A DNA stretch of 52,545 bases from a virus: the IMG/VR virus record IMGVR_UViG_3300005825_000043, positions 1 through 52,545 of that record; one strand, given 5' to 3'. This document shows, one piece after another, positions 1-52,545 of this stretch; the first letter of the stretch is position 1, and the number at the start of each line of letters is the position of its first letter. A model generated the notes under the pieces. The model had not been told where the DNA came from. It saw only the letters and a list, made by a program, of their open reading frames with translations, and ran no database searches. Position numbers and translations under genes: made by a program.

Positions 1-136
1 CCTCGTCCTTTTCGATGTCTATCAGCGACAGGGGCAACCATACGGCGTTGCTCTCCTCGCCATCATCGGAAACCAGCACAGCGCGCTCGGTCCTATGGTG
101 TACATGTAATTCCAAGTCAATCAGTTCATTGCTCAT
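1..136 (-). CDS. Hypothetical protein, N-terminal part (runs off the left edge)
   Basis: Reading leftward from an ATG at 136 gives 45 codons with no stop before the window edge (begins MSNELIDLELHVHHRTERAV, then an acidic stretch and LPLSLIDIEKDE). The start overlaps the end of the preceding gene by 11 bp, as in a coupled operon. Short phage proteins with this VLVSDDG...WLPLS pattern are common but I know no function for them. It is the last visible gene of the leftward 2280-to-1 operon. Confidence 0.6.
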   Translation of the reverse strand, partial: MSNELIDLELHVHHRTERAVLVSDDGEESNAVWLPLSLIDIEKDE

Positions 137-794
137 TTTCTGCTCTCTCTCGAATAGCCTGCATGATCTCAATTACAACCGGCCAAGGGACGTCTACAAT
201 AATTTCTGGAGCATTTATACCATGTGACCCATGTACGCAGAAACCCGTTCTTGTTTTGAAGCGACCACTATACGTCTTGCGAGTGTCTTCACTTGGCGTC
301 AGCGCCTCGACATAACGGTCGATGGGCGTGGCTTTCAAAATGCGTAGACCCGAAAGAAACTTCTCGGCGTAACTATAAAATTTATTCCTTACGCCATTCA
401 GCTCTGCGTCCCAAACGCGCCCTATCTTATTGTCATAGAGCCACTGGGCAACGTATTCCAATGCAGGATCAATTGTTTTCGCCTTTTTCTTATTGTTCTT
501 CAGCTCTTCTATTATTATTTGTATATCCTTACGATACTTGTCCTTAATATGATCCCCTGTTCTAGCCCAATCATCTTTCATCATCGAATAAAACAACTCA
601 GCGGCACATAATTCTACGAGTTCTTCCAAACTCGTGTCAGTTTCCGACCATTTTTTATATTTCTTTATTACAGGGTTCATAATGTTATAATACTTATATT
701 TTATTGTATTATCTGCACTGTCCCAACATTGGCCATTCATGATTATATAAAGTCGCCGTGACGCCATCTCTAATTCTGGGTATTCAATTTTCAT
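126..794 (-). CDS. Hypothetical protein, 222 aa
   Basis: A full-length ORF in a leftward operon; its start overlaps the end of the HNH gene by 11 bp. The protein is mostly helical and charged in its first two thirds (Lys/Glu-rich around residues 70-100), with a C-terminal part containing Gly/His (FCVHGSHGI) and an aromatic stretch. No signal peptide or membrane segment is visible. I do not recognise a family. Its position beside HNH genes and an Xre regulator suggests an accessory or early role, but no function can be assigned. Confidence 0.65.
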   Translation of the reverse strand: MKIEYPELEMASRRLYIIMNGQCWDSADNTIKYKYYNIMNPVIKKYKKWSETDTSLEELVELCAAELFYSMMKDDWARTGDHIKDKYRKDIQIIIEELKNNKKKAKTIDPALEYVAQWLYDNKIGRVWDAELNGVRNKFYSYAEKFLSGLRILKATPIDRYVEALTPSEDTRKTYSGRFKTRTGFCVHGSHGINAPEIIVDVPWPVVIEIMQAIRERAENEQ

Positions 795-1104
795 CTTTTC
801 TCTCCATTTTCCGCTGTTGATTAATTTCCGGTGGCACCGGCTCTATGTGATCCGGGTTCACACACATGCTGAAGTGACATAGGTGGTCGCGATGGTATCC
901 CGGTGGACATGACTTCTTCCCTATCACGTCACATGCGAACCGGTGCGCCCGCACGGTCCTCTTGCCCAGGTGAAAGGACCCATACCATTTCCTGTTTCCC
1001 TTCCCCCGCGATCGTCCTCCTGTCCAGAACCAACATCCGTTCGGCAACTTGTCGACCTTTGACATAAACCGTTTGATATCGGCTTCTGTTGCATACAGCA
1101 TCAT
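784..1104 (-). CDS. HNH endonuclease (HNH_3-like, homing type)
   Basis: A 106-aa protein with the typical small phage HNH layout: an N-terminal GCWFWTGG motif, RAHRFA, then HRDHLCHFSMCVNPDHIEPV, which contains the H, N and H of the beta-beta-alpha metal nuclease fold, with Cys residues that probably bind zinc. Such proteins nick or cut DNA and often act as free-standing homing endonucleases; some help packaging. The ATG at 1104 overlaps the stop of the Xre gene (ATGA). Function from motif only; the cleavage site is unknown. Confidence 0.85.
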   Translation of the reverse strand: MMLYATEADIKRFMSKVDKLPNGCWFWTGGRSRGKGNRKWYGSFHLGKRTVRAHRFACDVIGKKSCPPGYHRDHLCHFSMCVNPDHIEPVPPEINQQRKMERKDEN

Positions 1105-1337
1105 GCATCACTCGTAATGTGCAACAGCGACACGACCACCATTCCGCCGATCGTGTACGCCTCGGGTTCTCGGAGCCACATCAACACTTTGGCTATAGTG
1201 CTGTAGTCCGGCACCTCCCCTTTTTCAATGCGACACAGCGTCGATGGGCTTATCCCCATCTCCTCGGCAGCCTTGCGCAGGGAGTAGTGCTTTTTTTGTC
1301 TGGTGTTATGTAGCGCTTCTCCCAGTTCCTGCATCAT
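1101..1337 (-). CDS. Xre/Cro-family HTH transcriptional regulator, 78 aa
   Basis: From the ATG at 1337 (preceded by GGGGAG) the protein contains a classic helix-turn-helix: LRKAAEEMGISPSTLCRIEK at about residues 18-37, the pattern of HTH_3/Xre repressors, followed by a short helical tail. The open frame extends upstream, but only the 1337 start has a ribosome site and overlaps the preceding stop (ATGATG). It is the only obvious repressor-like protein in the window and so a candidate reader of the palindromic operators near 2315-2352 and/or at 3.9-8.4 kb. That link is inference. Confidence 0.85.
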   Translation of the reverse strand: MMQELGEALHNTRQKKHYSLRKAAEEMGISPSTLCRIEKGEVPDYSTIAKVLMWLREPEAYTIGGMVVVSLLHITSDA

Positions 1338-1591
1338 AATCTCCCCGTGATCTTGTCGCCCCAATGAAACGGCGGCGGTGCGCCCCACCTTGCTTCGTAG
1401 GATACTCGAATGTCGTCGTAAGACTCTTTCAGCTCTCCGAGACTGATGAGCTTGTGCTCGTACGCGAAGCGCAACCGCAGCAGGTGCAACACGTAGGAGT
1501 GCGCCGCGAGGGCACATGATTTCCCACCTCGGCGGGAGGCGAACGCTATCGACGTCACTTTGTGCGGTTTGAAATTATTCAGTAATTTCAC
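1334..1591 (-). CDS. Hypothetical protein, 85 aa
   Basis: Starts at a GTG (1591) that overlaps the stop of the upstream HNH/HTH gene (GTGA) and ends inside the start of the Xre gene, so it is translationally coupled on both sides. The N-terminal half is basic (FKPHKVTSIAFASRRGGKS), which would fit DNA or RNA binding, but SRRGGKS is not a complete P-loop. No recognised family. The coupling on both sides is the best argument that it is a real gene. Confidence 0.6.
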   Translation of the reverse strand: MKLLNNFKPHKVTSIAFASRRGGKSCALAAHSYVLHLLRLRFAYEHKLISLGELKESYDDIRVSYEARWGAPPPFHWGDKITGRL

Positions 1592-2280
1592 TTCGTGTCT
1601 CCTAATATCTCTTTCCTCAGCCGATAGTAGCTCGATTTGCTGATTTGGAAGTAGCCCCTCAAATCCTCAAAGGATTTGTCCGTCAATATCGCCGCCCTTA
1701 TTCGATCCATCGCTGCGGGCGGCATCATGTCTTTGCGCAAGCGCCGCTCCATCGCTTCATACTTTTCAGCCTGCATCTTTTTCAACACGTGCGCGGGCGG
1801 TAATGGCTGCAGTTTAGAAGTGATGTCCGAGTAATTCCTCCCGGACCTTACGTGCGCCACCGTTGATTTGCCGATCCCAATGGACTTGGCTATCACCATC
1901 TTCGGCCATCCTTTGCACAGCATCTCCCAGATCTTGATCACTTCTTTTTCGGTCAACGGTGCACCGGGTTTCCGTATCACGTCCTCCTGCCAGTTTATAA
2001 CCCGCCATTCTATGTGGTTTGGGTTCATGCACCGGTCGAATGGATTGATGCATTTCATACAAGCCCTGTGATGCTCCGGGAATTGTCCTGTTACCCGTTC
2101 ACACATGTAATCGCGGGCATCAACCTCCCTATCCGAAACAAGGGCTATAACCGGGCCAGTCCTTTTTTTAGACCACGGCCAAACAAAACACTCGTTACCT
2201 ATAATGTCTCGGCTGTCTAAAGCCCAGTGCAACCAATCCACTGGATCTATTTCCTTGTAGTCCCCACTTAACTCGTACAT
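1588..2280 (-). CDS. HNH-type nuclease fused to helix-turn-helix domains, 230 aa
   Basis: The N-terminal third (residues about 50-90) has an HNH-like, Cys/His-rich segment: EHHRACMKC followed by CMNPNHIEWR. Two HTH segments follow. One around residues 105-145 (LTEKEVIKIWEMLCKGWPKM... then IGIGKSTVAHVRSGR) resembles the resolvase/AraC-like HTH that many HNH homing enzymes use to recognise DNA. The other is near the C terminus (ISKSSYYRLRKEI). It is the first gene of the leftward operon, directly behind the promoter at 2329-2357. Whether the nuclease is active cannot be told from the sequence. Confidence 0.75.
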   Translation of the reverse strand: MYELSGDYKEIDPVDWLHWALDSRDIIGNECFVWPWSKKRTGPVIALVSDREVDARDYMCERVTGQFPEHHRACMKCINPFDRCMNPNHIEWRVINWQEDVIRKPGAPLTEKEVIKIWEMLCKGWPKMVIAKSIGIGKSTVAHVRSGRNYSDITSKLQPLPPAHVLKKMQAEKYEAMERRLRKDMMPPAAMDRIRAAILTDKSFEDLRGYFQISKSSYYRLRKEILGDTK

Positions 2281-2328
2281 GTTGGCGTCTCACCCGAATA
2301 AATGACAAGGCACCAGCGCCTCATCTAT

Positions 2329-2357
2329 AGTATAGCACAGGGACGAGGCGCTGTCTA
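2329..2357 (-). promoter_or_regulatory. Sigma70-like promoter of the leftward HNH/Xre operon, with flanking inverted repeat
   Basis: Read on the minus strand: TAGACA, 17 bp, TATACT, about 50 bp before the ATG at 2280. The promoter is bracketed by a perfect 8-bp inverted repeat, AGCGCCTC (2315-2322) and GAGGCGCT (2345-2352). A repressor dimer bound there would cover both boxes, so autoregulation by the Xre protein of the same operon is plausible but not shown. Confidence 0.7.
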
Positions 2358-3129
2358 TGTTGATTTATGAGCCATGGTGCAGTGCACTTGTAGACGTACT
2401 ACAGCATATCTACGAATAAGTGCTCTAGAGTATGTCCAGAGACAGTTTCCATGTGCTGCATAGTATCTCAAAAATATAGTTTCTCCGTCCCTTATAGTAT
2501 CTCTTAGGCCAGCACGGTTTCCGACGACCATGTACCCTAGATACCACAGGTATGGTGACTCGGAGAGGTCATTACTCTGGCACACGTACCGGTTGCATGA
2601 CATAGTCCGAAGTTGTACCCTCTGGCAATGAGGTCCGGGAGTCGGTATACCTGTGGCGAGAGGGTAGGCTCGTAATCGGAAATGGTGCTGGCCTAAGAGA
2701 TACTATAGAGCACGGGGAAACGGGGGGTCTGAGATAGTATGCGGGAGGGTGGAAACGAAGGGGGAGATACTATAAAGGAACGAAGGGGTTAGCGAGGGCA
2801 AGGGCGCAGGAGCGGCGGAGGGACGCGGCGTAGAGGGGATTCAGTGGCCGAATAGAGGACAGTACAAAGTCCATAGTATCTTATCTCTAGGACTATATAT
2901 ACCAAGGTGGAGAGAGGGGGATACAACTTGCGAAAGCATTACAAAAAGAATCCTACGTTAGTATTACCGCCAGACCCCCCCGTAGCTACCTTGGGAGACG
3001 CGGCCCTAGACATAGGATACTGTGGACCTTGCTCTCTGTGTGCACTGCAGCAATTACATGCCCTCTGGAAACGCTCTCTTCATTCGGGTGTCCCCGTGTC
3101 CTTGATTCCCTCTCTCCTCTTCATTCGGC
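2358..3129. other. Gene-free stretch upstream of the first iteron array
   Basis: No ORF here has a ribosome site or protein-like composition. The part at 2700-2900 is purine-rich on the plus strand. The recurring nonamer ATAGTATCT (either orientation) appears five times between 2460 and 2881. Together with the inverted repeat and the iteron array that follows, the stretch looks like a cis-acting region (origin, structured RNA or regulatory), not coding DNA. Confidence 0.5.
2493..2707. repeat. Long imperfect inverted repeat (possible structured RNA or DNA element)
   Basis: The 23 bases at 2493-2515 (begin TATAGTATCTCTTAGG) recur exactly, inverted, at 2685-2707. Inside, further blocks pair in the same order with small mismatched bulges: TTTCCGA, TACCCT, CCACAGGTAT, GACTC, TCATT. 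The whole segment can therefore fold into one long stem of roughly 95 nt per arm. The core ATAGTATCT/AGATACTAT also occurs at 2460, 2765 and 2873. No coding frame fits. Function unknown. Confidence 0.7.
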
Positions 3130-3247
3130 TATTCCGCGACGGAGGAAACTCGCTCCCTGTCCCCTTTGGCTATTCCGCGACGGGCCATTTCGGTATTCCG
3201 CGACGTCCCTTCGGTATTCCGCGACGTAATTTCGGTATTCCGCGACG
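3130..3247. repeat. Iteron-like array A1 (five copies of TATTCCGCGACG)
   Basis: Exact 12-mers TATTCCGCGACG start at 3130, 3171, 3194, 3215 and 3236. The last three are 21 bp apart (two helical turns) within a slightly longer unit (TTCGGTATTCCGCGACG). The same array recurs at 5993-6067 and is again followed by the GTTACCCGG-type repeats. This architecture resembles iterons bound by a replication initiator or regulator; the binding protein is not identified. Confidence 0.75.
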
Positions 3248-3252
3248 CATTG

Positions 3253-3420
3253 TAATCGTGCCACATTGTTGCCACAATGCCACGTTACAGGCTTGCCACA
3301 TGTTACCCGGCTGCAACATTGTTGCCACAATGCCACGTTACAAGTTTGCCACATGTTACCAGCGTAACACACTGTTACCCGGCTGCAACACCATGTTACC
3401 CGGCTGCAATATTGCATATA
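3253..3420. repeat. Repeat array B1 (GTTACCCGGCTGCAACA / CCACATTGTTGCCACAATG type)
   Basis: Directly after array A1, short units repeat irregularly: TGTTACCCGGCTGCAACA three times, a 30-bp block containing CATTGTTGCCACAATGCCAC twice, and TGCCACATGTTACC twice. CATTGT..ACAATG makes small palindromes. The second copy of this region is at 6071-6225 with the GGAAGCCAC variant of the unit. Non-coding. Confidence 0.65.
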
Positions 3421-3509
3421 AGTTACGTTACCAGCCAGACACATTGTGTCCCTGTTATCACATTTCCGTGCTCCCATGGTTGCGGGCGCACCTGTGTGGC
3501 GCGCCCTCC

Positions 3510-3525
3510 TGTTTCACGTGGAACG
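3510..3525. promoter_or_regulatory. parS-like site 1 (TGTTTCACGTGGAACG)
   Basis: It matches the universal chromosomal parS consensus TGTTNCACGTGNAACA at all but the last base. It lies just past the stop of the leftward gene 3531-3743. It is one of four such sites within 3.9 kb; see the sites at 5206, 6839 and 7399. Confidence 0.6.
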
Positions 3526-3530
3526 TTTCC

Positions 3531-3743
3531 TCATCGCCATGGAATTATTGGCCCGGTTGTGCCTTCTGGCACTGCAACCATAGTTCCGCTGTCGCACTGG
3601 CCTGCTTCTTCGATGGCCCACAGCACGTCGTCCTCGTCCAGCTGCAGCAGCATAGCGGCCTCGGAAACGTCCGCCCCCGTGCGGGTTATTCGGATTTCCT
3701 CCTCCCCGGAGGCATTCCATACGTCGTAAATGTCGAACGTCAT
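3531..3743 (-). CDS. Small paralogous protein, 70 aa (DIYDVWNASG family member 1)
   Basis: Begins MTFDIYDVW with an ATGA overlap to the upstream 38-aa gene. The order DIY, then R-T-G-A/G-V, then L/IDEDDVLWAIEEAGQCDSGT matches two other small proteins of this region (7150-7356 and 7682-7882), which read YDIYNQDG..., DPDDIRWAIDE..RCD and VVEAGDPAP. All three are acidic, soluble and 66-70 aa. The conserved core is D-D-I/V-x-W-A-I-D/E-E-x-x-x-C-D. No known family recognised; triplication suggests selection for dosage or for different partners. Confidence 0.7.
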   Translation of the reverse strand: MTFDIYDVWNASGEEEIRITRTGADVSEAAMLLQLDEDDVLWAIEEAGQCDSGTMVAVPEGTTGPIIPWR

Positions 3744-3856
3744 TTTGCAACTCCTTCGGGTATCGGCTTCGTTAGTTCGGCGATTGTAGCATCGAGCCGC
3801 TTCAACTGGGCCTTGATTGTGGCCATCGTCTTCTTCCACTCGCGGTCGTTTTCCAT
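3740..3856 (-). CDS. Very small hypothetical protein, 38 aa
   Basis: Starts at ATG 3856 with AAGGAG nine bases upstream, about 25 bp behind the -10 box at 3882-3887. It ends in an ATGA overlap with the next gene. The peptide (MENDREWKKTMATIKAQLKR then LDATIAELTKPIPEGVAK) is an amphipathic helix or short coiled coil. The strong ribosome site, promoter and coupling are the evidence that it is translated; it may serve mainly as a leader for the 70-aa gene. Confidence 0.6.
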   Translation of the reverse strand: MENDREWKKTMATIKAQLKRLDATIAELTKPIPEGVAK

Positions 3857-3881
3857 TTGCCCTGTCTCCTTATTACTCCTC

Positions 3882-3986
3882 ATTCTACCATGGCGGATTG
3901 CCCATGTCAATATGTGTTGTATGCATGGCGATATGCACGGAATGCATGGCTGGAGGGTTGACACGGCAATCCGGATGTGGTAAGAT
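3882..3986. promoter_or_regulatory. Divergent promoter module M1
   Basis: The leftward promoter (minus strand TTGACA, 17 bp, TAGAAT; 3910 to 3882) drives the 38-aa/70-aa genes. The rightward promoter (TTGACA, 17 bp, TAAGAT; 3958-3986) drives a transcript without a protein gene. The -35 boxes are 47 bp apart and enclose ATGCATGGCGATATGCA and GCACGGAATGCATGG palindromic elements. Both -10 boxes follow TGG. Confidence 0.8.
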
Positions 3987-3992
3987 GGGGGC

Positions 3993-4062
3993 ACGGTCCA
4001 ATGAAGCGAAGCGAGGACCCGGAGTCCAACTATGCCCGTGTAACCGAGTCCAGACGTAGCAA
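3993..4062 (+). ncRNA. Putative small RNA R1 (conserved GGTCC...GGACCCGGAGTCC 5' end)
   Basis: Starts a few bases after the -10 box of the rightward arm of M1. GGTCC (3995-3999) can pair with GGACC (4015-4019), and CCGGAGTCCAAC follows. The same 5' sequence appears behind five other promoters of this region, always where no protein gene follows. The 3' end is unknown; transcription would run into the palindromes at 4066-4215. Confidence 0.4.
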
Positions 4063-4065
4063 TGC

Positions 4066-4215
4066 GTGTAATTACACATGTGCGCTGACACCATGGAAGA
4101 ATGCGTGTTGGGACACTCGTGTAATTACACGCATTCGCTACAGCGATCACGGGGAAAGACATCCGGCGTCCCAGTGCAACGGCACCGATGTAAACATGCG
4201 TGTAATTACACGCAT
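4066..4215. repeat. Three GTGTAATTACAC palindromes between two convergent promoters
   Basis: Sites at 4066-4077, 4119-4130 and 4200-4211. The third extends to the perfect 20-bp palindrome ATGCGTGTAATTACACGCAT (4196-4215). Two more copies lie at 9303 and 9341. They sit between transcripts converging from M1 (rightward) and M2 (leftward), whose first about 45 bp are near-identical and inverted. Likely protein-binding sites; the protein is unknown. Confidence 0.7.
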
Positions 4216-4260
4216 TTGAAGATTAAGGCATAGTTGGACTCCGGGTCCTCGTTGGACCGT
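4216..4260 (-). ncRNA. Putative small RNA R2 (leftward)
   Basis: Transcribed leftward from the promoter at 4267-4295. The first about 30 nt (GGTCCAACGAGGACCCGGAG...) match R1 and can form the 5-bp hairpin GGTCC-AACGA-GGACC. No start codon with a ribosome site follows. The 3' end cannot be placed. Confidence 0.45.
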
Positions 4261-4266
4261 ACGCGT

Positions 4267-4382
4267 ATTATACCATATAAGCGCTGGGCTGTCAATATCG
4301 TGAGCCATGCGTCGGACGCATGGCGGTATGCACGAGACACATACTTATGGCGCTTGACAGGGGGGTTTGGGTGTGGTAGAAT
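4267..4382. promoter_or_regulatory. Divergent promoter module M2
   Basis: Leftward TTGACA-17-TATAAT (4295 to 4267) and rightward TTGACA-17-TAGAAT (4354-4382), with 58 bp between the -35 boxes. The inner region holds ATGCGTCGGACGCAT (a perfect odd palindrome) and GGCGGTATGCAC. Rightward arm: gene 4433-5182. Leftward arm: small RNA R2. Confidence 0.85.
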
Positions 4383-4432
4383 AGGAACAGATCGGAGGGC
4401 AGGGTGCCACCGACAAACAGGAGACTAGGAAC

Positions 4433-5182
4433 ATGAACATCCATCACGCAACCGCCAAAAAGGCAGAAGCAAATGGCGTCATCCTCACTGTGGAAGCGGG
4501 CGACGTGATCCGGGCACACTGGGTGGAAGGCAACCGGGTTCTCATCGGCAACGATCCGAAGCAGGTTCTGGCTGATATGCTCGTCATCAAGATGGCCGCG
4601 ATCGAATATCCGGCGATCAACATCGTCGCCGTGGCGATCGGCGAGTTCCAAGCCCAGATCGGTGAGGAAGTCGTGGCGGAAGCCAAAGACGCGCAGACGA
4701 CACTGGCTCTCGCTCTAGAATATGCCGAAGAGAACGACATCGACCCCGAGGAAGGGGCGGAGGAAGCGGACGAAGAGCGCCGTAACGTTGTAGTCCCGGA
4801 GCGCTACAAGGAGGAATATAAGGCACGCGGCAACGCCAATCACTGCGGCGACTGGCTTGCAATCACGCTGGATGGCAAGTTCATCGTGACAACCGAAGGT
4901 GGTCCCCAGTTCGACGTGGACGGCTTCCGGAGATGCCTCGCGGCAAACGGCGTCGACATGACCGGCAAGTGGGCCGGTCTCCCGGAAAGTGGCCAGCGCG
5001 GATGGCAGGGCCGGTATCGGATGAACGGGCGGCAGAAACTCGAAATCCGGGTTGCAGAGACCGGCGAGCTGAAACTGGGAAATACCACCCTCAAGGCTCC
5101 GCTGGAAGCACTGGACGCGATGTGGGAGCGCCACCCGGAAGCAGCCCTCAAATATGCGGAGGCCCACGAAGAAGCAGCCTGA
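4433..5182 (+). CDS. Hypothetical protein, 249 aa
   Basis: Preceded by CAGGAGACTAGGAAC and the M2 promoter. Two parts can be seen. An N-terminal region of about 100 aa is rich in Ala/Val/Ile and ends in a very acidic linker (DPEEGAEEADEERR, residues about 103-117). The C-terminal region (ANHCGDWLAITLDGKF... then GKWAGLPESGQRGWQGRYRM) ends in a helical AEAHEEAA tail. No catalytic motif or membrane segment recognised. It is the largest gene of the accessory region and stands alone behind its own promoter. Confidence 0.75.
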   Translation: MNIHHATAKKAEANGVILTVEAGDVIRAHWVEGNRVLIGNDPKQVLADMLVIKMAAIEYPAINIVAVAIGEFQAQIGEEVVAEAKDAQTTLALALEYAEENDIDPEEGAEEADEERRNVVVPERYKEEYKARGNANHCGDWLAITLDGKFIVTTEGGPQFDVDGFRRCLAANGVDMTGKWAGLPESGQRGWQGRYRMNGRQKLEIRVAETGELKLGNTTLKAPLEALDAMWERHPEAALKYAEAHEEAA

Positions 5183-5198
5183 TCCGACTGAAGCCCAG

Positions 5199-5228
5199 CG
5201 CCCCCTGTTTCACGTGAAGCAGGGGGCG
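5199..5228. promoter_or_regulatory. GC-rich hairpin containing parS-like site 2 (TGTTTCACGTGAAGCA, 5206-5221)
   Basis: CGCCCCCTG and CAGGGGGCG flank the 16-mer, giving a 30-bp near-palindrome. The 16-mer differs from TGTTTCACGTGAAACA by one base (a G-U pair if in RNA). It sits where the rightward 4433-5182 transcript meets the leftward transcript from module M3. There is no U tract, so it is not a classical terminator. Confidence 0.6.
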
Positions 5229-5318
5229 AAGGCGTATCTGGAAACCAGCCGGTACTCATTCGGGTATTCGGGCATCCCTCGCCTCCGGGTCCTAGGCGCT
5301 GGGCCATCTTTGAACCGT
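5229..5318 (-). ncRNA. Putative small RNA R3 (leftward, toward the 3' end of 4433-5182)
   Basis: Behind the leftward arm of M3. The 5' part reads GGTTCAAAGATGGCCCAGCG then CCTAGGACCCGGAGGCGAGG, a diverged version of the GGTCC...GGACCCGGAG leader that is closest to R6. A 21-codon reading frame (MPEYPNEYRL...) is present but has no ribosome site. The transcript would end at the hairpin 5199-5228. Confidence 0.35.
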
Positions 5319-5324
5319 AACTCC

Positions 5325-5430
5325 ATTATACCACAGGGATCAACCCTTGTCAATATGTGTTGAGCGCATGGCGATATGCGTCGGACGCATGGCCGATCGA
5401 CTTGACAGGAAGCGCTGGGCATGGTACAAT
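5325..5430. promoter_or_regulatory. Divergent promoter module M3
   Basis: Leftward TTGACA-17-TATAAT (5353 to 5325) and rightward TTGACA-17-TACAAT (5402-5430), with 48 bp between the -35 boxes. Inner sequence: GCATGGCGATATGCGTC then GGACGCATGGC. Rightward arm: genes 5461 and 5777. Leftward arm: R3. Confidence 0.85.
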
Positions 5431-5460
5431 AAGTAATCGATCAAGCAGGAGGACTAAGCA

Positions 5461-5721
5461 ATGACGTCAGTAGCAACCGCAGTGTACCACGTCAAGTTGA
5501 ATCGCCAACGTGTATACATCATCACTGAATTGGACGAATCAGCAGTGCGGGATTGGTGCAACCAGGAATTCGGTTCTAAATGGCTGCATAATCGCCTGCC
5601 CCTGGATGGGTTCGGCATAGTGGACGTGCTGGTACAACTTGGGAATGTGCCATTCGTGGGCTTCAAGCCAACTCAGATCGTGGTGCTTGCGGATGGCACA
5701 GTGATCAAGCTCAAGGCGTAG
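5461..5721 (+). CDS. Hypothetical protein, 86 aa
   Basis: ATG at 5461 with GCAGGAGGACTAAGCA in front, 30 bp behind the -10 box of M3. The protein looks like a compact mixed alpha/beta domain (YHVKLNRQRVYIITELDESA, then NQEFGSKWL, then VVLADGTVIKLKA). No signal peptide, membrane helix or metal motif. Family not recognised. Confidence 0.7.
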   Translation: MTSVATAVYHVKLNRQRVYIITELDESAVRDWCNQEFGSKWLHNRLPLDGFGIVDVLVQLGNVPFVGFKPTQIVVLADGTVIKLKA

Positions 5722-5727
5722 GATCAA

Positions 5728-5748
5728 GGGGGCGCTGGACGCGCCCCC
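5728..5748. terminator. GC hairpin between two small genes
   Basis: GGGGGCGC (5728-5735) pairs with GCGCCCCC (5741-5748) around TGGAC. It has no U tract. It is placed 6 bp after the stop of 5461-5721 and before the ribosome site of the next gene, so it could terminate weakly or protect the mRNA end. Confidence 0.5.
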
Positions 5749-5776
5749 ACCACCAATCAAGCAGGAGACTAGAGTA

Positions 5777-5968
5777 ATGGAAAGCCTGACGCAAAAGATC
5801 AAAATCGCCGGTCGTCGAGTCGCTCCCACTCTGAGGAAAGGCGACCCAGCTAAGTGGGCTGCTTATCAGCGCCTCACCAACTACGAGCAGCGACTGAAAT
5901 GGCGTAAGGCCGTGGGTCATGCTGAATATTGCCGCCTTAGTCGCCTTGCATTTCACGGTTTCTTATAA
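5777..5968 (+). CDS. Hypothetical basic protein, 63 aa
   Basis: ATG at 5777 follows AGCAGGAGACTAGAGTA. Strongly basic (KIKIAGRRVAPTLRKG, then QRLTNYEQRLKWRKAV), probably helical and nucleic-acid binding by charge only. Co-transcribed with the preceding gene. It ends just before iteron array A2. No family recognised. Confidence 0.6.
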   Translation: MESLTQKIKIAGRRVAPTLRKGDPAKWAAYQRLTNYEQRLKWRKAVGHAEYCRLSRLAFHGFL

Positions 5969-5992
5969 GCTTCAGCCCGTCGCGGATTTTGG

Positions 5993-6067
5993 TATTCCGC
6001 GACGGGCATTCGGTATTCCGCGACGGGATTTCGGTATTCCGCGACGGGATTTCGGTATTCCGCGATG
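5993..6067. repeat. Iteron-like array A2 (four 21-bp units)
   Basis: TATTCCGCGACG starts at 5993, 6014 and 6035, and TATTCCGCGATG at 6056: exact 21-bp spacing, with the unit TTCGGTATTCCGCGACGGGA. It duplicates array A1 at 3130-3247 and is again followed at once by a B array. Confidence 0.8.
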
Positions 6068-6070
6068 CAG

Positions 6071-6225
6071 CGGAGCAACAATGTTACTCGGAAGCCACAT
6101 TGTTACCCGGAAGCCACGTTACCCGGGAGCAACAATGTTACCCGGAAGCCACGTTACCCGGAAGCCACGTTACCCGGAAGCCACATTGTGATCCGGAAGC
6201 CACATTGTGATCCGGAAGCCACACC
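6071..6225. repeat. Repeat array B2 (GGAAGCCACATTGTTACCC type)
   Basis: About eight units of 16 or 19 bp: GGAAGCCACATTGTTACCC, GGAAGCCACGTTACCC and, at the right end, GGAAGCCACATTGTGATCC twice. Two GGAGCAACAATGTTAC(C/T)C variants break the series. Lacks open coding sequence with a ribosome site. Paired with A2 just as B1 is paired with A1. Confidence 0.75.
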
Positions 6226-6253
6226 ACCGAGGGAGGGCGATCCAACATCCCCA

Positions 6254-6340
6254 AGCATAGCACGTCGGGACGCCGGTGTCAATACTCCCCGGACGCATGG
6301 CGGTATGCGTCGGACGCATGGCTCCGGGTACAATCCGGAG
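6254..6340. promoter_or_regulatory. Half promoter module (leftward promoter plus operator)
   Basis: Minus strand TTGACA-17-TATGCT (6282 to 6254), preceded by the module operator CGCATGGCGGTATGCGTCGG and GACGCATGG. On the rightward side a TACAAT is present but lacks a -35 box. Leftward transcription would run through array B2 and then A2, which makes it a candidate for an RNA that controls or primes at the iterons. Confidence 0.55.
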
Positions 6341-6342
6341 TT

Positions 6343-6460
6343 GCATATGCGAACCCCCCACAACCGAGCGAAGCGCGCAGCTCCCGGTTGCGCGCATTGG
6401 CGGCGTACAACCGGCTTCCGATCGCGCCCATGGTTGGACTCCGGGTCCTCGTTGGACCGT
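6343..6460 (-). ncRNA. Putative small RNA R4 (leftward)
   Basis: From the leftward arm of M4. The 5' end GGTCCAACGAGGACCCGGAG then TCCAACCATGGGCGCGATCGG is identical to R2 for the first 28 nt and to R5 over CCATGGGCGCGATCGGAAGC. It contains GGTTCGCATATGCAACTCCG near its 3' end, shared with R5. No protein frame with a ribosome site is convincing. Confidence 0.45.
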
Positions 6461-6466
6461 AGGAAA

Positions 6467-6572
6467 ATCGTACCACATCCGGCTTCCCGAGTCAATACTC
6501 CCCGGATGCATGGCGATATGCGTCCCGTGCATGGTTTCTGGGGTTGCGTCGGCGATCCGGATGTGGTACAAT
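6467..6572. promoter_or_regulatory. Divergent promoter module M4
   Basis: Leftward TTGACT-17-TACGAT (6495 to 6467) and rightward TTGCGT-17-TACAAT (6544-6572), with 48 bp between the -35 boxes. Inner sequence: GATGCATGGCGATATGCGTC then CCGTGCATGG. Rightward arm: gene 6604. Leftward arm: R4. Confidence 0.8.
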
Positions 6573-6603
6573 GGGACATAGATCGAGAGCAGGAGATACG
6601 GAC

Positions 6604-6822
6604 ATGCAGAACGGATACATAGCGATGGCGATCCATACGAATTCCGACGGTAGCGGCAACCCCGGCGTGGAATATGGATGGGGTGCAACCGAACAGGCCG
6701 CTACCGATCGCCTATGGGAGCGCCTACGGGGGCAGGCATCCGAAATGTCCGACGACGAGGCCGAGATCGCGGCGCTCGTGGCGGAGTGGGAATTCGTCTG
6801 GGCGCTCCCGTTCGAGCAGTAG
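6604..6822 (+). CDS. Hypothetical protein, 72 aa
   Basis: Begins MQNGYIAMAIHTNSDGSGNP with AGCAGGAGATACGGAC in front. Acidic C-terminal half (SEMSDDEAEIAALVAEWEFV). The upstream in-frame extension was rejected because it has no ribosome site and would start before the transcription start. Function unknown. The leader GATCGAGAGCAGGAGA is shared with genes 8037 and 8998. Confidence 0.7.
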   Translation: MQNGYIAMAIHTNSDGSGNPGVEYGWGATEQAATDRLWERLRGQASEMSDDEAEIAALVAEWEFVWALPFEQ

Positions 6823-6828
6823 GAGCCA

Positions 6829-6864
6829 TCCGGGGCGGTGTTCCACGTGGAACACCGCCCCGGA
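6829..6864. promoter_or_regulatory. 36-bp perfect palindrome containing parS-like site 3 (TGTTCCACGTGGAACA, 6839-6854)
   Basis: Every base from 6829 to 6864 pairs symmetrically, with CGGGGCGG and CCGCCCCG flanking the 16-mer. The core is an exact match to TGTTNCACGTGNAACA, the ParB binding site of bacterial chromosomes. It lies 7 bp after the stop of 6604-6822, where the leftward RNA R5 would arrive. There is no U tract. Confidence 0.7.
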
Positions 6865-6990
6865 GTTGCATATGCGAACCCCCATACAACCGAGTGCAAC
6901 CCGTACACCCGGAATTGCATGCATGTTCGTGTCTACAACCGGCTTCCGATCGCGCCCATGGTTGGACTCCGGGTCCGCCCGCTGGACCGT
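6865..6990 (-). ncRNA. Putative small RNA R5 (leftward)
   Basis: From the leftward arm of M5. 5' GGTCCAGCGGGCGGACCCGG then AGTCCAACCATGGGCGCGAT. GGTCC and GGACC are kept although the loop bases differ from R2/R4, which fits selection on a hairpin. Contains GGTTGTAGACACGAA, also in R6 and downstream of 7882. Ends at the 36-bp palindrome. Confidence 0.45.
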
Positions 6991-6996
6991 AGGAAA

Positions 6997-7102
6997 AGTA
7001 TACCACATCCGGCTTCTCGGCGCAATCCCCGGAGCCATGCACGGAACGCATATCGCCATGCGTCGGAAACAGGTTGACACGGGCGTCCCGGCGTGGTAGG
7101 AT
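6997..7102. promoter_or_regulatory. Divergent promoter module M5
   Basis: Leftward TTGCGC-17-TATACT (7025 to 6997) and rightward TTGACA-17-TAGGAT (7074-7102), with 48 bp between the -35 boxes. Inner sequence: CCATGCACGGAACGCATATC then GCCATGCGTCGG, i.e. the operator in the opposite orientation to M3/M4. Rightward arm: gene 7150. Leftward arm: R5. Confidence 0.8.
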
Positions 7103-7149
7103 GGGGTATCGATCGGGGATGGCCCGATCGGGCATCGGGAGACACGGAC

Positions 7150-7356
7150 ATGCAGCGATACGATATCTACAACCAGGACGGGCAGACCATCCGGATGCGG
7201 GGCGTAGGCATCCGCACCGCCGCGCGGATCGCGGCCATCGATCCGGACGACATCCGATGGGCGATCGACGAGGAGGCCCGATGCGATGGCGCGGGCATCG
7301 TGGTCGTGGAGGCCGGGGATCCCGCGCCCGGCGTATGGGACGGCCTCCCCGGATAG
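7150..7356 (+). CDS. Small paralogous protein, 68 aa (YDIYNQDG family member 2)
   Basis: MQRYDIYNQDGQTIRMRG, then DPDDIRWAIDEEARCDGAG and VVVEAGDPAPG. Nearly the same as the 66-aa protein at 7682 and clearly related to the 70-aa protein at 3531. Start chosen at 7150 because of GGGAGACACGGAC. The three proteins share an N-terminal strand, a hydrophobic Ala-rich helix and a W-A-I-D/E-E acidic motif with one conserved Cys-Asp. Function unknown. Confidence 0.75.
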   Translation: MQRYDIYNQDGQTIRMRGVGIRTAARIAAIDPDDIRWAIDEEARCDGAGIVVVEAGDPAPGVWDGLPG

Positions 7357-7398
7357 CCCGGACGCGCGGCGGGGGGCCATCCCCCGCCCCATCCCCCC

Positions 7399-7414
7399 TG
7401 TTCCACGTGGAACA
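7399..7414. promoter_or_regulatory. parS-like site 4 (exact TGTTCCACGTGGAACA)
   Basis: Exact consensus match, 43 bp after the stop of 7150-7356. Unlike sites 2 and 3 it is not embedded in a longer palindrome (CCCCCC on the left, CGCCCC on the right), so the 16-mer itself is what is conserved. Confidence 0.7.
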
Positions 7415-7512
7415 CGCCCCGAAATTGTGGGCATTTTCGTGTCTACAACCGTGGTCGAAATCGGCCCATCCCTCGCCTCCGGGTCCTCTTGCTTGCGCCG
7501 TCCTTGGACCGT
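7415..7512 (-). ncRNA. Putative small RNA R6 (leftward)
   Basis: From the leftward arm of M6. 5' GGTCCAAGGACGGCGCAAGC then AAGAGGACCCGGAGGCGAGG; it shares GGACCCGGAGGCGAGGGATG with R3 and GGTTGTAGACACGAAAATG with the R5 type. Ends near parS-like site 4. Confidence 0.4.
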
Positions 7513-7518
7513 ATAAAA

Positions 7519-7634
7519 AGTATACCACGCCCGGATTCCCGTGTCAAGCCCAGAGGCCATGCGTTTCGTGCATGGCGGTATGCATTCCGTGCATGGCCTC
7601 CGGGCTTGACGCGGCGATCCCGGCATGGTATAAT
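7519..7634. promoter_or_regulatory. Divergent promoter module M6
   Basis: Leftward TTGACA-17-TATACT (7547 to 7519) and rightward TTGACG-17-TATAAT (7606-7634), with 58 bp between the -35 boxes. Inner sequence: CCATGCGTTTCGTGCATGG and GTATGCATTCCGTGCATGG, two complete palindromic sites. Rightward arm: gene 7682. Leftward arm: R6. Confidence 0.85.
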
Positions 7635-7681
7635 CGGGGATGATCGGGGATCGGCCCGATCGGGGATCAGGAGCTAGGGAC

Positions 7682-7882
7682 ATGCAGGCATACGATATCT
7701 ACAACCAGGACGGGCGTACGGCGATCGCGCGGGGCATCGGGATCGATCGGGCGGCGGCGATCGCCGGGATCGATCCGGAGGACATCGGATGGGCCATCGA
7801 CGAGGCCGGACGATGCGATACCGATACGCATACGATCGTGGAGGCGGGGGATCCCGCCCCCGGCCCGATGCCGGCCCCGTAG
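7682..7882 (+). CDS. Small paralogous protein, 66 aa (YDIYNQDG family member 3)
   Basis: MQAYDIYNQDGRTAIARGIG, then DPEDIGWAIDEAGRCDTDT and VEAGDPAPG. The closest relative is the protein at 7150. Start at 7682 chosen for CAGGAGCTAGGGAC. The 5' leader carries GATCGGGGATCGGCCCGATC, which could form a hairpin in the mRNA. Function unknown. Confidence 0.75.
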   Translation: MQAYDIYNQDGRTAIARGIGIDRAAAIAGIDPEDIGWAIDEAGRCDTDTHTIVEAGDPAPGPMPAP

Positions 7883-7931
7883 GCATCCGGGGCGCGCGGG
7901 GGGGCCATCCCGGCCCCCCGCCATCCGGATG

Positions 7932-7968
7932 GTGTTTTCGCGTTTTCGCGTTTTCGCGTTTTGCATTT
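7932..7968. repeat. Short tandem repeat (GTTTTCGC units)
   Basis: Three to four copies of GTTTTCGC in a row followed by degenerate GTTTTGCATTTTCG, in the non-coding space after 7882. Confidence 0.8.
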
Positions 7969-8005
7969 TCGATCACAGTTGTAGACACGAAAACACATAC
8001 AATTC

Positions 8006-8028
8006 CGGGACGCGCTGGGCGCGTCCCG
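8006..8028. terminator. GC hairpin at the meeting point of two genes
   Basis: CGGGACGCGC pairs perfectly with GCGCGTCCCG around TGG. It lies between the end of the rightward gene 7682-7882 and the end of the leftward gene 8037-8318. No U tract; acts, if at all, as a two-way hairpin terminator. Confidence 0.5.
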
Positions 8029-8036
8029 ATGCCGTC

Positions 8037-8318
8037 CTAGATCGCGCCCAGCGCGATGCGATCCAATATCGGGACCACATCCCAATGGGTATCCGGATGC
8101 GCGTGCACTCCGTCGCCCGATACCACCAGAGACGGCGATCCATGCCGGGTATCGTACGGATGCCACAACTGCCAGTGTTCGTCCGACCACCCGGCACACG
8201 CTAGGATCAGCGTGGGCGCATGTCCCCATATCGCCTCCGCCGCCATAGCTGCCCGGCGTGCGGTGCGCGCCATCTGGTCCGTATCGGGGGTGTCGATGGT
8301 CTGGATCGTATTCGTCAT
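8037..8318 (-). CDS. Hypothetical protein, 93 aa
   Basis: ATG at 8318 with AGCAGGAGACACGGAC, about 30 bp after the leftward arm of M7. Features: Thr/Asp-rich N terminus (MTNTIQTIDTPDTDQM), Ala-rich helix, then ILACAGWSDEHWQLWHPYDT and VVSGDGVHAHPDTHWDVV with several His, Trp and Asp residues. A metal site is conceivable but not demonstrable. No family recognised. Confidence 0.65.
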   Translation of the reverse strand: MTNTIQTIDTPDTDQMARTARRAAMAAEAIWGHAPTLILACAGWSDEHWQLWHPYDTRHGSPSLVVSGDGVHAHPDTHWDVVPILDRIALGAI

Positions 8319-8349
8319 GTCCGTGTCTCCTGCTCTCGATCTATGCTCC

Positions 8350-8455
8350 ATTGTACCACGGCAGACCGCCCGTGTCAAGCCCGGAAGCCATGCACGGGAT
8401 GCATATCGCCATGCGTTCGACGCATATTGACGCGGGCGATCCGGCATGGTATAAT
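8350..8455. promoter_or_regulatory. Divergent promoter module M7
   Basis: Leftward TTGACA-17-TACAAT (8378 to 8350) and rightward TTGACG-17-TATAAT (8427-8455), with 48 bp between the -35 boxes. Inner sequence: CCATGCACGGGATGCATATC then GCCATGCGTTCGACGCAT. This is the only module where both arms drive protein genes (8318 leftward, 8501 rightward) and neither has the GGTCC leader. Confidence 0.85.
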
Positions 8456-8500
8456 CGGGGATAGATCGGGGATGGCCCGATCCGATCAGGAGATACCGAC

Positions 8501-8740
8501 ATGCAGACCGCTCCCAACACAACCGTCGCGCGCATCCGGGCCCTAAACGCGGAAGTTGCAGACCGGGCGCTATATATATCCCAGGCGGATAACGGCACGT
8601 GGGGCGTGTGCGACCGCTCCCAGCGCAACTCGGACGGGTATGTGATCCCGCGCCGCATCCGGGGCGCATCCGGATACCCGACGCTCCGGGAGGCCGGGGA
8701 GGCCGCCCGCACGCTATACGCCGCCCGCGCCCCCCGGTAG
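8501..8740 (+). CDS. Hypothetical protein, 79 aa
   Basis: MQTAPNTTVARIRALNAEVA, then LYISQADNGTWGVCDRSQRN and a basic IPRRIRGASGYPTLREAGEA segment. ATG follows ATCAGGAGATACCGAC. The pattern of a short beta-hairpin (YISQADNGTWGV) plus a helix ending TLREAGEAARTLYAAR is common in small phage and Gram-negative proteins of unknown function. Confidence 0.65.
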   Translation: MQTAPNTTVARIRALNAEVADRALYISQADNGTWGVCDRSQRNSDGYVIPRRIRGASGYPTLREAGEAARTLYAARAPR

Positions 8741-8828
8741 GGGGCGCATGCCGCCCGCGCGCGGGGATGGCCTCCCCGCGCCGGGACGGGCGCATGGCGG
8801 GTGCTGGGCGCGCCCCCCGCCAGAGGGC

Positions 8829-8930
8829 GCAAGCAAGATGCAAATGCAAGAGCACAAGCAAGATGCAAATGCAAGAGCGCAAGCAAGATGCAAGAGCGCA
8901 AGCAAGATGCAAATGCAAGAGCACATGGCC
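8829..8930. repeat. Tandem repeat of GCAAGATGCAAATGCAAGAG units
   Basis: Four imperfect copies of a 17-29 bp unit (AAGCAAGATGCAAATGCAAG, then AGC(A/G)CAAG). The third copy lacks AAATGC. Non-coding, between gene 8501-8740 and the promoter at 8938. Slipped-strand expansion is the likely origin. Confidence 0.8.
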
Positions 8931-8937
8931 CATGGAC

Positions 8938-8966
8938 TTGACAAGGCAAGCGTGCTATGGTACAAT
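8938..8966 (+). promoter_or_regulatory. Single sigma70-like promoter of gene 8998
   Basis: TTGACA-17-TACAAT with TGG before the -10, as in the modules, but with no divergent partner and without the GCAT/ATGC operator upstream (the tandem repeat is there instead). Leader GATCGAGAGCAGGAGACACC as in genes 6604 and 8037. Confidence 0.8.
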
Positions 8967-8997
8967 GGGGCATAGATCGAGAGCAGGAGACACCGAA

Positions 8998-9258
8998 ATG
9001 CAGAACACGGACCACGCCAACAACGTAGCAACCATCGTCCTCGGAATTGTAGTCGCCATCGCACTGGTCGTGGCGGGTGGCTTTCTTGGGGCGCTGATCA
9101 GCAAAGGCGATCCCGATACGAAATGGGAATTCGGGATCGAATACGAAGGGACTGCGGCGATCCTCGATTACGACCTGTCGTGGGAAGACTGCGTCGCCCT
9201 CTGGGCCGGTTCCGACGATGGTGTGTTCTGCCGGGTCGCACAGTTCGAGGTGGAATAG
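8998..9258 (+). CDS. Small membrane protein, 86 aa
   Basis: After a short polar N terminus comes one transmembrane helix (VATIVLGIVVAIALVVAGGF, residues about 10-32), then an acidic C-terminal domain with two Cys (WEDCVALWAGSDDGVFCRVA). The topology is probably C-terminus outside, so a superinfection-exclusion or envelope role is possible. That is speculation from topology and from its own promoter; no family recognised. Confidence 0.7.
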   Translation: MQNTDHANNVATIVLGIVVAIALVVAGGFLGALISKGDPDTKWEFGIEYEGTAAILDYDLSWEDCVALWAGSDDGVFCRVAQFEVE

Positions 9259-9264
9259 AGCATC

Positions 9265-9286
9265 GGGGGGCGCATTGTGCCCCCCT
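9265..9286. terminator. GC hairpin after gene 8998
   Basis: GGGGGGC and GCCCCCC around GCATTGT, starting 6 bp past the stop. No U tract. Same kind of stop-proximal hairpin as at 5728 and 8006. Confidence 0.5.
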
Positions 9287-9302
9287 ACTCTGCGGTCGAT
9301 AT

Positions 9303-9352
9303 GTGTAATTACACGCATCCGAAAACGTATATACCAATATGTGTAATTACAC
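9303..9352. repeat. Two GTGTAATTACAC palindromes
   Basis: Exact 12-bp palindromes at 9303-9314 and 9341-9352, both continuing GCAT on the right. Same element as the three at 4066-4211, so the clusters bracket the accessory region from the left part of 4 kb to 9.35 kb. The remaining bases to 9448 are AT-rich and hold no gene. Confidence 0.7.
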
Positions 9353-9447
9353 GCATTCGCTACTGCATTATTTAATACACCAAAGCATTATTCCAGCTAT
9401 ACTTATAGCAAATACAAATTCACTCCACCCGATGATGTCGAGGACAT

Positions 9448-9678
9448 TCATTCGGGTATCCCTTCATCAAGCGTTTTTGCAAGCATACGTATTAGTTGCA
9501 CTTTTTCATTTACCCCACGGGCCAAAGGGTCCTTGATTTTCTCCATACGATTGGCTATATCATATAGATATTTCTGCACGTCTATGATACCATTCAGTCT
9601 CCCTTCTTTTCGAGCTTCTTCGATCAGTTTGTGAAAGTTCGTCTTATCCTCAACTTTTTCGCGATTTGTTACTGGCAT
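9448..9678 (-). CDS. Hypothetical protein, 76 aa
   Basis: Last gene of a four-gene leftward operon; its ATG follows directly on the stop of the previous gene. Predicted all-helical and charged (KVEDKTNFHKLIEEARKEGR, then NEKVQLIRMLAKTLDEG). No family recognised. Confidence 0.65.
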   Translation of the reverse strand: MPVTNREKVEDKTNFHKLIEEARKEGRLNGIIDVQKYLYDIANRMEKIKDPLARGVNEKVQLIRMLAKTLDEGIPE

Positions 9679-9918
9679 CTAAATGTCCCCTAATAATTGG
9701 TTAATGAGGATTTCGAAAGCTATACGAAGTGCTTTCTCCATATCTTTGTCAGTAAGACCGTATTCAGGATCACTGATATATGAGGCTTGAGCAGCAGAGA
9801 CTGCATTCTTCCATGCATTCTTCTTTCGGATTTCTTTGCGACGCCGTTGTTCTTCTTTTGTGGCTTCTGCAAGAATAGCTTCACGGATTATTTGTCTAGA
9901 GGACTCATGCATTTTCAT
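9679..9918 (-). CDS. Hypothetical protein, 79 aa
   Basis: Start overlaps the upstream stop (ATGA). Very basic helix in the middle (KEEQRRRKEIRKKNAWKNAV), suggesting nucleic-acid contact, and an acidic/hydrophobic C terminus (MEKALRIAFEILINQLLGDI). No family recognised. Confidence 0.65.
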   Translation of the reverse strand: MKMHESSRQIIREAILAEATKEEQRRRKEIRKKNAWKNAVSAAQASYISDPEYGLTDKDMEKALRIAFEILINQLLGDI

Positions 9919-10232
9919 TTCCTCGCAGGCTTTATTTGTTTCAGTCGAGCTTTGATAGCTTGATCGAGGTTTAATAACATACCTTCATGCCATTGAAACA
10001 GTATTGTTTGATATGGAGAGGGTATGTTGGACCCCTTTTTTGCTTGTTGAACTTCAAACCGGGATAAATTGACGTGTGTCACTGTGCCCATGGAGTTTTC
10101 ATCATCGGCAAGTTCTCGCATAATATCAAGGGCACTCGCCAAGTCTGTTGTAGCGAAGGGATGAGAGGTTCTGACAACAGACTCATCAGTGTATTTATAG
10201 TACCAAGTGGTCTGTACTGCATATTGAGGCAT
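9915..10232 (-). CDS. Hypothetical protein, 105 aa
   Basis: Start at ATG 10232 chosen because AAGGA lies nine bases before it; an upstream ATG at 10259 has none. Mixed alpha/beta composition (YAVQTTWYYKYTDESVVRTS, then THVNLSRFEVQQAKKGS). The strand pattern resembles small regulatory or inhibitor folds, but no family can be named. Confidence 0.65.
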   Translation of the reverse strand: MPQYAVQTTWYYKYTDESVVRTSHPFATTDLASALDIMRELADDENSMGTVTHVNLSRFEVQQAKKGSNIPSPYQTILFQWHEGMLLNLDQAIKARLKQIKPARK

Positions 10233-10237
10233 ATCTG

Positions 10238-10690
10238 TCAGTCCTTTTTCCTGGGCCACGGGAATTCTGAAGTAGGTAGATCACTTTCAGTGAAGTCATT
10301 GCTGCTGACAACAATTACTTCAGTAGGTCTATGTGCATAATGTGGCACTTTACCTTGCTCTTGTAGAGCTTGGGCGGCAGACAGTGAACTCTCGGAGATG
10401 ATCCATTCCTCGAAAAAACTGTCGCCGTACCATGGACGAAGGATTGGACCAAATTTGTCGAAACAATATTGTAGGACGACTTGAAATTTAGCATCACTGA
10501 TGATGAAGGTTTTAGCGAAATAGCCTTTTCCTTCGGTTGCGTCGAACCCGTGAGAAATCGAGTACACTTTCAGCAGCCTAAGGCGCTGGGCTAGTGTTCT
10601 TTTTGCCCGTTCATGAGATAGGCATTCAGCTTCAGTAGTAAATTCTTTACCATCATCAGCCACATACACGTTCTTGGTAACGGTCTTCAT
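10238..10690 (-). CDS. Hypothetical protein, 150 aa
   Basis: N terminus VTKNVYVADDGKEFTTEAEC then LSHE is the pattern of small phage proteins that carry a short beta-hairpin with EAxxHE. The rest has an FDATEGKGYFAKTFIISDAK stretch and ends in a polar tail. First gene behind the promoter at 10718-10746. Function unknown. Confidence 0.7.
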   Translation of the reverse strand: MKTVTKNVYVADDGKEFTTEAECLSHERAKRTLAQRLRLLKVYSISHGFDATEGKGYFAKTFIISDAKFQVVLQYCFDKFGPILRPWYGDSFFEEWIISESSLSAAQALQEQGKVPHYAHRPTEVIVVSSNDFTESDLPTSEFPWPRKKD

Positions 10691-10717
10691 TTATTTGTCT
10701 CCTGTATTCGATTGTTC

Positions 10718-10746
10718 ATTGTACCACATCTGAGCCGCTGACACAA
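10718..10746 (-). promoter_or_regulatory. Sigma70-like promoter of the 10690-9448 operon
   Basis: Minus strand TTGTGT-17-TACAAT with TGTGG before the -10, like the module promoters. A second possible -10 (TATAAA after TGG) lies just upstream near 10750-10760. The untranslated leader has CAGGAGACAAATAA before the ATG at 10690. Confidence 0.7.
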
Positions 10747-10789
10747 TAGTACTTTATACCACATACGTGCGCGCGAGTGGAAACGGGAC

Positions 10790-10818
10790 TTCCCACCGCC
10801 CTCCGCCTGTGCTATACT
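10790..10818 (+). promoter_or_regulatory. Candidate promoter of the late operon (start almost leaderless)
   Basis: TATACT at 10813-10818 with TGTGC in front and only a weak -35 (TTCCCA, 17 bp away). Transcription would begin at or within one or two bases of the ATG at 10826, and no ribosome site is seen, so the first late gene may be translated from a leaderless mRNA. The weak -35 suggests activation or read-through control. Confidence 0.45.
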
Positions 10819-10825
10819 GCAGGGT

Positions 10826-11332
10826 ATGGAGCATGACTGGTTCATATTAAGGGTCCTATCAGGACAAGATGAAAGCGTTGAGGAAGCGCTGAGAACGCGT
10901 GGCTACAACGTTTATATGCCTTATTTGATTGAGTCACGACGTCATCGAAGACACAAGTGTTTGATAAATAGAGCAGTTCCATTATTTCCAGGGTATTTAT
11001 TTGTATCATTGAATGCACATGGGAACTGGAGAGACCTAAACAGCGTCCGTGGAGTGCTTGGGCCGATAAAATCACAAGGTGATCCTGCATTGATAGAAAG
11101 TGCAGAAATCGAGCAAATAATGGAAGCAGAAGCGCTAGGGCGTTTTGAAAATACAAGAACGGTCCGAATGGGCTTTAAAGTGGGCGACAAAGTATCCTTC
11201 GAGGCATTCGGGGCTGTAGTAACAGCATTCGTGAAGTCTTTCGTAGGAAAGAGTGGTTTCGAGGTATCTGGAGAAGCTGGAATGGGGCATTTCAGTGCTA
11301 CGAAATCATTCGATGAGTTAATTCCAGCATAG
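10826..11332 (+). CDS. NusG/RfaH-like transcription elongation (antitermination) protein, 168 aa
   Basis: Residues 4-90 have the NGN pattern: WFILRVLSGQDESVEEALRT, RGYNVYMP, then RRHRRHKCLINRAVPLFPGY and LFVSL, then GVLGPI. The C-terminal 50 residues contain a KOW-like segment (FKVGDKVSFEAFGAVVTAFV). NusG relatives bind RNA polymerase and either suppress or promote termination. Placed as the first gene of a roughly 28-kb late operon that has a hairpin terminator inside it, it is well suited to act as a phage-specific antiterminator; that role is inference. ATG 10826 is the first possible start. Confidence 0.85.
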   Translation: MEHDWFILRVLSGQDESVEEALRTRGYNVYMPYLIESRRHRRHKCLINRAVPLFPGYLFVSLNAHGNWRDLNSVRGVLGPIKSQGDPALIESAEIEQIMEAEALGRFENTRTVRMGFKVGDKVSFEAFGAVVTAFVKSFVGKSGFEVSGEAGMGHFSATKSFDELIPA

Positions 11333-11429
11333 AACCTGTTCTGAGCGGGGGCGACAGCTTTCCGACGGGGTTCATGGCACAAGGAAGTATCCTTGAGTGC
11401 CACGCATGCTTGTATAGGAGTTTTCCGAT

Positions 11430-11930
11430 ATGTCAGAAAGCACTCAGGAGGCATTCGAAGAGCGTTTCGCTGCTCTCAGAATACCCGAAGAATATGTCGG
11501 ATATGATTTCAAGACATGTCTGACGGCTATCGACAACATCGGGCCATATTTCAAAGAGGATGTCATTGCGGCGATCTACCATTCGCGCGGACATCTCGGC
11601 GAGATGGCTTATTTGCTTAATAGAAACAGGGCGCGGGTTCGCGATTATGTTTTTGCCAACCGAGACGTCAAAGAAGTATTCGATAATATCCGAGAGACTT
11701 CTGTCGACTATATCGAAAGGTCCCACATGACTGCTGCATTGATGGGAGACGCACAAGCGGAGCGTTTCACATTGACCACGTTGGGCAAGGGGCGCGGTTA
11801 TACCACCCGAGTTGAGGCCACAGGCGAGGATGGTGGAGCTATTAGGTTTCAAGAGGTGGTCCGGAAAATTGTCGATCCTGTTGTACCTCCTTCGGATGAG
11901 GATAGTGCAGCCGATGAGGGCACCGATTAG
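11430..11930 (+). CDS. terS: Probable terminase small subunit, 166 aa
   Basis: Directly upstream of the large terminase gene, overlapping it by one base, and of the usual size. The middle is helical with a region resembling a DNA-binding HTH (HLGEMAYLLNRNRARVRDYV), followed by the C-terminal oligomerisation/interaction part and a very acidic tail. Start ATG 11430 follows TAGGAG. The assignment rests mainly on position and architecture. TerS recognises the packaging site in the phage DNA. Confidence 0.65.
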   Translation: MSESTQEAFEERFAALRIPEEYVGYDFKTCLTAIDNIGPYFKEDVIAAIYHSRGHLGEMAYLLNRNRARVRDYVFANRDVKEVFDNIRETSVDYIERSHMTAALMGDAQAERFTLTTLGKGRGYTTRVEATGEDGGAIRFQEVVRKIVDPVVPPSDEDSAADEGTD

Positions 11931-13201
11931 TGGCTGAGCAGGTACTTAGGCTCGAAATTGAGACTCCTAGAGTTTTCGTACCTGCACTGCAGCCGTCCAG
12001 ATATAAGGCCATCCATGGCGGCAGAGGCTCCGGGAAATCTCACTTTTTTGCTGAGAGGTTAGTTGAAAGAGTAGCATTTGAGGGTATTTCTGCAGTCTGT
12101 ATTCGTGAGTATCAGAAATCTCTTGACCAGTCAGTTAAGCGCCTATTGGAATTTAAGATCAGGGCGCTGGGCTTGCAGTCTTATTTTAAGATTTATGAAA
12201 ATAGGATCGAGTCAATAACTGGTGGTTTGATAATATTTCAGGGCATGCAGTCTCATAATGCTGAAACTATCAAGTCTCTGGAGGGGTTTGATGTAGCATG
12301 GGTGGAAGAGGCACAGAGCCTTTCCCAGCATTCTCTTAGTCTCCTTCGTCCTACTATTCGCAAGCCCAATTCTGAAATCTGGTTCTCTTGGAACCCGGAT
12401 AAAAAGAGCGATCCTGTCGATGCACTGTTCAGGGGTGGCACTCCCCCCATTGGTACTATTCTCATAGAAGTGAATTATTACGATAACCCATGGTTCCCGG
12501 ACGTACTCAGGGAAGAAATGGAATACGATAAGAAAAGGGACCATGCGAATTACCTTCATGTTTGGATGGGCAAGTACCACAGTGTCTCTGAGGCATTAGT
12601 ATTTAAGAATTGGAAGATACAAGAATTCGAGGCACCAGAGGGTGTAAGGCTTCTATTTGGTGGTGACTGGGGTTTCTCTAAAGATCCGTCTGTTCTTGTT
12701 CGCTCTTTCATCGAAGATAGGCAACTGTTTATAGATTATGAAGCGTACAAGATTGGATGTGAGATTGATTATCTGCCCGCATTATTTGCTGGGTCAGACA
12801 CCAAGAAGCCGAGGCGCTGGCAAAATCCATTCGGTTTTCCGGGTGTCCCCGGTGCCGCTGTTTGGCCAATAGTAGCGGACAGTGCTCGCCCTGAAACTAT
12901 TAAATACATGCGTATGCGCGGTTTCGATATAAGGAAGGCTATCAAGGGCGCTAGGTCCGTGGAAGAGGGTGTTGAATTTCTTCGTTCTTATGACATAATA
13001 GTCCACCCACGTTGCACGAACACTATTTATGAGTTGGAGAATTATTCTCACAAGATAGACAAGATGACGGAAGAGATCCTACCTACTCTTGAGGACAAGG
13101 ATAATCACGTCATTGATGCCCTGAGATACAGTGCCGAAGGTGTAAGAAGGGCTACGAGGCATCAACAGATGTCTGGACCAATAGTTATTGGCAGGAACTG
13201 A
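11930..13201 (+). CDS. terL: Terminase large subunit, 423 aa
   Basis: ATPase domain: Walker A HGGRGSGKSHFF at residues 29-40, Walker B DVAWVEEAQS at about 120-129, and the coupling motif region IWFSWNPDKKSDPV. Nuclease domain: FGGDWGFSKDPSVLV (first acidic residue), VADSARPETIKYMR and DNHVIDALRYSAEG (later Asp residues), as in the PBSX/Terminase_3 group. It packages DNA into the prohead and cuts concatemers. Starts at GTG 11930 overlapping the terS stop. Length is normal. Confidence 0.95.
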   Translation: MAEQVLRLEIETPRVFVPALQPSRYKAIHGGRGSGKSHFFAERLVERVAFEGISAVCIREYQKSLDQSVKRLLEFKIRALGLQSYFKIYENRIESITGGLIIFQGMQSHNAETIKSLEGFDVAWVEEAQSLSQHSLSLLRPTIRKPNSEIWFSWNPDKKSDPVDALFRGGTPPIGTILIEVNYYDNPWFPDVLREEMEYDKKRDHANYLHVWMGKYHSVSEALVFKNWKIQEFEAPEGVRLLFGGDWGFSKDPSVLVRSFIEDRQLFIDYEAYKIGCEIDYLPALFAGSDTKKPRRWQNPFGFPGVPGAAVWPIVADSARPETIKYMRMRGFDIRKAIKGARSVEEGVEFLRSYDIIVHPRCTNTIYELENYSHKIDKMTEEILPTLEDKDNHVIDALRYSAEGVRRATRHQQMSGPIVIGRN

Positions 13202-13233
13202 TATCACACTAAACTCGGAGAAGGAATACAGTC

Positions 13234-13659
13234 ATGGCAACTTATACTAAATACGAGAGTTGGGCCGAATACCTTGCTGACAAGCAAATCGATGCATTCG
13301 GCACAACCGATACGTTCAAGGCTGCCATTCATTCGGATGCTCCCGTTGTTGCGACCGACGATGCGCTGGCCGACTTGACGCAGATCACAGGCACCGGCTA
13401 CACGGCTGGTGGTGAAGACATTCAAAACGATGCCACTCGCGCTGGCGGCACAGTGACAATGACCGCCGTTGACGTGGTGTGGACGGCATCGGCTGCGGAT
13501 TGGGTCGCTGGTCGTTATGTTTCGATTTATGACGATACACCGACAACGCCAGTCGCTGATCCGTTGATGTGTTCATTCGACTATGGCAGCAACTTCACGG
13601 TTGGAGATGGCGAGACTTTCACGCTTGATTTTGGCGCTAGTCTTAATACTCTGGCGTAA
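13234..13659 (+). CDS. Putative virion protein, 141 aa
   Basis: Good ribosome site (GGAGAAGGA). Beta-rich, Thr/Asp/Ala-rich protein (TDDALADLTQITGTGYTAGG, then VTMTAVDVVWTASAADWVAG), with the composition of head-decoration or fibre proteins and a Gly-Gly pattern near ITGTGYTAGG typical of phage structural beta-sandwiches. It lies between terL and the repeat-rich LamG protein, suggesting they form a surface complex. No exact family. Confidence 0.65.
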   Translation: MATYTKYESWAEYLADKQIDAFGTTDTFKAAIHSDAPVVATDDALADLTQITGTGYTAGGEDIQNDATRAGGTVTMTAVDVVWTASAADWVAGRYVSIYDDTPTTPVADPLMCSFDYGSNFTVGDGETFTLDFGASLNTLA

Positions 13660-13671
13660 TTCTCAACACTA

Positions 13672-13680
13672 TGGTATAAT
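13672..13680 (+). promoter_or_regulatory. Candidate extended -10 promoter within the late operon
   Basis: TGGTATAAT just after the stop of 13234-13659, with no good -35. The TGG-TATAAT form matches the other phage promoters, so it could add transcription of the genes from 13705 onward. Confidence 0.4.
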
Positions 13681-13704
13681 CCACCAATATAAGGATTGGC
13701 TGAT

Positions 13705-14124
13705 ATGAGTACCAGAATTCTCGCTTGTCACCGCATTCCGCTGTCGAAAATCATGCACAAGGATGAATTTCGGTCCAAGTACAAGTATATAGAGCAGCAG
13801 GAGCAAAACCAGAAGATCGCCTCGTGTTGCCGCCACCCCGAGAACGGTGAGATCGAGGCGTGGAAGTCAAGCGAGAAAGAGCAAGTGCCGGATATCTATG
13901 TCCTGCATTGTACCTGTGGCCGTAAGCACCAGAAGTTCTGTGTCGGTATTGAAGATAAGCGCCCGGTCTGGACTGCAGATGGCACGTTGATGTGCGTTAC
14001 AGTTTACGATTCTATTAAGCGGAAGGCATTGGAGGAAAGTGCAGCGAGGCTTGCCAACCTGACACCGGAGCAAAAAGCGAAGATGCAGCGCAAGCAGGTG
14101 CAAGGTGATAGAGGCGCTCAATAA
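13705..14124 (+). CDS. Hypothetical Cys-containing protein, 139 aa
   Basis: ATG 13705 with AAGGA nine bases upstream; a TTG start at 13696 was rejected. Contains Cys/His pairs (ACHRI, ASCCRHPENGE, LHCTCGRKHQKFCVG) that look like a small zinc ribbon, and a basic helical tail (TPEQKAKMQRKQVQGDRGAQ). Possibly a head-associated or scaffolding partner; no family recognised. Confidence 0.65.
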   Translation: MSTRILACHRIPLSKIMHKDEFRSKYKYIEQQEQNQKIASCCRHPENGEIEAWKSSEKEQVPDIYVLHCTCGRKHQKFCVGIEDKRPVWTADGTLMCVTVYDSIKRKALEESAARLANLTPEQKAKMQRKQVQGDRGAQ

Positions 14125-14127
14125 GTT

Positions 14128-17100
14128 ATGGCTGTCACCGGTTACAAAACTGTCGGCACAGCAGCGAATGCGGCACGGTCTGGGTCTGGTGATGTTTGGG
14201 CAAACCCAGGCAATGCAGTCGCGTCTGACAACAGCTATGCCGAAACAGACCTGAACGATAACCAATGGTCCGATTGGCTCAGGTTAACTAACTTTGGTTT
14301 TACCGCGACGGATATTCCTTCTGGTTCGACCATCGACGGTATTGAAGTTGAGTATGATTGCGTAGGTGAAGATAACCAAATCAAAGATAGCCAACTTTTT
14401 ATTCGTAAATCTTCCGGGCAAGTTGGTACGTCGCAGCATTCCACAACTGCCTGGGGAACATCCGAAACCACAAAAACAAGGGGCGGAGCGACCAACCTAT
14501 GGGGAACGACGTGGGCTGATACAGATATCGTTGGTGTCAGCTCTTTTGGTTTCGATCTATCCGCGCTCAAAGATGGTACTGCAGGCATCAGAAGGCTTGC
14601 TGAAGTCGACACCTTTCGTTGCCGGGTCCATTACACTGTAGGTGTCACAAATTATACCCTTCCTGCAGACGCTGGTTCTTATTCAGTTTCTGGCACGGCA
14701 GTTAATTTAGAGTATGGTCGAGAAGTCGCTGCTGGTGCCGGTTCTTATTCAGTATCTGGGACTGATACCACTTTAACACTTGGGTATACAGTAACAGCTG
14801 ATGCCGGTTCCTATTCAGTTTCTGGTACGAATGCTTCTCTCGAACATGGGTATGAAGTCGCAGCCGGTGCTGGTTCTTATGCACTAACTGGTCAGACTGC
14901 GGCACTAGAATTCGGGTATGAGGTTGCAGCTGGGGCTGGTTCTTATTCGGTTTCTGGCACTGATGCCACTTTAGACTATGCCTCTGGTGGTGACCTGGAT
15001 TTCAGTAGTGTTGTGTTCCTTTGTTCCTTTGACGGGTCAGATACGGCGACATCGGCAACGGATGACAGTAACTCAGCTCATTCCATAACATTCGCTGGTA
15101 ATGCTCAATTAGACACTGCCGACAAAAAGTTTGGCTCAGCCAGCCTTCTGTTAGATGGATCAGCAGATTTTATTTCTTGCGCCGATAACACCGACTGGGA
15201 TTTCGGTTCAGGCGAGTTCACTATTGAGCTTTGGCTAAAGCAAACCACTCACGGCGCGGGTCACATCATCAGTCAGTACGACAGCGGCCAACTTTCATGG
15301 TGGCTGTTCGATGGTGGTGCAGGGAAACTGCGTTTTCGTGCGTCGACTGATGGAACGACTGTTAACTATGACACGGGCAACAGCCCGACTGGTGCCACCG
15401 AAAATGCTTGGAACCATGTCGCCGTTGACAGGGATGCTGCCGGAAAGATTCGCGTTTACATCAACGGCACGATGGTTGACAGTGTCACTGGTGCTACTGG
15501 AACGCTACACAATTCAACTGCGAAAATGCGCATCGGCTCAATTGAAGGCACGCTTGATTGGACCGGGTGGATTGACGAAGTACGTATAACTAAGGGAGTT
15601 GCGCGATACGCTTCTGATAGTGGGTACACGGTTCCGACAGAGGCGTTTCCAAGAGGCACACAGGGAATCAGTCTTGAAGCTGTAGCCGGTTCTTATTCGG
15701 TTTCTGGCACGGCTGCGTCACTTGAATATGGTCGCGTACTTGCAGTCAACGCTGGTTCCTATTCGGTTTCTGGGACTGATGCTTCTCTCGAATATGGGTA
15801 TGAAGTAACTGCAGGTGCCGGTTCCTATTCGGTTTCTGGGACTGATGCTACTTTAGTACTTGGATATGCACTTGCAGTTGATGCCGGTTCTTATTCGGTT
15901 TCTGGGACTGATGCTTCTCTAGAGCTTAATCGCGTGCTTGCAGTTGATGCCGGTTCCTATTCAATTTCTGGTACTGATACCACTTTAATACTTGGATACG
16001 TACTTGCAGCTGGCGCTGGTTCTTATTCGATTTCTGGGACGAATGCTTCTCTAGAGTTCAATCGCGTACTTGCAGCTGACGCCGGTTCCTATTCGATTTC
16101 GGGTACCGATACCACTTTAACACTTGGATATACAGTAACAGCTGACGCCGGTTCTTATTCGGTTTCGGGTACTGACGTCGCTTTAGAATATGGTCGCGTG
16201 CTTGCAGCTGACGCTGGTACATATACTATTTCTGGTACTGACGCTTCTCTCGAATATGGGTATACAGTAACAGCTGATGCCGGTTCCTATTCGATTTCTG
16301 GGGCTGATACCACTTTAACACTTGGGTATACAGTAACAGCTGATGCCGGTTCTTATTCGGTTTCTGGGGCTGACGCCGCTTTAGAATATGGTCGCGTGCT
16401 TGCAGCTGATGCTGGTTCCTATTTGGTTTCTGGGACTGACGTCGCTTTAGAATATGGTCGCGTGCTTGCAGCTGATGCCGGTTCTTACGTTCTAACGGGT
16501 CAAGCCGCATCACTGATATATGGCGCGAATATCGCCATTCTTGCTGAGGCAGGAAGCTACACTATCAGTGGGACTAGTGTAAGTCTAGAACTGAATAGAG
16601 AGGTAACTGCTGGGGTTGGTTCTTACGTACTAACTGGCCAGGATGTCGGCCTTTCAAGGGACCTACCGATTACTGCTGACGCCGGTTCCTATTCGATTTC
16701 TGGGACGAATGCTTCTCTAGAATTCGGGTACTCGGTTACTGCTGACGCTGGTTCTTATTCGGTTTCTGGGACTGATGTAAATGCCGAATTGAATAGAGAG
16801 GTCACTGCTGACGCTGGCTCTTATGCTATAAGTGGTCAAGATGTTTCCATCAATCTTGGCAAGACATTAGCAATTGATGTTGGGTCTTATATTATAAGCG
16901 GACAGGATGCTGCTCTCTATTTAGGTAGAGAAATACCTGCTGAGATTGGGTCTTACATCATAAGCGGACAGGACGCCGCTCTCTATTTAAATAAGACACT
17001 AGAGGTCTTGGCCGGTTCCTATACTATAAATGGCCAGAGTGCTGCTTTAAGTCTTGGTAAAGCGCTGTCGGCCAATGCCGGTTCTTATTCGGTTTCTGGT

Positions 17101-17352
17101 ACAAATGCAGTATTGGCTTATGGTAGAATAATTGATGCTGATAGCGGTTCTTATGTGTTAACTGGAGCAGGTGTAACACTAACTTATACGCCAGCTGTTA
17201 TTGCAAACGAATTCATAAGTTATCTCGATCTTATAGGAACATCCTCGTTACGAACTGATCTGATTGGTGTAAAAATTGATAGGGAGCAGCTTACTGGTGT
17301 AAAGACCGATGTAGAGCGACTAATTGGTGTAATGACTGGTAGAATTGGATAG
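14128..17352 (+). CDS. Large repeat-rich virion/adhesin protein with LamG domain, 1074 aa
   Basis: N-terminal beta domain (residues 1-170), five 22-aa repeats, a LamG/concanavalin A-like lectin domain (about residues 290-505: VVFLCSFDGSDTATSATDDS, FTIELWLKQ, WNHVAVDRDAAGKIRVYING, DWTGWIDEVRITKGVARY), then 23 more repeats and a C-terminal tail with three short LIGVK-type motifs. Repeat consensus: ADAGSYSVSGTDASLEYGR. Such repeats occur in phage fibres and head appendages; LamG domains bind sugars. The position between terL and portal fits a capsid-attached fibre better than a tail fibre (inference). The 66-bp DNA repeats are so alike that copy number should vary between isolates. Confidence 0.8.
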   Translation: MAVTGYKTVGTAANAARSGSGDVWANPGNAVASDNSYAETDLNDNQWSDWLRLTNFGFTATDIPSGSTIDGIEVEYDCVGEDNQIKDSQLFIRKSSGQVGTSQHSTTAWGTSETTKTRGGATNLWGTTWADTDIVGVSSFGFDLSALKDGTAGIRRLAEVDTFRCRVHYTVGVTNYTLPADAGSYSVSGTAVNLEYGREVAAGAGSYSVSGTDTTLTLGYTVTADAGSYSVSGTNASLEHGYEVAAGAGSYALTGQTAALEFGYEVAAGAGSYSVSGTDATLDYASGGDLDFSSVVFLCSFDGSDTATSATDDSNSAHSITFAGNAQLDTADKKFGSASLLLDGSADFISCADNTDWDFGSGEFTIELWLKQTTHGAGHIISQYDSGQLSWWLFDGGAGKLRFRASTDGTTVNYDTGNSPTGATENAWNHVAVDRDAAGKIRVYINGTMVDSVTGATGTLHNSTAKMRIGSIEGTLDWTGWIDEVRITKGVARYASDSGYTVPTEAFPRGTQGISLEAVAGSYSVSGTAASLEYGRVLAVNAGSYSVSGTDASLEYGYEVTAGAGSYSVSGTDATLVLGYALAVDAGSYSVSGTDASLELNRVLAVDAGSYSISGTDTTLILGYVLAAGAGSYSISGTNASLEFNRVLAADAGSYSISGTDTTLTLGYTVTADAGSYSVSGTDVALEYGRVLAADAGTYTISGTDASLEYGYTVTADAGSYSISGADTTLTLGYTVTADAGSYSVSGADAALEYGRVLAADAGSYLVSGTDVALEYGRVLAADAGSYVLTGQAASLIYGANIAILAEAGSYTISGTSVSLELNREVTAGVGSYVLTGQDVGLSRDLPITADAGSYSISGTNASLEFGYSVTADAGSYSVSGTDVNAELNREVTADAGSYAISGQDVSINLGKTLAIDVGSYIISGQDAALYLGREIPAEIGSYIISGQDAALYLNKTLEVLAGSYTINGQSAALSLGKALSANAGSYSVSGTNAVLAYGRIIDADSGSYVLTGAGVTLTYTPAVIANEFISYLDLIGTSSLRTDLIGVKIDREQLTGVKTDVERLIGVMTGRIG

Positions 17353-17363
17353 GGTAATAGAAT

Positions 17364-17702
17364 ATGGCAACCGATTTTGAAATGTTCTCAGGCGACAACA
17401 AAATTCTGTCAGTATCGGTTGTCGATAGCGCTGGCGTTGCTGTTGACCTGACTAGTGCCACGGCGAGTTGGCAATTGGCACGCTCTAATGATGCCGCGCC
17501 GCTTATCCAAAAGGCTACTGGTGGAAGTGGCATCGTCATCACGGATGCTGCCGGAGGTGTCCTAGAAATTACTTTGAGTGCGTCTGACACTGACGCCCTC
17601 AAAGGCAGTTTCTATCATGAACTTCAAGTCATCGATACCAGTGGAAATATCGCCACAGTGTTGGCAGGAAATGCCACCATCAAGAGAGACCTGATAACAT
17701 AG
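17364..17702 (+). CDS. Putative structural protein with Ig-like/BppU-like beta fold, 112 aa
   Basis: GDNKILSVSVVDSAGVAVDL, then TSATASWQLAR and LEITLSASDTDALKGSFYHE then LQVIDTSGN. This strand order (value + polarity pattern, 'S-x-x-W-x-L', 'G-x-Y-x-x-E-x-x-x-x-D-x-x-G') matches the N-terminal domain of BppU-type baseplate proteins and many small phage beta-sandwiches. It probably partners with the preceding repeat protein. Fold assignment by pattern only. Confidence 0.6.
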   Translation: MATDFEMFSGDNKILSVSVVDSAGVAVDLTSATASWQLARSNDAAPLIQKATGGSGIVITDAAGGVLEITLSASDTDALKGSFYHELQVIDTSGNIATVLAGNATIKRDLIT

Positions 17703-17712
17703 GAATAATCCG

Positions 17713-18036
17713 ATGGCAACGGGTAATGGAGAAAACAGTCTGTTGCGCTTTTGGCCCGTCATCGCGTTCGTCCTGTTGTATGGCTTCTTAGGGATTGGCG
17801 GGTGGTACAGTGTAAAGCTTATGGGTGAGGCCAATGCCGAGGACGTCCGCGAGCTTAAGAACCGGGTAAAGGACAACGAAAACAAAGCGAACGAGTTGCT
17901 TCGTGGCGATGATAAGTTGTCTGCCAAGATCGAACTTGAAAGTACTAAGTTGCGTGGTGAGATAGAGCGCGCCAATCGTGCACAGAACCAGCAACTGGAC
18001 ACCATATTGCAATTGCTGCAGCGGCAACAGAACTAA
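17713..18036 (+). CDS. Membrane-anchored coiled-coil protein, 107 aa
   Basis: One transmembrane helix (FWPVIAFVLLYGFLGIGGWY, residues about 13-32) followed by a long heptad region (EDVRELKNRVKDNENKANEL, then KLRGEIERANRAQNQQLDTI). A similar TM plus coiled-coil protein is encoded in the lysis region (37280), so it may act at the envelope or as a minor virion protein. No family recognised. Confidence 0.65.
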   Translation: MATGNGENSLLRFWPVIAFVLLYGFLGIGGWYSVKLMGEANAEDVRELKNRVKDNENKANELLRGDDKLSAKIELESTKLRGEIERANRAQNQQLDTILQLLQRQQN

Positions 18037-18045
18037 AGGTATTGT

Positions 18046-19467
18046 ATGACTGATCCTGTAGAAAAGCAAATTCGCCCCAATTTCGGTGAAATCGGTGTAA
18101 CCGGACTCAAGGTCTGGGGCGGGTATATTCAAGAAGAGTTCTTAACTGAACTCCGGGGTCAACGTGCTTATCGTATATACGACGAAATGTCGAAAAACGA
18201 CCCTACGGTCGGTGCCATTTTAAATGCCATCGACCTGTTGGTAAGGGCCGCTGAGTGGGAAGTTGAACCAGCAAACGATACCCCTGCGGCGAAGGCGGAA
18301 GCAGAATTTGTCACGTCATTGATGGATGACATGTCTGGCACGTGGGAGGACTTTATCTCCGAAGCCATGACTATGTTGGTGTTCGGCTGGTCCTTTTTCG
18401 AACATGTCTGGAAACGCAGGGTAGGTCCGAATGAAAGGGACCCAAAGCGTCGCTCCAAGTATTCGGATGGCCTGATAGGGATCAGGAAATTTGCTTCCCG
18501 TGCACAAGACACCCTCGACAGATGGAATATGCAAGAGGATGGCGGAGTAAGTGGTTGGGTACAGATGCCAATTACTGGTTATACTCAGCCCATTTATCTC
18601 CCTATCAAGAAGGGTATGTTGTTCAGAACAGTTACCCGGAAGAACAATCCAGAGGGCATGTCCATTCTTCGGTCTGCTTATACTTCGTGGTATAGACTGA
18701 AACAAATTCAGTCCTACGAGGCTGTCGGCATAGAGCGTGAATTGGCCGGTCTGCCAATACTATACGCCCCCAATTCCCTGTTGAAAGATACCTCCGAAGC
18801 GGGGATGGCGGCGATCAACAAGTACAAACAGCTGGTGCGAGATGTGCGCCTTAATGAACAGGGTGGGGCTATTATTCCTTCGGACGTATACGAAGACGCC
18901 GAGGGTAAACCCTCGACTGTTCGTCAGTTCGAAATGCAGCTACTTAGCACTGGTGGTCGCCGTGCTATTGATACTGATAAAGTTGTTTTGAGGTATCAGA
19001 GGGATATAGCCCGTTCGGTTCTGGCTGATTTCATCATGATGGGGTCGGAAAAAGTTGGATCTTACGCGTTGGCTGACAACAAGACCAGCCTATTTTTGAC
19101 GTCCATCGAGACGCATGGGAATAACATCGCAGCTGTTCTCAACAGGTACATGCTTCCCCGGTTATGGGATTTAAATGGTAAGAACCGCGATTTGATGCCT
19201 AGTTTTAGGCCGGGTTCTGTGTCCCCGACCGATCTTACTGTCTTGGGGCAATTCCTTGAGAGCATGACTACTTCTGGGTTCTCATTCAGTGGGGATGGTC
19301 CTCTTGAAGAATTCCTTCGCGACGAGGCCGGTCTTCCGCCGCGCCCCAATGACTTGCCATTAGTTCCGCTCGCCCCGGAGCCACTAGTTGACGAAACAAC
19401 TGGTCCGGAAGATGCGAGCGACGAAACAACCCCTCCGAATGAGGACGAGACAGATGCTAACGAGTAA
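18046..19467 (+). CDS. Portal protein (DUF935/Mu gp29-like), 473 aa
   Basis: Typical portal features: YDEMSKNDPTVGAILNAIDL then LVRAAEWEVEP at the N terminus, FGWSFFEHVWKRR, a long stem region (KYKQLVRDVRLNEQGGAIIP) and an acidic C-terminal tail. The size and position between terminase and protease fit. It forms the dodecameric ring at the capsid vertex through which DNA is packaged. Confidence 0.85.
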   Translation: MTDPVEKQIRPNFGEIGVTGLKVWGGYIQEEFLTELRGQRAYRIYDEMSKNDPTVGAILNAIDLLVRAAEWEVEPANDTPAAKAEAEFVTSLMDDMSGTWEDFISEAMTMLVFGWSFFEHVWKRRVGPNERDPKRRSKYSDGLIGIRKFASRAQDTLDRWNMQEDGGVSGWVQMPITGYTQPIYLPIKKGMLFRTVTRKNNPEGMSILRSAYTSWYRLKQIQSYEAVGIERELAGLPILYAPNSLLKDTSEAGMAAINKYKQLVRDVRLNEQGGAIIPSDVYEDAEGKPSTVRQFEMQLLSTGGRRAIDTDKVVLRYQRDIARSVLADFIMMGSEKVGSYALADNKTSLFLTSIETHGNNIAAVLNRYMLPRLWDLNGKNRDLMPSFRPGSVSPTDLTVLGQFLESMTTSGFSFSGDGPLEEFLRDEAGLPPRPNDLPLVPLAPEPLVDETTGPEDASDETTPPNEDETDANE

Positions 19468-20125
19468 TTCTAATCTTCCTGTCCATATTCGGAAGGCTCT
19501 GCCGAATGAAGCCCAGACGGTGTTTCGGGAAGCTTATAATGAGATTTTCGGGGCAGACAACAGCTCTGTCATTCGTGCTACGCATTCTGGGTGGAATGCC
19601 GTGAAGAAGGCATTCCACACTGAAGGTGGTAAGTGGGTTCGAAAGGAAAATCCTACTCCTTCGGATGTTCATTCGGATGCCCCCTTCGATGGCAAAAAGC
19701 CTAAGCGCAAGAAGGGCGACAGCATGGACAAGTTCGAAGCATTTGGTGAAGCACAAGTGCTCAAGGTCGACGAGGAACTTGGCCTTGTATTCGGGTGGGC
19801 CATCGTCTGTAAAATTGATGGAGAGCCTTATTTCGATACTCAGGGTGACCATATTCCGGAAGATGCCCTGATCAAAGCCACTCTGGATTTCGCAGAGGTT
19901 CGGGTTGCTGGCGACATGCATCAGGGGGAAGACGTGGGGTCTATTCCATTCATTTTCCCTCTCACCACTGATGTGGCTAAGTCTCTGAATATTGAGACGC
20001 CGGTCACTGGCCTGTTGATCGCGATGCGCCCCTCTGATCCTGAAATCCTGGAGAAATTCCGTAGCGGTGATTATACCGGGTTTTCCATCGGTGGACGCCG
20101 AATTGTTGATGAGGAGGTTGACTGA
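19454..20125 (+). CDS. ChaB-like domain fused to XkdF-type prohead protease, 223 aa
   Basis: Start ATG 19454 overlaps the portal end by 14 bp; an upstream in-frame extension lies wholly inside the portal gene and was rejected. Residues about 6-60 match ChaB (LPVHIRKALPNEAQTVFREA, then ATHSGWNAVKKAFHTEGGKW). Residues about 95-223 match the Peptidase_S78_2/XkdF family: VFGWAIVCKIDGEPYFDTQG then DHIPEDAL, VAGDMHQ and SGDYTGFSIGGRR. The protease part would mature the capsid and scaffold. The role of the ChaB domain in phages is not established. Confidence 0.8.
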   Translation: MLTSNSNLPVHIRKALPNEAQTVFREAYNEIFGADNSSVIRATHSGWNAVKKAFHTEGGKWVRKENPTPSDVHSDAPFDGKKPKRKKGDSMDKFEAFGEAQVLKVDEELGLVFGWAIVCKIDGEPYFDTQGDHIPEDALIKATLDFAEVRVAGDMHQGEDVGSIPFIFPLTTDVAKSLNIETPVTGLLIAMRPSDPEILEKFRSGDYTGFSIGGRRIVDEEVD

Positions 20126-21327
20126 TGGCCAAGCGCCGAGTGATGAAAGAATTCTCTATTTCTGAGATTAGTGCCGTCGATAGGCCTGCTCAAAAGGGGG
20201 CCAAAATGACTATCATGAAGCGTGATGCTTCCGGTGTAGTCGAGGCGGTAGACTATTCGAAGAGTGATTTGTTCGGGGATATCGTTCAAAAGTGTTATGA
20301 TTACGTCTCCAGTTATGACGTGTCCCCGAGAACCTTTACCGAAATTGCTGCAGAGAATGAAAAGCGTCGTCGTTATTGGGAAGCTCAGGAAGAGATCTGG
20401 CCCTTCATCGATGCGCTGTCTTCTTCTCTTCGGTCTATCGTTGGTGCTGCATCGTTGTCGGCCTCTGCTAAAGAGCAGATGATCCGCACTGATGTGGAGA
20501 GTTTCTTCGAAGCTGTCAAGGATAAACTCCCTGAAATCGAAGAAGAATTGACTAAGTTTTTCGCTGACCCCGAATGTTTCGGGGTCCCTACTGCCGGACA
20601 CAACCCCGGCGATCACGTCAGTAAAACGGAAAAGGAAACCGACATGACTGACAATGAAAAGGCGGTCGCCGAGCTTGAGAAAAAGCTTGCCGACGTCACT
20701 GGTCAGTTGGCGAAAGCCAATCTGATGAATAGCCTGTCCGACGCCGAGCGTTCGTATGTGAAGCGTTTGTCTGGTGATGAAGCTGATCGTTTCATCAAAA
20801 TGGGCACCGTCGAGCGATCGGCCCTGATGAAGGCCGCTGAAAGCAACGATGAAGTGGTCAAAGTCGACGGCCAGTCTATCCGCAAGTCGGAAGTTGGTGA
20901 AATCGCTTTTGGCATCATCAAGAAGGGCCAGGAAGACCTCGTCGTGTCCAAGAAGGCTGCAGAAATTGCTGCTTTCACCAAGCGCGCCGAGGAAGAGCTT
21001 CCGAACCTACCCGGCGAGGCGGTGGCCAAGGGTGAAGTCCTTCGAGCTATCGAAACTCTTGACGAAAACGTCAAGAAGACCCTCACTGCCATGCTTGTCG
21101 GCGGCAATGCTGCTGTTGGCAACAATCTCGACGAAGTCGGCAAAGTCGACTCCACCGGCAAGCCCCTCAAGGGCGAACACACGACGAAGGCTGAGGCCAA
21201 ACTCGACGTCAAGGCCAAGGAAATGGCCAAGGCTGAGAAGATCACCTATAGCCAAGCTTATGCCAAGGTCATGCAGACCGAGCCGGAGCTTTATCAGGAG
21301 TACCTGAGCGAGCGCTCCGCCGCATAA
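20125..21327 (+). CDS. Probable scaffold/head maturation protein, 400 aa
   Basis: TGATG coupling with the protease gene. The N terminus (RRVMKEFSISEISAVDRPAQ then KGA) is the sequence that usually follows XkdF-like protease domains, here as a separate gene. From about residue 175 a long coiled coil (NEKAVAELEKKLADVTGQLA) and a Lys/Glu/Ala-rich C terminus, as in scaffolds. It probably templates procapsid assembly and is cleaved by the neighbouring protease. Confidence 0.7.
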   Translation: MAKRRVMKEFSISEISAVDRPAQKGAKMTIMKRDASGVVEAVDYSKSDLFGDIVQKCYDYVSSYDVSPRTFTEIAAENEKRRRYWEAQEEIWPFIDALSSSLRSIVGAASLSASAKEQMIRTDVESFFEAVKDKLPEIEEELTKFFADPECFGVPTAGHNPGDHVSKTEKETDMTDNEKAVAELEKKLADVTGQLAKANLMNSLSDAERSYVKRLSGDEADRFIKMGTVERSALMKAAESNDEVVKVDGQSIRKSEVGEIAFGIIKKGQEDLVVSKKAAEIAAFTKRAEEELPNLPGEAVAKGEVLRAIETLDENVKKTLTAMLVGGNAAVGNNLDEVGKVDSTGKPLKGEHTTKAEAKLDVKAKEMAKAEKITYSQAYAKVMQTEPELYQEYLSERSAA

Positions 21328-21382
21328 CGTCATCCATTTTCGGCTGTCTTTCAGTTGAAATGATCCAAAAGGGATAATCGAA

Positions 21383-21751
21383 ATGGCTACCTCTGATGCT
21401 GTAAAAATGGCGTCGTTCCCTGCCAATGCCGACTTGTCGGCTAGTCAGTACTGCTTCGTTTCTGTGAATTCTTCCGGGAAAGTCGCTGTCACTGGTGATG
21501 GCTTGTCGGCTGACGGCATTCTTCAAAATGACCCGGCTGCGGCAGACCGCGAGGCTGCTGTTGCCATCGGTGGTCGTTCCAAGGTGAAACTTGGCGGGAC
21601 CGTTGCTGCTGGCGATGACGTCGGCTCTGACTCCACGGGTCGCGCTGTTACTGCGGCCACTGGCGACGTCATTCTTGGCAAGTGTGTCGAGGGTGGTGCC
21701 GTCAACAACATCGGTTCCATCATCTTCCAGCCGCGCGGCGACGCAGCGTAA
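21383..21751 (+). CDS. Capsid decoration/cement protein (DUF2190-like), 122 aa
   Basis: Good ribosome site (AAGGGATAATCGAA). Small, beta-rich, hydrophobic protein of the DUF2190 type: ADLSASQYCFVSVNSSGKVA, ADGILQNDPAA, AVAIGGRSKVKLGGTVAAGD. Placed directly before the major capsid protein, as cement proteins commonly are; they stabilise the expanded capsid. Confidence 0.75.
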   Translation: MATSDAVKMASFPANADLSASQYCFVSVNSSGKVAVTGDGLSADGILQNDPAAADREAAVAIGGRSKVKLGGTVAAGDDVGSDSTGRAVTAATGDVILGKCVEGGAVNNIGSIIFQPRGDAA

Positions 21752-21813
21752 GGCTATTCACGTGATCTAGTCGCCCCTTGGCACTTAGGTCTTCCTTCAT
21801 AAGGAAAAAGGAA

Positions 21814-22812
21814 ATGCTTCCGACTCCCTCTGATGTCCATGTCAACACTCCGTTGACTCGGATTTCCGTCGGGTTCCTGCAAAGCGCGAGCAACTTCGTA
21901 GCTGGCAGGGTATTCCCGATTGTTCCGGTGCTGAAACAGTCCGATCGCTACTACACGTATGATCGTGGCTACTTCAACCGGGACGAAATGCAGCTCCGTG
22001 CCCCTGCAACTGAGTCTGCAGGGACCGGTTATTCGGTCGACAACACGCCGACCTACTACTGCCCGGTTCGCGCCCTCCATCATGATATTCCTGATGAAGT
22101 ACGCGGAAACGCAGACGTCGCCGTCAATTCCGACATGGACGCCACGAACCTTCTCACCCACAAGGGCCTCATTAATCGTGAAGTCAACTGGGTTGCGAAG
22201 TATTTCGCTGGTGGTATCTGGACGAACGACTATGATGGTTCTGCGGCTCCGGCCACTGGCGAATATTTGCATTGGAGCGATGCGAATTCGACTCCTATCG
22301 AAGATATTCGTGCTGCTGGCACCACCGTTCAGGAGTCCACGGGTTATCGACCGAACAAACTCGTGATCGGTCGTCGTGTCTTTGATGCGCTCGTTGATCA
22401 TCCTGATCTGGTCGATCGTGTCAAGTATTCGGGCGGCGTCGGCAACAACACCCCGGCAATGGTCAACATGCGAGCCATGGCTGAGTTGTTCGAAGTCGAT
22501 CAGGTTCTCGTGTCGGGAGCCATCCAGAACACTGCCCTTGAGGGTGCGACGAATTCTCATTCGTTCATCGGTGGCAAGAAGGCACTGCTCGTCTATGCAG
22601 CTCCTTCTCCAGGTCTGCTTGTTCCGTCCGGTGGTTACACGTTCGCGTGGACCGGTCGTGTCGGTGCATCGGCTGACTCGGAAGGCTTCGTGATGTCGAA
22701 ATTCCGTCGCGCTGCTGAATACAAGGCGGACCGTGTTGAAATCGAAAGTGCATACGATCAGAAGTTGATTTCTGCTGATCTCGGCGCTTTCTGGGACAGC
22801 ATCGTCCTCTAA
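21814..22812 (+). CDS. Major capsid protein, 332 aa
   Basis: ATG 21814 chosen because AAGGAAAAAGGAA precedes it; a TTG at 21778 lacks a ribosome site. N terminus MLPTPSDVHVNTPLTRISVG, then a YYTYDRGYFNRDEM segment, VIGRRVFDALVDHPDLVDRV in the middle, and FAWTGRVGASADSEGFVMSK near the end: the usual pattern of HK97-fold capsid proteins of this type (gpE/P22-coat-like region 'R...AL..HP...ri'). Followed at once by a strong terminator. Confidence 0.85.
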   Translation: MLPTPSDVHVNTPLTRISVGFLQSASNFVAGRVFPIVPVLKQSDRYYTYDRGYFNRDEMQLRAPATESAGTGYSVDNTPTYYCPVRALHHDIPDEVRGNADVAVNSDMDATNLLTHKGLINREVNWVAKYFAGGIWTNDYDGSAAPATGEYLHWSDANSTPIEDIRAAGTTVQESTGYRPNKLVIGRRVFDALVDHPDLVDRVKYSGGVGNNTPAMVNMRAMAELFEVDQVLVSGAIQNTALEGATNSHSFIGGKKALLVYAAPSPGLLVPSGGYTFAWTGRVGASADSEGFVMSKFRRAAEYKADRVEIESAYDQKLISADLGAFWDSIVL

Positions 22813-22831
22813 AGAGCTTTCCGCCCAAACT

Positions 22832-22859
22832 GGACCGCCTTAACTGGCGGTCCTTTTTT
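22832..22859 (+). terminator. Intrinsic terminator after the major capsid gene
   Basis: GGACCGCC-TTAACT-GGCGGTCC followed by six T. It is the only classical hairpin-plus-U-tract seen in the late operon. It would let the capsid genes be expressed above the tail genes and is a natural target for the NusG-like protein. Confidence 0.9.
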
Positions 22860-22873
22860 ACAGGAGACATAAT

Positions 22874-23071
22874 GTGGCAGAATATGAATACATATTGCAG
22901 TTTTTCGCCTATGGTCATTTGCCTGCACACTTGCAGGCAATAAGCATGCCATTCCATGACCATGCGCAAAGAATTGTGGATACTATTCCTAGAAACCCTG
23001 AACGGACTGTGGCTCTTAGGAAGCTATTAGAGGCCAAAGACGCGGCTGTTCGTGCCGTGGTTGCGAAATAG
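22874..23071 (+). CDS. Acb2/Tad1-hairpin-like small protein, 65 aa (possible cyclic-nucleotide sponge)
   Basis: GTG start behind ACAGGAGACATAAT. The C-terminal half, DTIPRNPERTVALRKLLEAK then DAAVRA, is the signature of a widespread phage small-protein group (LP..xERTxALRKLxEAxDxAVRA), which I associate with the Acb2/Tad1 hairpin domain. Acb2 sequesters cyclic di- and trinucleotides and blocks CBASS-type defence. Characterised acb2 genes often sit among head genes, as here. The key ligand residues cannot be confirmed by eye, so the function is a hypothesis; the family match is good. Confidence 0.6.
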   Translation: MAEYEYILQFFAYGHLPAHLQAISMPFHDHAQRIVDTIPRNPERTVALRKLLEAKDAAVRAVVAK

Positions 23072-23083
23072 AGGAACACTGAT

Positions 23084-23560
23084 ATGGCTAAAAAAGTAGT
23101 GTGGTTGCCAAAGTTCGATCCGGATGCTGCTTTCGTGTTTCGCAGGCGGATCAAATTCGCTGGAAAAATGCATGAGGCCAATGAGCCTGTAAACAAGGAC
23201 GAGATCAACAAGCGTCGGCTCCGTCAGTTGTACGAGATGCGGGCAATCACGCTTGATGTCGGTGTACCTTCTGGATGGGGCGCGGAGACGCCCGTGGAGA
23301 CGCCGCCTACTCCCGCCGCCCCTACCATAGCGGCCACTCCTGCAGCGCCTACGGGGACCCCCTCCCCTCTGCGGGACGCCACCACTCCGCAGTACGGGCT
23401 GGAGATCAAAAAGGGTGGGTGGTTCAAGGTCCTCAAGGACGACGTGTCGCTCACTGACAAGTCTTTGAGAGAGGATGAAGCTCGTGAGTTGCTGATGGCA
23501 GAATTGCCTGCAGACAGTGAGGACCTCAAGGAACTTTTGGCTCAGATTTCGGATGATTAA
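23084..23560 (+). CDS. Hypothetical head-associated protein, 158 aa
   Basis: Three parts: a basic N-terminal domain (VWLPKFDPDAAFVFRRRIKF, NKRRLRQLYEMRAITLD), a Pro/Ala/Thr-rich linker (residues about 65-95), and a short C-terminal domain (IKKGGWFKVLKDDVSLTDKS then LREDEARELLMAEL) that resembles the structural SAP/linker modules of phage neck proteins. No firm family. Confidence 0.6.
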   Translation: MAKKVVWLPKFDPDAAFVFRRRIKFAGKMHEANEPVNKDEINKRRLRQLYEMRAITLDVGVPSGWGAETPVETPPTPAAPTIAATPAAPTGTPSPLRDATTPQYGLEIKKGGWFKVLKDDVSLTDKSLREDEARELLMAELPADSEDLKELLAQISDD

Positions 23561-24329
23561 TTTCGTCAAATTAAGTGAGCCTTGGTGGAACGACAAGCCC
23601 GTCATCATCGTTGGTGGCGGGAATTCTCTTGAGGGGTTTGATTTCGAGCGTCTACGTGGTTTGGGCCATGTATTGGCTGTCAAAGGTAGGATGTTTGATA
23701 TCCCTTGGGCTGATGCAGGTTTCGGACTAGATGTCCCTAGATTTAGAGAATGGTCTGACGCTCTGGGTCGTTTAGAATACCCGGTTTATTGGGCTGTCCC
23801 AGATGTTCCTAAACCGACTTGGGTGCACCCGCCGCCAGCAAACGTACATTTAATAAGGCGATCGAGAAGTGATGTCTTATCCGAAGATACAGGTGCCATA
23901 TCTAATGGGGGAACTTCTGGTTTTGGTGCTATTAATCTTGCTTTTCTTAAGCGTGCGAGACATATAGTTCTATTCGGGTTTGACTATCAGCCCATAAATG
24001 GGCAATGGCATTCCAATAGGGAGCCATATAAATCAGGCAGAGTTCAGAATGTTATAAGATGGCGAGAGTGGGCTTCGAGGTATTCAATTGCTGCTGCAAG
24101 GCTTAAAGAAGCTGGTGTGGAAGTAATAAATGCCTCGCCCAATAGCATTCTGAAAGAGTTCACAAGGACAACTATAGATGACGCCGTTTCAGATCTACAT
24201 AGGTTTCGATCCGAGGGAGGCAGACGCCTTTGCCGTAGCCCGTACCTCGATCCGCCGATTTCTTACCCTTCCAATCTCGATCCGGGGGCTAGTATTAAGA
24301 GAGCTGATAGAGCAAGGCGTATACGATAG
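23553..24329 (+). CDS. DUF115/MptE-like glycan-related protein, 258 aa
   Basis: ATG 23553 overlaps the previous gene by 8 bp. KPVIIVGGGNSLEGFDFERL then RGLGHVLAVKG is the nucleotide-sugar/pterin-type Rossmann entry motif seen in DUF115 proteins, and RHIVLFGFDYQ with a later R-W-R-EWASRY segment fits the same group. DUF115 members are found in glycosylation clusters (motility-associated or capsule). It is the first gene of the five-gene cassette 23553-26937. Its last 50 codons overlap the next gene in another frame, which is unusual. Confidence 0.65.
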   Translation: MINFVKLSEPWWNDKPVIIVGGGNSLEGFDFERLRGLGHVLAVKGRMFDIPWADAGFGLDVPRFREWSDALGRLEYPVYWAVPDVPKPTWVHPPPANVHLIRRSRSDVLSEDTGAISNGGTSGFGAINLAFLKRARHIVLFGFDYQPINGQWHSNREPYKSGRVQNVIRWREWASRYSIAAARLKEAGVEVINASPNSILKEFTRTTIDDAVSDLHRFRSEGGRRLCRSPYLDPPISYPSNLDPGASIKRADRARRIR

Positions 24330-24888
24330 GCCACACGAAATTAGAGATGGCAAATTGTGGGATGTCATTTCAGATGCTCCTTGTTCCACTGAGTTCTCTA
24401 TTTCCAGATTTTTGGTCCCTTACCTTGCTAAAGAAGGATGGGCATTATTTCTTGATGCCGACATGATGGCGCTTAATAATTTCTGCCGCCTCATGGACTT
24501 AGTGGACGATACTAAAGCAGTTATGGTCGTTAAGCATAATCACCTTCCTAAGAACAAAACTAAGATGGATGGTCAGATACAAACCGTTTATTTCAGGAAG
24601 AACTGGTCATCGTTTATAATGTTTAATGCCTCGCATCCAAAATGTAAAGCATTAACACCAGAGGTAGTAAATACTGCTACTGGTTTATTCCTGCATCAGT
24701 TTCAGTGGCTGGATGACGATGATATTGGAGAGCTGAACGTTGAGTGGAATTGGCTCGTAGGTCATTCTGATCCGTCAGTGTCTCCCAAGTGCGTACATTT
24801 CACTGATGGTATACCTTCTATGGCAGGATACGAAAAGGGTGTTTATTCGCACATCTGGCGTAAGATGCTAGAAGAGTGGGCGATATGA
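24178..24888 (+). CDS. GT-A type glycosyltransferase, 236 aa
   Basis: QIYIGFDPREADAFAVARTS then IRRF is the N-terminal motif of a phage/bacterial GT-A (GT8-like) group; WALFLDADMMALNNF carries the DxD motif that binds Mn-nucleotide-sugar; the C terminus has VHFTDGIP. It transfers a sugar from a nucleotide donor; the acceptor is unknown, with virion proteins likely given the late operon. ATG 24178 has AAGGAC nine bases upstream despite lying inside the preceding frame. Confidence 0.8.
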   Translation: MTPFQIYIGFDPREADAFAVARTSIRRFLTLPISIRGLVLRELIEQGVYDRPHEIRDGKLWDVISDAPCSTEFSISRFLVPYLAKEGWALFLDADMMALNNFCRLMDLVDDTKAVMVVKHNHLPKNKTKMDGQIQTVYFRKNWSSFIMFNASHPKCKALTPEVVNTATGLFLHQFQWLDDDDIGELNVEWNWLVGHSDPSVSPKCVHFTDGIPSMAGYEKGVYSHIWRKMLEEWAI

Positions 24889-25538
24889 TTACTATAGCGT
24901 GCGTCCGGACTGGTAACAAATATGGACCCGAGTATGTTGAACGCCTACGAAATATGGTGAGAAGGCACTACCCATTCGAGCATGAGATCATTTGTTTAAC
25001 TGATCAACCGGAAGAATTCGAAGGAGTGAAGAACGTTCCTGCGAAGGGTTTAGGTGGATGGTGGGCCAAAATGGGCTTGTTTCATCCCGGCATTCGTGGG
25101 GACAATTATACCATATATTTCGATCTTGATACTGTGATATGCGACGATATAACGCCCCTGATCAGGATTGAGGAACCATTCGGTATTTGTGCTAATTTCA
25201 CTAGGTTATCTGGTCACCCCACTTGGCCATGTAACTATGGCTCATGTGTGATGACGTTTGAGGCTGGTTGGGGATATGGTATCTGGAGTGATTTTATCAG
25301 CAACAGAAATGTATGGACAAAGGGTGCTGGTAAATATGGGGATCAATGGGTTATCGAGAGGTTAGCGCCGAAAGCGAGGATACTTCAAGACGCCTGCCCT
25401 CATGGCTTCTTTCTAGGACGAAGGGAAATATCTAATCACCCCGATACCAAGCCAGACGCAGCAGCAGTAGTTATATTTGCTGGCAATACTAAGCCCAGCA
25501 ATTGCAGCGTGAAATGGATAAAGGATGAATGGCGGTGA
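24885..25538 (+). CDS. GT-A type glycosyltransferase, 217 aa
   Basis: ITIACVRTGNKYGPEYVERL, then YTIYFDLDTVICDDITPLI with a DxD motif (DLDT) and GDQWVIERLAP near the C terminus, as in glycosyltransferases acting on phage or capsular glycans. Start ATG 24885 overlaps the stop of the previous gene (ATGA); a GTG nine bases earlier is less likely. Part of the same cassette. Confidence 0.75.
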   Translation: MITIACVRTGNKYGPEYVERLRNMVRRHYPFEHEIICLTDQPEEFEGVKNVPAKGLGGWWAKMGLFHPGIRGDNYTIYFDLDTVICDDITPLIRIEEPFGICANFTRLSGHPTWPCNYGSCVMTFEAGWGYGIWSDFISNRNVWTKGAGKYGDQWVIERLAPKARILQDACPHGFFLGRREISNHPDTKPDAAAVVIFAGNTKPSNCSVKWIKDEWR

Positions 25539-26122
25539 CAGTAATTAATGGAAGACAAGTGTCTAAAACAGTTGATGGTATAAGAGAAGACCACGTAAGA
25601 AGGTATAAGTTCGCGGCTAATCTTCTTAAAGGAAAAACTGTCATAGATGCTGCTTCTGGTGTGGGTTATGGCTCTAGTATATTGTCTGATGCAGGCTGTG
25701 TTGTGCATTCTTATGAAGTAGATGAATATTCTATGCTCCTTCATAGAAGGCACTACGGCAGATCCACCACTGTGTATCATCACGCTAATTTGAATTTTGT
25801 TGAATTCATTAAAGCTGATGCTGCAGTATCCTTTGAAACTATAGAGCATCTGTGCGATCCTAAGATATTTCTTAGCAAACTAAGCAAATCCTGCTCTATT
25901 CTCATAGGTTCAGTTCCAAATCAAGATGTCATCCCATTTAATCCAGTCCGCCACAAGTATCATTTCAAACATTACACTATTGAAGAAATAACAAATTTGT
26001 TGAAGCAGTCGGGGTGGACAATATATGAAATGTTATATCAGCACGGAAAGTACGGCACAGAGTCTAAATTAGATAATAACAGGAATGGTGGAAGTACGAT
26101 AGTGTTTAGGGCGCGCTCATGA
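25529..26122 (+). CDS. SAM-dependent methyltransferase (class I), 197 aa
   Basis: Motif I at residues about 36-50 (GKTVIDAASGVGYGSSILSD) and the post-motif VSFETIEHLCDPKIFLSKL identify a Rossmann-fold methyltransferase of the UbiE/Methyltransf_11 type. In the glycosylation cassette the likely substrate is a sugar or a virion glycan, not DNA; no DNA-methylase DPPY-type motif is present. Overlaps the gene before it by 10 bp. Confidence 0.8.
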   Translation: MAVTVINGRQVSKTVDGIREDHVRRYKFAANLLKGKTVIDAASGVGYGSSILSDAGCVVHSYEVDEYSMLLHRRHYGRSTTVYHHANLNFVEFIKADAAVSFETIEHLCDPKIFLSKLSKSCSILIGSVPNQDVIPFNPVRHKYHFKHYTIEEITNLLKQSGWTIYEMLYQHGKYGTESKLDNNRNGGSTIVFRARS

Positions 26123-26937
26123 AAGTTGGTCTGTTTTATCCTCCATATAATGACGGCAATGCTAGTGTAATAAGAGCTTTTCATTCGGGTATTCCTAATT
26201 CGTCATTGTCCGATGACACTAGATACCGTAAATGCGACGTATTAGTGATCTTTGGTTTAGTTAAATATTCATTCAAGAAAAGTTTCGCCAAGGGCGAATT
26301 AATGAACAGTCACGATGGCCCTGTGATAGTGGTTGAGCGTGGGTTCATCAAACGAGACAAATACTGGTCCATCGGATTTGGTGGTATAAATGGGCGAGCC
26401 AATTTTGTAAATGCGAATTCGCTCTCTGATCGATGGAACAAATTAGGAGTTGAACTTAAGCCGTGGAGGGATCCCAGAGGGGGTGTCGTCCTGGTTTCCG
26501 GACAGGTCCCATGGGATACGTCAGTCCAGCATATGGACCATCTAGGATGGTGTCGAGAAACTGTTAATACGGTGCGCCAGATGGGCATGGAGCCTATATT
26601 GAGGCCGCATCCGTTAGCCGTCAAACGTAATGTTGACTATGACGTTGACTGTGAAGTATCGAATAAGACACTAGAGGAAGATCTAACACGATCCGATCAC
26701 GTAGTTACGTGGTGTTCAAATTCTGGTGTTGATGCGGTGTTAGAAGGTGTTCCGACGATCGCAATGGATAAAATGTCGATGGTCTGGCCGGTCACTGGTA
26801 AGACTCTGCTTGACTTGGTTGACCCCTTTACACCTGATCGCCAACAATGGGCAAACAATATCGCGTATGCGCAATGGTCTTTAGATGAAATGCGCTCCGG
26901 TGAAGCCTGGCAACATATCTCAAGAGGTATAACATGA
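26119..26937 (+). CDS. Putative GT-B-like glycosyltransferase, 272 aa
   Basis: The C-terminal half has the donor-domain pattern of capsule/CDP-glycerol-type GT-B enzymes: MEPILRPHPLAVKRN (HP motif), then LEEDLTRSDHVVTWCSNSGV then DAVLEGVPTIAMD. The N-terminal half begins VGLFYPPYNDGNASVIRAFH. ATGA overlaps on both sides. Last gene of the cassette. Family assignment by motif; the sugar and acceptor are unknown. Confidence 0.65.
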   Translation: MKVGLFYPPYNDGNASVIRAFHSGIPNSSLSDDTRYRKCDVLVIFGLVKYSFKKSFAKGELMNSHDGPVIVVERGFIKRDKYWSIGFGGINGRANFVNANSLSDRWNKLGVELKPWRDPRGGVVLVSGQVPWDTSVQHMDHLGWCRETVNTVRQMGMEPILRPHPLAVKRNVDYDVDCEVSNKTLEEDLTRSDHVVTWCSNSGVDAVLEGVPTIAMDKMSMVWPVTGKTLLDLVDPFTPDRQQWANNIAYAQWSLDEMRSGEAWQHISRGIT

Positions 26938-27389
26938 CTTGGTCTTATGATACTTGCCTGTATGCTTCAAAAGATGTAGTCCGCCTTTACATCGGCGATA
27001 CAAACTCCAGTTCGCAGTTGTTCTCTAATGAAGAGATAGAAGCTCTTCTGACAGTGAATAGCAATGATGTGTTCGAGACGGCGGCTCAATTGGCCGACAG
27101 TTTATCTGGTAAGTATGCCCGCTCGCAGTCGCTGGCCATTGATGGCTTTAAGATCGATTATTCTGATCGCGCTTCTTTTTATTCGAATTTGGCCACGAGG
27201 CTAAGAAGGTCTGGAAAGACGGCTTCAGGTCAATTTGGTGCGCCTTTCGTGTCTGGTGTATCGGAGTCCGAAATGGACGCCGTCCGCGACAACGATGACC
27301 GGGTTCCAAATAGGCTCAGAATAGGCCAATTCGATCATCCTGGAACCGAAGTAATCGAAGAAGACTCTAATGACGAGGCTGAGCTTTAA
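26934..27389 (+). CDS. Head-tail connector (adaptor) protein, 151 aa
   Basis: Helical N-terminal part (DVVRLYIGDTNSSSQLFSNE then EIEALLTVN) and AAQLADSLSGKYARSQSLAI then DGFKIDYSDRASFYSNLATR, typical of HK97 gp6/gp15-like adaptors: the phrase 'LADSLSxKYARSxSLxIDGfkiDYSDRA' is common to this family. It begins the neck module just after the glycan cassette. It joins portal to stopper. Confidence 0.75.
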   Translation: MTWSYDTCLYASKDVVRLYIGDTNSSSQLFSNEEIEALLTVNSNDVFETAAQLADSLSGKYARSQSLAIDGFKIDYSDRASFYSNLATRLRRSGKTASGQFGAPFVSGVSESEMDAVRDNDDRVPNRLRIGQFDHPGTEVIEEDSNDEAEL

Positions 27390-27778
27390 TGTCACACGCC
27401 TCTGAAATAAACGCTAGTGTCCTCGACGCCTTGACCGAGTATGGTCGTAGCGTAATACTCACTCAAGTAGTGGAGGGAACCTATAATGCTGCTACTGGCT
27501 TATATTCTGGCGGTTCTACTAACGACTTAACTGTTAAGGCTTTACTCCTTTCTTATCGGGATAGGGACGTCGACGGTTCGAAAATAATGGCAGACGATCG
27601 TCGCTGTATTTTGGCGGCGTCTGGTATGACTGTCATTCCCAAAACTGGAGATCTTATTACCCCGTCTGGCGATACGGACGATCCTTCTTCTGGCACTTAT
27701 TCGGTTATTCGCGTGAAAACGTATGAAGTTCAGGGCACACCTTTTGCGTATGTACTGCAAATAAGGAATGTAGGCTGA
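27389..27778 (+). CDS. Head closure (stopper) protein, 129 aa
   Basis: TAATG coupling. Beta-barrel composition: YGRSVILTQVVEGTYNAATG, LLLSYRDRDVDGSKIMADDR and YSVIRVKTYEVQGTPFAYVL. Size, order and the mid-protein 'D(G)xxI..dD' pattern match SPP1 gp16/HK97 gp7-like closure proteins. Confidence 0.65.
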   Translation: MSHASEINASVLDALTEYGRSVILTQVVEGTYNAATGLYSGGSTNDLTVKALLLSYRDRDVDGSKIMADDRRCILAASGMTVIPKTGDLITPSGDTDDPSSGTYSVIRVKTYEVQGTPFAYVLQIRNVG

Positions 27779-28212
27779 TGCCCGCTACTCCAGACACCTT
27801 TGAGCAAGACATATCAAGGTTCATTAGAAAGGCTAAGGATAATACTACTTTGTTGCCTCGTCTGGTAGCTCAAGAGGTAAATAGGCGGCTGGTTCACAAC
27901 ACTCCTGTGGTAACTGGTAATTTGGTTGGTTCTTGGTATGCTGCTATAAACGGTCCACCTAGTGGCATCGAAGGGGCGCAATCAGATCCGATCGGTAGCA
28001 TGAATTCGGTGGCAAACACTCTTTCCAAGGGTCAGAGATTGTATGTTGGTAATGTTGCTCCCTACGCAAGACGAGTAGAATATGGCTTCGTAGGTGAGGA
28101 CTCATTGGGTCGATCGTACAATCAACCTGGTAGGCATTTCGTCAGTTCTGTGCTGAACGATGCGCCGAATATAGCTAGACAAACTGCAGCGCGTTTGGTT
28201 GAGAGGCGATAA
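27778..28212 (+). CDS. Neck/tail completion protein (HK97 gp10-like), 144 aa
   Basis: DTFEQDISRFIRKAKDNTTL, EVNRRLVHNTPVVTGNLVGS then WYAAING, and YVGNVAPYARRVEYGF. The motif T-P-V-x-T-G-x-L-x-x-S-W and the later APYAxxxEYG are hallmarks of gp10-type proteins. TGATG coupling to the previous gene. Confidence 0.8.
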   Translation: MPATPDTFEQDISRFIRKAKDNTTLLPRLVAQEVNRRLVHNTPVVTGNLVGSWYAAINGPPSGIEGAQSDPIGSMNSVANTLSKGQRLYVGNVAPYARRVEYGFVGEDSLGRSYNQPGRHFVSSVLNDAPNIARQTAARLVERR

Positions 28213-28626
28213 ATGTCATTGTATAATGATATAAGGGGTGCTCTAGCTGCCCAATTGGCCACGGTAAGTGGCCTCCCTGAAATAGCGCCAGAGGCCGTGC
28301 CTTTCCGCCCGACTGTTGGTACTGCTTTCGTGGATTACGTCTTAGTGCCTTTATCAAGTCGTCCTTCTACCATGGGTACAGACCACTTAATACTGCATGA
28401 AGGCACATTCGAAATGGGGGTAGTATACCCGGTTAACGATGGTATTGGGGCTGCAGAAACGATGGTTGATGCCATCAAAGCTGTATTTACTGCAGATACC
28501 GTGCTGACTTTGAACGCAAACAAGGTCCGTATAAGGTATTCTGAGCGTAGACAGGCGCTCTTAGACTCTACATGGATGAGAATTCCAGTGTCTGTCGGAT
28601 GGTTCTTGTACACGACAACTTACTAA
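28213..28626 (+). CDS. Tail terminator protein, 137 aa
   Basis: DIRGALAAQLATVSGLPEIA, then FEMGVVYPVNDGIGAAETMV then DAIKAVF, and WMRIPVSVGWF: the pattern of DUF4128/lambda gpU-like terminators, which stop tail tube polymerisation and join the tail to the neck. It directly precedes the tail tube gene. Confidence 0.75.
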   Translation: MSLYNDIRGALAAQLATVSGLPEIAPEAVPFRPTVGTAFVDYVLVPLSSRPSTMGTDHLILHEGTFEMGVVYPVNDGIGAAETMVDAIKAVFTADTVLTLNANKVRIRYSERRQALLDSTWMRIPVSVGWFLYTTTY

Positions 28627-28657
28627 TTGTCGGCGCTGAAAATGGAGCGATAACGCT

Positions 28658-29581
28658 ATGACTACTCAAAATACTGCACAGGGTGCCCGCAGCCAGCTTC
28701 TGTACAAGAAGCAGTCGGTTCTTGGCACTCCCGCCACTGGTAACTTCACTGTGGCTCGTTACAACACTCATTCTCTCAATGTTATCAAGGACAGTATTGA
28801 GAGCGGTGAAATTCGATCGGACCGCGAGGTCGCCGATTTCCGTCATGGCAATCGGTCTGCTTCGGGTAGCATCTTGGTCGAGTTGTGCTACGGAGATCAT
28901 GACGATCTGATTGAAGCTGCTATGTTCCAAGCATTTGGAACTGATAGCGTTCAGATCGGCACCGAACCACAGTATTTGTCCATCGAGGATGGGCAGTTGG
29001 ATATTTCGCAGTATCAGATGTTTCAGGACATCCTCGCAACGTCCATGAAGATCTCTATCGCACCGAACCAGATGGTGACCGCTGAATTTAGCCTCGTTGG
29101 CACTGACGGCGGCACCCCGGCTGGTTCTTCTTCGGGTGGCACTCCTGTTGCTGCTTCTTCGAACAGTCCGTTTGACAGCTTCAATGGTGCTGTTTACGAC
29201 AATGCAGCAGAAACTGGGTCTGAAATCGCGGTTATTTCGGCTCTCGAATTCACCGTCGACAACTCTGTCCAGCCAGCCTTCGTTGTAGGACAGGCTACTC
29301 CTCTTGCGCTCGAATATGGTCGCGGGCGAGTAACCGGGTCCATGACCCTACGATTTGTCGACAGCGTTTGGATCAATCGCTTTTTGGCCGAAGACGAAGT
29401 TCCTCTCGTCGTCAATATCACTGACCCTGATGGGAACATCATGGAGTTCCGGTTCCCCCGGATCAAGGGAACCGGTGCGGACAAGCCCGTCCAAAATGAG
29501 CAGGCTCGTCTTATCACCTTCCCATTTGTGGCGTTGTATGATGCTACGTTGGGAACTGCCCTGCAGATCACTAAAGCATAA
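28658..29581 (+). CDS. Major tail tube protein, 307 aa
   Basis: N terminus AQGARSQLLYKKQSVLGTPA, then SLNVIKDSIESGEIRSDREV then ADFRHGNRSASGSI and EAAMFQAFG: the common signature of phage tail tube proteins of this type. A Gly/Ser linker (SSSGGT...) separates a C-terminal Ig-like part. Large gene with strong coding bias, between terminator and chaperones. Confidence 0.9.
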   Translation: MTTQNTAQGARSQLLYKKQSVLGTPATGNFTVARYNTHSLNVIKDSIESGEIRSDREVADFRHGNRSASGSILVELCYGDHDDLIEAAMFQAFGTDSVQIGTEPQYLSIEDGQLDISQYQMFQDILATSMKISIAPNQMVTAEFSLVGTDGGTPAGSSSGGTPVAASSNSPFDSFNGAVYDNAAETGSEIAVISALEFTVDNSVQPAFVVGQATPLALEYGRGRVTGSMTLRFVDSVWINRFLAEDEVPLVVNITDPDGNIMEFRFPRIKGTGADKPVQNEQARLITFPFVALYDATLGTALQITKA

Positions 29582-29590
29582 AGGTGGAAC

Positions 29591-29992
29591 ATGGATCTTG
29601 CGTCTCTGAACGCGGGTGCTTCGGATGGAGCAAAAATGCAAATTCTTCATCCGGGCACTAATGAACCAATACCCGATAGTAAGGGTGAACCGATAACTAT
29701 CACAATGCTCAGCAAGGACCATCCTTCGGTTCAAGCCGCATGGCGGACGTGGCTTCAAGAGACAATCGATACCAGAAAATCTGGGAAGAAAGTCTCTGAA
29801 GATTTCGATCCCGATCTTGAGGTGTTGATCGTTGCAACTGTCGCATGGTCGATCGAAGAATATGCTGGAGACAAAAATCCCCGGTGTATCGCAGAAAATG
29901 TAAGAAAAGTATACAAAAATGAAATTTGGCTCCGTGAGCAGGCGACTACCTTCTATGCGAAACGAGCAAATTTCATTCCGGCCTCATCTTAG
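29591..29992 (+). CDS. Tail assembly chaperone G, 133 aa
   Basis: Lies between the tail tube and tape measure genes. QILHPGTNEPIPDSKGEPIT then ITMLSKDHPSV is the usual start of lambda gpG-like proteins of alphaproteobacterial and other phages. Helical middle (DPDLEVLIVATVAWSIEEYA). Ends at TAG 29990-29992, 18 bases after the slippery site that makes the longer GT form. Confidence 0.8.
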   Translation: MDLASLNAGASDGAKMQILHPGTNEPIPDSKGEPITITMLSKDHPSVQAAWRTWLQETIDTRKSGKKVSEDFDPDLEVLIVATVAWSIEEYAGDKNPRCIAENVRKVYKNEIWLREQATTFYAKRANFIPASS

Positions 29993-30327
29993 AACTGGAA
30001 CGCTATGCTGAGGCCGAATTCGCTCTATCCGTACTGGAAAACGGAATTCCAGTACGGGACCATCTAAGGCAAGCTGAAAAGCAGGGCCAATATGTTCCAG
30101 AATTACATCCGGCTCCACCACCGTTCGAAATGGTTCACGTGTGGAATTGGTATTGTGAACTAAGTGCTGCTAGAACTTCTAATGGGTTCGGGCTAAATCC
30201 AATCTCGTATACTGAAATAGACGCATGGGTGCGATTGTTGCGCATCGATGTCGTGCCTTGGGAAATTCGTGTGATAAAAAACCTGGACAGTATGTACTTA
30301 CAAATTACCAATGCCAAGGGGAAATAA
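29591..30327 (+). CDS. Tail assembly chaperone GT, made by a -1 frameshift, about 245 aa
   Basis: At A AAT TTC (29968-29974) a -1 slip moves ribosomes from the G frame into a frame that is open from 29938 to the stop at 30325-30327. The new C-terminal 117 residues read on as LILELERYAEAEFALSVLEN, then EKQGQYVPELHPAPPPFEM and VWNWYCELSAARTSNGFGLN then PISYTEIDAW: the T-domain signature (WNW...ELSAARTSNGFG...ISYTEIDAW). In other siphophages the GT/G ratio controls tape measure folding and tail assembly. Confidence 0.85.
29968..29974 (+). promoter_or_regulatory. -1 ribosomal frameshift slippery site AAATTTC
   Basis: It fits X XXY YYZ exactly with the G-frame codons AAT TTC. It is placed 15 bases before the G stop codon. 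Confidence 0.85.
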
Positions 30328-32259
30328 ATGGTTGACATTGCTGCTCTTGGTTATTCTGTCGATACCTCTGGCCTTATCAAGGGTGAAGCGGCACTTACCA
30401 AATTTCATACTGCTAATCAGAGGGTAGCTGACAGCGCTAAACGAGCAAAAGGGGCCACTGAAGCCTTCGGCGTTCAGGCGCTTAATTCAAGTCGTGCTAT
30501 TCAGTTAAATGCCTTGCAATTACAGAATTTGCAATTCCAGTTGAACGACGTCGCCCTTGGTCTGTCTACCGGTCAGTCGCCATTCACTGTGTTAGCTCAA
30601 CAGGGCTTGCAGGTTGCCCAGATATTTCAGTCTGGAACGGGCCTTAAAGCAGCTATTAAAGCTATCGGATCTGGCATCGGCACATTTCTTCTAAATCCCA
30701 TCAATCTGTCCGTGCTAGCGGTTGCCGGTTTGGCTGGTGGTGTTTCGTTTTTGTATAGCACTATTTCTGAGAGCTTTGACGTAGAAAAAGCACTTGAGAA
30801 GCAGTCAGAGATAGTTGACGAACTTGCCGATAAATATGACTTAGTAGCAGCTGCCCTTAAGCGACTCAAGGAAGAGTCAGATATTACTTTCGCTTCTACA
30901 GTGGCTGACACTGATAAATTAAGCCAGCAGTTAAAAACTACGGAGGCTTTGTATCAGTCTACTATAGAAAACATTGCTGGTGAAATAGAGGATTTGGCTA
31001 GTTATTTGGTTAGGGGCATACCAGTTGAGCTGCTCCCGGACGACTTGTCAAAGTACGAAAATGACCTTAGAGTGTTTGCTGCTGCGGTGCGCGAAGGCGG
31101 GTTGGAAGTAGATGACCTTCGGGGTCGTTTAACAGAATTGGCTCAAGCTGCTCCAGAAGACTTCTTTGCTAGTGAACTGCGGAAAATGTCGGACGAGGCA
31201 GACAATAGCAAAGAGGGCCTGCGGGCTATCGTTAATTTGTTGAATGAAATACAAGCTGCACTTGGTGGCATAGGTGAAACTGCCCAGAATTTAGGCGACG
31301 TAGACGAAAAAGCAAATAGAATAATTAGTAGTACTTTCAGTATATTCGATGAAGCAGCAGCCACGGAGAGACTTACTGGTGCCCTTAAAAAGAGGCAACC
31401 CAAGAAAGGTCGCGAGCCTAAGCTAAACGAGTTCCAAAAGGAACTACAGTCCGTGCAGGAAAGAACACGGGCGCTCCAGATTGAGGCTCAGACATTCGGC
31501 CTCGCTGCGGAAGCTGCTGCCCGTTATCAGACTCAACAGGATCTCATTAATGCGGCCTCTGAGGCTAAAATTGCTCTTACTCCTGAGCTTGTTAGTCAGA
31601 TTAATGAAGAGGCAAACGCTTACGCTGATGCTACCCGTGAACTCGAAGAAATGGAACAGCGCCAGAGCACTATTCAGGGCCTTTCCAGTGTGTTATTTGG
31701 TGCCGTCAGTGGTGCCAATAGTTTGGCTGATGCCTTCACTAGATTGTCCTCTTCTCTAATAGATGTGGTTCTTCGGGCTGCTTTACTAGGAGAAGGACCT
31801 CTAGCTAATTTGGTTGGAACCGGTGGCCTTGGTGGCAATCAAGGTGGCATCCTAGGAACCATATTGGGTGGCTTCTTAGCTCAGGGTGGCATCGTTCAAG
31901 GTGGCCAAATAAGTGCCTTTGCTAGAGGCGGCGTAGTCAACAGACCCACTCTATTTCCTATGGCAAATGGTGCAGGTCTTATGGGTGAAGCTGGTCCAGA
32001 AGGCGTATTGCCACTTAGTCGCATGCCCAATGGTAACCTTGGTGTCCAAGCTGGTGGCATTGGTGGAGGCGGTGGAACTCAAGTAAATGTATATAACTAT
32101 GGCAAAGAGGAAGTACAAGAAAATAGAAGAAAAGATGGCTCCGGTAAAGAAATAGTCGATGTCATCGTCGGCAAAGTACGAGACGACATGGCAAGAGGCG
32201 GTTTCGATCAGACGCTTAGTAGTAGATTTGGCGCAAGACCACAAAGGAAGGGCAGATGA
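30328..32259 (+). CDS. Tail tape measure protein, 643 aa
   Basis: The N-terminal region LQNLQFQLNDVALGLSTGQS then PFTVLAQQG is the TMP_2 (prophage tail length) signature. It has hydrophobic segments (LNPINLSVLAVAGLAGGVSF at about residues 125-145), a long helical middle (ELQSVQERTRALQIEAQTFG), and a Gly-rich C terminus with GLMGEAGPEGVLPLSRMPNG. By the usual 1.5 A per residue rule, 643 residues would give a tail of roughly 0.1 micrometre. ATG follows directly on the GT stop. Confidence 0.9.
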   Translation: MVDIAALGYSVDTSGLIKGEAALTKFHTANQRVADSAKRAKGATEAFGVQALNSSRAIQLNALQLQNLQFQLNDVALGLSTGQSPFTVLAQQGLQVAQIFQSGTGLKAAIKAIGSGIGTFLLNPINLSVLAVAGLAGGVSFLYSTISESFDVEKALEKQSEIVDELADKYDLVAAALKRLKEESDITFASTVADTDKLSQQLKTTEALYQSTIENIAGEIEDLASYLVRGIPVELLPDDLSKYENDLRVFAAAVREGGLEVDDLRGRLTELAQAAPEDFFASELRKMSDEADNSKEGLRAIVNLLNEIQAALGGIGETAQNLGDVDEKANRIISSTFSIFDEAAATERLTGALKKRQPKKGREPKLNEFQKELQSVQERTRALQIEAQTFGLAAEAAARYQTQQDLINAASEAKIALTPELVSQINEEANAYADATRELEEMEQRQSTIQGLSSVLFGAVSGANSLADAFTRLSSSLIDVVLRAALLGEGPLANLVGTGGLGGNQGGILGTILGGFLAQGGIVQGGQISAFARGGVVNRPTLFPMANGAGLMGEAGPEGVLPLSRMPNGNLGVQAGGIGGGGGTQVNVYNYGKEEVQENRRKDGSGKEIVDVIVGKVRDDMARGGFDQTLSSRFGARPQRKGR

Positions 32260-32603
32260 CCAGTTGGCCTGTATCCCTGCCTACCGCTGAAGCAGGTACT
32301 TACACCGAAACGCCTGTAGACAACAAAGTTGTCTTTGAGCCAGAAATTGGTCCTCCTAAGGAACGCCGCAGGGCGACTTTGGTCGGGTCCATGTTGCGAT
32401 TTGATGTATTTTTGACTGGTACTCAGGCTCAAACGTTATATGACTTTTATAAGACTACTTTGTCCGATGGCATCGACAGTTTTACTATGACGCATCCGAG
32501 AACCTTGGTTACTGACACGTTCAAGTTTGTAAATACTCCTCAATTTCGTCATATGCAAGTAAGTTTTTATAGGGCAACGATAGAGTTGAGGCTAGTCCCA
32601 TAA
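32256..32603 (+). CDS. Minor tail protein (lambda M-like position), 115 aa
   Basis: SWPVSLPTAEAGTYTETPVD, then RRRATLVGSMLRFDVFLTGT then QAQTLYDFY and FKFVNTPQFRHMQVSFYRAT then IELRLVP. This beta-rich short protein after the tape measure fits the gpM/distal tail slot. ATGA overlap with the tape measure gene. Confidence 0.65.
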   Translation: MTSWPVSLPTAEAGTYTETPVDNKVVFEPEIGPPKERRRATLVGSMLRFDVFLTGTQAQTLYDFYKTTLSDGIDSFTMTHPRTLVTDTFKFVNTPQFRHMQVSFYRATIELRLVP

Positions 32604-33070
32604 TGGTATCCAATGCCTTAATAAGTGCTGCTAATGCCTCTGAAACCACAGAGGTATTTATAGTCCTCCTCAAGATAGATCATTATGATTTGTCTGTCCC
32701 AATCCGTTTGGCCAACAACACCGAGGACGTTATTTCGAATGGCTTTACGTATATAGGGTTTCCATTTGAAGCGATCTTGTTTAATGAAGATGAACAGACC
32801 CCACGTGCTCAAATAAGAGTGCAAAATGTAGACCGAAGGATAGGTCAAGTTATTCGATCTCTTACCAATGCGCCGACATTATCAGTGTCAGTAGTTCTGG
32901 CATCCGATCCTGATGTCATTGAATTGGATTGGTTGAATACTGAACTTGTAAACATTGATGGTAACGTTATCGACGTGACCGGAGACATTGTTGGTCCTGA
33001 TTATACTACTGAACCTTGGCCCTCGCGTCGTGCTACGGCCAACTATCTTCCGGGGTTATTCTTAAGATGA
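32603..33070 (+). CDS. DUF1833 minor tail protein (lambda L-like position), 155 aa
   Basis: FIVLLKIDHYDLSVPIRLAN then NTEDVISNGFTYIGFPFEAI then LFNEDEQTPRAQIRVQNVDR gives the DUF1833 pattern. In many siphophages of Proteobacteria this family sits just before the NlpC/P60 protein and forms part of the tail tip. TAATG coupling. Confidence 0.8.
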   Translation: MVSNALISAANASETTEVFIVLLKIDHYDLSVPIRLANNTEDVISNGFTYIGFPFEAILFNEDEQTPRAQIRVQNVDRRIGQVIRSLTNAPTLSVSVVLASDPDVIELDWLNTELVNIDGNVIDVTGDIVGPDYTTEPWPSRRATANYLPGLFLR

Positions 33071-33498
33071 GCTGGGTAACCAAGTACCTATCCATACCGT
33101 TTTCCAATGTCGGTTGTGAATTCGATGGCTGCAATTGTTGGGGTCTAATAAAGTTAATGTACGAGACAGAAAAGGGTATTAGATTAATAGCTTATCATGG
33201 TACATCGGCTGCCGATGTCAGTGAAACTAATAAAAGCATAGAACAAGATGGCGCTTCGCCTCCATGGCAAAATATAATTGATATTGGTAAAGAACGGGCT
33301 TTCGATGTTGTTGTAATGCGGGGCATCCTGACGTTAGATGGGAAATCCATCTCAGTTCCGGTTCATATTGGGATAATTATAACTCCGGGCATCGTTATGC
33401 ACATACAAGAGGGATCGAATATTTCATGTGTTCCGATAACACATCCATCAGTACGACGTCGCATAATCTCTATCCACCGGCACGAGTTACTGATGTGA
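33067..33498 (+). CDS. Tail-associated NlpC/P60-like cell wall peptidase (lambda K-like), 143 aa
   Basis: The catalytic Cys is in FDGCNCWGLIKLMY (residues about 20-33) and the His in VPVHIGIIITPGIVMHIQEG. It cleaves peptidoglycan peptides during DNA entry. Start ATG 33067 overlaps the DUF1833 stop (ATGA); an upstream in-frame ATG at 33016 lies inside that gene and was rejected. Confidence 0.8.
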   Translation: MSWVTKYLSIPFSNVGCEFDGCNCWGLIKLMYETEKGIRLIAYHGTSAADVSETNKSIEQDGASPPWQNIIDIGKERAFDVVVMRGILTLDGKSISVPVHIGIIITPGIVMHIQEGSNISCVPITHPSVRRRIISIHRHELLM

Positions 33499-36143
33499 AT
33501 AGACGCTATTCAGTGACGGCCATCCGCCATCCCTTCGGGTATGACGGGAAATGGTCTGCTGTGATGTGCGAGGGGAAGACTGTCAAAGAAATAGTCGATG
33601 CGGTCCCTGTTGACGTCATCCCGGAAGCTATACGGTCTCTGGCGCTGGTCCACGTGAACAGCTGCCCGGTCCCCTACAGCATGTGGAAACATGTAAAAGT
33701 AAAAGCAAATGGCAATACTCCGGTTGCTGTCACCATAGGATTACCCCTATTAGGTGGCGGCGGTGGCGGTAAAAATATTATAGCAGCAGTAGCTTCTATC
33801 GCCATCCTTGCCATAGCGTCCTTCGCTGCCCCCTTCGTGGCCGGTCTGTTCTTCCAAGCTGGTACTGCCGGGTTCCGATTAGTATCTGGTGCCGTATTGC
33901 TGGCTGGTACTTCTGCCGCCGCCTTAGCAGCGTCTGCTCTTTCGCCTCCACCTGCTATTCAAGCTAGGGGCTTAGACAAGAATGAGGGGGATGCAGAACT
34001 AGGATCAGCTTTTGCTAATGGCAACATTCTACAACCAGATGGGCCGATCCCTATCGTTCTTGGTCGTCGTTTCGTATACCCTCCTTTTGCTTGTCAGCCC
34101 TTGGTTGAAATAGTTGGAAATGATGAAATAATTGAGGCGTTGTATGTATTAAATGGACCTCACAGCCTAGAAAACATTAAAATTGGCGGCGTCGATATCG
34201 CTGATTTTAATGGTATAACTTATGAAACTAGAGAGGGCTTTGACAACGACGACGTTGTGTTTATAATTCGTCGTTATGCCGACACTCAAAATCCGAATGC
34301 GGAATTGATAAAGCATATTGTTGATCCTGAACTCCCTAATACTGTAGACGATATCAACGATGACAGCAGTCTTCCGCAGTGGCAACGTTTCGTGTCGACA
34401 TCGAACCCTGATGAAATATGGCTAGCTCTATCGTGGGGGCAAGGGTTAGTTGATGGTGAGAACCCGGACACCGATGTAGCGGTTCCTATTCGTCTTCGTA
34501 TGCGAAGGAAGGGTACCACAACGTGGACTAACCTCCCTGAAATACACTTTACTGGCCAGTCCATTCGGACATACCGGAAACAACTGAAGCTTATATGGCA
34601 GGAGGCTTCTACTACTCCTCCTACTCCTCCCACCCGTAATGGGCCGTACTTTGCTTTCAGGGAGGCCACCGGTCAAACATCGCCGACCACTGACACGTGG
34701 ACTGCAGACGCTCGTTTCGGTTCTAGTGGTTTGGAAGTTACTCAGAACTGTTCTTTATTTTCGGACAGGGTAGAAATTTATTTGGATGAAGCAACTTTTC
34801 CCCGTGGCGGTCAGTATGAGATCGAAATAAAAATGGGGGCCTTATATAATAAAGCTAGCTTTAATACTTCGAATTATCAATACAGTAGTGTAGTAACAGA
34901 CTTCTTCTGGTATAAAGGGTCTGGGACCCTTCCGAAAAGCCTAGACAACGTTTCGTATGACTTGACGATTACTCGTGTTTCGTCTGTATACGAACAAGAC
35001 ATGATAAAAAAGAAGGGCCTCGCTGCTATTGCTATCGTTGGCAAGAATGTTACTGTTGAAGATGTGTCTGTGGAAGCTGCAAGATATGTGGGGGATTGGA
35101 ACGGTGAAGACTGGTCAAATATGGTGGCCACGTCAAATCCTGCTCCCCACTTTAGAGATGTCATGGTGGGGAACCTCACTGTATCTAAAAAGCGAATGCC
35201 TACGTCTGAAATAGACGATGCTGGTTTGCTTGCGTGGAGAAACTACTGTATTGCCAACAATTTGGAAATTTCAGTAGTTATTGATGGCTCTTCTATAGGT
35301 GAAGTTCTCACTGCTATAGCCTCTACTGCTTATGCTAGGCCGACTAGATCAGACACTTATGGCGTCATTGTAGATAATGATAGGACATCTGAAGTACCGG
35401 TACAAGTCTTCTCTCCCCGCAATGCCAAGAATTTTGCTTGGCGTAAAACATTTAATGATGTCCCTGATGCCTATCGCGTCACGTTCGTAGACTCCGATGA
35501 TGATTGGACTACAAGACAGATACTTGTAAATCATCCGGATGTCCCGCCCGGTGAAACCAGCCTCATTGAGTCGATTACTTATGATACTATCACAGATCAA
35601 GCTCAAGTTGAAGCTCGTGCTATATTCGACCTTCGCCAACTCCGTTTGAGGAACACTGCGTATTCGTTTACCGCAGACATCGAAAATTTGGTGTGTCAGC
35701 GCGGAAGTCTAGTTGGCGTAACCACAGATGAATTGGTAGAACAAGCCGTATGGGGCAGAATAAAATCCATAACTAGGTCTTCGGGTGATATTGTTTCATT
35801 AGAGCTAGACACGAGTGCCACTCTAAGTTCCAGTGACAGTGTTTACGATGTTACTGATGTCTGGGCAGTCGAGGACATCTGGTCGCAGGGCATAATTTAT
35901 AGTGCTGTTGTTCGTACTTCTGTTGGAGATATTCTCTCAATGGGTGTTGTCACTAGTTCAGATACTACCTACACTCTGGACACTCCTTATGATGACAGTG
36001 CCCAAGTGGCGGTAGGTGATTTAGTTGTCATAGGAAAATCCGAATTGATATATAGACGAATGATAGTCACAGAAATTAAGCCTGGCAATGACCTAACAGC
36101 CACCTTAACCTTGGTCGATGAAGCACCGGAGTTACATTCATGA
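33495..36143 (+). CDS. Tail tip/host specificity protein (lambda J-like), 882 aa
   Basis: Start GTG 33495 overlaps the previous stop (GTGA); an ATG 69 bases upstream would lie inside the peptidase gene. N-terminal part with a Gly-rich turn and a long hydrophobic segment (NIIAAVASIAILAIASFAAP, FVAGLFF), then the tail tip core: DGPIPIVLGRRFVYP, ALYVLNGPHSLENIKIGG, EIHFTGQSIRTYRKQLKL, and a C-terminal tip domain (AVWGRIKSITRSSGDIVSLE). J-type proteins cap the tail and bind the receptor. Confidence 0.85.
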   Translation: MNRRYSVTAIRHPFGYDGKWSAVMCEGKTVKEIVDAVPVDVIPEAIRSLALVHVNSCPVPYSMWKHVKVKANGNTPVAVTIGLPLLGGGGGGKNIIAAVASIAILAIASFAAPFVAGLFFQAGTAGFRLVSGAVLLAGTSAAALAASALSPPPAIQARGLDKNEGDAELGSAFANGNILQPDGPIPIVLGRRFVYPPFACQPLVEIVGNDEIIEALYVLNGPHSLENIKIGGVDIADFNGITYETREGFDNDDVVFIIRRYADTQNPNAELIKHIVDPELPNTVDDINDDSSLPQWQRFVSTSNPDEIWLALSWGQGLVDGENPDTDVAVPIRLRMRRKGTTTWTNLPEIHFTGQSIRTYRKQLKLIWQEASTTPPTPPTRNGPYFAFREATGQTSPTTDTWTADARFGSSGLEVTQNCSLFSDRVEIYLDEATFPRGGQYEIEIKMGALYNKASFNTSNYQYSSVVTDFFWYKGSGTLPKSLDNVSYDLTITRVSSVYEQDMIKKKGLAAIAIVGKNVTVEDVSVEAARYVGDWNGEDWSNMVATSNPAPHFRDVMVGNLTVSKKRMPTSEIDDAGLLAWRNYCIANNLEISVVIDGSSIGEVLTAIASTAYARPTRSDTYGVIVDNDRTSEVPVQVFSPRNAKNFAWRKTFNDVPDAYRVTFVDSDDDWTTRQILVNHPDVPPGETSLIESITYDTITDQAQVEARAIFDLRQLRLRNTAYSFTADIENLVCQRGSLVGVTTDELVEQAVWGRIKSITRSSGDIVSLELDTSATLSSSDSVYDVTDVWAVEDIWSQGIIYSAVVRTSVGDILSMGVVTSSDTTYTLDTPYDDSAQVAVGDLVVIGKSELIYRRMIVTEIKPGNDLTATLTLVDEAPELHS

Positions 36144-37216
36144 CGCAGCGCCGCAGATTTCCTACTAAAACTACAGATCCGACGCCCGCTGACGGCGAGG
36201 CAGTATTCGACAAGGTTCAAGAATATGCTGCTTGGGCACTGAACAATACTCCAGCTATTCTGACGCTGGATACTGGCACGGGTGGTTCCACTGCCAATGC
36301 TCTCGTCGCCACTTCTGAAACAGCAATTGCTTCGTATCAGGCCGGACAACGACACATATTGTACCCGATCGAGGCAAATGACTCTGCAGTTACCATAGAG
36401 ATTGACGGCCTTTCATCTCGTGCCATCGTCAATCCAGATGGGACAGCACTTGTAGGTGGTGAATTTGCCACTGATTATTTGGTGGAACTGCTCGACGATG
36501 GCACGCAGCTTCGTATCGTGTCTATTCTAACTGCGGGTTCTGGGCTTGGCTCTATTGATGTCCAAGAATTTACTTCCAGTGGTACTTGGTCTAAACCAGC
36601 TGGTACTTATAAATGGGCTGAAGTGCTCATGATAGGTGGCGGTGGAGAAGGCGCTACAAGTGCTACAGCTGACACTGAGGTTAGAGGGGGCAGTGGGGGT
36701 TCGGCTGCCGTAGTTCGGATACCGTTCACGAGTTTGGGTAATTCTGAAAGTGTAACTATCGGTGCTGGTGGCAACGATACTGCCACTGGTACGGGCGAAG
36801 ACGGCGGAGATAGTACATTCGGAGCGTGGCTCACTTGTCCAGGTGGCTTAGGTGGAACGACTGGTGCAGGTGAAGACTTTACTGCTCCACCTGATCCCCC
36901 TAGTTTCGCTTCTGGAGTGTATCCCATAAACGTTGAGTCGGGCGGTAAATCAGGTACTACTAATACTTCTGCCCAGGCTTTCTCGACAAACGTTCCGGGC
37001 GATACCACTATTGCTGGTCCAGGTGGTGCTTCGTCCACTACCAATGGCACTGCAAGTAATTTCGCGTCCAATTTATCCGCTAATGCAGGTGTTAGTGGTT
37101 GGGGCGCTAACAGTATAACCAATCGGGGCGGCGGTGGTAATAGAGCACTTAATTCTGGTGCATCTACTGCCGCGAGATTTGGACAAGATGGCTACTGTCA
37201 AGTAGTTTGTTATTAA
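36140..37216 (+). CDS. Tail fibre with glycine-rich tip, 358 aa
   Basis: The N-terminal attachment domain (residues 1-140) is followed by EFTSSGTWSKPAGTYKWAEV then LMIGGGGEG and a Gly/Thr/Ser-rich C terminus with GGSGGSAAVVRIPF, GAGGNDTATGTGEDGGDSTF and NRGGGGNRALNSGAS. This is the Gly-rich (polyglycine-like) adhesin tip pattern of phage receptor-binding fibres. ATGA overlap with the J-like gene. Confidence 0.8.
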   Translation: MTQRRRFPTKTTDPTPADGEAVFDKVQEYAAWALNNTPAILTLDTGTGGSTANALVATSETAIASYQAGQRHILYPIEANDSAVTIEIDGLSSRAIVNPDGTALVGGEFATDYLVELLDDGTQLRIVSILTAGSGLGSIDVQEFTSSGTWSKPAGTYKWAEVLMIGGGGEGATSATADTEVRGGSGGSAAVVRIPFTSLGNSESVTIGAGGNDTATGTGEDGGDSTFGAWLTCPGGLGGTTGAGEDFTAPPDPPSFASGVYPINVESGGKSGTTNTSAQAFSTNVPGDTTIAGPGGASSTTNGTASNFASNLSANAGVSGWGANSITNRGGGGNRALNSGASTAARFGQDGYCQVVCY

Positions 37217-37279
37217 TTTACTCCTGTGTATAGTAATTTTTATTAGTGATAGGGAGTAATTAAACTGGGAGGCTAAATT

Positions 37280-37639
37280 ATGACTACGCCTAGTATTAAG
37301 AACAGAGTTGACCTGCCGCAGGATCATATGAGCATTGATTGGCGGATACCTTTGCCAATCTTCATGTTACTCCTCGGTCAAATGTTTTTGGCCGGGGTAT
37401 GGGCGACAAACTTACAGAACTCAATAACGTCCATTAATGACTGGCAGAAACGTCAAGATGACCGTCTCCAGGTTATTGAGATGAAATTTGATGCCGTAGT
37501 TGAACGGAACACTGGTCTGCAAAGTGACCTTCGACAATTTATATATCAGAACAATGCACTAGAAGGGAAAATTAGGGATAATATGAATGCCATAAAGAAG
37601 CTGCAAGACGCCACATTAGAAAAAGAGGGTAAACAATAA
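37280..37639 (+). CDS. Membrane-anchored coiled-coil protein of the lysis region, 119 aa
   Basis: GGGAGGCTAAATT ribosome site. One transmembrane segment (LPIFMLLLGQMFLAGVWATN, residues about 25-44) then a coiled coil (WQKRQDDRLQVIEMKFDAVV, NAIKKLQDATLEKEGK). Such proteins occur next to holin genes in many phages of Alphaproteobacteria and are thought to help lysis. Coupled to the next gene by TAATG. Confidence 0.65.
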   Translation: MTTPSIKNRVDLPQDHMSIDWRIPLPIFMLLLGQMFLAGVWATNLQNSITSINDWQKRQDDRLQVIEMKFDAVVERNTGLQSDLRQFIYQNNALEGKIRDNMNAIKKLQDATLEKEGKQ

Positions 37640-37974
37640 TGTCCGTGAGGCAGATGTGTATTACAATACTTATCACGATTGTAATATATTTAATCGTGAT
37701 AAATACCCTCCTGGCTCAGGGCGTTCAACATGACCCGAATAGCTCCAGTCATTGGTATGAAATGCGGTGTTGTTCGTTGCACGATTGCCAGCCTGCTATA
37801 GCCTCGGAGGTAAAAGTCACTTCATTCGGGTATGAAGTTCGTGGCCACGTCGTTCCTTTTTCGGATAAGAGGATACGAAACACCCTTGATCCTTCTGACT
37901 CGCGTTATCATATTTGTCAAAGTCCAAACACTAAAGACATTATTTGTCTTTATATCCCACCATCCGGTTACTAG
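37639..37974 (+). CDS. Secreted Cys-rich protein of alphaproteobacterial type, 111 aa
   Basis: N-terminal hydrophobic signal (MCITILITIVIYLIVINTLL), then HWYEMRCCSLHDCQPAIASE, YHICQSPNTKDIICLYIPPS. The HWY..CCS..DC and C-terminal YHIC...IICLYIPP pattern is one I associate with small exported proteins of Rhizobiales and their phages. Probably periplasmic with two or three disulfides. Role unknown; it lies within the lysis cassette, so envelope modification or superinfection exclusion is possible. Confidence 0.65.
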   Translation: MSVRQMCITILITIVIYLIVINTLLAQGVQHDPNSSSHWYEMRCCSLHDCQPAIASEVKVTSFGYEVRGHVVPFSDKRIRNTLDPSDSRYHICQSPNTKDIICLYIPPSGY

Positions 37975-37985
37975 GGTGATGACAA

Positions 37986-38195
37986 ATGAAATTAGTATAC
38001 AATTGGAAGCAAGTCTTAACTAAGGCGTGGAGCGTACGTTGGTGGGCAATGTCGATAATATTTACGTTTTTGGAGATGTTTTTACCATACTTTGAATACT
38101 ATTTACCGATACCCCAATATGCCTTCGGTCTTCTATCAGCTACTTGTGGAGTAGTCGGTTTAGTGTCCCGACATCTGGCACAGAAGGATATGTAA
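37986..38195 (+). CDS. Holin-like protein, 69 aa
   Basis: Small protein with two hydrophobic segments (WAMSIIFTFLEMFLPYFEYY and PIPQYAFGLLSATCGVVGLV) and a basic/polar end (SRHLAQKDM). The KAWSVRWWAM...P-P-I/L pattern matches holins next to SAR endolysins in Rhizobium-type phages. It lies directly before the endolysin gene. It would trigger membrane depolarisation and release of the SAR enzyme. Confidence 0.7.
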   Translation: MKLVYNWKQVLTKAWSVRWWAMSIIFTFLEMFLPYFEYYLPIPQYAFGLLSATCGVVGLVSRHLAQKDM

Positions 38196-38197
38196 CA

Positions 38198-38725
38198 ATG
38201 CCAATCAAAGTAGGAAAACCCAGTAAAAGGGCGACAGCAGCCCTTGCATCTGGCATGGGCCTGATAGCCATGACTGCTACATACCTCGTTATCCCTTGGG
38301 AGGGAACGGAGAACAAAGCATATTGGGACGCTATCGGTAAGGTGTGGACCATATGTTCTGGTGAAACAAAGGGCGTCAAGCCCGGTATGACGATGACAGA
38401 CGAAGAATGTAATAGAAATACTTACACAAGACTGGAAAACGATTTTCATAGGCCACTTACTAAGTGCATCGTGGGTTTTGACAAAAATCCCATGTCGTGG
38501 CAGGCGGCTATTTTAGATCTGTCATGGAATGTGGGGGTTGGTGCCGTATGCCGATCTACTGCAGCCAAGCGCGCCCGCGTCAATGATTTTATTGGGAGTT
38601 GTTACGCCATGACTTGGTACAACAGGTCGAACGGACAAGAAATAAGGGGCTTGAAGCTCCGGCGAGAAATCGGCGACAGCAGCAGGATTGGCGAGCTTGA
38701 AATTTGTCTGGCGGGGCTGAAATGA
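38198..38725 (+). CDS. SAR endolysin, GH24 lysozyme type, 175 aa
   Basis: ATG 38198 (upstream in-frame codons lie in the holin gene). N-terminal signal-arrest-release helix (ATAALASGMGLIAMTATYLV) rich in Ala/Gly, then the T4/P21-type catalytic region WEGTENKAYWDAIGKVWTIC then SGET with E35, D44 and T51 (one residue longer than the classical E-x8-D-x5-T). Further conserved segments: MSWQAAILDLSWNVG and GLKLRREIG. Degrades peptidoglycan at lysis. Confidence 0.85.
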   Translation: MPIKVGKPSKRATAALASGMGLIAMTATYLVIPWEGTENKAYWDAIGKVWTICSGETKGVKPGMTMTDEECNRNTYTRLENDFHRPLTKCIVGFDKNPMSWQAAILDLSWNVGVGAVCRSTAAKRARVNDFIGSCYAMTWYNRSNGQEIRGLKLRREIGDSSRIGELEICLAGLK

Positions 38726-39234
38726 ATTATATAATCGAGTACTTCCAAGCGGGATGGTGGGTATTCGTAGCTTACGCTGGCTTGTTGTTGGCCGGTGGCA
38801 CTTGGCTGGCTATTCGACTAAGACGAATACCAGGCTGGCTTGGCGAAGTCATTATAATGGTGTGTATCGGCGCATCCTTGTATTCATTCGGGTGGACCGA
38901 AGGAAGAAACAATTACAAAGAAACCCGAGAAATCGAAAGATTGCGCGAGGTTGTAGCCATTCAAGCTAAACAGCGTGAAGAAGCAGAATTAATTGCGCGA
39001 CGTGAGCTTCAGCGTGCCTTGGAAAGAGCAGCCGAAAACGAAATATTACAGCAGAAGGTGGAAGAATATGAAACCCTCATCGCCAACGGTACTGCTTCTT
39101 CCTGTCCTGCTGATGATGCTTATACTCGTAGCATGCTCAACATCAAGGTCAATGGTAAACCTCCCGCCTCCACCCCCGCCGCCATCAGCAGACCTTCTGA
39201 CCCCATGCCCAAATCCACGCCTGACGGGGGATAA
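38722..39234 (+). CDS. i-spanin (Rz-like), 170 aa
   Basis: ATGA overlap with the endolysin. Two hydrophobic segments (WWVFVAYAGLLLAGGTWLAI at about 12-33 and VIIMVCIGASLYSFGW at about 47-62) precede a long periplasmic coiled coil (EIERLREVVAIQAKQREEAE, LIARRELQRALERAAENEIL). Two helices instead of the usual one is a little unusual. The C-terminal part is overlapped by the o-spanin in the +1 frame. Confidence 0.75.
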   Translation: MNYIIEYFQAGWWVFVAYAGLLLAGGTWLAIRLRRIPGWLGEVIIMVCIGASLYSFGWTEGRNNYKETREIERLREVVAIQAKQREEAELIARRELQRALERAAENEILQQKVEEYETLIANGTASSCPADDAYTRSMLNIKVNGKPPASTPAAISRPSDPMPKSTPDGG

Positions 39235-39379
39235 GGGTAAAGATGCTATTAGACATCGCTCCGCCCTCGCCATTTGCGCGACGAAAAATAAGGGATGGGC
39301 GGAACGGGATGCCGATTTGATGCGGTCTGTAGAAGAATTAAGGGAGGCTGTCAGTCAGTCCTCTTATAATAGCCCATAA
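39068..39379 (+). CDS. o-spanin (Rz1-like lipoprotein), 103 aa, overlapping the i-spanin
   Basis: Start ATG 39068. Signal peptide with lipobox LILVACS (Cys at about residue 23), then a Pro-rich segment (VNLPPPPPPPSADLL) and a C-terminal helix. It is out of frame with the i-spanin for 167 bp, as in Rz/Rz1 pairs, but extends past it. The end overlaps the convergent helicase gene by 29 bp. It links the outer membrane to the i-spanin during lysis. Confidence 0.8.
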   Translation: MKPSSPTVLLLPVLLMMLILVACSTSRSMVNLPPPPPPPSADLLTPCPNPRLTGDKGKDAIRHRSALAICATKNKGWAERDADLMRSVEELREAVSQSSYNSP

Positions 39380-40847
39380 TCTTTGCGGCTATTTCTTCTT
39401 TGTATTGTAGAGCGTCGATGATGCGGCGCTCTACTGGACTTGACCAGTAATCTACGATATTAATGGCGGCCATTTGTCCTTCGCCCTGATTTCTTTCTTC
39501 GGATTGGGCGCGGTCGTCTAGCGAATAACTATTCTCGAAATATATAGTGGTTAGGCACGGGTCTTTCTTGGTGCCCATAAGTGTATGACCAAATTTAATT
39601 GCTTTAGATTGACCTATCATCACCGAGCATGCCGGGTCTTCATTGAAACGAAGCTTCTCTTCGTCTGCTGTCCTCCCTTCTTTCTTCATGTGCTTCTCGC
39701 CCCGTATCACGGCGGGATTAAACTTTTTTAGCGCCCTCGTGAGGTAATCGATGGTAGGCGCGTAATGGGCTATGATTATAGTCTTACCAGTGATATAATT
39801 ATCTAGTCGATCTTTCAGGTCGATAAATTTCGGTGTCTTCTCGAATGGGCAGATGTCATTGACGTCTCTGTATTCATCATAGATGAACCCCGAAGAAATC
39901 TGCTGGAGCTTCATATGCTTCGTGATTACTTGATCTACCGTCACGACAGCACCACTGTCCAACCACGTCATAAATTCTTCTTCCATCTCTTTATAGGCTT
40001 TTATTTGTTTTTGCGTCATTTCCAGTTCTATTTGTTCATAATCGGACTCAATAGACGTGCCCCAGTCTGCTCGACGTGCAAAGAAAGTTGAATTGAAAAT
40101 TAGTTTATGTAATCTTTCTTCATTTTTAATTCCTGTGATTTGTCTTCCTTTAAAACCACCCATGATAGCATAAGTATTACGGAACTGGTAGAAGTCCACG
40201 CCGTCTAACTTACGAGCAAATCTTAACTGTGAATACAAGTCAGCCACGCCCTGTGGCGTAGGTTTACCGGTCATAGGGCGCGTCACTGCAGCTTGTTTGC
40301 TTAGTTCAAAACCATTGATAAAAAACAATGACTCCTTATTTTTTATTAATACTGACTCGTCTGCCCCCATATAAGTCCGATCGTCGATCCACTGTGAAAA
40401 TAGCTCGACGTTATCTTTTTGAATTAGTGCCTCATAATTAACAAAAACCATGCCTTCATTAGTAGAATTCATAAAAATAGCAAAGTCTCTCTTTCGAGTA
40501 CTTTCGAATACGAATATAGGGACGTCTATCCCGAAGCGTGCGGCCTCTAAACCCCAAGTGTTCTTATATTTATTTGGCGATAGTACGAACGCCTTATTCA
40601 GGCCAAAGTCCCGTTTGAAAAGCATAAATTCATTAAGTAGTGTTGGCGTTTTGCCGACCCGCATTTCCATCATATGTCCCCAGCCAGCAGCTGGCTGGCC
40701 TGCGTGGGGTAGCCGTCGTGGCACGGGGAGGGCATCCCGTGCGTCTCTGTAGGCATACCCGGTATAGGAGCGCGCCAGCGCCTCTAGCTGCGCCGGACGC
40801 GGCTCTCCTATTAGCAGCCAATCCACCCCCTCGTATTCAGTCTTCAT
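39351..40847 (-). CDS. Snf2/SF2-type DNA helicase, 498 aa
   Basis: Motif I HMMEMRVGKTPTLLNEFML, motif II GADESVLIKN (DES variant of DEAH), then ARRADWGTSIESDYEQIELE. Helicase C domain: TGKTIIIAHYAPTIDYLTRA then LKKF, a region VIRGEKHMKKEGRTADEEKL, and IYFENSYSLDDRAQSEERNQ then GEGQ (motif V/VI, QSEERxxR-like). ATG 40847 overlaps the DatZ stop by 11 bp with GGAG in front; the 19-codon upstream extension lies in datZ. It probably remodels replication or repair intermediates of the modified DNA. Confidence 0.85.
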   Translation of the reverse strand: MKTEYEGVDWLLIGEPRPAQLEALARSYTGYAYRDARDALPVPRRLPHAGQPAAGWGHMMEMRVGKTPTLLNEFMLFKRDFGLNKAFVLSPNKYKNTWGLEAARFGIDVPIFVFESTRKRDFAIFMNSTNEGMVFVNYEALIQKDNVELFSQWIDDRTYMGADESVLIKNKESLFFINGFELSKQAAVTRPMTGKPTPQGVADLYSQLRFARKLDGVDFYQFRNTYAIMGGFKGRQITGIKNEERLHKLIFNSTFFARRADWGTSIESDYEQIELEMTQKQIKAYKEMEEEFMTWLDSGAVVTVDQVITKHMKLQQISSGFIYDEYRDVNDICPFEKTPKFIDLKDRLDNYITGKTIIIAHYAPTIDYLTRALKKFNPAVIRGEKHMKKEGRTADEEKLRFNEDPACSVMIGQSKAIKFGHTLMGTKKDPCLTTIYFENSYSLDDRAQSEERNQGEGQMAAINIVDYWSSPVERRIIDALQYKEEIAAKIMGYYKRTD

Positions 40848-41406
40848 TAGTATACTCCATGCCTGGATGAATGACCGGGTGCATTGAGTCGGTAAATTGT
40901 ACAAGCACTTCTGCAGCGCCCATTTTTGGTATGCTGTTATACCAATTTACTTTTTCCCACGCTCTACCAAAATTGGATATGATGTCCATTTTGATGGTTA
41001 CCAGTGACTTGTTGCCCATCCATTCTTCTTCGATTATAAACAGCAAAGCTTCTAACAGGTCCGCTGCCTTGATGAGGTTCAGTATCTCAAGGTCCTTACA
41101 TCCGCTGCCCAGTTTGTATTTTTCTTTCGAGCTTATCAAAGCAGCTTTGATATCAGTACTTTTTGCTACTGATGGGACGTCGCCCGTGATCGCCTCTTCG
41201 TCGTCATGTTCCATGGCGGTTAGCAACAGATCCCCCGTAGCCACTTTCCCGGCCTGTATGGCACCAGTGGCACGGGCCAGAGTGAGGGATATCCAGCCCA
41301 CGTGGAAACAGTGCTCCGCGACGTTTTGCTTACGTATAGTTGGAATAATGGTCCACCTTGGGACACAGGACAACCGCCGAAGTCTTCTCATTCTTTGGGG
41401 GTCCAT
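40837..41406 (-). CDS. datZ: DatZ: HD-domain dATP triphosphohydrolase, about 189 aa
   Basis: HD superfamily YfbR/DatZ type. Counting from the first possible Met at 41433: RRLSCVPRW at 20-27, NVAEHCFHVGW (His 41), MEHDDEEAITGD (His 76, Asp 77) and IKAADLLEAL (Asp 125) provide the metal ligands. DatZ removes the triphosphate from dATP, which starves the polymerase of A so that Z is used. Start placed at ATG 41406 behind GGGGGC and right after the mazZ stop; 41421 or 41433 are alternatives. The purZ/mazZ neighbours support the specific name. Confidence 0.88.
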   Translation of the reverse strand: MDPQRMRRLRRLSCVPRWTIIPTIRKQNVAEHCFHVGWISLTLARATGAIQAGKVATGDLLLTAMEHDDEEAITGDVPSVAKSTDIKAALISSKEKYKLGSGCKDLEILNLIKAADLLEALLFIIEEEWMGNKSLVTIKMDIISNFGRAWEKVNWYNSIPKMGAAEVLVQFTDSMHPVIHPGMEYTNED

Positions 41407-41407
41407 A

Positions 41408-41695
41408 TTATTTGCCCCCATTTTCTGAAGCATCCCTGATGGCTACATTCGCAATCATCATTGCAAAATTGCTGATATCCGATAGCTCTAGTAATATTTC
41501 TACAGCATTGCCATCGGATATGGCTTTGTCAAGTTCATCTATTTCTTCTTGCAGTAGTTTTCGTAGCTGACTTAAATTTAAATTCTCCCATTTGCCTTTA
41601 TGGGCATTCTTATTTAATTTGTATATCATAGCATCCACGAATGTCTTAATTTCGTTCTCAAGATGTATGATGTCCTCTGGAATGTAGATTTTCAT
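41408..41695 (-). CDS. mazZ: MazZ: MazG-like nucleotide pyrophosphohydrolase, 95 aa
   Basis: Single MazG-like helical domain: LQEEIDELDKAI (Glu 50, 51, 54) and LLELSDISNFAMM (Glu 70, Asp 73) form the EExxE-15-ExxD metal site. In Z-phages MazZ hydrolyses dGTP to dGMP, which feeds PurZ. The ATG at 41695 has GGGAG eight bases upstream. The position between purZ and datZ supports this role over general MazG housecleaning. Confidence 0.87.
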   Translation of the reverse strand: MKIYIPEDIIHLENEIKTFVDAMIYKLNKNAHKGKWENLNLSQLRKLLQEEIDELDKAISDGNAVEILLELSDISNFAMMIANVAIRDASENGGK

Positions 41696-41696
41696 A

Positions 41697-41906
41697 CTAC
41701 AGTCTCCCGGTTAGTATTTCTTCCTTTAGCCACCGTAAAAACATCGAATACATCATGATTTTCGTTGTGGGATTAGAAATCTGTCGCACGTCACGTTCGA
41801 ACATTCGAATAACTTCATGCGACATTAGGTGGCGCTCACTAAGGACCAACTCGTCCGCGATAGTCTTGTATTCGTTGAAACTACGAATGGCGGTGTCGTT
41901 ATCCAT
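41697..41906 (-). CDS. Hypothetical protein, 69 aa, in the Z operon
   Basis: Coupled on the left to mazZ and on the right to purZ (TAATG). Helical (SFNEYKTIADELVLSERHLM, NPTTKIMMYSMFLRWLKEEI) with no known motif. Since it sits between two Z-pathway enzymes it may have a related role, e.g. as a partner or regulator, but this is only position-based. Confidence 0.65.
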   Translation of the reverse strand: MDNDTAIRSFNEYKTIADELVLSERHLMSHEVIRMFERDVRQISNPTTKIMMYSMFLRWLKEEILTGRL

Positions 41907-42997
41907 TATAGCACATGGTCCATTTGATGTATCACCGCGAGATCTTGCGACTTAGGACCATATCCAAGTATGATCGCCTCTGGGTTTTTATCCATTACGA
42001 GGCGGTACTGATCGAGCATATTACGAATAAACACGCCACGCTCCCTTTCCTTCACGTAGTTCATGAAGTTGAGGAAGATAACATCAGGAGAATTGGCGCG
42101 TACTGCCTGCCGAAATTGCTCGTCTGACCAAGTGAACACCCGACGAACTCGTTTTGTCACGGTAGTGTATTCGGGTTCTATGCCCAATTCTTCCCACGTG
42201 ATTTCTTTCTGGTCCAAGTAACATGGCCCAGAATAACCGGTTTCGGTATTGCCTACACGGATCGGATAGGACCGTACAGACAAAATGGATTTTTGGAATG
42301 CCCTGGGAGACATCGAAGCATCAGACAGTGCCTGCGATACTGTGCATTCCCGAGAAGTGCAATAGGGGTAAAACCCTGAGTTGATGCCAAGACTGAAACC
42401 CTGCGAGACTTCGAAAAAACACACTCTATTATACAATAGCGAATGTGCCAAAGAAGCGCCAGAAGTGGCACAATCAGCGTTTATTGATACACTAGTGCCT
42501 ATCACTGCGTCAGCACGACGCTGCAGTTTATTGATCATAGCGGGACCCACGCCCTGACCCGTAGAGGCGACAGCACCGACATTAACCTTATCGGCATTTT
42601 TGTCACCCGAACTGATACGTGCTGCGAACGGGTGTATCAGTACGTTTCGAACGTTACCAAAATGTTCTTCTATTTCTAATTCCAAAATGTCTCGATCGAT
42701 GATGGCCCCGGCATTTAGGAATACCACCGAGTTTGCTTTCATGTTGCCCAGTTTTTTGGATGCTACCGCGAATGTGGGCAGTTGCTTGAGTACAATTTTT
42801 TCGTCGTTGACGTAGCTCGTGTGACCCGAATTTGGACCGGCATTAGACACGATTGCATCGACCCGATCCCCGAAACATTCGGCCATCGCAGCAGCGATTA
42901 CACCTTTTCCGGTGGACCCGTATTGCCCATCGACTAGGACATAGGCACCGGGCTTTGTAAACCAGTCCTTGAGTCCAATTTCTACAGCCTTGTTCAT
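41906..42997 (-). CDS. purZ: PurZ: 2-aminoadenylosuccinate synthetase, 363 aa
   Basis: PurA-fold enzyme. The P-loop reads VDGQYGSTGKG, where bacterial PurA has QWGDEGKG: the catalytic Asp is Ser (residue 28), the hallmark of PurZ. Other PurA-family landmarks: NAGPNSGHT (His 59), TGQGVGPAMINKLQRRAD, SINSGFYPYCTS-like GINSGFYPYCTSRECTVS, YPIRVGNTETGYSGP. It joins aspartate to dGMP using ATP (or dATP); host PurB and kinases complete dZTP. Start ATG 42997 (AAGGAG seven bases away) preferred over 43003. Confidence 0.95.
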   Translation of the reverse strand: MNKAVEIGLKDWFTKPGAYVLVDGQYGSTGKGVIAAAMAECFGDRVDAIVSNAGPNSGHTSYVNDEKIVLKQLPTFAVASKKLGNMKANSVVFLNAGAIIDRDILELEIEEHFGNVRNVLIHPFAARISSGDKNADKVNVGAVASTGQGVGPAMINKLQRRADAVIGTSVSINADCATSGASLAHSLLYNRVCFFEVSQGFSLGINSGFYPYCTSRECTVSQALSDASMSPRAFQKSILSVRSYPIRVGNTETGYSGPCYLDQKEITWEELGIEPEYTTVTKRVRRVFTWSDEQFRQAVRANSPDVIFLNFMNYVKERERGVFIRNMLDQYRLVMDKNPEAIILGYGPKSQDLAVIHQMDHVL

Positions 42998-42999
42998 GA

Positions 43000-43293
43000 T
43001 CATTCTCCTTTGTTTGTTTTGCCGATGCGCTGACGAGTAATTTCTGCATACCCGCTTATGTCTTGCCAGTGATCTTCCAAATCAGGGTCCCCGGCGATGA
43101 TCCTGCCGATTTTGTGGAGGATCATGTCAAGGGCTTCTCTTTGTGTGAGAGCCAATGCGGGTTGTCCTCTACTCCCCCTCCTGCTCAACTCATCATTGAC
43201 TACTGTTTTCAGTCGCTGAGAGCAACGAGCTAAGTCAGTAAAGTCTCCATGAGTGCTACCTCGTTCTTTCAGCACTTCTTCTAGTTCGGTCAT
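43000..43293 (-). CDS. DUF6378-like phage protein, 97 aa
   Basis: LKERGSTHGDFTDLARCSQR, then LTQREALDMILHKIGRIIAG and HWQDISGYAEITRQR give the ERGxxHGDF...EALxxIxxKxxRIxxG...WxDIxGYA pattern of this common phage family. All-helical, perhaps related to MazG-like folds; function unknown. ATGA coupling on both sides, immediately upstream of purZ. Confidence 0.75.
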   Translation of the reverse strand: MTELEEVLKERGSTHGDFTDLARCSQRLKTVVNDELSRRGSRGQPALALTQREALDMILHKIGRIIAGDPDLEDHWQDISGYAEITRQRIGKTNKGE

Positions 43294-43724
43294 CTTTTGT
43301 AAACCCCTTTCAGGGCATAGGCACAGTCCTTCACGTTAAACCCATTTACAGGGTTCCATGGAGATACCCACCATTTGTCCATGTCATTGGACGATAGTCG
43401 CTCCTGATACCAAGGAGCCATAGCTAAGTAGCGCGTCTTGAACTTCCGATATTCCATAATGACGCCTAGTATACAGAACCCACCGGCCTCATGATACATC
43501 TTCAATTCGTGGCGCTGCTTTTCCGTTATGTCCAGTTTTCTATCAAATCTTTCTGTAAGGTCTTTTTCGTATTTGACCTCCATTAGAAATATGCCTATAT
43601 TAGGGAACGATAGCACCAGATCAGGCACGCCGACAGTGTAAGCGGATGACCATTTTTTGCCATAACCGCCTTGCTTTTTGGCTGATTGGATGATTTTAAG
43701 CTGATGATCAGTTTCCTTGACCAT
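43290..43724 (-). CDS. VRR-NUC/PD-(D/E)XK nuclease, 144 aa
   Basis: GVPDLVLSFPNIGIFLMEVK then YEK supplies the PD..ExK site, followed by ITEKQRHELKMYHEAGGFCI then LGVI, the helix that ends VRR-NUC domains. The family includes phage Holliday junction or flap nucleases. ATG 43724 has GGAGG nine bases upstream; the TTG at 43730 is too close to it. Likely recombination/repair role in replication. Confidence 0.8.
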   Translation of the reverse strand: MVKETDHQLKIIQSAKKQGGYGKKWSSAYTVGVPDLVLSFPNIGIFLMEVKYEKDLTERFDRKLDITEKQRHELKMYHEAGGFCILGVIMEYRKFKTRYLAMAPWYQERLSSNDMDKWWVSPWNPVNGFNVKDCAYALKGVYKR

Positions 43725-43938
43725 CTTCAAAGTCCTCCGGTGTTCTCTCGGTGAATTCGCGCATACCTTTTTTCCCCACGATCCACGCCGACGCTGTTAT
43801 TTGTACTTCCAGTGTATCGTGGTAACGGATGATATCTACTTGTGACTTTGGCATCCAGTCAGGAAGATGCCAAAAGTGATCCTGGAATAAAATAGCTCTG
43901 TTGGTGTCAGCCAGAACATAGCCTATGAATTCGCTCAT
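43708..43938 (-). CDS. Hypothetical protein, 76 aa
   Basis: Directly follows the DNA polymerase gene with ATGA overlap. FIGYVLADTNRAILFQDHFW then HLPDWMPKSQV and VQITASAWIVGKKGMREF look like a small alpha/beta domain with strands suited to a beta-sheet. No family recognised. Confidence 0.65.
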   Translation of the reverse strand: MSEFIGYVLADTNRAILFQDHFWHLPDWMPKSQVDIIRYHDTLEVQITASAWIVGKKGMREFTERTPEDFEDGQGN

Positions 43939-45770
43939 TTATCTGCTCCGAAGGTTGCTTCAGCCCAGTTGTCACCCCATCCACTGTCGAGTACAAAGGG
44001 TACGGCCAGATTGAACGGCGGCTTTTGTACCTTTACGGCGCGGTCTAGCATCTCCACTGCTATGGCGCGTCCCTCTGGCGTGGCCGGGTTCTGAAACTCG
44101 AAAGCATCGTGTACTGTCATCAGCAGATGTACAATATCACCGCCTTCTTCGAGCCATTCATCTAACACCAACATGAAGTATTTCAGTATGTCGGCGTTGC
44201 TCCCCTGAATTATCTTTGATACGGCGCGGTAAGCGAACCGTGGTTGCTCCAGCCTTCCGCGACGACCGAGGATAGTCTTAATATACCCTCGTCTGCTGAT
44301 AACCCCTTTGGCCAAATTCTGAAATTCACGCACCTTTGGAAATGCCTCGAACCATTCATTCCACTTCTCAGTGGCCGTATCGATATCCCAGCCCATATGC
44401 ATGGCGAATGTCTTCGGAAACATACCGGTCAAGATGCCCATATTGATGCGCTTAGCTGTCGGATCACGTTCCACACTAAGCATTTCGGATACGACCGCGT
44501 GCATATCCTTGAACGGTACAGAATTGTACCCTTTAAGCAAAGCTGGCTCTTTCGAATAATGAGCAAAGAGTCGGGGTTCACACTGCGAATAATCTGCTTC
44601 TCCGAATTCATACCCCTCGTCTGGGAGGAAAGCCGAACGGAACAACTTAGCAATCTCTTTATCCCTCTTGGGGATTTGTTGTAGATTAGGCTGGGAACAG
44701 GACAGCCGAGCCGGGGTGCCGTAATCGTCGGACTTCAACTGGTTCAAGGACGCGTGGACACGGCCATTGTACACGTGGTTCTCAATCAAGGGAGTAACGA
44801 AAGTATTGTTAAGATTGGTCCACTTTCGTACCGTTACGATGTGTCGCCCTTCTTCGAATGTCTTGAGCCACTTTTCGTCAAATGACGGATTACCCTTCGG
44901 CGTCGTCGGCCAGTCAGTGCGCCCAGCTGCTGTAACATAAGCCTTAACGTTGTTTGGCGATCGAACATTAAAGTCTTCTGGTAGTGCCTGTTGGGCCTGT
45001 TCTACTCGTTCTATAATTTTCTGCTGCAGCTTTTTCAGGTATTCCACGTCGACGCGTATTCCGCGACGTTCCATACGAAACAACGTCCAAATGAGTCGAT
45101 TTTCAATGTCAAAAATGGAATTAAGTTCTTCTTCCTCAATCTTCTTACGCTGAGCCTGAAAAAGCTCCATTGTCGTAACACCGTCGCCTGTGGCATAATC
45201 CACAGCAATTGGATCATTGCCAGATGTTCTCCAATAGTGCTCCATCGAAGACTTAGTAGGTGGGCAATTAAACAGACTTCCAAGGTGATCATACATCCCC
45301 TGCGCCAGTTTCGCCGTAACTCCGCGACGTTGTGCACAGGCATCAAGCGAATAAGACCGGGCGTATTCATCGAGCAGCGCTTCGTTATTCTGCGTACAAG
45401 TTAGACTCCTGCCGAGCAGAATTCCTACATTGGCTGAGAAGTGACAGTCGAATTTCAGATTGTGGCCAATAGTAAGAAGTTTCTTGACCCGTCGTTCCTC
45501 GAACGCCTCTGATAGGGCTTTCTCAAACCAATGAATGACGTAGGGGTCAGTCGCTGACTCTGGAACTTTTACGTTAGGGTCCGGAAGGTTGCCACCGCCG
45601 CCATGACGAGTCGGAACGTATACCATGTCGGCGGCGTCGGTGCCGATGACATAGCCGATAGGAAAGTTTCTCTTCCAGTCCAAGCCACTGCCTTCTGTGT
45701 CATAGCTCAATTCCTTCGCATTTCGTACCATGTTCAGGGCTTGTTCGGCCTTGGTGGCGACGTCCGTCAT
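43935..45770 (-). CDS. dpoZ: Family A DNA polymerase (DpoZ type) with 3'-5' exonuclease, 611 aa
   Basis: DEDDy exonuclease: YDTEGSG (D24, E26), HNLKFDCH (D108), VDYATGD (Y192, D196). Polymerase motif A ADYSQCEPRLFAHYS (D393), motif B DPTAKRINMGILTGM (K440), motif C MTVHDAFEF (D555). No 5'-3' exonuclease domain. Unusual: the O-helix positions equal to E. coli Pol I F762 and Y766 are Met 444 and Thr 448, and the Glu of the usual HDE is Ala 556. Neighbouring purZ, mazZ and datZ point to a DpoZ that copies Z-DNA. Confidence 0.9.
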   Translation of the reverse strand: MTDVATKAEQALNMVRNAKELSYDTEGSGLDWKRNFPIGYVIGTDAADMVYVPTRHGGGGNLPDPNVKVPESATDPYVIHWFEKALSEAFEERRVKKLLTIGHNLKFDCHFSANVGILLGRSLTCTQNNEALLDEYARSYSLDACAQRRGVTAKLAQGMYDHLGSLFNCPPTKSSMEHYWRTSGNDPIAVDYATGDGVTTMELFQAQRKKIEEEELNSIFDIENRLIWTLFRMERRGIRVDVEYLKKLQQKIIERVEQAQQALPEDFNVRSPNNVKAYVTAAGRTDWPTTPKGNPSFDEKWLKTFEEGRHIVTVRKWTNLNNTFVTPLIENHVYNGRVHASLNQLKSDDYGTPARLSCSQPNLQQIPKRDKEIAKLFRSAFLPDEGYEFGEADYSQCEPRLFAHYSKEPALLKGYNSVPFKDMHAVVSEMLSVERDPTAKRINMGILTGMFPKTFAMHMGWDIDTATEKWNEWFEAFPKVREFQNLAKGVISRRGYIKTILGRRGRLEQPRFAYRAVSKIIQGSNADILKYFMLVLDEWLEEGGDIVHLLMTVHDAFEFQNPATPEGRAIAVEMLDRAVKVQKPPFNLAVPFVLDSGWGDNWAEATFGADK

Positions 45771-45772
45771 TT

Positions 45773-45943
45773 TTATTTTTCCTTGTTTAGTCTCAGGATT
45801 TCTTCCATGAGGTCTCTTATAAGGTATGACGTGCCCATGTGCATCACGCGCATTTGACCCGGAAGTTCCATAAGTTTGAACTTCAGGACTCTATCTTGTA
45901 AGTCTTGAAGTTTATCAGGGGGTGTTTTACTTGTTGTGGTCAT
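45773..45943 (-). CDS. Hypothetical protein, 56 aa
   Basis: Start ATG 45943 with GGAAGGGGA upstream. The protein has LQDLQDRVLKFKLMELPGQM then RVMHMGTSYLIRDLMEEILR, a phrase (MRVMHMGTSYLIRDL) that appears in many phage genomes but has no described function. Confidence 0.7.
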   Translation of the reverse strand: MTTTSKTPPDKLQDLQDRVLKFKLMELPGQMRVMHMGTSYLIRDLMEEILRLNKEK

Positions 45944-46154
45944 GTCGTCCCCTTCCATTGTAACGACCAGTATCAATATACTCCGCCATGTAGTGAACTA
46001 CGGGTATCGTGGCCACTTTTGCCTTCTGGTTCTTTCGGTGCATGATCGGGGGCATGCGTCGCAACACGCAATTCTTGTAAGGGTCAGGTGTCCTAGAAGG
46101 TTTGTCAATGACGATACCTGACAGCAACCCCAACAACATATTCTTAAAGCTCAT
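45927..46154 (-). CDS. Hypothetical basic protein, 75 aa
   Basis: ATG 46154 has only a weak ribosome site and overlaps the next gene by 17 bp. Short hydrophobic N terminus (MSFKNMLLGLLSGIVI), basic middle (VLRRMPPIMHRKNQKAKVAT), and a C-terminal YMAEYIDTGRY. Fills the space between the hairpin at 46175 and the next gene. Real but unassigned. Confidence 0.5.
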   Translation of the reverse strand: MSFKNMLLGLLSGIVIDKPSRTPDPYKNCVLRRMPPIMHRKNQKAKVATIPVVHYMAEYIDTGRYNGRGRHDHNK

Positions 46155-46174
46155 TTACGTATTCCCATAAAATT

Positions 46175-46196
46175 GAGGGGACCAATTGGTCCCCTC
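46175..46196. terminator. Perfect 22-bp palindrome between SSB-like gene and next gene
   Basis: GAGGGGACCAA/TTGGTCCCCTC; on the minus strand it is followed by AATTTTAT, i.e. a short U-rich run. Probably a weak or partial terminator that raises SSB-like expression over the genes downstream. Confidence 0.6.
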
Positions 46197-46208
46197 TTTG
46201 GCTGGTGA

Positions 46209-47051
46209 TTAAAAGTCGCTGCTGGAAGCCGGTGCCGGGCGATCTTCGTCGCCCATTGCCGCCGCTTCCTCGTCCTGGACCTTGTAGTTCTGCAGGGCTG
46301 TTTCGAGTTCCTTGGCCTGATTATACAGGGCCTCCGACGCGAAACCGTTGCCGTTGAACTGCCAGTTCTTGAAGTCCTGATTGACAGTGTTCTTGTCGGT
46401 GAAGGATTTCGCCTGGAACACGATGGCCTGCATCGGGCGACCGGCATTCTGGTGGAGCTGGATCTTGTCGTTCAGTCCCTTCTTCGCCTTCTTCACCGCC
46501 GATCGCGTGATCGAGAGGACAGCCGGACCGAATTCGAGATGATCTGGCAACAGCACCAGATATTCGTAAAACAGCGTAGCTGCTGGAGGCGAGTTTTCGT
46601 CGTCGGGGTCATAAGTCCCCCACTGATCGAGGCCAGACTTAATGACGTTCAGATCATCGATAGTCCACGTAACCAGATCCTTGCGGTCCTTCAACTTGAC
46701 CTGCCAAGATCCGAGCCGATCCCACGTCTTGAAGTCGTCGGCACGGGCGAGGATGCCCTGTCCGTCTTCGAGTGGTGCCACGAGCATAAACTTCTTCTTA
46801 CGCGAACACACGACGAAGTTCAATTCGTTGCCAAGTGGCACGTCGAAACCAGTGTGCCAAAACAGACCAGTCTTGGCATTGTCGAATGTCTCACATTCGG
46901 CACTCGTCCCCTGCAGCAGTTTTACGCGGGGAATTACGACGTCGGTGCTGTCGAAATTGTCGACGGAGTTCACCGACTTACCTTCCATCGCCGTCAGATA
47001 TGAGGGCTTGCTGTCCACTACAGCGACTTCATTTTCCTTCTTCGTAGCCAT
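46209..47051 (-). CDS. Putative single-stranded DNA binding protein, 280 aa
   Basis: ATG 47051 behind GGAGA. N terminus with Val/Asp-rich strand region (VVIPRVKLLQGTSAECETFD), beta-strands in the centre (NELNFVVCSRKKKFMLVAPL), a C-terminal helical part and an acidic tail ending EDRPAPASSSDF. A final aromatic after acidic residues is the hallmark of phage SSBs such as T7 gp2.5. Large, abundant-looking gene ahead of a hairpin in the replication operon. Assignment by architecture, not by a strong family match. Confidence 0.55.
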   Translation of the reverse strand: MATKKENEVAVVDSKPSYLTAMEGKSVNSVDNFDSTDVVIPRVKLLQGTSAECETFDNAKTGLFWHTGFDVPLGNELNFVVCSRKKKFMLVAPLEDGQGILARADDFKTWDRLGSWQVKLKDRKDLVTWTIDDLNVIKSGLDQWGTYDPDDENSPPAATLFYEYLVLLPDHLEFGPAVLSITRSAVKKAKKGLNDKIQLHQNAGRPMQAIVFQAKSFTDKNTVNQDFKNWQFNGNGFASEALYNQAKELETALQNYKVQDEEAAAMGDEDRPAPASSSDF

Positions 47052-47115
47052 TTCATCTATTCTCCAGTTGCTGTGTACCAACGCGTTTTACGGCCAGCGC
47101 CACGCCGATCACGGC

Positions 47116-47331
47116 CTAGGGATGGATGATCGTACGATCAACCTTTATCCCTGCCGTCATTACGATACGACGAGGTTTGTGATCCCAGTCGATCCACAAG
47201 CTGTAGGGCCTAGACATGTAAGGCCACAGCATATTCAGCCTGTCGAGAGTTTCTTTCATTTCCTCTAGGACTTCTTCAGCCGACATGCTGGCTGGGTTCT
47301 TGAGGAATAGCTCTGGTTGTTTCCTGAACAT
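47116..47331 (-). CDS. Hypothetical protein, 71 aa
   Basis: ATG 47331 follows GAGGTGAT and the stop of the previous gene. N-terminal half helical (MSAEEVLEEMKETLDRLNML), C-terminal half basic with beta strands (RPYSLWIDWDHKPRRIVMTA). No family recognised. Confidence 0.65.
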   Translation of the reverse strand: MFRKQPELFLKNPASMSAEEVLEEMKETLDRLNMLWPYMSRPYSLWIDWDHKPRRIVMTAGIKVDRTIIHP

Positions 47332-47332
47332 A

Positions 47333-47827
47333 TCACCTCGCTTTCGGCGTATATTTGGACGAACCAGTGGTGTAATATGAAGAGAACTTGAAGATGTCGT
47401 CGGGCGCGTCGCGGCCCTGCCCCAGCGTGTAATCCTTGAGGAAGGACGACAGCGTGCCAGCATTGACAGTCTCGGTGATGAGTTCACTGGCACCGTTGCT
47501 CCGCAGCCATTCGAACCCGCGCGATTTGTCGAGAATAGAAGCTGAATATTTGATGACAGGATAGAAGCTGCGACCAAGTTCAGGTATCCGAACTTGATCC
47601 ATGCCGAACTTGTCGATGACCGCTGGCACCAAGAATTTGTCGAATTTATCCTTAACGGCATAGAGTCGCTTACGCTGGTAGTCTAGCGCCTCGTATTCGT
47701 CTTTGATTTTTTGGAAGGCAGAACAGGTTTGGAAGACGTCGCCCTCTTTTTCAGTCACTTCGGCGAGGGCCTCGATTTCTGTGATTTTTTCGGATAGTCC
47801 CGAAACTAAATCCAACATTGTCGGCAT
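47333..47827 (-). CDS. Hypothetical phage protein, 164 aa
   Basis: N-terminal coiled coil (LSEKITEIEALAEVTEKEGD, QKIKDEYEALDYQRKRLYAV) followed by a compact C-terminal part (VRIPELGRSFYPVIKYSASI, then FEWLRSNGASELITETVNAG). This layout (short helical N terminus, then 'xxxFYPxxKxSxSxxDKxxxxxWLRxxGxxELI') occurs in conserved replication-region proteins of phages; the function is not known. Confidence 0.65.
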   Translation of the reverse strand: MPTMLDLVSGLSEKITEIEALAEVTEKEGDVFQTCSAFQKIKDEYEALDYQRKRLYAVKDKFDKFLVPAVIDKFGMDQVRIPELGRSFYPVIKYSASILDKSRGFEWLRSNGASELITETVNAGTLSSFLKDYTLGQGRDAPDDIFKFSSYYTTGSSKYTPKAR

Positions 47828-47864
47828 TTTTGTGTTCCTTTTTGTTTTGCTGTTCGGTAGTGGT

Positions 47865-47896
47865 GCCCCCGACCTACCACGTTGTAGGTCGGGGGC
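47865..47896. terminator. Strong GC hairpin between two replication-region genes
   Basis: A 13-bp perfect stem (GCCCCCGACCTAC and GTAGGTCGGGGGC) with a 6-nt loop, lying between genes 47936-48367 and 47333-47827. On the minus strand no U tract follows. Possible partial terminator or mRNA-processing/stability element. Confidence 0.6.
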
Positions 47897-47935
47897 TATC
47901 AGCGCTATCAGGAGACTAGGCCATTCGCGCCGATA

Positions 47936-48367
47936 TTATTCTGCTGCTTCCTTCTTGACCGCGCCGATCTTGACGCCGTCCATCGTTTCGATAGCCTCGG
48001 TGATGTCGCCGAGAAATTCCGCCGGAGCCTTGTGAATTTTCTTGTTGGTGTCGTAAAGCGCCAGGCGCTTTTTCGCCCGAGAACGAAGCATGTTGCCGAT
48101 GGTCATCCGGAGACGTCCAGGAGCATTAGGCCGATCAGCCTGCTTCCGGTAGGCGCTGCAGTTGATGTTGTTGGCTTCGGCGAGATTGAAGAGCTTTTCA
48201 AGGTTCAGGATCGGTTTGCCGACGGCTTTGCCTTCCTTGTCGGCGGCCTGATCGAATGCCTGCTCCGTGATGAACTCGCTGAGCCAGTCTTCCGCGCCCT
48301 TGTACTTGCCCTTATACTTGTCCGGGATGATGCTCTTGCTCTCGGTCTGTTCAGCAGTGTCGTTCAT
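47936..48367 (-). CDS. Hypothetical phage protein, 143 aa
   Basis: First gene behind its own promoter (48428-48456). Acidic N terminus, then YKGAEDWLSEFITEQAFDQA and INCSAYRKQADRPNAPGRLR then MTIGNMLRSRAKKR, a helix-rich basic segment. The phrase NAPGRLRMTIGNMLRxxAKKR is typical of a conserved phage family found in replication regions, probably DNA-associated; function unknown. Confidence 0.65.
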   Translation of the reverse strand: MNDTAEQTESKSIIPDKYKGKYKGAEDWLSEFITEQAFDQAADKEGKAVGKPILNLEKLFNLAEANNINCSAYRKQADRPNAPGRLRMTIGNMLRSRAKKRLALYDTNKKIHKAPAEFLGDITEAIETMDGVKIGAVKKEAAE

Positions 48368-48427
48368 TTTTATTCCCTTTTCTTCTGGTTGAATTGGAGG
48401 TCCGCGCCTCTCTGTCTCTACCCAACT

Positions 48428-48456
48428 ACTATACCACTGTCAGCACCCCGTGTCAA
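48428..48456 (-). promoter_or_regulatory. Internal promoter of the replication operon
   Basis: Minus strand TTGACA-17-TATAGT with TGG before the -10, placed just after the stop of gene 48460 and before 48367. It would give separate strong expression of the 48367-to-39351 genes, which include the SSB-like protein, polymerase and Z enzymes. Confidence 0.8.
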
Positions 48457-48459
48457 GTC

Positions 48460-48783
48460 CTACTTCCACATGCGAGACACTGATCCTTCGGTTCCTCCCA
48501 CGTACGGCAAACTTACAGACACTCCGTTCATATTCTTCAATATGATCCCCTTAATGTTACTACTACGACTACATTTATAGTCATCAATTTCTGTCATACT
48601 AGTGGTTGTTGGCTCCGGCGTAAGGGCTACTTTATCCCTAAGCCCTAGTTTGTGGATGCGAGTAGCTATCGAACCTCTGGACCTACCCGGGAGGAATACC
48701 TCCATGTGCCTACACGACATGTTTGCTTTTAACATATCGATCAATCGTGCATCCTCGTCTTGGGTCCAATAATAATACGTCAT
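48460..48783 (-). CDS. GcrA/Myb-SANT-like DNA-binding protein, 107 aa
   Basis: The N terminus YYWTQDEDARLIDMLKANMS then HMEVFLPGRSRGSIATRIHK then LGLRDK is a single SANT/GcrA-type three-helix motif (W..e....l......s......lpgrs..ai..ri..lgl). GcrA regulators occur in Alphaproteobacteria and their phages. The C-terminal half is low in structure (Thr/Ser-rich). It may regulate phage or host transcription, e.g. of the promoter just downstream. Fold by motif. Confidence 0.65.
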   Translation of the reverse strand: MTYYYWTQDEDARLIDMLKANMSCRHMEVFLPGRSRGSIATRIHKLGLRDKVALTPEPTTTSMTEIDDYKCSRSSNIKGIILKNMNGVSVSLPYVGGTEGSVSRMWK

Positions 48784-48784
48784 T

Positions 48785-49288
48785 TTATTCCTCCAGTTTA
48801 CGCATCACATCACTCAGGTATCTCTGGCATTGTTGAGGGTCATCAAACCTTAGAAACCTTACCCTTGGTCGCAGCGATTCTTCCCCCCACTGGTTCCTCA
48901 CAGTACCAAATCTAGTATGCGACGTAACCTCGGTAATCCTGCCCAAACACATTCTAAATACAGTACGAGTTATTTCGTAGCCGTACTCAGATTTCATGAA
49001 ATCTCGATGCATGGCGTCTAATGATACATATTTTTTCCAGGGTCCTTGCCCTTTATAGTCATAGCCTTCCTTGTAGTCAGCATAACTAGACAACTGACGC
49101 CCTGCGGCGCATCTTACCTGCCACCATGCCCCAATAGCTATTACTGCGCGACGGGTAATCGGGTCCACCAGTTCTTTCTTCGTCAGAACTTTACGAGAAA
49201 CAACTTTTACTTTTTTTCTTGACCCGCCAGCGCTAGTTATTCGCCAACTGCCCTGTCTAGTCCCTGATGGGACTTTATATCCAGACAT
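48785..49288 (-). CDS. Replication-region protein with WW/PWKxxVS domain, 167 aa (paralogue of 49237-49626)
   Basis: Start ATG 49288 (AAGGA nine bases upstream) lies 52 bp inside the preceding gene. After a basic N terminus come ITRRAVIAIGAWWQV, GPWKKYVSLDAMHRDFMKSE, TRTVFRMCLGRI and RVRFLRFDDPQQCQRYL. These line up in order with ITKRAFVEKWWDEV, PWKSIVSSEDLTEEFLAH, FMTIFNMVAGD and RLIKFKDYDQCL in the neighbour. Similar order is also seen in the C-terminal extension of the PrimPol/helicase. Likely a primase- or helicase-associated DNA-binding module. Confidence 0.6.
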   Translation of the reverse strand: MSGYKVPSGTRQGSWRITSAGGSRKKVKVVSRKVLTKKELVDPITRRAVIAIGAWWQVRCAAGRQLSSYADYKEGYDYKGQGPWKKYVSLDAMHRDFMKSEYGYEITRTVFRMCLGRITEVTSHTRFGTVRNQWGEESLRPRVRFLRFDDPQQCQRYLSDVMRKLEE

Positions 49289-49626
49289 TGATCATAGTCC
49301 TTAAACTTAATTAGTCTTTTTTTCTGGCCGTTTATTCGCCGCACAACGTAAGTTATACAGTCTCCAGCGACCATATTAAATATCGTCATGAACCCTACTT
49401 TGTTCATGTCATTAAACAAACCGGCTGGATATTTAGATCTGGCGTGAGCCAAAAACTCTTCGGTTAGATCCTCCGATGACACTATGGATTTCCACGGTAC
49501 ACCGGGCCACTCGCCGCCATACACCTGTAGATTTGGCCGCGTGTACCGAAACTGCTGCCTGTGTTTCAATACTTCGTCCCACCACTTCTCTACGAATGCC
49601 CTCTTAGTTATCCTTGTTCTAGACAT
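49237..49626 (-). CDS. Replication-region protein with WW/PWKxxVS domain, 129 aa
   Basis: ATG follows directly on the stop of the PrimPol/helicase gene. SRTRITKRAFVEKWWDEVLK, VPWKSIVSSEDLTEEFLAHA, GFMTIFNMVAGDCITYVV, RLIKFKDYDQCL. Paralogue of 48785-49288 and probably derived from the C-terminal domain of the adjacent helicase, which has NWYDATKEGMNKHIDRDGWP then YVSMTALVKDYTRHV in the same order. Function unknown. Confidence 0.6.
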   Translation of the reverse strand: MSRTRITKRAFVEKWWDEVLKHRQQFRYTRPNLQVYGGEWPGVPWKSIVSSEDLTEEFLAHARSKYPAGLFNDMNKVGFMTIFNMVAGDCITYVVRRINGQKKRLIKFKDYDQCLDIKSHQGLDRAVGE

Positions 49627-52032
49627 CTAGAAATCCTCACTACTGTAGTCGTTATCAATCCGGGTTTCTTCACCCATTGAAATCACTGACATCATATTTA
49701 CACCAAATTTTTTATTTATGTATGCCAGCAACATACCCAAATCAGGCATTCTGTATAGCCTGACGCGTTTTATTATTTTCGAGTTCTTCCTGTCGTCGTA
49801 AGAATTCACTGTAATTCTTATAACATCATTTAATGACATGCCACGTACTATAAATGAATTTATAATCTGGTACTCATTCAACATATCGGCATTTTTTAAG
49901 TTATTAAGTCTGACGTGTCTGGTGTAATCCTTTACTAACGCTGTCATGCTTACATAGTCTGGCCACCCATCACGATCTATGTGTTTATTCATTCCCTCTT
50001 TTGTAGCATCGTACCAATTGTCGTGACATTCCTCTGCTATCGGGTGTTCTCTGGATACCATCGCCGCCAGCCACGCATCGAACGGGTCCCAACTACGTTG
50101 CACCATTTCAGTCTTAGCCGCAGTCATCAAGGGCGATCGAATAAGCCCTCTGTCGTACTTTAAATCTAGTAACCAACGGTGAATTTTAGACAGGTTTTCT
50201 GTGGTAAGCCACTCTAAGAATGGTATCCAATATTCTTTTTGTTTCACAGCGCCACATTTATAAGGTGGCACCTTTATCACAGTATATCTTCTGTCCTCCA
50301 TGCCGTCTCGAATGTTCATAGCGTCTTCGGTGTCATTAGATGTAAAACAAAACCTAGAGTGATTTGGCTTGAAATAGGAATCTATACCCTTCGGTTCCAC
50401 TCGACGCTCCGGATCTGTAATAAGTGCTTTTAGCTTGTTAGCTATTCCGCGTTGGCGATTGTTAGTAGCTTCATCACATTGTGTAAAAATCTTGTTATCA
50501 AATGCTACGTTGAAATCCTTCGTTATTGACTCCACGTTATTGGTGGTTGCGGCGTGCTGGGCACCGATGATTTTATTTATAATCTGATGCCCTAAGAATG
50601 ACTTACCGGCTCCCTGTTGCCCTACCAGAACCAGAGCGGTGCCACATTTATCTCCCGGATGCTGGAATATGTCAGCAATCCAAGCAATAACCCAATCGTA
50701 TTTTTCTTCGTCTCCATCACAGATAACATTTTTTACATAATCAAGGAATTTATAAATATCATCATCAGATACTGCCCCTTCCCATGGGGCGATTGTGCAC
50801 CCGCACCACTGATTTACTTTTATCCCTTCGCGTGTGTTCACTAGGGGATCTTGTCCCGGTTCGAATGTTATGCCCGCTATTCTGAGAGTGGATGGCATGT
50901 GAAACAGTAGATCGGCCAATAAGCGTTTTTTGCCGCCGACCGAAACGAACCGATGGCCATAGCTATTTATAAACGACTGACGAGACATAAATGGGCGAAC
51001 AGCACCAGCTCCTGCCGCATCCATATCAACAACAACACCGGGACCCTGCCATATAGAAAATCGAGTAGTGAATTCCTCAATAGCGGCAATATCTTGGCTG
51101 TCAGTAAGCAATATATAAAGTTTTCTAAGTACACTATCATCACCAGCTATCTTAGCAATGGTAGTGCCACCTGTAACCGGGACATCCCTTTCGGCTTTAT
51201 CCCATGTTCTTATAAATGTCTTAACTCTAGCCACTTTGTCTGATGGATCGTCTTCGGCTACCTCCATCAATACTTTTAAAAATAAAAGACTGTCGTCCCG
51301 ATCCATACAAAAAACGTTTTGTGCATTTTCCTCGTCTATTAGGCTTTTACCAATAGTGTAAGCTTTATGTAAAAATCCAGATAGGGCCATTACTAAATCA
51401 TTACGCACGCCCTCCATGAACAGGGGAGCTAGGATGGCTATAGCTCCACCTAGTCGGACGGCACGCAGCAGCACCTCCGGGGTAGTCACGGATACAGACG
51501 ATCGAGCGTCAGATATGTTGTGCCATTCATACGGCTCTCCCTCCGGATGGATGGAGCCGGGCAACATCGAATACTCTCCACGGGTTTGTGGTCCGCCTCT
51601 TAATTCTACTTTAGCTTCATCAATTTTCTTGATTGTGTTCAGGATGGGATAATCAGCTGGATCGAAACTTTCTAAACTCTTAAGCGAATATATACGGTGT
51701 GTCTTTGGTCTACTCGGTCTTCCCCATATATGGGAACACTGTGGAAGCAGACGATCCAGCGCCGCCATTAAGTAAGGGGCATCGGAGTCGATGTCGACAT
51801 CCACCAAATTCGAATGTAGGTGGACACCTAGGTTGTCGTCGGACACTGCTAATTCGTTTATCAGTTCATCCGATTGGTGCCTGTTATTCGTCTTTGGGTC
51901 CCAGCCCTTTGAAGGATTTTTTTGGCCCTTTGGAGCCTTAACTGCAAAACCCCCGCAATTTCTTAAAAGTTCTATCGATATTGCGCGCTGATAAGAGAGC
52001 ACACGGTTGTCTTGAGCCGGTTTGTCTGACAT
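49627..52032 (-). CDS. PrimPol (AEP) primase-polymerase fused to SF3/D5 helicase, 801 aa
   Basis: N-terminal primase-polymerase domain (residues about 15-190): GFAVKAPKGQKNPSKGW, NLGVHLHSNLVDVDIDSD (catalytic D-x-D at 78-82), KTHRIYSL and VELRGGPQTRGEYSMLPGS. C-terminal SF3/VirE-like helicase: Walker A VLVGQQGAGKSFLGHQ (about 468-483), Walker B IFTQCDEAT (515-523), sensor RFCFTSNDTED, arginine-rich MEDRRYTVIKVP. The last 130 residues form a DNA-binding extension. It primes and unwinds phage DNA. First gene of the replication operon behind the promoter at 52168. Confidence 0.9.
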   Translation of the reverse strand: MSDKPAQDNRVLSYQRAISIELLRNCGGFAVKAPKGQKNPSKGWDPKTNNRHQSDELINELAVSDDNLGVHLHSNLVDVDIDSDAPYLMAALDRLLPQCSHIWGRPSRPKTHRIYSLKSLESFDPADYPILNTIKKIDEAKVELRGGPQTRGEYSMLPGSIHPEGEPYEWHNISDARSSVSVTTPEVLLRAVRLGGAIAILAPLFMEGVRNDLVMALSGFLHKAYTIGKSLIDEENAQNVFCMDRDDSLLFLKVLMEVAEDDPSDKVARVKTFIRTWDKAERDVPVTGGTTIAKIAGDDSVLRKLYILLTDSQDIAAIEEFTTRFSIWQGPGVVVDMDAAGAGAVRPFMSRQSFINSYGHRFVSVGGKKRLLADLLFHMPSTLRIAGITFEPGQDPLVNTREGIKVNQWCGCTIAPWEGAVSDDDIYKFLDYVKNVICDGDEEKYDWVIAWIADIFQHPGDKCGTALVLVGQQGAGKSFLGHQIINKIIGAQHAATTNNVESITKDFNVAFDNKIFTQCDEATNNRQRGIANKLKALITDPERRVEPKGIDSYFKPNHSRFCFTSNDTEDAMNIRDGMEDRRYTVIKVPPYKCGAVKQKEYWIPFLEWLTTENLSKIHRWLLDLKYDRGLIRSPLMTAAKTEMVQRSWDPFDAWLAAMVSREHPIAEECHDNWYDATKEGMNKHIDRDGWPDYVSMTALVKDYTRHVRLNNLKNADMLNEYQIINSFIVRGMSLNDVIRITVNSYDDRKNSKIIKRVRLYRMPDLGMLLAYINKKFGVNMMSVISMGEETRIDNDYSSEDF

Positions 52033-52167
52033 AACTGTCCTATTCGCTGACGCGATTTTAAGTGGTTAATTTTAAAGTAGGAAGTTCTGTCGCCCGTTTA
52101 TTTTTTGATTGTTTTTGCACAAATAGTCTCCTGCGTGGCCTATTGCATAACCTTTGACTACAAATCT

Positions 52168-52196
52168 AGTATAGCATGCGGCACGCCCTCTGTCAA
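52168..52196 (-). promoter_or_regulatory. Promoter of the replication operon
   Basis: Minus strand TTGACA-17-TATACT, about 135 bp before the ATG at 52032. The long leader (52033-52167) has no gene; it is AT-rich with a T/A run near 52085-52110. Confidence 0.8.
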
Positions 52197-52235
52197 GTAT
52201 TATTTCCGCTTATCTACCAATCCTGGACGCGACTT

Positions 52236-52433
52236 TCATAGCGGCACGCCATCCTCGTCCCGTTCCACCGGCACCACGGCATAACCGGCGGCACGGAGGG
52301 CATCTAGAGCCGCTTGCGCCTGCCTCTTAGTGGCCTCTCTGTTGAATTGGAATGCCCTGCTATTGGTTCCGGCCACAAAACATTCAGGATTAGTTGCCCG
52401 CGCCATCACCTCGATAAGATGTTCGTCAGTCAT
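52236..52433 (-). CDS. Hypothetical protein, 65 aa
   Basis: Start ATG 52433 (AGGAG upstream) overlaps the stop of the partial gene before it. MTDEHLIEVMARATNPECFV, FQFNREATKRQAQAALDALR then AAGYAVVPVERD: this short alpha-rich pattern (helix, then A-A-L-x-A-L-x-A-A-G-Y-x-V-V-P) is common in small phage and Rhizobiales proteins of unknown function. The longer frame upstream has no ribosome site. Confidence 0.65.
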   Translation of the reverse strand: MTDEHLIEVMARATNPECFVAGTNSRAFQFNREATKRQAQAALDALRAAGYAVVPVERDEDGVPL

Positions 52434-52545
52434 CGGCGTTGCTCCTGATTGCATCCAAATATTCCTCCCAAGCTTTCGCATAAGGACAATACGACTGGTA
52501 ATCCTTGGCTTGCGGACATTCTTTCCATATACAATCACCATCGCG
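52426..52545 (-). CDS. Cys-containing hypothetical protein, C-terminal part (runs off the right edge)
   Basis: Thirty-nine codons from the window edge to a TGA at 52426 that overlaps the next ATG. The peptide reads GDCIWKECPQAKDYQSYCPY then AKAWEEYLDAIRSNADD; three closely spaced Cys may bind zinc. No start is visible within the window. Confidence 0.6.
   Translation of the reverse strand, partial: RDGDCIWKECPQAKDYQSYCPYAKAWEEYLDAIRSNADD

Follow-up and report, generated by a model that had tools for sequence, protein, structure and literature searches.

A predicted 2-aminoadenine genome operon with a variant family A polymerase in a virus of the OH-type branch

Known systems and the OH-type branch

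Several described phage systems resemble the one analysed here, which is predicted to place 2-aminoadenine (Z) in DNA and lies in an IMG/VR virus record of 52,545 bases (IMGVR_UViG_3300005825_000043; the whole stretch is called the window). Cyanophage S-2L carries purZ, mazZ and datZ as one coupled row, as the window does, and the catalytic residues agree, whereas its MazZ is of the MazZ-1 type and its sole polymerase is an unspecific PrimPol (PMC8065100, PMC8342488). E. coli given the three S-2L genes together acquires Z in its DNA (PMC8342488). Phage phiVC8 has PurZ, MazZ-2 and DatZ in a row with PolA and a primase near, and shares with the window a Val at the site of S-2L DatZ P79. It differs in its DpoZ, which belongs to a different polymerase clade and carries a helix-O Phe and an insertion (insertion 2), and no Snf2 gene lies within the phiVC8 stretch examined, whereas the window has one. 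The PurZ0 phages (Gordonia Ghobes, Arthrobacter Wayne type) have a PurZ homologue with a P-loop Ser, and the Arthrobacter and Microbacterium relatives have their own PolA, both as in the window. Unlike the window, PurZ0 phages have DutZ, DmtZ or DUF5664 in place of DatZ and MazZ (PMC12884076); a search of the window for dUTPase and DUF5664 found neither.

The layout of the window is that of Ochrobactrum phage vB_OspP_OH (NC_070933, Wolominvirus; OH below), a member of the published Z-phage set (PMC8342488). Eleven genes stand in the same order in both: PrimPol, Gam-like, gp26, DpoZ, a small protein, nuclease, DUF6378-like, PurZ, MazZ-2, DatZ and Snf2 helicase. The system itself is already known, as the first-pass annotation had said, and the window adds a new virus to a known, little-studied branch. 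Identity between OH and the window is 47.8% for PurZ, 42.6% for the polymerase and 42.9% for MazZ. OH is a cultured phage with a podovirus virion, whereas the window has siphovirus-type tail genes; OH has a private 90-aa gene between mazZ and datZ, and the extra gene of the window, of 69 aa, separates purZ from mazZ. In the literature we found no base analysis of any OH-type phage.

The OH-type branch is large and mostly uncultured. A scan of IMG/VR with the PurZ alignment found 284 relatives, and nearly all of the 80 retained for study carry the window's block as far as the contig extends (PrimPol, Gam-like, Pam3-gp34-like, DpoZ, orf76, nuclease, DUF6378, PurZ, MazZ, optional DatZ, Snf2). A second scan, made with the polymerase, added 73 loci, with PurZ beside the polymerase in 68; four of the remaining five stop 1.5 kb or less past the polymerase gene, and the last one (L124) is described below. 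The arrangement in the window is not unique. PrimPol, the Snf2 helicase and the nuclease are the usual company of these genes in the OH-type clade.

The replication operon and its nucleotide enzymes

The plus strand of the window carries siphovirus-type structural genes (terminase, portal, tape measure, J-like tail tip). The replication operon is on the minus strand and runs from about 52.0 to 39.35 kb. Its genes are listed in order of transcription under their predicted functions; small genes follow PrimPol/SF3.

49627..52032, minus: PrimPol + SF3/VapE-like helicase, 801 aa, heading the replication block (Pfam Prim-Pol 2.9e-9, DUF5906 6.3e-20; 22% to OH gp22)
47333..47827, minus: Pam3 gp33-like protein (DUF7307; PF23984 2.2e-18; 34% to OH gp24, annotated as a Gam-like nuclease inhibitor)
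46209..47081, minus: Pam3 gp34-like protein, a conserved block member (PF23977 2.2e-32; 38% to OH gp26)
43935..45770, minus: family A DNA polymerase with 3'-5' exonuclease, DpoZ-like, OH-type (NF038380 2.8e-96; 42.6% to OH gp28)
43708..43938, minus: orf76, conserved small protein between polymerase and nuclease (family in 71 loci)
43290..43730, minus: VRR/PD-(D/E)XK-type nuclease (PHROG endonuclease 3.4e-7; family in 86 loci)
43000..43293, minus: orf97, DUF6378-like, all-helical (DUF6378 4.3e-5, below cut-off)
41906..43003, minus: PurZ, 2-amino-deoxyadenylosuccinate synthetase, Ser30 in the P-loop, NSGH motif (NF038379 5.8e-68)
41697..41906, minus: orf69, 69 aa, private to the present virus (no family match)
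41408..41695, minus: MazZ, MazZ-2 type (d)GTP pyrophosphohydrolase (PRA-PH 2e-5; 43% to OH gp33)
40837..41406, minus: DatZ, HD-type dATP triphosphohydrolase, 189 aa (PF12917 3.9e-18)
39351..40847, minus: Snf2-type helicase, 498 aa, last operon gene (PHROG DNA helicase 4.9e-61; 36.5% to OH gp36)

From purZ to the helicase gene, neighbouring genes abut or overlap. The purZ stop shares bases with the next ATG (TAATG), orf69 and mazZ are 1 nt apart, and datZ overlaps the helicase gene. The purZ, mazZ and datZ genes share one orientation and are coupled, with orf69 sitting between purZ and mazZ, and the open reading frames bear out the earlier description of one coupled operon for PurZ, MazZ, DatZ and a DpoZ-type polymerase. 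Two starts were revised: datZ most likely begins at 41406 (MDPQRM) instead of 41433, and the helicase gene probably at 40847 instead of 40904. The top promoter-like sites on the minus strand, picked by consensus match only, are 52196-52168 and 48456-48428.

The PurZ model (NF038379) outscores all PurA models on the window PurZ, the archaeal PurA model giving 5.5e-41, and it is the top model although its score of 229 bits is below the curated cut-off of 300. Against the PDB, the protein matches the PurZ structures of phiVC8 and S-2L first. The P-loop reads GQYGSTGKG against WGDEGKG in E. coli PurA, so that Ser30 occupies the place of the catalytic Asp, as the first-pass annotation had noticed, and most residues of the S-2L PurZ dGMP pocket are retained. 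In the base pocket, OH-type PurZ has NSGH (62 rows of the PurZ tree) in place of the NAGH found in E. coli PurA and in the S-2L and phiVC8 enzymes. A phylogeny had been proposed as a check on PurZ. In a quick tree of 85 sequences, the window falls in the OH-type clade on the phiVC8/S-2L PurZ side, apart from PurZ0 and far from housekeeping PurA of E. coli; support is moderate, with SH-aLRT values of 83-91 for the branches that divide these groups and of 97 for the OH-type clade itself, and the outgroup branches are long.

MazZ is of the MazZ-2 kind, and its gene lies between purZ and datZ, an interval that also holds orf69. Its EExxE/ExxD motif, reported earlier, is confirmed by the four acidic metal ligands E51, E54, E70 and D73, which do not vary across 25 relatives. 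The AF2 model, helical and MazG-like, has a pLDDT of 93.5, and the nearest folds are MazG-related with weak Foldseek E values of 0.06-0.13.

DatZ matches PF12917 and the PHROG 'dATP triphosphohydrolase' (3.3e-20). The metal ligands named in the first annotation, H41, H76, D77 and D125, align with S-2L H34, H66, D67 and D119. The protein retains R26, W27, I29, H41, H76, D77, E80, D85, K91, K122 and D125, and with them the two-metal HD site of S-2L, the phosphate-binding residues, K81/K116 and the W20/I22 specificity pair. This Trp/Ile pair excludes ribose and 2-amino purines in S-2L DatZ (PMC8065100). The sole change among the residues compared is Val at the P79 site. Similarity of DatZ is poor past residue 130, which counts against a Z reading.

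Two accessory genes were considered for a part in the Z system and rejected. The 69-aa gene, described earlier as uncharacterised, has no match in Pfam, NCBIfam, PHROG-type profiles or phage records; it occurs only in the window and a second copy (L003) and is ruled out as private to the present virus. The orf97 family, DUF6378, is found in 236 phage records and is frequent in phages outside the Z group, which rules it out as a Z-specific enzyme; its model (pLDDT 75) has no PDB fold match.

The polymerase and its helix-O site

The DpoZ model fits the polymerase better than generic Pol I (1.7e-74) and is the top model, although at 323 bits it stays below the curated cut-off of 500. The first-pass annotation was right in calling the protein DpoZ-type, but it did not tell it apart from the phiVC8-like DpoZ clade, outside which the OH-type polymerases form a clade of their own (SH-aLRT 100). 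We do not claim a separate origin for them, because an AU test does not reject a single clade of OH-type and phiVC8-like DpoZ against other PolA (p 0.78); a third independent DpoZ origin is unsupported.

Insertion 2 of phiVC8 DpoZ, at helix O, is absent from the window and from OH-type polymerases. Helix O of the window reads KRINMGILTGM. Thr448 stands at the site of E. coli Tyr766, which is F459 in phiVC8 and Tyr in other PolA, and Met444 stands at the phiVC8 L455 site. Both published DpoZ groups have Phe at the helix-O site (PMC8599892), the window Thr and OH Ser. The scores of PurZ and DpoZ below the NCBIfam cut-offs, and a polymerase with neither insertion 2 nor the Phe of both characterised DpoZ groups, count against a Z reading.

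Among 134 OH-type sequences from PurZ-linked blocks, which are related to one another and include some contigs counted twice from different scans, one outlier (L105) and a few short contigs ending before PurZ, the site is Thr in 126, Ser in 4, Asn in 2 and Tyr in 2 (L130, L160), so that Thr, Ser or Asn occurs in 132 of 134; L124 and L153 were left out of this count. Control phage PolA loci without PurZ have Tyr in 53 of 53, in a comparison set that excludes the polymerase of phiJL001 (A-DNA, close to phiVC8 DpoZ). Tyr is also found in L124, a single contig of 4.7 kb with the order polymerase, nuclease, helicase and no purZ between nuclease and helicase.

The amino group of Z lies in the same place as N2 of guanine. 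Simulations of Bacillus Pol I describe a Ser at the helix-O site that keeps a hydrogen bond to the N2 amino group of the template guanine during most of the simulated time (PMC12756729). In Klenow, Y766S opens the active site (PMC3121766). Direct recognition of Z by Thr, Ser or Asn is a reasonable hypothesis because of that hydrogen bond and the shared position of the amino group. We tentatively propose that OH-type polymerases might recognise Z directly at the small polar residue, which would accept and hydrogen-bond the 2-amino group of the base, an idea rather less probable than not. The two Z-linked loci that retain Tyr argue against it. A single residue does not account for the choice of Z by phiVC8 DpoZ (PMC8599892).

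Probable Z DNA and the alternative readings

MazZ is followed directly by the helicase gene, without DatZ, in 30 loci, mostly with no space for it. Mapped on the PurZ tree, presence and absence of DatZ require at least 8 changes, or more safely 7, as one locus scored DatZ-less (L062) has DatZ in a longer frame. These patterns suggest that DatZ is optional within the OH-type clade and dispensable in many members. A substitute dATPase was sought in eight DatZ-less contigs of 37-45 kb, which may be incomplete, and none was found among YfbR-like, HD_3, DUF5664 and dUTPase genes.

It is very probable that the operon makes the DNA of the present phage with Z for adenine, as had been proposed. The direct support is gene content, order, coupling, intact residues and kinship with known Z-phage enzymes. 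Four linked enzymes keep their catalytic and specificity residues, PurZ falls on the Z side of its tree, and the block is common to a published Z-phage; we infer the activity of each enzyme and the presence of Z in virion DNA from homologues. The same genes could instead be ordinary purine salvage, with a phage PurA boosting AMP beside MazG-like and YfbR-like housekeeping hydrolases, which is how the OH genome paper took their homologues (PMC7139368). This is most improbable, since the PurA catalytic Asp is replaced by Ser and the set is co-inherited with a polymerase. The better fit of the PurZ model, the separation from PurA in the tree and the retained Trp and Ile of DatZ also speak against salvage. 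A little less far-fetched, though still quite unlikely, is partial substitution, in which Z is made, the polymerase discriminates weakly and virion DNA holds both A and Z. A polymerase that has neither insertion 2 nor the residue reported as the DpoZ signature, and relatives that have the same polymerase type and lack DatZ, would fit such a mixture. Against it, DatZ is present in the window with all its dATPase residues, and in S-2L, where the polymerase is unspecific, DatZ ensures Z by removing dATP (PMC8065100).

Under full replacement of adenine by Z, MazZ would convert dGTP to dGMP, and PurZ would join dGMP to aspartate, with ATP or dATP, yielding a succinylated dZMP precursor that the lyase and kinases of the host would turn into dZTP. 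DatZ would turn dATP into deoxyadenosine and so make A scarce. The operon-encoded family A polymerase would then replicate the genome from dZTP, while the PrimPol/SF3 protein would make primers and open the duplex, helped by the nuclease and the Snf2 helicase. Less certain than the rest of this scheme is the part of Thr448, which may leave space for the extra amino group of Z and might hydrogen-bond it.

Restriction sites give a suggestive but non-specific picture. In the window, 6-bp palindromes built from G and C alone are depleted (31 against 100 expected), whereas those with A/T are not (0.95). The G/C depletion is not specific to Z DNA, since several non-Z phages are alike (Ab18 0.05, POA1180 0.38) and S-2L, a Z phage, has no depletion (1.00). 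The 21 Z phages compared avoid A/T-containing palindromes less strongly than the 17 other phages do (p 5e-5; p 0.001 with one phage per hand-picked lineage), in an exploratory test picked after looking and with hosts unmatched.

The first-pass annotation had also suggested that PrimPol/SF3, Snf2, the nuclease and the 69-aa gene may form a distinct version of the system, which is right only in part. The real distinction lies in the polymerase; PrimPol, Snf2 and nuclease are standard for the clade, and the 69-aa gene belongs to this virus alone. The OH-type clade suggests that Z systems are common among uncultured phages. At the helix-O site the branch provides a natural experiment, with Tyr in ordinary PolA, Phe in the studied DpoZ groups and Thr, Ser or Asn here. 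This variant makes a specific mechanism for telling Z from A testable. Direct recognition, if true, would be unlike backtracking, the model put forward for phiVC8 DpoZ, and would allow some relatives to do without DatZ.

Repeats and other proteins of the window

The left part of the window holds several families of repeats.
3510-3525, 6839-6854, 7399-7414: parS-like palindrome TGTTCCACGTGGAACA
3955, 4351, 6541, 7071, 7603, 8935: promoter-like unit of 35 bases, six copies
3166-3268, 5965-6203: arrays of TTCGGTATTCCGCGACG and GTTACCCGGAAGCCAC
near 4061, 4119, 4196, 9303, 9341: repeated palindrome GTGTAATTACAC

The three parS-like sites (two exact, one with two mismatches) compare with an expected 0.02, and such palindromes may serve plasmid-like upkeep or be bound by ParB of the host. 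Each promoter-like unit consists of TTGACA, about 17 nt and TGGTAxxAT, and the region that holds the six copies is populated by short genes.

Two proteins are encoded further to the right.
10826-11332: NusG-like protein (PF02357, 1.2e-17)
14128-17352: virion-associated protein of 1074 aa with a Laminin_G_3 domain

The NusG-like protein, whose gene precedes the structural genes, is possibly a phage antiterminator. The Laminin_G_3 protein contains more than 12 repeats of 66 bases (22 aa).

Synthetase homologues in other loci

Two other loci encode synthetases of this family.
L018, 2025-3368: adenylosuccinate synthetase homologue of 447 aa (Flavobacterium phage MaF61)
L005, 1211-2248: divergent PurZ with the P-loop WGSCGKG

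The homologue in MaF61, a 168-kb phage, carries Ser in its P-loop (FGSSGKG); its gene adjoins the terminase and not a Z-cluster. The L005 gene lies beside a kinase-like and a dUTPase-like gene, a layout similar to that of PurZ0 and DutZ.

OH-type relatives and their MazZ

A contig with an OH-type Z-block (L102) is binned under a Gottesmanbacteria genome and is possibly a misbinned phage. Four loci that lack DatZ (L044, L051, L064 and L080) have in common a MazZ variant in which HKxTPT is followed by an EFE motif and ANFAFLAY, whereas MazZ of the window has the HKGKWE form. The variant enzyme of these DatZ-less relatives may have an altered substrate range.
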